Positions 1 through 28,072 of a DNA stretch of 28,072 nt are shown here, piece after piece (position 1 is the stretch's first letter; the number at the start of each line of letters is the position of its first letter). Location: positions 1 through 28,072 of the IMG/VR virus record IMGVR_UViG_3300008267_000687. One strand, 5' to 3'. The notes beneath the pieces were generated by a model. It was given only the letters and a program-made list of their open reading frames with translations. It made no database searches and had not been told where the DNA came from. Both the position numbers and the translations under genes were made by a program. Origin of the DNA: a virus.

Positions 1-125
<125 letters not shown>

Positions 126-197
126 TCACACCTCCCAAATAAAACCATTCATGGGTTATACAATTAAAGTTTAGATAAACGGCAACATGCCAGTTAT

Positions 198-204
198 ATA
201 AATA
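198..204 (-). promoter_or_regulatory. TATTTAT motif copy upstream of the DUF5522 gene
   Basis: On the minus strand this reads TATTTAT followed by ATAACTGG. It lies 75 bases before the DUF5522 start at 122, in the gap after the nrdJ terminator. It is one of eight intergenic copies of the same heptamer. A role as the -10 region of a promoter is inferred. Confidence 0.3.
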
Positions 205-256
205 ATACAAAATAAACGGTAAGAGTAAAACTCTAAAAATCGTACCTATCATAAAC

Positions 257-263
257 ATAAATA
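257..263 (-). promoter_or_regulatory. TATTTAT motif copy just after the nrdJ terminator
   Basis: A second minus-strand TATTTAT in the same gap, eight bases downstream of the T-tract of the nrdJ terminator. It could start a new transcript toward the DUF5522 gene. It is farther from that start (about 135 bases) than the other copies are from theirs, so it is weaker evidence. Confidence 0.25.
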
Positions 264-270
264 TTTTAGA

Positions 271-300
271 TAAAAAAGGGGTGGAATCCCACCCCTTTGT
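271..300 (-). terminator. Intrinsic terminator after nrdJ
   Basis: A perfect 10-bp stem (275-284 with 289-298, AAAGGGGTGG against CCACCCCTTT) closes a 4-base loop. On the minus strand it is followed directly by a T-run reaching 272. It begins 17 bases past the nrdJ stop. The plus strand lacks an equivalent T-run, so it acts mainly on minus-strand transcripts. Confidence 0.9.
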
Positions 301-316
301 TAGACAGTTTAATCAT

Positions 317-1225
317 TTATTTAATCTCACAAGCACCACCAGCACAAGCTAACTCACCACTCAAATCAGTATTATCTTGGGTTTCAACAACCTTTGATAA
401 ATCAATAGAGTGAAGTTTTTCAAACATCTCATAATACCTTTCTTCAGTAATATCTTCAAAAGGTGCCTGAATGTAACTGCCCCCATCGTAAGGTAAAACC
501 GATAATCCATTATAGAAGTTTCTATTATTCCACATCCATTCACCCGCCAATTCCCATTCATCTTCTTTCAAAGAAATGGTTGCTGATACGTTATGTGAAT
601 TAGAACCTGTTCTGTGACCTGGTTTAATCCATTCTTGTGATACACGTTTTACACGATCCAAGATTTGGAATGGACTTTCAGTTCTCAAAATAGCACCTTC
701 AGGTGATTTTTGTGGAACGGAAATAACCGCAGTGTCGTGAGGACGGAAATACTCATCTTCCACTAACTCGGGGTGATTCTCTACCAAGTAAGAATAAATT
801 GGTTCATTCTTACCCACACGAACACGACGAACATAATAATCGTTGTGCCAAGCGTGAATACCCGATGAAGTTCCAAGAGTTAATGATGTAGTTCCCGCAG
901 GTTTTACTGTTGTAGATCTCGCCGCAGGATTGATACCAATGATTTTCGCAACTCGCTCATTCTCTTCATTAGCCATAGTAGCCGCTTGTGTCATATCATA
1001 ACCTAACACAGTTCCTGATCCAATACCCGTCATTGATACACCGATCAACGCATCTTTTTCAGTTGTTTTCTTCCAAATATCTCGTAGATAGTGAAAATCA
1101 GTATAACCCGCTTGTAATGTTCCAATGAACGCCGCCGCTTTTACTCGGGTGTTGAAGTCTTCTTGTGATTCAATATCTGATACATTTACCTCACATAAGT
1201 TACATGTGGATTGTTTTCCCACCAA
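317..1225 (-). pseudogene. nrdJ: nrdJ, C-terminal fragment (B12-dependent ribonucleotide reductase)
   Basis: This is the C-terminal half of a monomeric class II (adenosylcobalamin-dependent) ribonucleoside-triphosphate reductase, which reduces ribonucleotides to deoxyribonucleotides. The homologous part begins at the CNLCEVN motif; its first cysteine (residue 8) matches C419 of the Lactobacillus leichmannii enzyme. The following stretch includes the TTVKPAGT motif, and the C-terminus has the redox pair in CAGGAC (C294, C299) that re-reduces the active site. The listed start is a TTG inside the upstream fragment, which I take as an artefact of a frameshift. The NPCxE segment with the thiyl-radical cysteine, which should come just before CNL, is absent here and in the upstream fragment. 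It overlaps the N-terminal fragment in another frame (1186-1225). As it stands it should not make an active enzyme. Confidence 0.85.
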
Positions 1226-1857
1226 GAACCTGATTTACAAGCAATCATCTCATCATCATCAGCACTAAACAAGGAAATCAAAGCTGCCCTACGAATCCCA
1301 CCTGCTAGTACCGCATCCGCAATATGACAAACAATATCATGAACCTCAATCGGACTTAATCTATCACCATCTTCTTTTGAATCTAATACCTTTGTGATAT
1401 TATGAACACAATCTTTTAATGGTTGGGGACCCGGTGCTTTACCACCCGATGTTACCAATGCAGCACCTTTTGGTCGGATATCTGAAAAATCAAAATCAGG
1501 TGTTGATGTGTTTTGACCAAAATATGACTTCATCAATACTTTAATCGCATCCGCCCATCCTTCAATACTATCACCAACCAAGTATCTTCTTTTTCTTGTT
1601 GCCGATGGTTTTCTAATTTCAGGTAATTTATCTACGTGATGTTTCTGAACAGAATAACCAACACCTGTACCACCTAACAATAAGAACATACACTCAGCAA
1701 AACTATCCAAGTGGTCTGATGGATATTTCTTAATGTGCATATCCATATTTCTTGTAACCAGTTCGTCCCATGTTTCTCTTCTATTTAACTCGGGAACATA
1801 TTTGGCGTATTTCATATACACCGTTAAATCTGACAAAATCTTCTGTGAAGCGTCCAT
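1186..1857 (-). pseudogene. nrdJ: nrdJ, N-terminal fragment with internal deletion and frameshift
   Basis: The N-terminal half of the same class II reductase. It starts MDASQKILSDLTVY and has the family's WDELVTRNM segment (about 30-38), GGTGVGYS (62-69), FDFSDIRPKGA (122-132) and GGKAPGPQPL (138-147), up to KSGSWWENNPH near the end. In relatives I know, roughly 50-60 residues lie between the RNMDMHI segment and the GGTGVGYS loop, including the first redox cysteine (the C119 equivalent, in an N-N/Y-N-C context). Here the two are joined directly at residues 46-49 (YP-SDH). The frame then ends at 1186, a few codons after the family match stops. The two fragments total about 515 residues; complete monomeric enzymes have roughly 600-740. 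The ATG start lies 11 bases after the helicase stop codon. Confidence 0.85.
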
Positions 1858-1868
1858 TTTAATTCTTT

Positions 1869-3263
1869 TTAATTGTTACTATTTTGTTTATTTCCTTCTC
1901 GAGACTTACGTTTTTCCATAAGCTCTTTAATTCGGTCTCTTTGCTTTTCTTCTTTCTTTTCCTCAAAGCCTAGGAACGTAACTGAACTCTCAGTGTCAAT
2001 CTCCATCATCTTGTTATTGAATTTACAATTCTCAAACACCACACCATCTTTACCCAATCGCGACTTGGTGATAGCAATGGTTGCCAAATCCATTTCCTTC
2101 TGTTGAAGTGTTTTGGCGATAGAGATAATTACGTGACCAACTTGTGCTTTTTTAATGGATCCACCCATTTGGTCTGTCGTAACAACCTCTGATGAAATAG
2201 ATGATCTATTACCTTGTGTTGCTGTCCAACCTGCGATACTCAATTCGTGACACATTGCTTCAAATCCTCTCATCACTGAACCTTCACTTTTCCATTCATC
2301 ACCAAGATTCTTGTCCGGAACCACACAATCGATATAATCTAATAATACGATGTCAATTTTTGTTCCGTCAGCAATTAATTTTCTAACTTGGTTTTTTATT
2401 TGGTTCATTGTCATAGTATCAGATGGTAACTTCATCAAAACCAATTCATTTGGCATCGAGTTTTGAATTTCACGTACCTTATCTAATACCTCATCCTTTT
2501 TTTCAGACAATTCATCAGGACTGATGCCGGTCCATATCGTGAAATGTTTTCTCTGAATAATTTTAGGATTATCTTCAAAGAAGATTTGTAGAACATTATA
2601 TCCGTGAGCAAACGCTGTGTTGGCAATTTTAGTTAAGATTGTACTTTTACCCACACCTGTTGGTGCAAGAATCACTCCAATCTCACCTTTAGCTAATCCT
2701 CCATTTAATAAGTTGTCAATACCAGGTATTCCCATCGGAATAGGATGTCTGAAATCATCATTTAGAACCTCATCTAGGTTACCAAAGACATCTGACATAC
2801 CATCCTTTCTCTCACCAACTTGTAACGCCTCACGTACAAGTTCTTCCAACTGATCATAGTTTTCAAACTCACCATTATCAATTACCTTTTGAGCCTTGGT
2901 CATTACTTTCTGTAATTCTTGTTGCTTACAAAACTTCAAAGCCTTTTCCTGAACAAACTGACTTCCTTCAAATGGACTATTTTTAACTTGGTTAATAGTA
3001 TCCATAAGGATCTTTAACATCGTTTCATTCGGAAACTCACTCTTAGTTTGTTGCTCCAAAGTATCAAAAGATGGTGTGCAATCATACTTCTTATAATATT
3101 CTTTTATAAGTTGTATTAACGTCTTGAAATACTTGTTATCAAAATACGAGGGTTCAATTACGTCTAAAATGCTACGAGCGAAATCTTTGTCAACGATAAT
3201 CTGATTTAATAATTGTAACTGAAAAGTTTGACCTAGATACTCGAAATTTTTTACTTTAGACAT
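1869..3263 (-). CDS. 41: Replicative DNA helicase, DnaB/T4 gp41-like
   Basis: A RecA-fold hexameric helicase that would unwind DNA 5'-3' on the lagging strand of the phage fork. The N-terminal helical domain (about 1-150) precedes the motor: Walker A APTGVGKS (200-207), a conserved FFEDN (228-232), Walker B IVLLDYID (305-312) and the glutamine sensor TATQGNR (347-353). The acidic/basic tail after about 430 is low complexity and probably flexible. At 464 residues it matches the T4 gp41 size. No primase is fused to it, as in T4, where the primase is separate; none is seen in the window. It follows the 150-residue unknown gene by 36 bases, which hold a TATTTAT copy, and is followed by nrdJ 11 bases on. 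Confidence 0.93.
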   Translation of the reverse strand: MSKVKNFEYLGQTFQLQLLNQIIVDKDFARSILDVIEPSYFDNKYFKTLIQLIKEYYKKYDCTPSFDTLEQQTKSEFPNETMLKILMDTINQVKNSPFEGSQFVQEKALKFCKQQELQKVMTKAQKVIDNGEFENYDQLEELVREALQVGERKDGMSDVFGNLDEVLNDDFRHPIPMGIPGIDNLLNGGLAKGEIGVILAPTGVGKSTILTKIANTAFAHGYNVLQIFFEDNPKIIQRKHFTIWTGISPDELSEKKDEVLDKVREIQNSMPNELVLMKLPSDTMTMNQIKNQVRKLIADGTKIDIVLLDYIDCVVPDKNLGDEWKSEGSVMRGFEAMCHELSIAGWTATQGNRSSISSEVVTTDQMGGSIKKAQVGHVIISIAKTLQQKEMDLATIAITKSRLGKDGVVFENCKFNNKMMEIDTESSVTFLGFEEKKEEKQRDRIKELMEKRKSREGNKQNSNN

Positions 3264-3286
3264 ACGATTTTTTTTTAGCTGTTTTG

Positions 3287-3293
3287 ATAAATA
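3287..3293 (-). promoter_or_regulatory. TATTTAT motif copy before the helicase gene
   Basis: The minus strand reads TGTATATTTATCAAAAC here, in the 36-base gap before the helicase. The motif ends 23 bases before the ATG at 3263. Candidate promoter -10 element; this is inferred from recurrence of the motif. Confidence 0.35.
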
Positions 3294-3299
3294 TACAGG

Positions 3300-3752
3300 T
3301 TATAGACTAATGTTCAAATATTCTGTTGTTAAATTTTCAGATGAAAAAATGTCAGTTAAGTCTTTTAACACTGCTTTAATTTCCGGACGTACATCCACAG
3401 TATATCTAACCTTGGGTGGATACACTTTGGCATCAAAATTTCTATGACAAATTGTGTGATCGCCCACTTTTACATACATACGGAACTCCTCAGCACCATC
3501 CGTGTAAGATGTATTCATAACATTTGGATCTTCCTCAATAATATGTTTATTATCCAATAGGTAGATTACACTTTTCATCTTCAAATCATATTGAAGTTTT
3601 TCACCTAAACCTTTGAAATAATCATAAAACTCCATCGAATTTTTTGCCTTCGGATTGTAGTTTCTTACATTGAAAAATCGTTGAACTACGATGTTATCAT
3701 TCAATGTCATTAGAAATTCCATTTTGGTAATTTCTTGTTCTTTTGTACTCAT
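3300..3752 (-). CDS. Unknown protein, 150 residues, in the replication block
   Basis: I do not recognise this protein. It is soluble, without signal peptide or membrane segment, and mixes acidic and basic residues. Visible stretches include FFNVRNYNP near residue 27, CHRNFDAKVYPP near 102 and VDVRPEIKAVL near 119. Its ATG overlaps the stop of the upstream nuclease gene (ATGA), so the two are translationally coupled. The gene sits between the 5' nuclease and the helicase, so a replication or helicase-loading accessory role is possible, but nothing in the sequence shows it; it is shorter than T4 gp59 (217 residues) and shows no obvious likeness to it. Confidence 0.8.
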   Translation of the reverse strand: MSTKEQEITKMEFLMTLNDNIVVQRFFNVRNYNPKAKNSMEFYDYFKGLGEKLQYDLKMKSVIYLLDNKHIIEEDPNVMNTSYTDGAEEFRMYVKVGDHTICHRNFDAKVYPPKVRYTVDVRPEIKAVLKDLTDIFSSENLTTEYLNISL

Positions 3753-4759
3753 TTTGTTTGATTTTTTTTGTGATACATTTTTTCTTTTCTCGTAAGTTTC
3801 ATAAAGGGTCTTACGAAATCAACCCACGCCTCGTCCTTTTTGGGTAAGAACTTGAAAAACCCATCTTCCGTCATCATTCGGATTAAATTCCTGTAACCCC
3901 TATCCTCGGGATCCAAGGATTCTTCGTAATAATCTCGTACTAATTCTTTCGCATCTTCTGTAATTAAAGGGTTTGACAAATCTATTATCTGTTCATTGAT
4001 TTGATAATACTCTTCCCCAAAGATACCTAATTTTGTCTTACCAGTCAAAATATTTTTTAATGTATTGTTATCCTTAAATTCCTTTAACAATTCCTCACTT
4101 TTTTCTAAAATATACTTGACACTAACAATTTCAGTTTGAACTTCAGGGAAGAATTTTACCAACGTTTTTTCACCAAGTCCGTAAATACCATTGATATTGT
4201 CCGACTTGTCTCCCATCAAAATTTTTAGAGTTTTTGTGTTTTCTACAGGAACTTTGATCTCTTGTAAGCTTACCCTATCATTTTTCACAAAAAATTTTCG
4301 GTGTGAAGGATTATAAACCCTTACTTTATCATTAACTAATTGTAAATAATCTTTATCTGCCGAAAATATTGTCTTATCCTCATTCTCTGAAATCAAACAA
4401 TAATACGCAATCAAATCGTCCGATTCATTGTTAGGAACCTCTAACTGACGAACAAAGATCTCCTCCAAATAAGACCTAACTCTTGTCTTCTGATCATCAT
4501 ATGACTGATACTTTTCATCAGTCATTGTATTACGTCTGTTTTCCTTATACTGTGGATATATTTTCTTACGAGTTGATGAATTATTCTCCCCGTCCCAAAA
4601 CACAATTACTTTGTCGTAATTATTATCCTCCAAAAATTTTCTGATAGTATTCAAAAAGTGAAAAACCCCACCAATGTGCTTACCATTATGATAAAATTCT
4701 CGAACTCCGTGAAATCCAATCTTGAATAGATTGTTGCCATCAATAAGTAGGGTTTTCAC
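3749..4759 (-). CDS. rnh: RNase H / flap 5'-3' exonuclease (T4 Rnh-like)
   Basis: A PIN/FEN-fold 5' nuclease of the T4 RNase H type, which removes RNA primers and 5' flaps from lagging-strand fragments. The metal-binding acids are all visible: D7 (LIDGNN), D56 (VFWDG), E112/D114/D115 (NESDD), D135/D137 (SADKD) and D184/D187 (GDKSDN). These are followed by the helix-hairpin-helix GIYGLGEKT (191-199), which contacts DNA. The basic YKENRR (71-76) fits the arch region. At 336 residues it is close to T4 Rnh (305). The start codon is GTG at 4759, seven bases after the uvsX stop; no ATG is as well placed. Its stop overlaps the next start. A polymerase-I-type exonuclease domain is the alternative, but the size and position favour Rnh. 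Confidence 0.93.
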   Translation of the reverse strand: MKTLLIDGNNLFKIGFHGVREFYHNGKHIGGVFHFLNTIRKFLEDNNYDKVIVFWDGENNSSTRKKIYPQYKENRRNTMTDEKYQSYDDQKTRVRSYLEEIFVRQLEVPNNESDDLIAYYCLISENEDKTIFSADKDYLQLVNDKVRVYNPSHRKFFVKNDRVSLQEIKVPVENTKTLKILMGDKSDNINGIYGLGEKTLVKFFPEVQTEIVSVKYILEKSEELLKEFKDNNTLKNILTGKTKLGIFGEEYYQINEQIIDLSNPLITEDAKELVRDYYEESLDPEDRGYRNLIRMMTEDGFFKFLPKKDEAWVDFVRPFMKLTRKEKMYHKKNQTK

Positions 4760-4766
4760 AATTAAA

Positions 4767-5774
4767 TTAGTTTAAGGATTCTTTCTCTTCTTTCAAATCA
4801 AAGTCACCATCAGATCCGATAACATCTTTCCAATACTCAGCATATTCTTTCTTATACCTTTCAACCGATGCCTTTTCTTCTGTGCTATCCTTACCCGATA
4901 AGAATCCGTGGGGTGTAACAATAATCTTACCATCATCATATCCTAATCCGTTGATGTGGTTCTTCAATACAGAAATCTTACTACGAATTGCGAACTTAAC
5001 CGTTCTTTTGTCTTTGGTCGCTGTGATCTTAGTGGTTCCCGCACCTTTTTGATTACCAAACAAAAATACCAATGATGAATTCAACCATACCGCGTTTCCA
5101 CCTTTAGCCATAATTTTTGGTTGTCCAAAAGGATTATCCGGTAACTCAACCCAAGGTTGGTTAACAATCACCAAAGAGTTTTGATAATTTGAATCTGTCT
5201 TTCTTGATCCTGAAATTCTTTGGTTAATACCCATACCAATTTTGTCAGATAATACCGAAGCGTTGTGTTGCTTACCACCCTTACCATCAAAGGTCATTTT
5301 ACACGGCACAGAACCCACAGAATCCCACAAGAATAGAAGATCATACTCAATCTCACCTTTCTCTTGTGCGTCCAACATATCGTTGATATAGTCGGTTATT
5401 TGCTCAATATACTCAAAGTTATTATTGAAGATGAAAAATCCATCCCAATCAACCTCACCTGTAGTTTCGTCAATAACCTCTTCACATTCAAATCCCATCA
5501 AACGAGCGTGTTCAAACGACCACTTTTGTTCGGTGATAATGAATACAGGAAGAATACCCTTTCTCTGAGCATCAACCGCAGTTTTAACCAACGCTGTTGT
5601 TTTACCCGTATCTGAGTGACCCAAAAACATATTAATATGTCCCATCGCAGGACCAGGAACACCAACCGCATCCAAAAAATCAGGACCCAAGTCAAAATAA
5701 CTTTGTGGTTTGTACTTCGCTGACGTAGAAAATTTCTCTTTTACTTTTTTGAAATCCGCTTTCTTAATCGCCAT
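4767..5774 (-). CDS. uvsX: UvsX, RecA-like recombinase
   Basis: The strand-exchange protein that starts recombination-dependent replication and repair in T4-type phages. The core ATPase shows Walker A GHSDTGKT (52-59), the catalytic glutamate in TEQKW (E82), Walker B LLFLWD (146-151) followed by SVGS, and an IVNQPW segment that fits motif 4/loop L2. The GGNAVW and KISVLKNHI stretches are as in other UvsX/RecA proteins. The C-terminus is acidic, which in this family limits DNA binding. At 335 residues it is slightly shorter than T4 UvsX (391). The leader is purely A-rich (AAAAAAGAAAAAAATG), with no Shine-Dalgarno. It starts just after the gene 32 terminator, so it probably depends on read-through or a promoter inside 5775-5795. 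Confidence 0.95.
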   Translation of the reverse strand: MAIKKADFKKVKEKFSTSAKYKPQSYFDLGPDFLDAVGVPGPAMGHINMFLGHSDTGKTTALVKTAVDAQRKGILPVFIITEQKWSFEHARLMGFECEEVIDETTGEVDWDGFFIFNNNFEYIEQITDYINDMLDAQEKGEIEYDLLFLWDSVGSVPCKMTFDGKGGKQHNASVLSDKIGMGINQRISGSRKTDSNYQNSLVIVNQPWVELPDNPFGQPKIMAKGGNAVWLNSSLVFLFGNQKGAGTTKITATKDKRTVKFAIRSKISVLKNHINGLGYDDGKIIVTPHGFLSGKDSTEEKASVERYKKEYAEYWKDVIGSDGDFDLKEEKESLN

Positions 5775-5795
5775 TTTTTTCTTTTTTACTTATTA

Positions 5796-5840
5796 AACAA
5801 AAAGAACTTGGATACCCAATTTATTCAAGTATCCAAGTCC
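5796..5840 (-). terminator. Intrinsic terminator after gene 32
   Basis: A perfect 10-bp inverted repeat (5806-5815 with 5829-5838, ACTTGGATAC against GTATCCAAGT) with a 13-base loop. On the minus strand it is followed by TCTTTTTGTTT. It starts 8 bases after the gene 32 stop and would separate gene 32 from uvsX. Confidence 0.85.
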
Positions 5841-5847
5841 CATTAAA

Positions 5848-6687
5848 TTAGAACGGCATATCTCCGCTCGCGTCATCAAATGCTTGTGGATCTGAATATG
5901 ATTTACCACCCATAGATGTGGTAGATTCAGTTGAGTCTCCATAAACATACTTACCCAAATCGTTGTCCCAACGTGGGGTTTCGCCATTGGCAATCGCCTC
6001 TAAATATTCCGCTGGTTTTTTGGAATAAACATTAGACCATACCAACTCATCATCCAACCACTCTTTTGCTGTCACAGCATTTTCGTGTAATGGTGTTGGA
6101 TCATCATACATAATGGTCTGAACATTCGTATATTCTTTACCATTACCCGTCTTAGCCTTGTTCATTTGGATAATTAAGTCACGACCTTTCTCAGCGTCGG
6201 TGATATCACCTTTTGCTCTCCAAATAGGAATAATCTTATCCAAGATACCCTCATTCTTAAAGTTGTGTTTGAATCTCCAAAACTTAACCCCATCTTCTTC
6301 GTGATCACGATCTACAACTTTTACAATGTAAAATTTACGTGAACGATACTGTTTAGCCAATTCCTTGTCAGAATCTTTACCCGTCGCCATTAATTCTTCG
6401 TACAACTCGTTCAACGGGGAACGTTCGTTGTCGTTTTTACCAGGATCAAAAAACTTTTGCCATTTTCCACCAACTTGGATCTCATGGAACCATACTTCCT
6501 TAAAAGGTGATGAACCATCAGGTGTTGGTAGAATACGGATTCTAGCTTGACCTTCTTTTGATTTTTCAGGAAGAAGACATGTGAAATACTTCTTCATTCG
6601 CTCTTCCTGCGACATCCCAGAACTAGAGGATGTTCCCGTTTGCGTGTTTTTTTCGTATTGTGACAATACTGCGTCTAATGAACTCAT
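5848..6687 (-). CDS. 32: Single-stranded DNA-binding protein (T4 gp32-like)
   Basis: This coats single-stranded DNA at the fork and during recombination. After an N-terminal region (about 1-30) that in T4 mediates cooperativity, the core has the gp32-type segments ARIRILP (48-54), VWFHEI (65-70), a FDPGK turn and RKFYIVKVVDR near 116-126. The tail is Ser/Asp-rich. Two oddities: there is only one cysteine (C37), so the zinc-binding cysteines of T4 gp32 are missing, and the last residues are acidic and end GDMPF, like the tip of bacterial SSB. 279 residues compares with 301 in T4. It is flanked by a terminator and probably has its own strong promoter, as expected for a protein needed in bulk. 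Confidence 0.9.
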   Translation of the reverse strand: MSSLDAVLSQYEKNTQTGTSSSSGMSQEERMKKYFTCLLPEKSKEGQARIRILPTPDGSSPFKEVWFHEIQVGGKWQKFFDPGKNDNERSPLNELYEELMATGKDSDKELAKQYRSRKFYIVKVVDRDHEEDGVKFWRFKHNFKNEGILDKIIPIWRAKGDITDAEKGRDLIIQMNKAKTGNGKEYTNVQTIMYDDPTPLHENAVTAKEWLDDELVWSNVYSKKPAEYLEAIANGETPRWDNDLGKYVYGDSTESTTSMGGKSYSDPQAFDDASGDMPF

Positions 6688-6715
6688 ATAAAAAAAATTT
6701 AGTGTTTACAATTCA

Positions 6716-6743
6716 ATAATAAAACAAAAATGAACATAGTCAA
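6716..6743 (-). promoter_or_regulatory. Possible promoter for gene 32
   Basis: The minus strand shows TTGACT (6743-6738), a 16-base spacer and TATTAT (6721-6716), about 28 bases before the gene 32 ATG. This resembles a general sigma-70 promoter. Bacteroidetes primary sigma factors prefer other elements, so confidence is low if the host is in that phylum. Confidence 0.3.
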
Positions 6744-6744
6744 A

Positions 6745-7341
6745 TTAAAAAACTTCAGAATCTGTAAAATCTGAAATCTCATCAGATGTTAAAACATATT
6801 CTTTACCTGTTTTTTCAAAATCTTCCTCCTTTTCTTGGAAGAAATCGGTAAGTTTTTGGTTGAATGGTCCCGAATCTAAACTTCTTAACTCTAATTTCTC
6901 CTCGGGAGTTCTTGGACGGTATTTTTCTATCTTATTTTCAATTTGATTTAACTTATCCGTTAAGTTACTCATCTCAGAAACTTTTGTCTGTAAATCTTCT
7001 AATTGTTTAAACAAATCTTCAAAATAATCTTTTTGTTTTTTCTCAATAGATTCCTGAGATTTTACTAGGTCCGTAACATCCAATTCTTCAGTTCCGTCTT
7101 TTTCTTCTTTTTTCTCGTCACCAATCTTTTGAACATCTTTATCCACATCAACATCGATCACTTCAGCAGGAGGACCTACTTCACCACCAACAGGTGGGGG
7201 TGCAATAGAACCTTCGGGTTCTGCAGGTGGTGGAGGTGGAACATCTCCTGGAGGAGGTGGAACCGCCTCTTGTTCCATTATGTATTTGTTAATACGATTG
7301 TATCTTGACAATTCTTCCAATATTTTTTTCTCTACCGACAT
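6745..7341 (-). CDS. Proline-rich coiled-coil protein, unknown
   Basis: I do not recognise a family. A basic/amphipathic N-terminal segment (1-23) ends in INKYIME. It is followed by a proline-rich linker (about 27-60, with runs of four and five prolines), an acidic stretch (60-95), a coiled coil (about 95-140, heptad-like leucines and isoleucines) and an acidic C-terminus. There are no cysteines and no membrane segment. The first segment resembles that of the HAD protein at 23046 (both end YIxE) and could be a cleavable head-targeting leader of the T4 type; that is inference. It stands between the baseplate genes and gene 32, four bases after the 74-residue gene. A structural or internal virion protein is the most likely class. 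Confidence 0.8.
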   Translation of the reverse strand: MSVEKKILEELSRYNRINKYIMEQEAVPPPPGDVPPPPPAEPEGSIAPPPVGGEVGPPAEVIDVDVDKDVQKIGDEKKEEKDGTEELDVTDLVKSQESIEKKQKDYFEDLFKQLEDLQTKVSEMSNLTDKLNQIENKIEKYRPRTPEEKLELRSLDSGPFNQKLTDFFQEKEEDFEKTGKEYVLTSDEISDFTDSEVF

Positions 7342-7345
7342 CTTA

Positions 7346-7570
7346 TTATCCGTTTAATAATTGTTTATAACCTGTTGGTGTTTCGACTTGGATTTTTCTA
7401 GAAGCGTTCTTCACGTTATCCACTCTTTCAATTAAACCATCTCTCATACTTATTTGATAACAATCACCTGTGTCTAAATCACACACCTCAGTATAACCAT
7501 TATCTAAAGTTTTTTGTGAAATCCTTGTATTCTTACCAAGGTATCTATCTAAATGTTCTTTAATATTCAT
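7346..7570 (-). CDS. Small unknown protein, 74 residues
   Basis: No family recognised. The protein has a charged N-terminal helix (MNIKEHLDRYLG) and a middle that reads like a small beta fold (NGYTEVCDLDTGDCYQISMRDG), with cysteines at about 30 and 37. Translation is likely real: it fills the space between two genes, ends four bases before the next ATG, and has a TATTTAT copy 17 bases before its own ATG. The function is unknown. Confidence 0.75.
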   Translation of the reverse strand: MNIKEHLDRYLGKNTRISQKTLDNGYTEVCDLDTGDCYQISMRDGLIERVDNVKNASRKIQVETPTGYKQLLNG

Positions 7571-7587
7571 AATATTATCTTTGTTTA

Positions 7588-7594
7588 ATAAATA
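7588..7594 (-). promoter_or_regulatory. TATTTAT motif copy before the 74-residue gene
   Basis: The minus strand reads AGATATTTATTAAAC in the 43-base gap between the 999-residue hub gene and the 74-residue gene. The motif ends 17 bases before the ATG. Inferred promoter element. Confidence 0.35.
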
Positions 7595-7613
7595 TCTAGT
7601 TTTTTCGTTAGTT

Positions 7614-10613
7614 TCAAATCTTTATGTTTAATGATGGAACTAATCCTAATTTTTTTGCAAGAACCACCCCTTCATAAATATTTTTAGCCCAAGAACTATA
7701 TTGTGTTTCATTACGTGATATGAAACTTAATAGTTGTGATTCTGTTAAATTGTTCGCCCAATATAGTAACCAAACGTCAGTAACTTGGAATGATATTAAA
7801 GCGGAATCAGTTGCTGTCAATCCACTATAATTCAAAACCCCTTTTGATTGGTTCAGAGAAATCCTCTTAGATGGTTTTTCAAAATAATTAACCAACATGT
7901 TAATATTGTTACTATCAGATGCAAAAGAAACAAAAGGTAAGCTATTACCGTTTGAATTTGTCAAACAGAAGTATTGATTTTTAAAGTAGGTGGGTATGTT
8001 TCCACCGTACTTTTTATCTAAGGTAACTCCCGCAAAATTATAATCATAACCTGTTAATTTTTCAGTATTAGAACTTGACATATATAACGTACAAAAAGTT
8101 AATAATCTATTAGCCTCATTTGCTGTCGCTTGTGAAATATATCTAGCCGCTTGTTTAAAACTTAACTCACTTATCAATGCATCGGAAGGTTGATAAGATA
8201 CATATGACGGATCAAGTTTATTAACACATGATGCGTTAGAACCTAACGTAAATGATGTTTTGTTGGTAACGTTACTTCCAACATTAGTTATATTAACAGT
8301 GGTTGGTGTTTGATTATTTTCATCCTCCCTCTTTTTCTTCAATTTACTTAATAACCCGCTTAAGACCACTTGGTTTAACGATGTAATTTGTTTGTCCAAT
8401 TGTGGCATAGAATAAATAGGTATTCTAACACCTTTAAATTGTGTTGTAAATTGTCCCGGTGCTATTTGGTGTGTTACCGACTGTATATGATAAGGACCAT
8501 TAAACATCGGAACGTTTTTCAAATTAAAATACATCGTTGGTTGTATCATTGAATTACCCAATGATGTTATTTCAACTTCATAAGATCTATTTTTGTATAG
8601 ATTATATAGCGATAAACTCTGTGCAATCCCTCTTTTACCTCCCGCAGCACTTGCCGTATCAGCAATTACTTTATTAGCTTCCGTTGTTGCAAGAGAATTG
8701 GTTTGAGATAGGTTAATGTTATAAAACATACCTTGTGATCTTGTTCCAAAATCCACGTTAAATCCAACAACTTTATTTGAAAGGTGATAATCATTTTTAT
8801 TAACCGGTGTTTGAAATAACAAAGCATTCTCGGAAGTTCTTGTAATATCAAAACTATCATTTCCAAATCTATAATCATCAGATCTTCTCATATCCAAATG
8901 TTCTGATACTTTACCACCATATATGCAAACAATTTTTGATCGAGCTTGTCTATAATCGACGTTAAGGTGGGTACCAAATAATGTTTGTGCCAAATCTTGA
9001 CTGTTTTCAGGATTTGGTTGTCCGTCAGCATCAATCAATTCTTTACTCCAAAAATTCATGTAAGCCCCCATAGGCATCATCATAAACTTATTATCACTCA
9101 AAATTTTACTAAAAAAGTCCAACACTCTCATATTAAGAGGATTGTTATTTAATAACGTCTTAAAACTAAAAATGTCAATCAACGCGGTTCTACCAATATC
9201 TCTATTTGCTCTATCCAAAAATACAACATCTTGGAACAGGGTTCTTCCTTTATAGTCGTTACCCGCAATCCACTTATTATCCAAGGTTTTCATAGTATCC
9301 CAAATCTCATATTTTGGTGCGTTACCGTCAATAATACTATTAATTTTTTGTGATGAATTAACCGTAACTATTGGAAGTTGTTTTCCTAATTGATTAAACA
9401 ATATCGTAAAAATATTTGTTTGTAACTCCGTTGCAGAATTAACATAATCATCAATTAATGTTGTGAAAATATCTTTTGTCATTACACCATTTGCCAAGTA
9501 TTTTTGGGTAGCATACACCTTAATTAATGGGGCACAAGTAATAACATTTGCTTCCGTAAATGCAATATTATTATCAACAAAAAAATCTGTAATATAAGAA
9601 CCATCACTAGAATAATAGAACCCATAAGGTACCGTAGTTCCCGATGAATATAAACCCACATATGTCTTTAACGCTTTCCAAGCCAAAGGATTTGAATTCT
9701 CTGACTGTTCCAAAGTTACCGTTCCACTACTTGTGGGTAATGAACCATTAACATACGGACTAAATACAATAGGATCGGTTATCTTATTTGTTTGGAATGA
9801 GCCATACAATCTTCTATTAAAGTTTGATGGGTTTCCATTTACAAATAACACGTTTTGATCCAAAAATAACCTACAATTATTTGATAATTTATCTTGTTGA
9901 GCATTTGCAACTTTAGCAATAAACACATCATTAGATATCGCACCGTTAAATCGGTCAATAAACATCATGTCAGTCATTAATGCTTGAAAATTACCGAAGG
10001 TCACATCACTAACATATGGGTTTTGGAAATTACTTTTTGGACGACAAAAATCTAAAAACATTGTTTCAAAATCATCTAACACTTCCTTAGAGAATGTTGC
10101 AAACATCTCATCAATTCTTGTATATTCAAAATCCGTTTCAAAAGAAAACGCATCTTGCTTATTAACATCACTTTTGACTTTCTTGATGTATTCATAATAA
10201 TCGGGTTTTGTAAACGCCGCACTAGAAAAATAACCAAAAGGACCCGAACCCCAAATGAAATTAGTCGTTGCATTATAAATTGACGGATTATTCTCAACTT
10301 GATTGTATTGATTTAAGTTACTATAACTACTTAAATTGTTTTGAGTAAATAAGAAATTAGATACCTCATTAACCGGCGATCCGAAACTTGGATATACTAA
10401 AATACTTTGTTGGTATTTTCTTGGGAATGAAGTATTATTATTTACGTCAAATGTAATGGCGTATGGTGTATAATTTAAGAATTTAACACCACCATCATTG
10501 TATGGTTGATTTACATTATTATCAACATTATTTCGTATTTCAAGTTGATTACCACAAGTTGAACCAACATAATCAGAATCTGTATATCCTGTTAATAAAT
10601 CAAAATAATCCAA
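7614..10613 (-). CDS. Baseplate hub-like protein with a C-terminal, possibly lytic, domain
   Basis: A 999-residue tail protein. Residues about 674-731 (YEVEITSLGNSMIQP... to ...QSVTHQIAPGQFTTQFKG) look like the end of a gpD/gp27-type hub: a beta barrel followed by the 'v..v.H.i..g.f.T...g' signature. A Lys-rich coil and a Thr/Asn-rich linker (about 745-790) lead to a separate domain (about 805-999). Its features (TANEANRLLTF, YDYNFAGVTLD, a YF...Y FCLTN stretch and a FASDSNNINMLV helix) recall lysozyme/glucosaminidase-type tail hydrolases, but I cannot name the catalytic residues securely. It overlaps the upstream gene by 22 bases. No ATG is available near the 5' end; TTG at 10613 is the likeliest start, with ATT nine bases further up as the alternative. 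Confidence 0.75.
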   Translation of the reverse strand: MDYFDLLTGYTDSDYVGSTCGNQLEIRNNVDNNVNQPYNDGGVKFLNYTPYAITFDVNNNTSFPRKYQQSILVYPSFGSPVNEVSNFLFTQNNLSSYSNLNQYNQVENNPSIYNATTNFIWGSGPFGYFSSAAFTKPDYYEYIKKVKSDVNKQDAFSFETDFEYTRIDEMFATFSKEVLDDFETMFLDFCRPKSNFQNPYVSDVTFGNFQALMTDMMFIDRFNGAISNDVFIAKVANAQQDKLSNNCRLFLDQNVLFVNGNPSNFNRRLYGSFQTNKITDPIVFSPYVNGSLPTSSGTVTLEQSENSNPLAWKALKTYVGLYSSGTTVPYGFYYSSDGSYITDFFVDNNIAFTEANVITCAPLIKVYATQKYLANGVMTKDIFTTLIDDYVNSATELQTNIFTILFNQLGKQLPIVTVNSSQKINSIIDGNAPKYEIWDTMKTLDNKWIAGNDYKGRTLFQDVVFLDRANRDIGRTALIDIFSFKTLLNNNPLNMRVLDFFSKILSDNKFMMMPMGAYMNFWSKELIDADGQPNPENSQDLAQTLFGTHLNVDYRQARSKIVCIYGGKVSEHLDMRRSDDYRFGNDSFDITRTSENALLFQTPVNKNDYHLSNKVVGFNVDFGTRSQGMFYNINLSQTNSLATTEANKVIADTASAAGGKRGIAQSLSLYNLYKNRSYEVEITSLGNSMIQPTMYFNLKNVPMFNGPYHIQSVTHQIAPGQFTTQFKGVRIPIYSMPQLDKQITSLNQVVLSGLLSKLKKKREDENNQTPTTVNITNVGSNVTNKTSFTLGSNASCVNKLDPSYVSYQPSDALISELSFKQAARYISQATANEANRLLTFCTLYMSSSNTEKLTGYDYNFAGVTLDKKYGGNIPTYFKNQYFCLTNSNGNSLPFVSFASDSNNINMLVNYFEKPSKRISLNQSKGVLNYSGLTATDSALISFQVTDVWLLYWANNLTESQLLSFISRNETQYSSWAKNIYEGVVLAKKLGLVPSLNIKI

Positions 10614-13600
10614 GAATAAGGTAATGATTGAACCGAACCATATTTATTTAAAACCGAAGCGATATATTCACCATACGTCCCACCACTAACGAATTTTTCT
10701 CTCAAAGTCGCCAAAGGTAATGAATTTAAGAATAAATACGCAGATTGGACATACGGATATGTTTCATTACTTCTTTCACTTTGAACTCCGGATAAAATAG
10801 AATTTGTAAAAAATGGTGTATTCATCATAGATATTACCCTATCACCCCACACACCCTCGGTTGCTAATCTATCGCCCGCCAATTTTGTTGCATATATTTG
10901 TAACGGTGTTAGAATACCGCTACTATCGTATTGAATGGGTTTAAACGCCGTATAATCCAATACAGTAAAGGGTTTTGGCGCGTTTTTAGGATCTGCAGTG
11001 GCAAAATTAGTTATATAATTTATTCTATCATTAAACACTAACGTTTGTGTTGTTTTGTAGAATCTAAGTCCGTCCGTTGCTCCGTTTTGTAACGAATTAG
11101 TATTAAATGTATCCGAAACAAATGGGTATAAATCCGTAAATCCTTTTCCCGTTTCTACCTTCAATAGATCCGAAACTCTCTTTTTAGATGGCGCACTAAT
11201 ATTTGGTAAAACTGTTTCAATTAATGTCGTATTTCCCGATAAAACTTGAAATGGTTTGTCCGTTTTTCCAACCAAATATTTATTTGTATAATAACCTCTA
11301 ATGAATTGATTCCACGAAATACCTTTACCTTCATTAGATATGTGTCTCATCAAATCAGTAATATTTCCCGGTTGTATTGAAAAATCTTTCAAGATTTTAA
11401 TTAGTTCGGGATTATCATTTGCTAATGCTTTTAATATATTCTCAGTTTCAAAATCAGCAATCGTTTTATAAACCTCCTTCTTATTTGAAACATCCGTATT
11501 TAATTTATCATAAAATGACGCAGTGAAAACCCTTTCATAAATTTCATAAATAAATGAAACAACCTCTGTTATTGAATAGGTTCTATTTGTTGTTGGGTAA
11601 TCAAAAGCGTTTAACGTAACTCTATTTATAGTTTTTTCTTCGTTGGTGGAACTTGTTGGATTTTGTAGAATCTCAAGATCTCTAACCGCCAAACCTTTCA
11701 TATATTCTTCAACAAATTCTACTTCAGGCCAAATATCATACCTGTAAGCCTGTGTTTGATTAATCACCGATGGATCACCAGGATATCTTAACTCAAACTT
11801 TCCACCATCTGTGGTGTTTTGTGTTTCAACAAAATATTGTGGCCAAGGATAAACAGGAATATCACCCGCAGCCGTGGTATCTATATTATTTTTATTCTCG
11901 TTGTTCAGGATTGCCGACTTTCTAATAGGATCAAACCTAACATCCCAAGCCTTAGTATGAACATCATCCAACAATCGTAAGAACGCCTCTAACGATGCGA
12001 ATAAAACCGCACATACATTTCTCATTGTTGGTTTAAATCCTAACCCATTGTTACCCTCAATCTTTTTTTGTAATTCAGATGTTAAGGTATCTTCAATTTG
12101 TGTTCTTACTTTGGTTGCGTTGGTATCTAACTTTTGAATCAAATCAACAAAAGTACCTTCACCTTCAAAATACATTACCTTTTGAGGTAATTTTACAGGA
12201 CCCGCTTCCGAATCCGTCGTATTATCGGGTTGGTTATTGACAATACCATTTATCTTTATACTTGTATTAGAAAATTTAAGTTTATTTAATTCAATTCTAA
12301 AATTTTCTGTTTCAGCACTTGTTGGTATTCTTTTTAACCTTTCTTGTAATGTTTTTTGTTCGTCAATCATTCCCAAGTCACGAATAATCGTTCCAACGGT
12401 GATATCATTATTAAGACCTGTTATTAGTTTTTTTATATTATTAATAGTTGCCGATCCACCACTACCTAACGTTTTGTTTTCAGATAATAATTTATTATAT
12501 TCCTTTACTATTTTATCAAGTATAACCTCAGCATCTTTCATACTTTGTTGAGATTGTCTAACATTCTCTTTATAGAGATAAAACTTTTTACCTGTATTAT
12601 CATAATAAAACAATGATGTATCAACATACTTAGATGACCACGAATTGAGATCGGTAGAATAAACAGAATTTTGATAGTTTATTAGATTTTTCTTATAAGA
12701 ATCAACGTCAGATAATGAAGAGAAATCTTGTTTCCCAAATGTGGCCAATAAATTTTCTTCAAGTTTTTCTAATTTAATCTGTAATTGATTAAGTGTCATC
12801 TCGGGGAAATTCTCATCAACCAATCTTTGAGATTTATAATCTTGATAAACTTCTTTTAATTTTTGTAATCCTCTTGACGTTACAACTTGATTGACATCTG
12901 TATTAGTATTTCCATTAGTGAATAACGCAGCGTTTTGAGCCTGTGTATTAGATGGTGGTGAAATGTTATAAGTTGTATTATACATATGTGGTAATGCAAA
13001 CAAATATGCCACCGAAGTTTCGGCTAAAACAGAGTATTTGTAAGCAACAAACTTAAGATTAACAGTATAATCACCCGTGGATCCTTGGAATGACGCTTCA
13101 AAATTTTGTAATATTAATTCATATCTTATAGCTTTACCATAATAACCCTTCATTGTTAAATAAAATGTTGGGTATGGTAAGTTAAAAAATGCAGCATATG
13201 GTGAATTATCACCTTTTTCAAATAACGCTCTACCCTGCACGTCAATTAACCTAACATTAACTACCGGTGTAAAACTCCTATCATTAGTTACCGTTATACT
13301 TTCAATACCTAATAGTTCAGTGTCCTGTATATTACCCGTTGTTTGATACCTTTCAATAGTGTTATTACCTTGTGGGTCTTGGAAAACTCTACCTTTTTGA
13401 AAGTTTTGATTAATTCCTTGACCTTTCAAACTATTTTTTCCTGTAATCTCATCGGTATATTCGTTACTAAAGTATCCTTTACCACCAGGATTTAAGAAAT
13501 TAATTTGTGCGATTTTTACGTTTCGGATAGAATCGTCTAATGTGGAACCTTGAACAAGTTTTGTTCCCGGTATTACACGGGCTTCCAAATTAGCATACAT

Positions 13601-13726
13601 GACAAGTTCTTCATGATTTACCAATCGTTCATCATAACTATTCCCATTAGTTCCAACCGTTTTATTAGGATCAATAATAACTATGTTGTCGTAGTCAAAA
13701 TCTACTAGTATTTTTTTATCTGCCAT
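10592..13726 (-). CDS. Baseplate structural protein, 1044 residues
   Basis: A large baseplate component of T4-type phages. The N-terminal part (about 130-240) has SITVTNDRSFTPVVNVRLID, FFNLPYPTFYLTMKGYYG and YTVNLKFVAYKYSVLAE. It recalls hub-proximal proteins in which a beta domain with the 'v.l.m.d..g' pattern contacts the tube. The middle (about 290-470) is helical with coiled-coil character (LNQLQIKLEKLEENLL). The rest is mixed and rich in Asn, Asp and Tyr; none of it matches a fold I can name. The gene overlaps the gp53-like gene by 11 bases and the next gene by 22, so this is a tightly coupled operon. The precise T4 counterpart is uncertain; the role as baseplate protein rests on sequence character and position. 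Confidence 0.75.
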   Translation of the reverse strand: MADKKILVDFDYDNIVIIDPNKTVGTNGNSYDERLVNHEELVMYANLEARVIPGTKLVQGSTLDDSIRNVKIAQINFLNPGGKGYFSNEYTDEITGKNSLKGQGINQNFQKGRVFQDPQGNNTIERYQTTGNIQDTELLGIESITVTNDRSFTPVVNVRLIDVQGRALFEKGDNSPYAAFFNLPYPTFYLTMKGYYGKAIRYELILQNFEASFQGSTGDYTVNLKFVAYKYSVLAETSVAYLFALPHMYNTTYNISPPSNTQAQNAALFTNGNTNTDVNQVVTSRGLQKLKEVYQDYKSQRLVDENFPEMTLNQLQIKLEKLEENLLATFGKQDFSSLSDVDSYKKNLINYQNSVYSTDLNSWSSKYVDTSLFYYDNTGKKFYLYKENVRQSQQSMKDAEVILDKIVKEYNKLLSENKTLGSGGSATINNIKKLITGLNNDITVGTIIRDLGMIDEQKTLQERLKRIPTSAETENFRIELNKLKFSNTSIKINGIVNNQPDNTTDSEAGPVKLPQKVMYFEGEGTFVDLIQKLDTNATKVRTQIEDTLTSELQKKIEGNNGLGFKPTMRNVCAVLFASLEAFLRLLDDVHTKAWDVRFDPIRKSAILNNENKNNIDTTAAGDIPVYPWPQYFVETQNTTDGGKFELRYPGDPSVINQTQAYRYDIWPEVEFVEEYMKGLAVRDLEILQNPTSSTNEEKTINRVTLNAFDYPTTNRTYSITEVVSFIYEIYERVFTASFYDKLNTDVSNKKEVYKTIADFETENILKALANDNPELIKILKDFSIQPGNITDLMRHISNEGKGISWNQFIRGYYTNKYLVGKTDKPFQVLSGNTTLIETVLPNISAPSKKRVSDLLKVETGKGFTDLYPFVSDTFNTNSLQNGATDGLRFYKTTQTLVFNDRINYITNFATADPKNAPKPFTVLDYTAFKPIQYDSSGILTPLQIYATKLAGDRLATEGVWGDRVISMMNTPFFTNSILSGVQSERSNETYPYVQSAYLFLNSLPLATLREKFVSGGTYGEYIASVLNKYGSVQSLPYSWIILIY

Positions 13727-14039
13727 AATAGAAGAAGTAATTATTCAATGCCGCGTTATAATCTTGTAGTGTCGCCACCAATGGAAATGGAACGTTTATT
13801 GTCGTACCATCGGGTATTGACCATTCTAAACCACCAAATTGTGGATTTGCTTGTAATATTAACCAACCAAAAAAAGGTGTGCCATAATATTCCTGTGATA
13901 TCTTATCCATTCTACTTCTTCCTACACGATAAATGTATCTTTGATCCGAGTTTTTAGGTCTCAAAGGAACAAATGGGACAACGGTTTGACCACCATTTAC
14001 TTCAAAATCCACATATCTATTATAATATTGATAACTCAT
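13716..14039 (-). CDS. 53: Baseplate wedge protein, gp53-like (LysM-type)
   Basis: A 107-residue protein with the gp53/LysM pattern: a beta start (YRVGRSRMDKISQEYYG, about 38-54), then FGWLILQANPQ (57-67) and SIPDGTTINVPFP (about 74-86). In T4, gp53 joins neighbouring wedges at the rim of the inner baseplate. LysM folds here hold proteins together and do not necessarily bind peptidoglycan. Its ATG overlaps the stop of the 1604-residue gene (ATGA) and its end overlaps the next gene by 11 bases, consistent with balanced production of baseplate parts. T4 gp53 is longer (196 residues), so this is a minimal form. Confidence 0.85.
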   Translation of the reverse strand: MSYQYYNRYVDFEVNGGQTVVPFVPLRPKNSDQRYIYRVGRSRMDKISQEYYGTPFFGWLILQANPQFGGLEWSIPDGTTINVPFPLVATLQDYNAALNNYFFYYGR

Positions 14040-17000
14040 AGTTTAAACTTCTTTTTAAGATTGTAAGGATTATCAGTATCGGCATCATTATTAGAATTAA
14101 ACAATTTACTCAATCTTGTTTTATCATCACTACTTGGTGTAAAATCAGTCGTATATGAACAAGTCCTATCAACACCAACGTTTATACCAACAACATTTAG
14201 AATGTCTTTATTAATTGTGTTTTTATTATCATCAACAATACTTAATTCCGTATTATAAGCACTTTCAAAGACCGACTTCACCTTACCAAATTCATCATTT
14301 ATTATTGTAAGTGAAATAGGATCTGTGATACCGTTAGTGATTGCACTCATAAAATTAGTATAATCATTAATATAAACACCACTCATTAACATATATTCTA
14401 ACTTAGATTCCGGAGTTGTAAACCCAAATTTAGTAACAGGGAATATTTCAGAGTCAAATTTGAAGCTTTGAGTCACATAAGGTGGGTAATCCCCATCAGT
14501 TAAAGTAGTTATAAATTGATTACAATAGGTTCCTATTGTTGTTAAGTCAGTAGTCATTACCGAAAGAGTTGAACCCGTTATTTTATATAACTTCGGTTCT
14601 CCCTTTTCAATGAAACCATCTCTTTCAGTTAATACATAATTCAATTTATCTATTGTAAATACATAGTCTTGTTCTAACGTATTCAATGATTGAATTGATG
14701 TGGTAAGTTTAGTTAAAAACGTAGGTGCATATCCACTAACATAGTTTATGTAGTTCTGTTTCAAATCTCTAACTACACTATTTTTAACATTTCTGTTTTG
14801 TTCTAATGTGGATATTTGAGATAATGATCCATTATTGATTTTACTTTGTAATTGTGAGAAGAAAGAAACATACCTGGATTGAATATTTACAGGTGATCCA
14901 AATAGATTAACATCTTGTGGTGACGTATATTGATTGAACTTACCTGTGTTATATTTTAGAACATTCGTAACGTTTTGTAATACCCCATAATTATAATTCT
15001 TAAGTGTATCGTTTAAGAAATTATACACACCATTATAATAATTTTTAGACTGTGTAACAAACCCATCAAACACTTTAGTATATGATATATTACCATAAAC
15101 CACGGTAGATGTTCCCGACGTTGCCGCAGAGGTTGTAGTACTCTTAATTTCACCAATTGTTGCACCACCAAGTGATGTGGAAACCGGAGTTGCTTGTGAA
15201 ACCGATGTGGTTGTCTCAGTTTCAGTTAAACCTAATGCACCAATAAATTGTTGATTGAATTGTTCTCTATCTTCCGTTTTTTCAGCTCTTTCATCATACA
15301 TCTCAGTATTTGCATAATAATTAAACGATAATGCGTTTTGTAATTTTTCAATTGGTTCTTTAAGTCCCGAACCACCAATAAAGTTAAAACTTAACGTAAC
15401 ATCACAAATCATCGGTTGCATACCAATACCTTCGGGATTCAAATCAAAATTTTCAAATTTGAAACTTAAGTTTGTTGGAATAATTTTAGTATTATAGAAA
15501 TCACCAATTCTTAGCACCAACACAGGTGGGGCACCAAACGCGGTGTTTGTTGCAACATCCGTTACAGGTTTTCCATCCAAACCTATTGTTGGTATCGTAT
15601 CACCCGGTCTTACACATTGATTTAAGAATGTCAATCTTGAATTTAATCCTTCAGGTGTCATTGAGTGAAACGTTGGATTAAAATATTTGATCTTGTCTTT
15701 GATTGAATCAAAAACAACAGGATCAGTACTTTTCAATATATCAAAATAGTTACACTCAGATAATAAAGATCTAACAATTCTCTTACTAACATCATTTTTA
15801 ATTTTTTGTTGTATGGTTGTAGTCGTTACAGGTTTTGGTGCTTCCAATGGTAATTGTCCTGTTGTTTGTTCTTGCTTAGGTGGTACCGCACTTATTTGTG
15901 GTGGTGGAGGTGCTTGAGGAATATCACCGGGAACATATTTAATATCCTTAATTGCAACTCTTCTACAAGCAGATGCTTGAACGGAAAATATCTTATTGTA
16001 TGGTATATTTTTAGTATCTAAGTCAGTACAATTATAACCCTGTGATTTAGTCCCTTTATTGAAACTATATAGTGTAGCACTTGATTCTTGCTCACCTCTC
16101 GCAGAACCCGAATCAATTTTCAATCTTCCCGAATCTATGTATGAACCCAAAACATTTTGGAAATAATCTTTAACACTATCAATTCTTCTTTTTGACAAAT
16201 CAACGTTGTAACTTATTGTTGCAGGTGCGGACGCAGAACCAATTAAAGTAATTGTTATACTTTTAGCAGTCCCGTCATCCAAAACTTTCTTTATCTCGGG
16301 AACCAATTTATTACCAACAGTTGTGAAGTTATCAATAACAATATCATCAAAGAAATTTTGCATCTCAGTTTGTGTATTATTTCTTGAAGCAACTTCAATG
16401 AAGGTTGTTTCCTTACTTAATAAGAAATTATATTCAACATCATAAGCACTCGTTGTTTGAGTTAATCTCGTATTTGGATCGGGATAATCGTTGTAAAAAT
16501 AAAAACCTAAGTTTTTAAACTTATCCCAATTTAATTCAGATGGTTTGGTTTGTTGAGGAATAATTGGTGCCGGTTGTGATTGATTAATCGGTTGTGTAGA
16601 TTCCTGTGTTGCAGGATTTTGTGGTGTTGTTGTATTAACAATTGATTGAAAATATACCAAATCCGATGCCGGTATGGTATTATATGTTTGAGCCAATTCA
16701 TACAAATCATATTCTTTACAACCCGCGAAGAAAGAATCAACGATATTATCAGCAGTTTCTCTATCAGTATTCGCCAAAACCTTATTAACAATAAGATTTA
16801 ATATAGATGGGTGATCCACCACAATCTTAAATGATAATTGACCCGATCTTGATGTGTTTTTATAAGTATAAACAGGTTCAGGTCGTCCAATAAATGTATT
16901 TTCATTAAACGACGGTCTTGAATCCTCACTAAATGTTAAACCATAAGGTGGGAACCACATTATTCTACCCCCATTAGGACCTCTCTCACAAGCAGGAAGG

Positions 17001-18847
17001 TCCGACACTCTAAAACCTTCTTTATTTGACGTTCTCCAAGCCAAGTTTTCAATACTAAACATGTATTTGGTAACGTTTTTCTCAACTGCAGTTGGATTAA
17101 CGTTGTTACTTGTCGGAACAATATTCAAATTATATGTTGAAGTTATTACAGAATTAACAAATTGATAGATACTACCTTTTTGTTTCTGTAAATTTTCATA
17201 ATTAATATATGGTTTGTCCTTAGCAAACACCCTACAATATTCTCTACCCGCTTCCGTTCCCGACGCATTAGTGTAAGATATCACCCTAGAACCCTTAGTT
17301 AATTCCTTATACCCATCACTAAATACTTTAGATACTTGGTCAATTGCGTTACCAACGTGGTTAAGTCTCTTAGCACCATCGGGTTGTGAATCTATTAACC
17401 TTTGAGTATCATCTAAAATACTACCCGGTCTAAATTCATAATTAGTTGATTTACCCGCATTGAATTTATCACTAATACTATTAAATGTTGGGTTATTTGT
17501 GGTATAATCACCACCAGGTGCTACATTTTTACCCGCATTTTTACTATATTTCGGTGATACCCATGTGAACCCTCCTTGAATACCCCCCGCATCCTCATAA
17601 GATTTACCCGCAAAACCGTTTTGGATTTGTATATTATTTTCATAATTATTACCCAATACTTCAGGTCCATATACAGGAGCATTAACTTCTCTACCCGTTT
17701 CATCTTTTGGTATAGCACCCGGAGGTGATGTTAAAGATCCCGGATCTTGATCCTTTGAACCAACATAAAAGTTTCCTTTAGTTAAGTTTGATAAATTAAA
17801 CGAAAATATACCACCTACGGCATCATCACTAAACGCGGGTCTAAACTTGTTTTGTTCAATGTTAGATTGTAGTTGGAATTTTTGACCCGATCCTGTATTT
17901 TTTAAGAATAAATCCGACGGTGTTCTACCTCTTGACCCTCTCGTTCCAAACGCCCCCGCAACCGCAGCACCAACAACCGTTTGTTGTGTTCTACCAAGGT
18001 TGTTCTGTGTCATATCCTCATCAAAATAATCACCCGGTATCGGTGATACAGGATAGTAAGTTCCTGCAATTCTGTTAAGAATATCCGCCATTTTACCAAT
18101 AGCGTTTGACGGAACAGTAATTGTCCAATCTTTTGATACTATAGGTCTTTTACCCGCCAAAACTTGAGCCACCTCAAATGGATCTCTAAGTGACTCTAAG
18201 AATGTAAGTCTTCCGATTGTTTCGGTTCTAACATTTTGATCAACCCTCGCCTTTAAATTAGCCTTTAACGCAACCCCAATATCAAACCTTCTTGGTTCAG
18301 AATCCAAAGATAATGTACCATCCGACCCTTGTGGATTACTTGAAAGTAAAACCGCATATGGTGAATATAATGAGGGTCTAAAACTAGGTGGACCCCAATA
18401 CGGTGCCAAAACACCTTTAGACCTTTGTATTAAACCAATATTATACGGATTTTGAAAACCTCCGGGAGGTCCGTATTGGTTGATAATTGACGATGCTTTT
18501 TGATAGGATATACTATAATTCTCAATAGCATCGATATATGGGGGAAATGGTCCATATTCCCCCTTATTAGGTCCCGAACTTACAACATTATTATAATTTA
18601 TAGTTTTATTAAAACCACCATTAGGACCAAATTCATTAATCTTATATAAATTATCAGAAAAAGGACTGTTATCTATTAAAACATCAGGAGAATCAATTAC
18701 ACTATAATCCTGTAATTCGGTTGGGTATGTAACCGCACCACTTGGTGGTGTATATACGCCTGGTTTTCTGTAAGGTTTAAGATTCCTTACAATTAAACTT
18801 TTTCTAATGATCTCGGTTGCATTAAACGATAACGGACTAGTTCCCAT
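14036..18847 (-). CDS. Giant baseplate protein with inserted OmpA-like domain
   Basis: About 1603 residues. The N-terminal part (1-600) is Pro/Gly/Asn-rich with repeated short turn motifs (GPNGG, GPPGG). At about 612-685 lies a tail-protein module: ERGPNGGRIMWFPPYG, an IGRPEPVYTY strand and LSFKIVVDHPSI. A second module at about 1100-1186 (VLVLRIGDFYNTKIIP, ICDVTLSFNFIGG) resembles baseplate/tube-interface proteins. Between them, residues about 805-962 look like an OmpA peptidoglycan-binding domain (ITLIGSASAP, YNVDLSKRRIDSVKDYF, ending RRVAIKD), flanked by Pro/Gln-rich linkers at about 740-765 and 970-1005. The longest open frame begins with TTG at 18850; the ATG one codon later fits better. 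It lies between the tape measure and gp53-like genes, where T4 relatives encode baseplate-tube adaptor proteins (gp48/gp54 role). Confidence 0.75.
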   Translation of the reverse strand: MGTSPLSFNATEIIRKSLIVRNLKPYRKPGVYTPPSGAVTYPTELQDYSVIDSPDVLIDNSPFSDNLYKINEFGPNGGFNKTINYNNVVSSGPNKGEYGPFPPYIDAIENYSISYQKASSIINQYGPPGGFQNPYNIGLIQRSKGVLAPYWGPPSFRPSLYSPYAVLLSSNPQGSDGTLSLDSEPRRFDIGVALKANLKARVDQNVRTETIGRLTFLESLRDPFEVAQVLAGKRPIVSKDWTITVPSNAIGKMADILNRIAGTYYPVSPIPGDYFDEDMTQNNLGRTQQTVVGAAVAGAFGTRGSRGRTPSDLFLKNTGSGQKFQLQSNIEQNKFRPAFSDDAVGGIFSFNLSNLTKGNFYVGSKDQDPGSLTSPPGAIPKDETGREVNAPVYGPEVLGNNYENNIQIQNGFAGKSYEDAGGIQGGFTWVSPKYSKNAGKNVAPGGDYTTNNPTFNSISDKFNAGKSTNYEFRPGSILDDTQRLIDSQPDGAKRLNHVGNAIDQVSKVFSDGYKELTKGSRVISYTNASGTEAGREYCRVFAKDKPYINYENLQKQKGSIYQFVNSVITSTYNLNIVPTSNNVNPTAVEKNVTKYMFSIENLAWRTSNKEGFRVSDLPACERGPNGGRIMWFPPYGLTFSEDSRPSFNENTFIGRPEPVYTYKNTSRSGQLSFKIVVDHPSILNLIVNKVLANTDRETADNIVDSFFAGCKEYDLYELAQTYNTIPASDLVYFQSIVNTTTPQNPATQESTQPINQSQPAPIIPQQTKPSELNWDKFKNLGFYFYNDYPDPNTRLTQTTSAYDVEYNFLLSKETTFIEVASRNNTQTEMQNFFDDIVIDNFTTVGNKLVPEIKKVLDDGTAKSITITLIGSASAPATISYNVDLSKRRIDSVKDYFQNVLGSYIDSGRLKIDSGSARGEQESSATLYSFNKGTKSQGYNCTDLDTKNIPYNKIFSVQASACRRVAIKDIKYVPGDIPQAPPPPQISAVPPKQEQTTGQLPLEAPKPVTTTTIQQKIKNDVSKRIVRSLLSECNYFDILKSTDPVVFDSIKDKIKYFNPTFHSMTPEGLNSRLTFLNQCVRPGDTIPTIGLDGKPVTDVATNTAFGAPPVLVLRIGDFYNTKIIPTNLSFKFENFDLNPEGIGMQPMICDVTLSFNFIGGSGLKEPIEKLQNALSFNYYANTEMYDERAEKTEDREQFNQQFIGALGLTETETTTSVSQATPVSTSLGGATIGEIKSTTTSAATSGTSTVVYGNISYTKVFDGFVTQSKNYYNGVYNFLNDTLKNYNYGVLQNVTNVLKYNTGKFNQYTSPQDVNLFGSPVNIQSRYVSFFSQLQSKINNGSLSQISTLEQNRNVKNSVVRDLKQNYINYVSGYAPTFLTKLTTSIQSLNTLEQDYVFTIDKLNYVLTERDGFIEKGEPKLYKITGSTLSVMTTDLTTIGTYCNQFITTLTDGDYPPYVTQSFKFDSEIFPVTKFGFTTPESKLEYMLMSGVYINDYTNFMSAITNGITDPISLTIINDEFGKVKSVFESAYNTELSIVDDNKNTINKDILNVVGINVGVDRTCSYTTDFTPSSDDKTRLSKLFNSNNDADTDNPYNLKKKFKL

Positions 18848-18864
18848 CAATAATTCATTTTAAT

Positions 18865-18871
18865 ATAAATA
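18865..18871 (-). promoter_or_regulatory. TATTTAT motif copy before the giant baseplate gene
   Basis: The minus strand reads TCTATTTATATTAAAATG in the gap after the tape measure gene, ending 17 bases before the ATG at 18847. Inferred promoter element. Confidence 0.35.
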
Positions 18872-18888
18872 GATTAGTAGCTATTTTT

Positions 18889-20628
18889 TTATTGACCCGG
18901 CGCGTTATAAACATCAGGTTCTTTTAATACTGCTTTAACTGCGTTTGAAAATTGTAAATTTTTAGCATCTATTTGACCAACAACTCTATTATCTTGCATA
19001 ATATCCACCCTACCCGTTAATTGGACAGTAACGGGATCAACTCTAACAGTTTCCGGTTTCTTAGTTTCTTTAATACCTAATTGTTCTATAAGATCACTAA
19101 CAATACTTCCAACCGCAGGAACAACAATATTTTCTTTAGAAATTTGTGTTTGAAATGTGGATGCAAAATCAATTGAGGATATTCTGTCAATACTTTTACT
19201 AAAGTTTTCAGAAAAATCAACAATAAAGTCGTTAAGAGTTGTTCCAAACTTATCGTTAAACCCTTCAAGGTCACCCTTAACTAAATCCTTTATTGCATCA
19301 ACACCACCGGTTTCAAATCTATCTACTAATTGTCGTTGATCTCCGGGACGAAATGCCTGTCTAACACCTTCAGTAACAATTCTTTGACCTCCTCTTTGTA
19401 TTTCAATAAGATCTTGGAACACTTTACTACTAGCAATCCCCGACACTCCGAAACCAACTTTAATCGCTGTCAAATTATTGTTCATCATTTGTTGTGTTGA
19501 TAATTGTTCCGCAGCAAAATCCTCTAAGGTTTTGGCACTTGTTGTTTGTGCTTTTATCTTTTCTAAATCACCTTGTTGTAGTTGTGAAACCAATCTATCT
19601 TGACCATCAACTTTAACCGTAAAACCTCCTTTAATCTTATCAAAATTAGCAACACCCGACAAAAACATTTTTGTTTCTTCGTCAATTCCGGCAACTTTTA
19701 ATTCTTTTGATACTTCATTAAGTTGAGCCCTTGCCTTAGCCATTTTAACCATGTTATCATAACTAAGTCCCGTTTCTTCGGAAATTTTCATTAAATCTCG
19801 TCTAGCAGCTGGAGGTATCTCAAATTTACCGGTTTCTTTATTCAAAAAACCCATTCTTTCAACCACACCACCAATAGCTTCTTGTAGTCCTTCAGTGTCT
19901 TCTTGTGCCAAATACATCAACCTAAACGGATCTGCTAAATCACCAACAGCAACCCCTAATCGTTGAAATGTATTTACCGCACTAATAGCACCTTCAGGGT
20001 CAAATACTTTTGACGCAAAATTAAATACGTCGGACATATCAATCTTTAGTAAAGCCGCTTTTGCCGCCATCCTTGCCAAACCATCAACACCCGTTTGAAA
20101 TCCAAATTTATTAGCATTTGATAAATTATCACTAACTTGTTGAAATACTTGATTTGTATTTGCTCCGAATTTTCTAGCTTCAGATAATATGGTTAATGTG
20201 TTTTCACCAAAATTATTCATGGATTCACCAAAGTCAGCAAATTTTACAAAACTTTGTGTAATGGATTGAATACCTAAACCGGTTGCTGTCGCTGCCGCTT
20301 GGATCTCAACCATATTTTTAGCACCAACAACAAAACTATATTCAAGTTCAGAGGCGATATTAGAAATTATGTCAGCCGCTTTTTGTGTTAAATTAGCAAC
20401 ATCGGTACCTTGGTCAATAACCAAAGCCAAATCTTTAGATGCGTCGGCAATAGTTTTGGAAACCTCTCTATAAGTTTCCCTATTGGCAGTCATGTTCTTT
20501 TGAACGGACAGAGATTGCTCATCAAGATTTTCACGAAATTCCTGCAGATTTGCAAAAAATTGTTTGGTAAGAATGTCGGCCAATCCTTGTCCATATTTAT
20601 TTAAATCGTCAAAAATATTTTGTGCCAT
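18889..20628 (-). CDS. Tail tape measure protein (gp29 role)
   Basis: A 579-residue, mostly alpha-helical protein with Ala/Gln/Asn-rich stretches (for example QAAATATGLGIQSI near 110 and AARMAAKAALLKI near 185) and coiled-coil segments in the first 100 residues. It lies directly after the tail tube, gp26-like and out-of-frame extension genes, the position of the tape measure in nearly all long-tailed phages. T4 gp29 has 590 residues; at about 1.5 angstrom per residue the length here predicts a tail near 90 nm. The C-terminus (about 470-579) is more beta-like (VTVQLTGRVDIMQDNRVVG) and may anchor in the hub. No strong membrane segment is seen. Confidence 0.8.
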   Translation of the reverse strand: MAQNIFDDLNKYGQGLADILTKQFFANLQEFRENLDEQSLSVQKNMTANRETYREVSKTIADASKDLALVIDQGTDVANLTQKAADIISNIASELEYSFVVGAKNMVEIQAAATATGLGIQSITQSFVKFADFGESMNNFGENTLTILSEARKFGANTNQVFQQVSDNLSNANKFGFQTGVDGLARMAAKAALLKIDMSDVFNFASKVFDPEGAISAVNTFQRLGVAVGDLADPFRLMYLAQEDTEGLQEAIGGVVERMGFLNKETGKFEIPPAARRDLMKISEETGLSYDNMVKMAKARAQLNEVSKELKVAGIDEETKMFLSGVANFDKIKGGFTVKVDGQDRLVSQLQQGDLEKIKAQTTSAKTLEDFAAEQLSTQQMMNNNLTAIKVGFGVSGIASSKVFQDLIEIQRGGQRIVTEGVRQAFRPGDQRQLVDRFETGGVDAIKDLVKGDLEGFNDKFGTTLNDFIVDFSENFSKSIDRISSIDFASTFQTQISKENIVVPAVGSIVSDLIEQLGIKETKKPETVRVDPVTVQLTGRVDIMQDNRVVGQIDAKNLQFSNAVKAVLKEPDVYNAPGQ

Positions 20629-20642
20629 AAACTTTATTTACA

Positions 20643-20649
20643 ATAAATA
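20643..20649 (-). promoter_or_regulatory. TATTTAT motif copy before the tape measure gene
   Basis: The minus strand reads CAATATTTATTGTAAATAAAG, ending 14 bases before the tape measure ATG and just past the stop of the out-of-frame extension. Inferred promoter element. Confidence 0.35.
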
Positions 20650-20653
20650 TTGA

Positions 20654-20815
20654 TTAGTTAGTTTTGGGTGTTAAATCCGTGACCAACTTGTTCATCAAAT
20701 ATTTCCTAAAATAAGTGGGCATACGATAAAAATCTCCATAAGAAACATGTAGATGCTTCGCCAAATAATAAAATTCGTCAGATAATACTCTGTTATAATC
20801 AGAAGAAAGGGCGAA
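20654..20815 (-). CDS. Out-of-frame extension of the gp26-like gene (probable +1 frameshift product)
   Basis: A 53-codon open frame, +1 relative to the upstream gene, running from the slippery T-run to TAA at 20654-20656. The peptide looks like a real protein: SDEFYYLAKHLHVSYGDFYR, then MPTYFRKYLMNKLV, a pattern I recall from short proteins beside gp26 in other T4-type phages. It has no ATG before its core; the only near start is TTG at 20830. The overlap contains GAG TTT TTT CGC. A slip of one base forward re-pairs the Phe tRNAs on TTT and TTC, giving a fusion of about 295 residues. It lies between the tube and tape measure genes, where phages encode frameshifted tail-assembly chaperones. 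Independent initiation at TTG, or reinitiation, is the alternative. Confidence 0.65.
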   Translation of the reverse strand, partial: FALSSDYNRVLSDEFYYLAKHLHVSYGDFYRMPTYFRKYLMNKLVTDLTPKTN

Positions 20816-21542
20816 AAAACTCTGCCCCAAAGGCGATATTCAAATCTACCTTTTTTCCGGATGGGGCGATAACTGTTTTCACAAGATCCAATCTTGGTTC
20901 ATTTTCATTAATGAATTTTTTAATGTATTTAGAATCCATAATAGGCATAGATTCAATAAACTTAATAATATTTTCAGGGCTAGTATCATCATTAATACTA
21001 ATAATTGACTTAGCCAATCTTGTAGTCACCGTAGGTGCTTTACCCACAGGATACATCGCATTCATTCTATCCAACTCTGTCATATCACCCAATGTCAATG
21101 GTTTTAATTTTACCTTCACTTCACTTCTTGGTAAAGTTGTGGTCCATGTCCCATCCTCATTAGGTAATTGATTTGTTCGTTTAATATTTAACTCATCTAA
21201 CATCACATTACCCTTAAACTCATTACCAGTCTCGGGGTCAATTAATTTGAATGTGTATTCGGGACCAAACGATGTGTTCCTTAAAAAGATAAGAATAGCT
21301 TCAATATCACCATTTAACAAATCTTCGGGTCTAATTCCCGGTTCATATAATTTTGATCTAATTAGTGTTGTTACTATGGAATCGGAAGGTGCCGACATAA
21401 TTGTGTTTTCATCCGAAGCGGTCAAATATCCCACTTTCACAGATTCCTTTTTATTTTTATAAAAAATTCCTCTTGATGGTAAAGGCACCACATCATGTGG
21501 TAAATTAAAATCAATTTGTCCGTATTGTGTTGCGTCTTGCAT
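20799..21542 (-). CDS. 26: gp26-like baseplate/tail assembly protein
   Basis: 247 residues resembling the T4 gp26-type base plate protein family: LPSRGIFYKNKKESVKVGYL (about 22-41), EDLLNGDIEAILIFLR (about 77-92) and a YTFKLIDPETG stretch. In T4, gp26 belongs to the hub assembly group encoded just before the tape measure. The same position in other phages holds the tail-assembly chaperone that binds the tape measure. The C-terminus (GAEFFRPFF) sits on a T-run where a +1 slip would extend it by 52 residues (see 20654-20815). The ATG follows the T-tract of the gene 19 terminator without any gap, so it has no conventional leader; expression must come through read-through of that terminator. Confidence 0.8.
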   Translation of the reverse strand: MQDATQYGQIDFNLPHDVVPLPSRGIFYKNKKESVKVGYLTASDENTIMSAPSDSIVTTLIRSKLYEPGIRPEDLLNGDIEAILIFLRNTSFGPEYTFKLIDPETGNEFKGNVMLDELNIKRTNQLPNEDGTWTTTLPRSEVKVKLKPLTLGDMTELDRMNAMYPVGKAPTVTTRLAKSIISINDDTSPENIIKFIESMPIMDSKYIKKFINENEPRLDLVKTVIAPSGKKVDLNIAFGAEFFRPFF

Positions 21543-21572
21543 AAAAAAACCGTAGAGTTTGGCTCTACGGTT
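21543..21572 (-). terminator. Intrinsic terminator after the tail tube gene
   Basis: A perfect 10-bp stem (21548-21557 with 21563-21572, AACCGTAGAG against CTCTACGGTT) with a 5-base loop. On the minus strand it runs into seven T's that abut the next gene's ATG. It would cap the abundant sheath/tube transcript and reduce expression of the genes beyond. Confidence 0.88.
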
Positions 21573-21604
21573 AAATATAGTGTAGTAATATTTTTAGTAA
21601 ATAA

Positions 21605-22093
21605 TTAATATACCAAGATACAACGATCCATACGTAATGAACAAGATAGAGTCGCTAACTTATCATCACTATATGATGCTTGTGACCAAGATACATCAGT
21701 CAAGAAAGTATTTTCAAGTATCCACTTTTCAACAACAACACCCGTTGGATCTAACATCTCTAAGTCAATGTTTTTCTTATAACCCGCAGCATAACCCATA
21801 CGACCTGTTACAGATTCAGCGTGCAAACGAACCCACTCCATTAATGCCTGTGTTGCCGATGGCCCAATAGGATCCACAAAATCAACTTTAATCGGGTCCC
21901 AATTGAATCTACCCGCAACGAATGTACTTGTATTTAAGAACGGTATTTCTGTACTACCTATTTTTATTGCCGGTCTTCCCGAACTCTGAACATACCATTC
22001 GTTAATACCCAATGAAGAAGGGAATCTTAATATAAATCGGTTATTCCTTTTGGGTTCATAAGGAATAGGCATTTTCATTAACAAATCAGCCAT
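21605..22093 (-). CDS. 19: Tail tube protein (gp19-like)
   Basis: 162 residues, the same size as T4 gp19 (163). The subunit stacks in hexameric rings to form the inner tube inside the sheath. Typical features: RNNRFILRFPSSLGINEWYV near the start, IPFLNTSTFVAG (about 50-61), WDPIKVDFVDPIGPS (about 65-79), then EWVRLHAESVTGRMGYAAGY (about 87-106), a DPTGVVVEKW turn and a final strand ending DRCILVY. It follows the HAD gene by 92 bases, which carry a TATTTAT copy, and ends before a strong terminator. It is expected to be a high-level late gene. Confidence 0.93.
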   Translation of the reverse strand: MADLLMKMPIPYEPKRNNRFILRFPSSLGINEWYVQSSGRPAIKIGSTEIPFLNTSTFVAGRFNWDPIKVDFVDPIGPSATQALMEWVRLHAESVTGRMGYAAGYKKNIDLEMLDPTGVVVEKWILENTFLTDVSWSQASYSDDKLATLSCSLRMDRCILVY

Positions 22094-22126
22094 ATCTTTA
22101 AATTTTAATCTTTTTTAGTTTTATAT

Positions 22127-22133
22127 ATAAATA
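22127..22133 (-). promoter_or_regulatory. TATTTAT motif copy before the tail tube gene
   Basis: The minus strand reads GAGTATTTATATATAAAAC, ending 33 bases before the gene 19 ATG. A loose A/T-only inverted repeat (22137-22144 with 22164-22171) lies just upstream. Inferred promoter element. Confidence 0.35.
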
Positions 22134-22185
22134 CTCGTCAAAAAGTTTTTCTATTTACTTTTTTTTTTGACAAACTATTCTCATA

Positions 22186-23046
22186 TTAATATTTCTTTTT
22201 TATACCTCCGGTCGTTGAATAAGTTGTTAAATCAACTCCTTCGGGTTTATTTTTTTCAAAATGAGTTTTCATTTTTTCAACGTTTCTAATATCATCATCT
22301 GAAAATCCAATCATAGGTATGAACTTATTAGCAATCTTTTCTTTCATGAAAGCTCTTTTATGAATTTTCTTAGCAATTTTTTTAACGTGATCAATAAAAT
22401 CATTCATAGCATCAATTTTACCCTCTTCGGGGTTTGAAGCACTTCCCGAACCATAACTAACTGGTGAAAATTGACACATATCTAAATATTCACGAATAAT
22501 TTCATCATCCGACATATCTTCCATATCATCAATAGATCTGTAATTTCTTAGATTTTTAATCAAAAGTTTTTTATTAATACCATTGTGATTTGATACTATC
22601 ATATTATATACCGATTCTTTCAGAGTATCGGGTTTGTGACCTCTAGCCGTTATAATAGCAAACACCGAACCACCATTAATCGCTTCAATAAAATCATCCC
22701 AAGCCGGACCAGTATCGGCAACCATTGAATCAATCAAAAAATCCTTATCACCTTCAGTTCTAAAGTTTCTAAATGGGTCATCTGCAAATCCTACAATAGT
22801 TCTACCTTTATATTTAAAGGGTTCTTTACCAATCTCTGTTCGGTACTCAGCAAAATCCTCCGTTCCCATAGGTACTTCATCCCCATCCTCATCTTCTAAC
22901 ATGATTTTGGTCGGCATATAAAGTAAATTATCATCCCAATCAAAAGCATAATACTTCATGTCAGGAGTTCCTTTGTCACCAATCCCCTCGTTAATGTATG
23001 AGGGAATTAGTGATTTTAGGATTCTATTTTTTAATAGATCTTTCAT
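22186..23046 (-). CDS. HAD-superfamily hydrolase/phosphatase
   Basis: 286 residues with the HAD catalytic motifs in order: motif I FDWDDNLL (nucleophile D36, acid D38), motif II IITARGH (T133), a candidate motif III lysine in EEGK (K210) and motif IV GFSDDD (D250-D252). A long insert with acidic and aromatic residues (about 50-120) and a helical stretch (about 165-235) provide the cap. HAD enzymes remove phosphate from small molecules, proteins or nucleic-acid ends; the substrate cannot be read here. The start KDLLKNRILKSLIPSYINE (2-20) is an amphipathic leader ending in YINE-G, which fits a T4-type prohead protease site, so this could be an internal virion protein. It follows the sheath gene by 3 bases, so it is co-transcribed with it. 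Confidence 0.88.
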   Translation of the reverse strand: MKDLLKNRILKSLIPSYINEGIGDKGTPDMKYYAFDWDDNLLYMPTKIMLEDEDGDEVPMGTEDFAEYRTEIGKEPFKYKGRTIVGFADDPFRNFRTEGDKDFLIDSMVADTGPAWDDFIEAINGGSVFAIITARGHKPDTLKESVYNMIVSNHNGINKKLLIKNLRNYRSIDDMEDMSDDEIIREYLDMCQFSPVSYGSGSASNPEEGKIDAMNDFIDHVKKIAKKIHKRAFMKEKIANKFIPMIGFSDDDIRNVEKMKTHFEKNKPEGVDLTTYSTTGGIKKKY

Positions 23047-23049
23047 TTA

Positions 23050-26000
23050 TTAGATATTTTCAAAAGACGCACCTGTTGGTGTAATTAAGAACTCGATATC
23101 AATGAATTCCAAAGATTTAGTTGGTTTAATATAAACTTTACCCACCAATTGGTTTCTATCCAAATCTTCGGGTGAAGAACTTACCGTAACTCTGAAATCA
23201 TATAGACCTCTATCTCTTCTAATTGAATCCAAAATAGGATTAACCGCATCTAAGAAATCTTGTCTAACTTTCTCATCGTTTTGTTCAAACAACAATCTAA
23301 CCGCAACCGCTGAAATTAATTTACGAGCTTGTAACAACAATCTTCTAACATTTAATCTGTCAAGTGCTGATTGTGCAACTTGTAGTGTTTTATTACCCCA
23401 AATTACAGTTCCAACATCTGAGAAAGTTGCGATAGGATTAATTCTTCCTTGATACAATGTATCTCTATCTGTTTGAGTTAGTTTTCTTCTTGCTTTTACC
23501 GAATTAACCAAACCTCTAGTATAACCCGCCGATGCGAACCAAGGGAAAGCTATATTATCGGTAAGTGCTAAGTTTCTACAAACCTCACCTGTTGGTGGAA
23601 GATAAATTTGTGTGTTATTAACAGTATCTCTAACTAAAATCCAAGGATAATAAGTTGATGTATAGTTAGAATCAATACCAGTATCATCCAAAGTATTAAC
23701 AGCTTCAGTCGGATCAATGAAATCTTGTGAATCCACCGTTGAAACCAATAGGTCAATATCGGGAGTTGTTGTGATATAGATCGAATCCGCTCTATCTTGC
23801 TCAACCATCTCAATTGCGTTTTCAACTAAGTTACTGTTATTTACATAATCAATACCCGGAGTTGCGAATACGTTAATATTAGTTGCTTCAGGATTTGCGA
23901 ATGTTTGAATACCAATTAAGTAAGCATAATAGTCAGTTGTTGCATAATCGGTAGTGTTATTACCATATGTATATGGTCTAAACGCACCCCAACCAGTTGC
24001 CGATGGATATCTTGTATCACAAGTAGATGAAACACCTTTCTGATATCCTGTACCACCTAAAATAAATTCATCACCATTAGATCTTCTTTCTCTATAAATG
24101 TCCCAACCATCAAAACCACCTTGAACTAAGAATGTGAATTTACGTGATTGTATTTTATAATATGGATTAGCGGGATCTGTTGGGTCTGTTGTGAAACTTG
24201 TTGATCCAACTTCAAATGCCGATGTTCCTGAAGATAGGTATGAATTTGCGATAGTTACTACCGTAGCACCACTATCCATGTGGAAACCTTTAGTTTGATA
24301 AGTCCAACTTGATGCCTCATTACAAATACTTGTTGGGTTTTGTTTTCCTTTATATTGGAACAAATCGGAGTCAATACCCAATTGTGATGAAAATCCTAAG
24401 TAAGTAGTTCTAACTTTATCACCACTTGATGTTGTTGAATTATCTGCCGAACCTGTAGCATTTCCAAATGGTGGGTTGTAAATAACTTCACCAGGGAAAT
24501 CATACTTAGTTTTATATACAGGTTGTGGTGGTGTGTTTGATGTTGAAGAATAGGTTCTTTCAATTAAACCTTCAAAACCACAAGGAATGGCATCTACAGG
24601 TGCATCATAATTAAGCTCCAACATAATAAACTTAGAGTTTAATTGGTATTCACCATCAGAGGTACCAACTTTAACACCAATGTAACTATTTTGACTAGGA
24701 TCCATTGTACAGTTTGTGAATTTCTCCAAAATAACAGGATTTGTGTCCGTATCGTAAAAATCCCTAACAGCAATATCAAAAGTTAAATTATTGAACGACA
24801 TATTCAATATTGAAACTTTAACTTGTGTATTAGCAGCATTACCATCTGAAATTGTAATTACTTTGAAAAGTTCATACACCTGATTACCTCGAAGTTCTGA
24901 AACCACCCAAGGAGAACTTGGTGTTTGGTAAGGATCTAAGAAATAAGCCATAGTTCCTGTTGTGTTAGCAGCTCTCAACCCCGGTAACTGAATTAAACTT
25001 GTGCTTAGTCCTCTAATGTAACCTTTATTATAACCAAAATTCAACAAGTTAGGATAAATTTCTTCTACGAAAAGAGGAACTACTGTTCTGTCTTTACCAA
25101 AATTATCTTTACCCAATACTTTACTCAAATAGTTAGTTCCTGTTTGTTGCATTGACGCAGTTAGTGTGAATGGTGTGGAATTTGAAGTTGTTAAACCTGA
25201 AATTTGGAATTCTGTGTATGGATTTTTAGTTACACCGCTATTTACATCTACCAAATTAACATTTGATTGAGCACTTACAACAAAATCGGGTCCCGCAACT
25301 CCGGAACCGTAATTAGAAACACCTCTTGATCTCAATGTTGCAACCACCATATTATTATATGCTGAATATGCAGTACCTGACCAACCAAAAGTTTGTCCCG
25401 AAATCGTTCCCGTGTATGATGTGTAAGATCCAGCACTTAAACCTCCCGACAATGAACTTAAGAAAGTTACAAAAGAACGACCAACATACGCATTGCCCGA
25501 ACTGATATTAAACAATGAATAATACCAAGGATCATTTAAATAAGATGTGTAATCCTGAGATGATGCGTTTGTGTTATAAACACCTAAAACGTTTGTTGAA
25601 GCCGTGTAAGCACCTGATGTATATGTTGTGTTAGTTGCCGATGGTAAACTACCAAAAATATATGATGTTGCACCTGAATTAACTTGAACAACCGCAGCGG
25701 TATCATTACCAAAAACCGTTAATAATAAATTTTGTAAATCTGTTGTAAATGTTGAAGTACTACCATCTATTTTAGTATATGACGCATTTACGTCTGTATA
25801 TGCTGACAATCCGTTTGTTAAAATATTTACAGTTCCCGTTGAGTTAGCACTAAATGTAACTGTGAATCCAACAGGTGTATTACCTGTAATACCAATTGTT
25901 GATGTATTTGGATTTGCAATCGTTTTGATAGTCCAAGATGGTCCTGCATCATATCCTGATAGACCTAATATTCTTGATACAAATAACTGATTTGATTGTT

Positions 26001-26256
26001 GTAAATATGATTTTGCAATATATGCCATTTCATATTTAGGAATTTGTGTGTTCACAAATTTTTCTGTTGAAGTTCCACCGAAATATGTTTCATACTCATC
26101 AAAACTAGTGATAAAAATTGGTTCGAAAGCGGGACCTTTTAGTGCCTCACCAACCAAACCCAATGTTGTAACACCAACACTTTGAGCAACAAAACTTAAA
26201 TCCCTTTCTGAGGTATAAACCCCAGGTGAAACGAATACCTTATTTGCTGTAGCCAT
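23050..26256 (-). CDS. 18: Tail sheath protein, enlarged (gp18-like)
   Basis: The contractile sheath subunit, 1068 residues against 659 in T4 gp18. The N-terminus (VFVSPGVYTSERDLSF) and the conserved C-terminal core are clear: NNTQIYLPPTGEVC, FPWFASAGYTRG, AVRLLFEQNDEKVRQDF and the final GKVYIKPTKSLEFIDIEF strand, whose arm links neighbouring subunits. The extra length lies mainly in the middle: residues about 105-340 are rich in Ser, Thr, Gly, Tyr and Asn with few charges, as expected of surface domains on the outside of the sheath. It starts a transcription unit: a TATTTAT copy lies 29 bases upstream, beyond which lies the divergent small plus-strand gene. Confidence 0.93.
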   Translation of the reverse strand: MATANKVFVSPGVYTSERDLSFVAQSVGVTTLGLVGEALKGPAFEPIFITSFDEYETYFGGTSTEKFVNTQIPKYEMAYIAKSYLQQSNQLFVSRILGLSGYDAGPSWTIKTIANPNTSTIGITGNTPVGFTVTFSANSTGTVNILTNGLSAYTDVNASYTKIDGSTSTFTTDLQNLLLTVFGNDTAAVVQVNSGATSYIFGSLPSATNTTYTSGAYTASTNVLGVYNTNASSQDYTSYLNDPWYYSLFNISSGNAYVGRSFVTFLSSLSGGLSAGSYTSYTGTISGQTFGWSGTAYSAYNNMVVATLRSRGVSNYGSGVAGPDFVVSAQSNVNLVDVNSGVTKNPYTEFQISGLTTSNSTPFTLTASMQQTGTNYLSKVLGKDNFGKDRTVVPLFVEEIYPNLLNFGYNKGYIRGLSTSLIQLPGLRAANTTGTMAYFLDPYQTPSSPWVVSELRGNQVYELFKVITISDGNAANTQVKVSILNMSFNNLTFDIAVRDFYDTDTNPVILEKFTNCTMDPSQNSYIGVKVGTSDGEYQLNSKFIMLELNYDAPVDAIPCGFEGLIERTYSSTSNTPPQPVYKTKYDFPGEVIYNPPFGNATGSADNSTTSSGDKVRTTYLGFSSQLGIDSDLFQYKGKQNPTSICNEASSWTYQTKGFHMDSGATVVTIANSYLSSGTSAFEVGSTSFTTDPTDPANPYYKIQSRKFTFLVQGGFDGWDIYRERRSNGDEFILGGTGYQKGVSSTCDTRYPSATGWGAFRPYTYGNNTTDYATTDYYAYLIGIQTFANPEATNINVFATPGIDYVNNSNLVENAIEMVEQDRADSIYITTTPDIDLLVSTVDSQDFIDPTEAVNTLDDTGIDSNYTSTYYPWILVRDTVNNTQIYLPPTGEVCRNLALTDNIAFPWFASAGYTRGLVNSVKARRKLTQTDRDTLYQGRINPIATFSDVGTVIWGNKTLQVAQSALDRLNVRRLLLQARKLISAVAVRLLFEQNDEKVRQDFLDAVNPILDSIRRDRGLYDFRVTVSSSPEDLDRNQLVGKVYIKPTKSLEFIDIEFLITPTGASFENI

Positions 26257-26285
26257 TATAATAAAAGTTTTTTAATTTATTTACC

Positions 26286-26292
26286 ATAAATA
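26286..26292 (-). promoter_or_regulatory. TATTTAT motif copy before the sheath gene
   Basis: The minus strand reads AAGTATTTATGGTAAATAAA, ending 29 bases before the sheath ATG. The reverse complement, ATAAATAC, is close to the T4 late element but would point toward the small plus-strand gene. Candidate promoter element. Confidence 0.38.
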
Positions 26293-26314
26293 CTTTACTT
26301 TTAACCAAAAACCG

Positions 26315-26339
26315 AAGATAATATAAAGTTCATTATCTT
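26315..26339. repeat. Inverted repeat 1 in the sheath / RHH divergent region
   Basis: AAGATAAT (26315-26322) and ATTATCTT (26332-26339) form a perfect 8-bp inverted repeat around 9 bases, between the sheath start and the small plus-strand gene. An operator for that gene's DNA-binding product is a reasonable guess; a weak hairpin is the alternative. Confidence 0.45.
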
Positions 26340-26351
26340 TATTTCTACTAA

Positions 26352-26372
26352 AAATATCTTTTTTTGATATTT
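26352..26372. repeat. Inverted repeat 2 just upstream of the RHH gene
   Basis: AAATATC (26352-26358) and GATATTT (26366-26372) flank a run of seven T's, 6 bases before the ATG at 26379. Its position could let a bound protein block the plus-strand start. It is short and AT-only, so chance is not excluded. Confidence 0.4.
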
Positions 26373-26378
26373 AACGAT

Positions 26379-26537
26379 ATGGATACCGAGAAAGTCAAAA
26401 ACGTTAAAATAAGTAAGACCTCACATGATTTATTAAAATCATATTGTGACGACCGTGGATTAAAAATTTATAAGTTTTTGGAAAAACTAATTAAAGATAA
26501 TTGTAAATCTAAAAAAGATTTATACGGTGACAATTAA
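26379..26537 (+). CDS. Small ribbon-helix-helix (CopG/Arc-like) DNA-binding protein
   Basis: The only convincing plus-strand gene. 52 residues: a basic strand (EKVKNVKISKTSHDLL, about 4-19), then two helices (SHDLLKSYCDDRG and KIYKFLEKLIKDNC), the size and order of a ribbon-helix-helix repressor whose beta strand enters the DNA major groove as a dimer. It starts with ATG at 26379 and stops with TAA at 26535-26537, overlapping the stop of the convergent 344-residue gene by 4 bases. Upstream lie two inverted repeats and the divergent sheath gene. Autoregulation, or control of late genes, is a natural guess. Too short for most gene callers, but the frame is open, coding-like and fills the gap. 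Confidence 0.75.
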   Translation: MDTEKVKNVKISKTSHDLLKSYCDDRGLKIYKFLEKLIKDNCKSKKDLYGDN

Positions 26538-27568
26538 ACTAATACTGTTTTATAAACAATAAATCCATTTTGACCCGAATCTGTTAACACAACATCGGTT
26601 CTTAGAACATCCCCCGAATTTATCTCAAGAATTGGTGTTGTAATGAGAACATTATTAATGTAAGTTGAATACGATGATATATTACTTGAATCATTAACAC
26701 TCATATTCACTTTATATTGTATGGTTCTTGTATCTGAAGTATAAGATGAATTAAAATTAATAGTAGTTTCAAATGTTTCAGGATTATCGGGATATTTTTT
26801 TCTTTTTTGGTTTGGTTTTTTACCATCCAACTCAAACATAGTGAATTGTCTTGAAATTGCCGGTTTTACTTGGAACTCGTTTTCGTCCAAAAGGAACCCT
26901 TGTAGTGTAAAACTGTATTTTTGTAAGTAGAATTTTCTTTTCTCAACATCCATAACCGATTCATCAACAATATCACCCCTTAATATGGGAATATAATGTC
27001 CTTTTATTACGGTATAAGCTTGTCGAGATGCGAATTTTTCTATAATAACTTTATTGAAAGAATTAACTTCTCTCATTCTGTTACATATAATATAAACGTT
27101 ATATGTTATATCAATCGGAACGGGTTGTGGTATGGAATAAACATCAACACCTTTTCTAGTTCCATCCCATGTTGGAACCGCAACGTATTGATATTGTCTT
27201 CTATTAGGAATATTGAACATTCCACCATATGTTTGTCCAAATTGTACCTCGGGAACTCTAACCACAGTAACAAATGGTAATGAAACGTTTTTATCCAAGT
27301 CCTGCGTATCCCAAGTTTGTGTAAATTGTGCCCAATTTTGAGTTGTAATAATAAGATCTAAAGTAGGAACAATTTTTCCTTCACTTATAATTTGTAATTC
27401 ATCCTTAACAAAATCCAAAAATCCTCTATCTAAGTCCGCATGAAGTATAGATTTTGGTAAATATGTCCCATCCTCATTGATTTTATCAAGAAGTTCTTGC
27501 CTTCTAGCCGGTCCAAATTTGGGTTCAACTAAAGGTAATGTTGGTATTATTTTCTTAGGTAACGCCAT
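26534..27568 (-). CDS. Probable tail-completion / terminator protein (gp15 position)
   Basis: 344 residues. The core (about 40-250) has DLDRGFLDFVKDELQIISEG, a MFNIPNRRQYQYVAVP strand, PVPIDITYNVYIICNRM, KFASRQAYTVIKGHYIPIL and KFYLQKYSFTLQGFLLDE. The two-strand-plus-helix pattern and the RQ.Y/GHYIP segment recall proteins between neck and sheath in marine T4-type phages. T4 gp15 caps the tail tube there. About 95 further C-terminal residues (after NPETFETTINF) look like an added beta domain rich in Ser, Thr and Asn. It starts 2 bases after the neck gene and lies before the sheath, the right place for gp15. The assignment rests on position and general pattern, so an unrelated neck protein is possible. 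Confidence 0.65.
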   Translation of the reverse strand: MALPKKIIPTLPLVEPKFGPARRQELLDKINEDGTYLPKSILHADLDRGFLDFVKDELQIISEGKIVPTLDLIITTQNWAQFTQTWDTQDLDKNVSLPFVTVVRVPEVQFGQTYGGMFNIPNRRQYQYVAVPTWDGTRKGVDVYSIPQPVPIDITYNVYIICNRMREVNSFNKVIIEKFASRQAYTVIKGHYIPILRGDIVDESVMDVEKRKFYLQKYSFTLQGFLLDENEFQVKPAISRQFTMFELDGKKPNQKRKKYPDNPETFETTINFNSSYTSDTRTIQYKVNMSVNDSSNISSYSTYINNVLITTPILEINSGDVLRTDVVLTDSGQNGFIVYKTVLV

Positions 27569-27570
27569 TA

Positions 27571-28072
27571 TTATATTCCATTAAATTCATTTCTATTAAC
27601 AGGTACCGCCACGAATGTTCTATAAAAAGGTTTATATCCGCCATAAGTATGTTTCAAATCTGAAGTAACACGACCATCATTAGCTACACTATAATACCTT
27701 ACTTTTGATTCCGTTTCATAATATGCAATATAATCACCGTATTCTATATCAATACTTAATTCATCCAATTCTTTTTGATACACCGAAAACGTCATGTTAC
27801 CTGGTTCCATTTGATCTAACTTACTGTTTCCAATAAATTTGTTTTCAGGTGCAACAATCTTAACATACGCTTTGAACTCCACAGGGGGTTGATAGGTAAT
27901 ACCACCTTCGGGTGCTTCACCATAAACATCGTCTTTTTTGGTTTTACTTTTATCCACTTTATATAAAACCAAAGTAAAGTTCATATCACCTTCCAACCAT
28001 TCACGACCCATCTCAATATCTAAGTCGTAGTCTTCAGCTCCAAAAAACTTTCCTAATCTTGTTATCGGTACT
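27571..28072 (-). CDS. Neck protein, gp14-like, 5' end cut by window edge
   Basis: The frame is open to the right edge, so the ATG at 28011 is internal and the gene starts outside. The extra 20 residues read VPITRLGKFFGAEDYDLDIE. They are followed by MGREWLEGDMNFTLVLYKVD, PPVEFKAYVKIVAPENK, MTFSVYQKELDELSIDIEYG and a tail ending VPVNRNEFNGI. This series resembles the gp14 neck protein of marine T4-type phages, which joins the head's portal side to the tail. The gene lies directly upstream of the probable gp15. The neck gene pair and the sheath here are not separated by the terminase genes as they are in T4. Confidence 0.75.
   Translation of the reverse strand, partial: VPITRLGKFFGAEDYDLDIEMGREWLEGDMNFTLVLYKVDKSKTKKDDVYGEAPEGGITYQPPVEFKAYVKIVAPENKFIGNSKLDQMEPGNMTFSVYQKELDELSIDIEYGDYIAYYETESKVRYYSVANDGRVTSDLKHTYGGYKPFYRTFVAVPVNRNEFNGI

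What the first reader, a model, noticed from the sequence alone, without database searches (positions are those of the whole stretch)
20654..20842. Candidate +1 programmed frameshift in a T4-type tail-assembly chaperone
Seen: the gp26-like frame ends at 20799, while an overlapping +1 frame stays open to 20654 and encodes 53 residues that look like a folded protein, yet has no ATG before its core. In the overlap the 0-frame reads GAG TTT TTT CGC; moving one base forward re-pairs the Phe codons perfectly as TTT TTC. Known: G/G-T type chaperones made by frameshifting lie between the tail tube and the tape measure in many phages (lambda, P2 and Mu groups); T4 itself is not a classical case. Inference: the gp26-like protein plus this extension is the same device in a T4-type phage, making a short and a roughly 295-residue form that bind the tape measure.
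Basis: partly seen in the sequence, partly recalled or inferred. Interest (0 to 1): 0.75.

Follow-up and report, generated by a model that had tools for sequence, protein, structure and literature searches.

The report
Phage gene read by ribosome slip
A phage tail-assembly gene is most likely read in two ways, with most ribosomes making a short protein and some slipping forward by one base to make a longer one; the arrangement is kept in many distant relatives and seems helped by a folded RNA just before the slip point.

Summary
Supported by comparative genomics; no expression data. The gp26-like gene (21542-20799, minus strand) ends GAG TTT TTT CGC CCT TTC TTC TGA. The +1 frame carries 52 further codons under strong purifying selection (dN/dS about 0.09). 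Among loci with a usable junction, 19 of 19, 79 of 79, 77 of 79 and 29 of 29 in four scans have the extension open in +1. 154 of 158 unique overlaps have TTT followed by C or T; 12 of the 154 have only three Ts, which argues against polymerase slippage and a -2 shift. RaK2-like jumbo phages, two cyanophages, HTVC008M and KVP40 instead carry a -1 site, T_TTT_TT(C/T). T4 has two genes, 26 (short) and 51 (long). That T4-like phages have tail assembly chaperones and that some use two genes is in print (Vladimirov 2022, seen only through citing papers). Not found in print here: the +1 branch with its UUU_CGN/UUU_UGG site, changes of direction within the family, and an RNA hairpin just 5' of the slip site in the window's clade (CCCC/GGGG in 72 of 72 unique sequences, some compensatory changes in the inner stem). 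New variant of a known kind.

The parts
20799..21542 (-). gp26-like gene, short form (TAC-N like), 247 aa, 0 frame
   Evidence: PF12322 E 9.5e-12; phrog_150 E 8.9e-16
20654..20812 (-). +1-frame extension, 52 codons plus TAA (TAC-C like)
   Evidence: dN/dS 0.09; profile match to the extension of the Mel-JY01/immuto clade, 97.7%
20813..20819 (-). slip site TTT TTT C; P-site codon TTT 20816-20814 can re-pair as TTC 20815-20813
   Evidence: sequence; TTT TTT CGN in 75 of 75 unique sequences of the window clade
20811..20813 (-). A-site codon CGC, the only CGC in the 17 large window ORFs counted (8442 codons)
20799..20801 (-). 0-frame stop TGA, four sense codons after the slip codon
20824..20867 (-). 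conserved 5' RNA hairpin: outer stem 20867-20862 with 20829-20824 (CCCC 20866-20863, GGGG 20828-20825), inner stem 20852-20848 with 20834-20830
   Evidence: RNAalifold; CCCC and GGGG in 72 of 72; pair counts and controls
21605..22093 (-). tail tube protein, upstream neighbour
   Evidence: phrog_4542 E 1.4e-20
18889..20628 (-). 579-aa ORF in the tape-measure position, downstream neighbour; no family match above cut-off
   Evidence: in immuto, SP-15 and LIS04 the next large gene is annotated tape measure

Best explanation
A two-product tail assembly chaperone of the lambda G/GT kind, made by +1 programmed ribosomal frameshifting. Ribosomes translate the gp26-like gene to GAG TTT TTT. While the rare codon CGC is awaited in the A site, the Phe-tRNA in the P site moves from TTT to the overlapping TTC (third position from G-U to G-C), and a fraction of ribosomes continues with GCC CTT TCT... 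to make a 295-aa long form; the rest stop at TGA after FFRPFF and make the 247-aa short form. An mRNA hairpin that can refold behind the ribosome probably favours the forward slip. By analogy with lambda, many short forms would coat the tape measure protein and the few long forms would recruit tail tube subunits. Shown here: frame, conservation, selection, site, and conservation of the hairpin. Inferred: that slipping happens, its rate, the role of the hairpin and of the rare codon, and the binding partners.
For: Extension open in +1 in 19/19, 79/79, 77/79 and 29/29 loci with a usable junction and in 7 of 21 loci from named records: immuto, Mel-JY01, GXN1, SP-15, LIS04, RM378 and LR756508. dN/dS 0.09. 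TTT followed by C or T in 154 of 158 unique overlaps; 12 of the 154 have only three Ts. Of 71 conserved degenerate codon columns in 76 genes only 6 have an invariant codon, all among the 8 such columns in the last 19 (P 2e-7; dual-coded columns left out, 4 of 4 among 5, P 6e-6; region chosen after seeing the data). Hairpin: 93.5% of cells paired against 86.4% shuffled, 21 cells with both sides changed against 7.1, neither reached by any of 500 shuffles. Upstream hairpins stimulate +1 and attenuate -1 shifting on 70S ribosomes (PMC6321510, abstract and passages). CGC occurs once in the 17 large window ORFs. Place after the tail tube gene and before the gene in the tape-measure position.
Against: No expression, peptide or ribosome-profiling data. 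The third base of CGN is the second base of the +1 codon GNC, so the use of CGG and CGC may serve the Gly/Ala of the product and not slow decoding. Internal initiation is not excluded everywhere: of 171 unique extensions, 64 have an ATG (118 an ATG, GTG or TTG) in the +1 frame upstream of the slip, and 4 (13) have their first one within the first 16 residues. The hairpin is not required by the family: 12 clade C sequences give no consensus pairs, and mean upstream folding energy in C and D (-10.0, -8.5) is about that of shuffled window-clade sequence (-9.9; window clade -15.4). The weakest hairpin pair forms in 42 of 72; the measure 'pairs with a change on both sides' was reached by 29 of 500 shuffles, and a version slid by -3 has 19 both-side cells, though only 38.3% paired. 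L167 departs from the frame; LIS04 has A after its second TTT. Direct profile comparison of the window's extension with the cyanophage/T4 gp51 set is weak (2.5%), and so is that of four window-clade short forms with T4 gp51.
Confidence: 0.9

Rival explanations
1. The extension is a separate small gene started inside or just after the gp26-like gene, as annotators have drawn it in KVP40 and S-PM2.
For: Separate small gp51 genes are annotated in S-PM2 and KVP40, and small ORFs follow gp26 in several jumbo phages. Of 171 unique +1 extensions 64 have an upstream in-frame ATG, 118 an ATG, GTG or TTG.
Against: 103 of 171 have no ATG upstream of the slip or in the first 16 residues, while the conserved motif begins at about the second residue. 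It does not explain the invariant TTT TTT and GGG or the hairpin, nor that T4 gp51 is a full-length fused form.
Confidence: 0.06
2. RNA polymerase slippage on the T-run makes mRNA with altered T number, so the long form needs no ribosome slip.
For: Six or seven Ts at most sites.
Against: 12 of 154 sites have only TTT between other bases and still have the extension in +1.
Confidence: 0.02
3. The shift is -2, which leads to the same frame and adds one Phe.
For: Six Ts let a P-site Phe-tRNA re-pair two bases back; -2 is recalled for phage Mu, not checked here.
Against: Not possible by re-pairing at the AAC, AGC, ACA, ACG and TTC TTT C sites (12 of 154), which keep the frame.
Confidence: 0.02

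Closest known systems
Lambda G/GT tail assembly chaperone frameshift (Atkins 2016, PMC5009743, passages)
   Same: Short protein and out-of-frame C-terminal extension, gene near the tape measure gene
   Different: Lambda shifts -1; here +1 on TTT C, and the N-terminal part belongs to the T4 gp26 family. That review excepts T4 from the scheme.
T4-like tail assembly chaperones, T4 genes 26 and 51 (Vladimirov 2022; text not held; seen as a reference title and through PMC10885494 and PMC12846349)
   Same: Same protein family: gp26, gp51 and the window protein all match PF12322 and phrog_150
   Different: T4 has two genes; S-PM2, P-SSM2, HTVC008M, KVP40 and jumbo relatives have a -1 site
UUU_CGN +1 motif of plant amalgaviruses and influenza PA-X (PMC5052127, passages)
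   Same: P-site UUU, overlapping UUC, CGN in the A site
   Different: Eukaryotic ribosomes; a review passage on PA-X says no stimulating signals are evident, whereas the window's clade has a 5' hairpin
Listeria phages PSA, A118, A500 (PMC5009743, passages)
   Same: +1 shift in a phage structural gene
   Different: Pro CCC site in major tail and capsid genes, not in a chaperone gene
Halovirus HSTV-2 (PMC5009743, passage)
   Same: A myovirus whose G-T product is described as very likely +1
   Different: Archaeal host; site and protein family not compared here
0305phi8-36 gp143/gp144 (PMC2147016, section 11)
   Same: Two-gene substitute for a G/GT frameshift, as in T4
   Different: Different protein pair; not compared here

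Membership tests
Tail assembly chaperone (G/GT, TAC-N/TAC-NC) | Gene lies between tail tube and tape measure genes | tested here: met
   Tail tube upstream by phrog_4542. Downstream gene is a 579-aa ORF in that place by position only; the next large gene is annotated tape measure in immuto, SP-15, LIS04
Tail assembly chaperone (G/GT, TAC-N/TAC-NC) | Short ORF with an out-of-frame, conserved, stop-free extension overlapping its end | tested here: met
Tail assembly chaperone (G/GT, TAC-N/TAC-NC) | Slippery site conserved in the overlap | tested here: met
   154 of 158 unique overlaps
Tail assembly chaperone (G/GT, TAC-N/TAC-NC) | Shift direction -1, as in lambda (usual, not universal: HSTV-2) | tested here: not met
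   Extension is in +1 in the window and its clade; -1 in other clades
Tail assembly chaperone (G/GT, TAC-N/TAC-NC) | Both products made in a fixed ratio; bind tape measure and tail tube | not testable with these tools
   needs protein work
T4 gp26/gp51 family (PF12322) | Profile match above the curated cut-off | tested here: met
   Window protein 45.5 bits against 24.5. Of 29 records searched, 26 have a match; immuto, Mel-JY01 and SCTP-2 match phrog_150 only
T4 gp26/gp51 family (PF12322) | Extension homologous to the C-terminus of T4 gp51 | tested here: inconclusive
   Window clade to Mel-JY01/immuto clade 97.7%, that clade to the cyanophage/KVP40/T4 set 92.6%, but direct comparison 2.5%
UUU_CGN +1 frameshift sites | UUU_CGN in frame inside the overlap of ORFs in +1 relation | tested here: met
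   Window TTT_CGC; CGN at 93 of 170 unique loci counted, TGG at 66
5' hairpin-stimulated +1 frameshifting | Stable hairpin close upstream of the slip codon that raises +1 shifting | tested here: inconclusive
   Hairpin conserved with some covariation, ending 7-8 bases before the slip codon; effect not measured

The most novel reading that the evidence does not exclude
A natural +1 frameshift in a phage stimulated by an mRNA hairpin that refolds behind the ribosome at a UUU_CGN site, within a chaperone family whose members have switched at least twice between +1 and -1 shifting (and in T4 to two genes) while keeping the same two-product output.
Probability: 0.5. Interest if true: 0.75.

Novelty: new variant of a known kind. 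Interest (0 to 1): 0.62.

Why it matters
A 2016 review still listed T4 as the exception to the tail-chaperone frameshift. This family shows the device in +1, in -1, and replaced by two genes, so one can ask what selects the direction and what holds the product ratio. The UUU_CGN site is known from papers on plant viruses and influenza; here it recurs in bacterial viruses together with a conserved 5' hairpin, a convenient test bed for how upstream RNA may push ribosomes forward. In the entries looked at, the long chaperone is not annotated: its tail is a separate hypothetical or gp51 gene or is absent.

Tried and rejected
Separate gene, polymerase slippage and -2 shift: see rivals. Downstream stimulatory structure: RNAalifold of the slip site with about 100 bases after it gave only a 7-pair stem around the site without compensatory changes (it would use the same GGGG); in clade C, 12 sequences gave no consensus pairs. 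An internal Shine-Dalgarno reading of GGGG was considered: GGGG is constant, but so is its pairing partner CCCC, so the hairpin explains more; the two are not exclusive. A pairing of the conserved GGA with downstream TTCTTC was considered by eye only and fails in part in the window. Solved-structure searches with the extension and the short form found nothing credible (best E 0.71 and 0.053). tblastn of the 52-aa extension alone found one weak hit (E 0.6). One alignment of nine diverse gp26 proteins was too divergent for the collection search, so three narrower +1 alignments and one -1 alignment were used.

Rows dropped before counts; 19 of the 21 loci (L010, L022 matched only in part and were left out); 79 of 80 in the A2 scan (L064 partial), 79 of 80 in the A3 scan (L172 no stop), 29 of 38 in the A4 scan (L215 no stop; L210, L235, L238-L243 partial), 31 of 32 in the A5 scan (L275 partial). 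The A2 patterns include [ED]FFRPFF, so that set is biased for the 0-frame FFRPFF; the A3, A4 and A5 patterns lie upstream of the junction. Sets overlap (for example L046 is the contig of L002, L206 is SP-15, L244 is 121Q). Counts of sequences are not counts of independent events.

Full report
What is there. On the minus strand the gp26-like gene (21542-20799, 247 aa) matches PF12322 (E 9.5e-12) and phrog_150 (E 8.9e-16). Its end reads GGG GCA GAG TTT TTT CGC CCT TTC TTC TGA. The +1 frame is open across this end and runs to TAA at 20656-20654. Read with one base skipped at TTT C, the fusion is 295 aa. The upstream neighbour is a tail tube protein (phrog_4542, E 1.4e-20) and further up lies a sheath (phrog_23, E 3.2e-57). 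The downstream neighbour is a 579-aa ORF without a family, in the place where immuto, SP-15 and LIS04 have their annotated tape measure as next large gene. The extension alone has no credible PHROG or Pfam match.

Relatives. The 19 relatives that reach the junction, of 21 fetched, all have the same layout. Four further scans with family alignments and 21 loci from named records were classified by which frame stays open for at least 30 codons past the 0-frame stop: 19/19, 79/79, 77/79 and 29/29 in +1; 31/31 of the scan with jumbo-phage proteins in -1; of the named-record loci 7 in +1 and 14 in -1. Where both other frames were open a locus was counted as +1 (35 of the 204 loci so counted in the +1 sets; 3 of the 7 named ones). 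The two exceptions in the third set are L136, whose contig ends 85 bases on, and L167, where the frame differs.

The site. In 158 unique +1 overlaps there is an in-frame TTT followed by C (85) or only by T (69); two have TTT A and two neither, and those four all have AAT CCC AGT, where a Pro codon could slip to CCA (the last point is inference). In LIS04 the second TTT is followed by A, and the count rests on the first. Codons after the slip codon are TGG 66, CGT 40, CGG 33, CGC 19, others 12, of 170 unique loci. The preceding codon is TTT in 140 of 154; in 12 of the other 14 only three Ts are present. This argues against polymerase slippage and against -2 re-pairing as the common mechanism. 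In the -1 loci 32 of 32 unique overlaps have T_TTT_TTC (29) or T_TTT_TTT (3) in register; S-PM2, P-SSM2 and KVP40 (TTTTTTC) and HTVC008M (TTTTTTT) show the same layout.

Selection. In 85 pairs (DNA identity at least 72%, from 59 nonredundant window-clade sequences) the part of the extension beyond the 0-frame stop has dN/dS 0.09 (pN/pS 0.20) in +1, against 0.13 for the last 600 bases of the gp26 frame; synonymous change is near saturation, so the figures are rough. Among 76 unique genes of the clade 71 codon columns are conserved in amino acid and degenerate; the median share of the commonest codon is 0.64, and only six columns have an invariant codon, all among the eight such columns in the last 19. 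They are GGA (-14), GGG (-4), the two TTT, and two TTC that are dual-coded. GGG stands at 76 of 76 in its column while the six Gly columns further upstream use mainly GGT and GGA. The region was chosen after seeing the data, and the genes are related, so the P values are guides.

Hairpin. RNAalifold on 14 sequences put GGGG at the 3' side of a stem with CCCC 34 bases before it. In 72 unique sequences CCCC and GGGG are both present in 72 of 72; the CC before the Pro codon comes from GCC (55) or ACC (17), which make up 6.7% and 11.7% of their synonyms in these genes. On 38 sequences chosen to be less than 90% alike, 93.5% of cells pair (shuffled 86.4%; best slid version 65.6%), 21 cells have both sides changed (shuffled 7.1) and the covariation score is 0.303 (shuffled 0.185), none of 500 shuffles as high on these three. 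Weaker: pairs with a change on both sides, 3, reached by 29 of 500; further pair types, 14, reached by 10 of 500; the version slid by -3 has 19 both-side cells. Pair 28-44 is G-C in 20 and C-G in 12; pair 27-45 fails in 12 of 38. Relatedness can inflate such scores. The slip codon starts 7-8 bases after the stem. Upstream hairpins stimulate +1 and attenuate -1 shifting on 70S ribosomes (PMC6321510, abstract and passages). Twelve clade C sequences give no consensus pairs, and upstream folding energies in C and D are near that of shuffled window-clade sequence.

A-site codon. CGC occurs once in 17 large ORFs of the window (8442 codons), at this site; CGG does not occur in them. At 93 relatives with CGN the codon is CGT 40, CGG 33, CGC 19, CGA 1, while CGC and CGG are 0.4 and 0.33 per thousand elsewhere in those loci; in 44 of the 93 the codon occurs nowhere else in the locus ORFs. 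This fits slow decoding but is confounded, since the third base also sets the +1 codon GNC.

Family history. T4 gp26 and gp51 both match the family, gp51 to the end of the phrog_150 profile. Of 29 records searched with phrog_150, T4 has two full matches and the other 28 one main match each (in immuto only a partial one), with a second, partial match to the profile's end in S-PM2, P-SSM2 and HTVC008M; with PF12322, 26 of 29 match, T4 twice. A tree of 97 proteins (T4 gp51 cut to 205 aa; its place is unsure, long branch) needs at least three changes for the +1 label, of which well-supported branches force two, and three for -1: T4/cyanophages and RaK2-like jumbo phages are separate -1 groups, and LR756511 is a -1 tip beside a +1 row. 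Extension profiles: window clade to immuto/Mel-JY01 clade 97.7%, that clade to the cyanophage/KVP40/T4 gp51 set 92.6%, window clade to jumbo -1 clade 69%, jumbo to cyanophage/T4 66%, window clade to cyanophage/T4 2.5%. Four window-clade short forms against T4 gp51 gave no match.

Known and not known. Atkins 2016 (PMC5009743, passages) calls the G-T shift widely conserved except in T4 and mentions HSTV-2 as very likely +1. Sullivan 2010 (PMC3037559, passages) notes that cyanophage and marine vibriophage gp51 lack the first ~200 residues, and the KVP40 record notes the likeness of its small gene to the T4 gp51 C-terminus. PRFect (PMC10885494, passages) cites Vladimirov 2022 for T4-like phages with a short and a long gene; the Adele paper (PMC12846349, section 24) cites it for poly-T -1 sites. 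The text of Vladimirov 2022 is not held; that its abstract also says frameshifting is kept in several T4-like groups is recalled. The listings of nine searches of the open PMC library (most capped at 10-20 rows, titles and abstract starts only) showed no paper on a +1 shift or a 5' hairpin in this gene family; subscription papers were not searched.

Verdict. The kind of system is known; the +1 UUU_CGN/UUU_UGG version with a conserved 5' hairpin and the changes of direction appear to be new details. Everything about actual protein output is untested.

Noticed in passing
window 20858-20856 (GGA codon, 14 codons before the slip codon): A Gly codon GGA is invariant (76 of 76) in the clade and lies in the 5' internal loop of the hairpin; no role known.
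   Followed up: partly
L227, L230, L232, L233: TTT is followed by A or replaced by TTC; all four keep AAT CCC AGT near the stop, a possible +1 site on Pro.
   Followed up: no
L167:2193-2313: One clade C locus has the extension in -1 instead of +1; indel or sequencing error not resolved.
   Followed up: no
L033 (LR756511): A 595-kb phage with the extension in -1 and the slip heptamer 23 codons before the stop, beside a +1 relative in the tree.
   Followed up: partly
L308 (KVP40), L307 (S-PM2): The extension is annotated as a separate gene, baseplate hub assembly catalyst (gp51); likely the tail of the long chaperone.
   Followed up: partly
window 14036-18850: 1604-aa ORF with TTG as listed start and a sub-threshold OmpA match (23.9 bits, cut-off 27.2).
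   Followed up: no
window 22186-23046: 286-aa ORF between sheath and tube with no Pfam or PHROG match.
   Followed up: no
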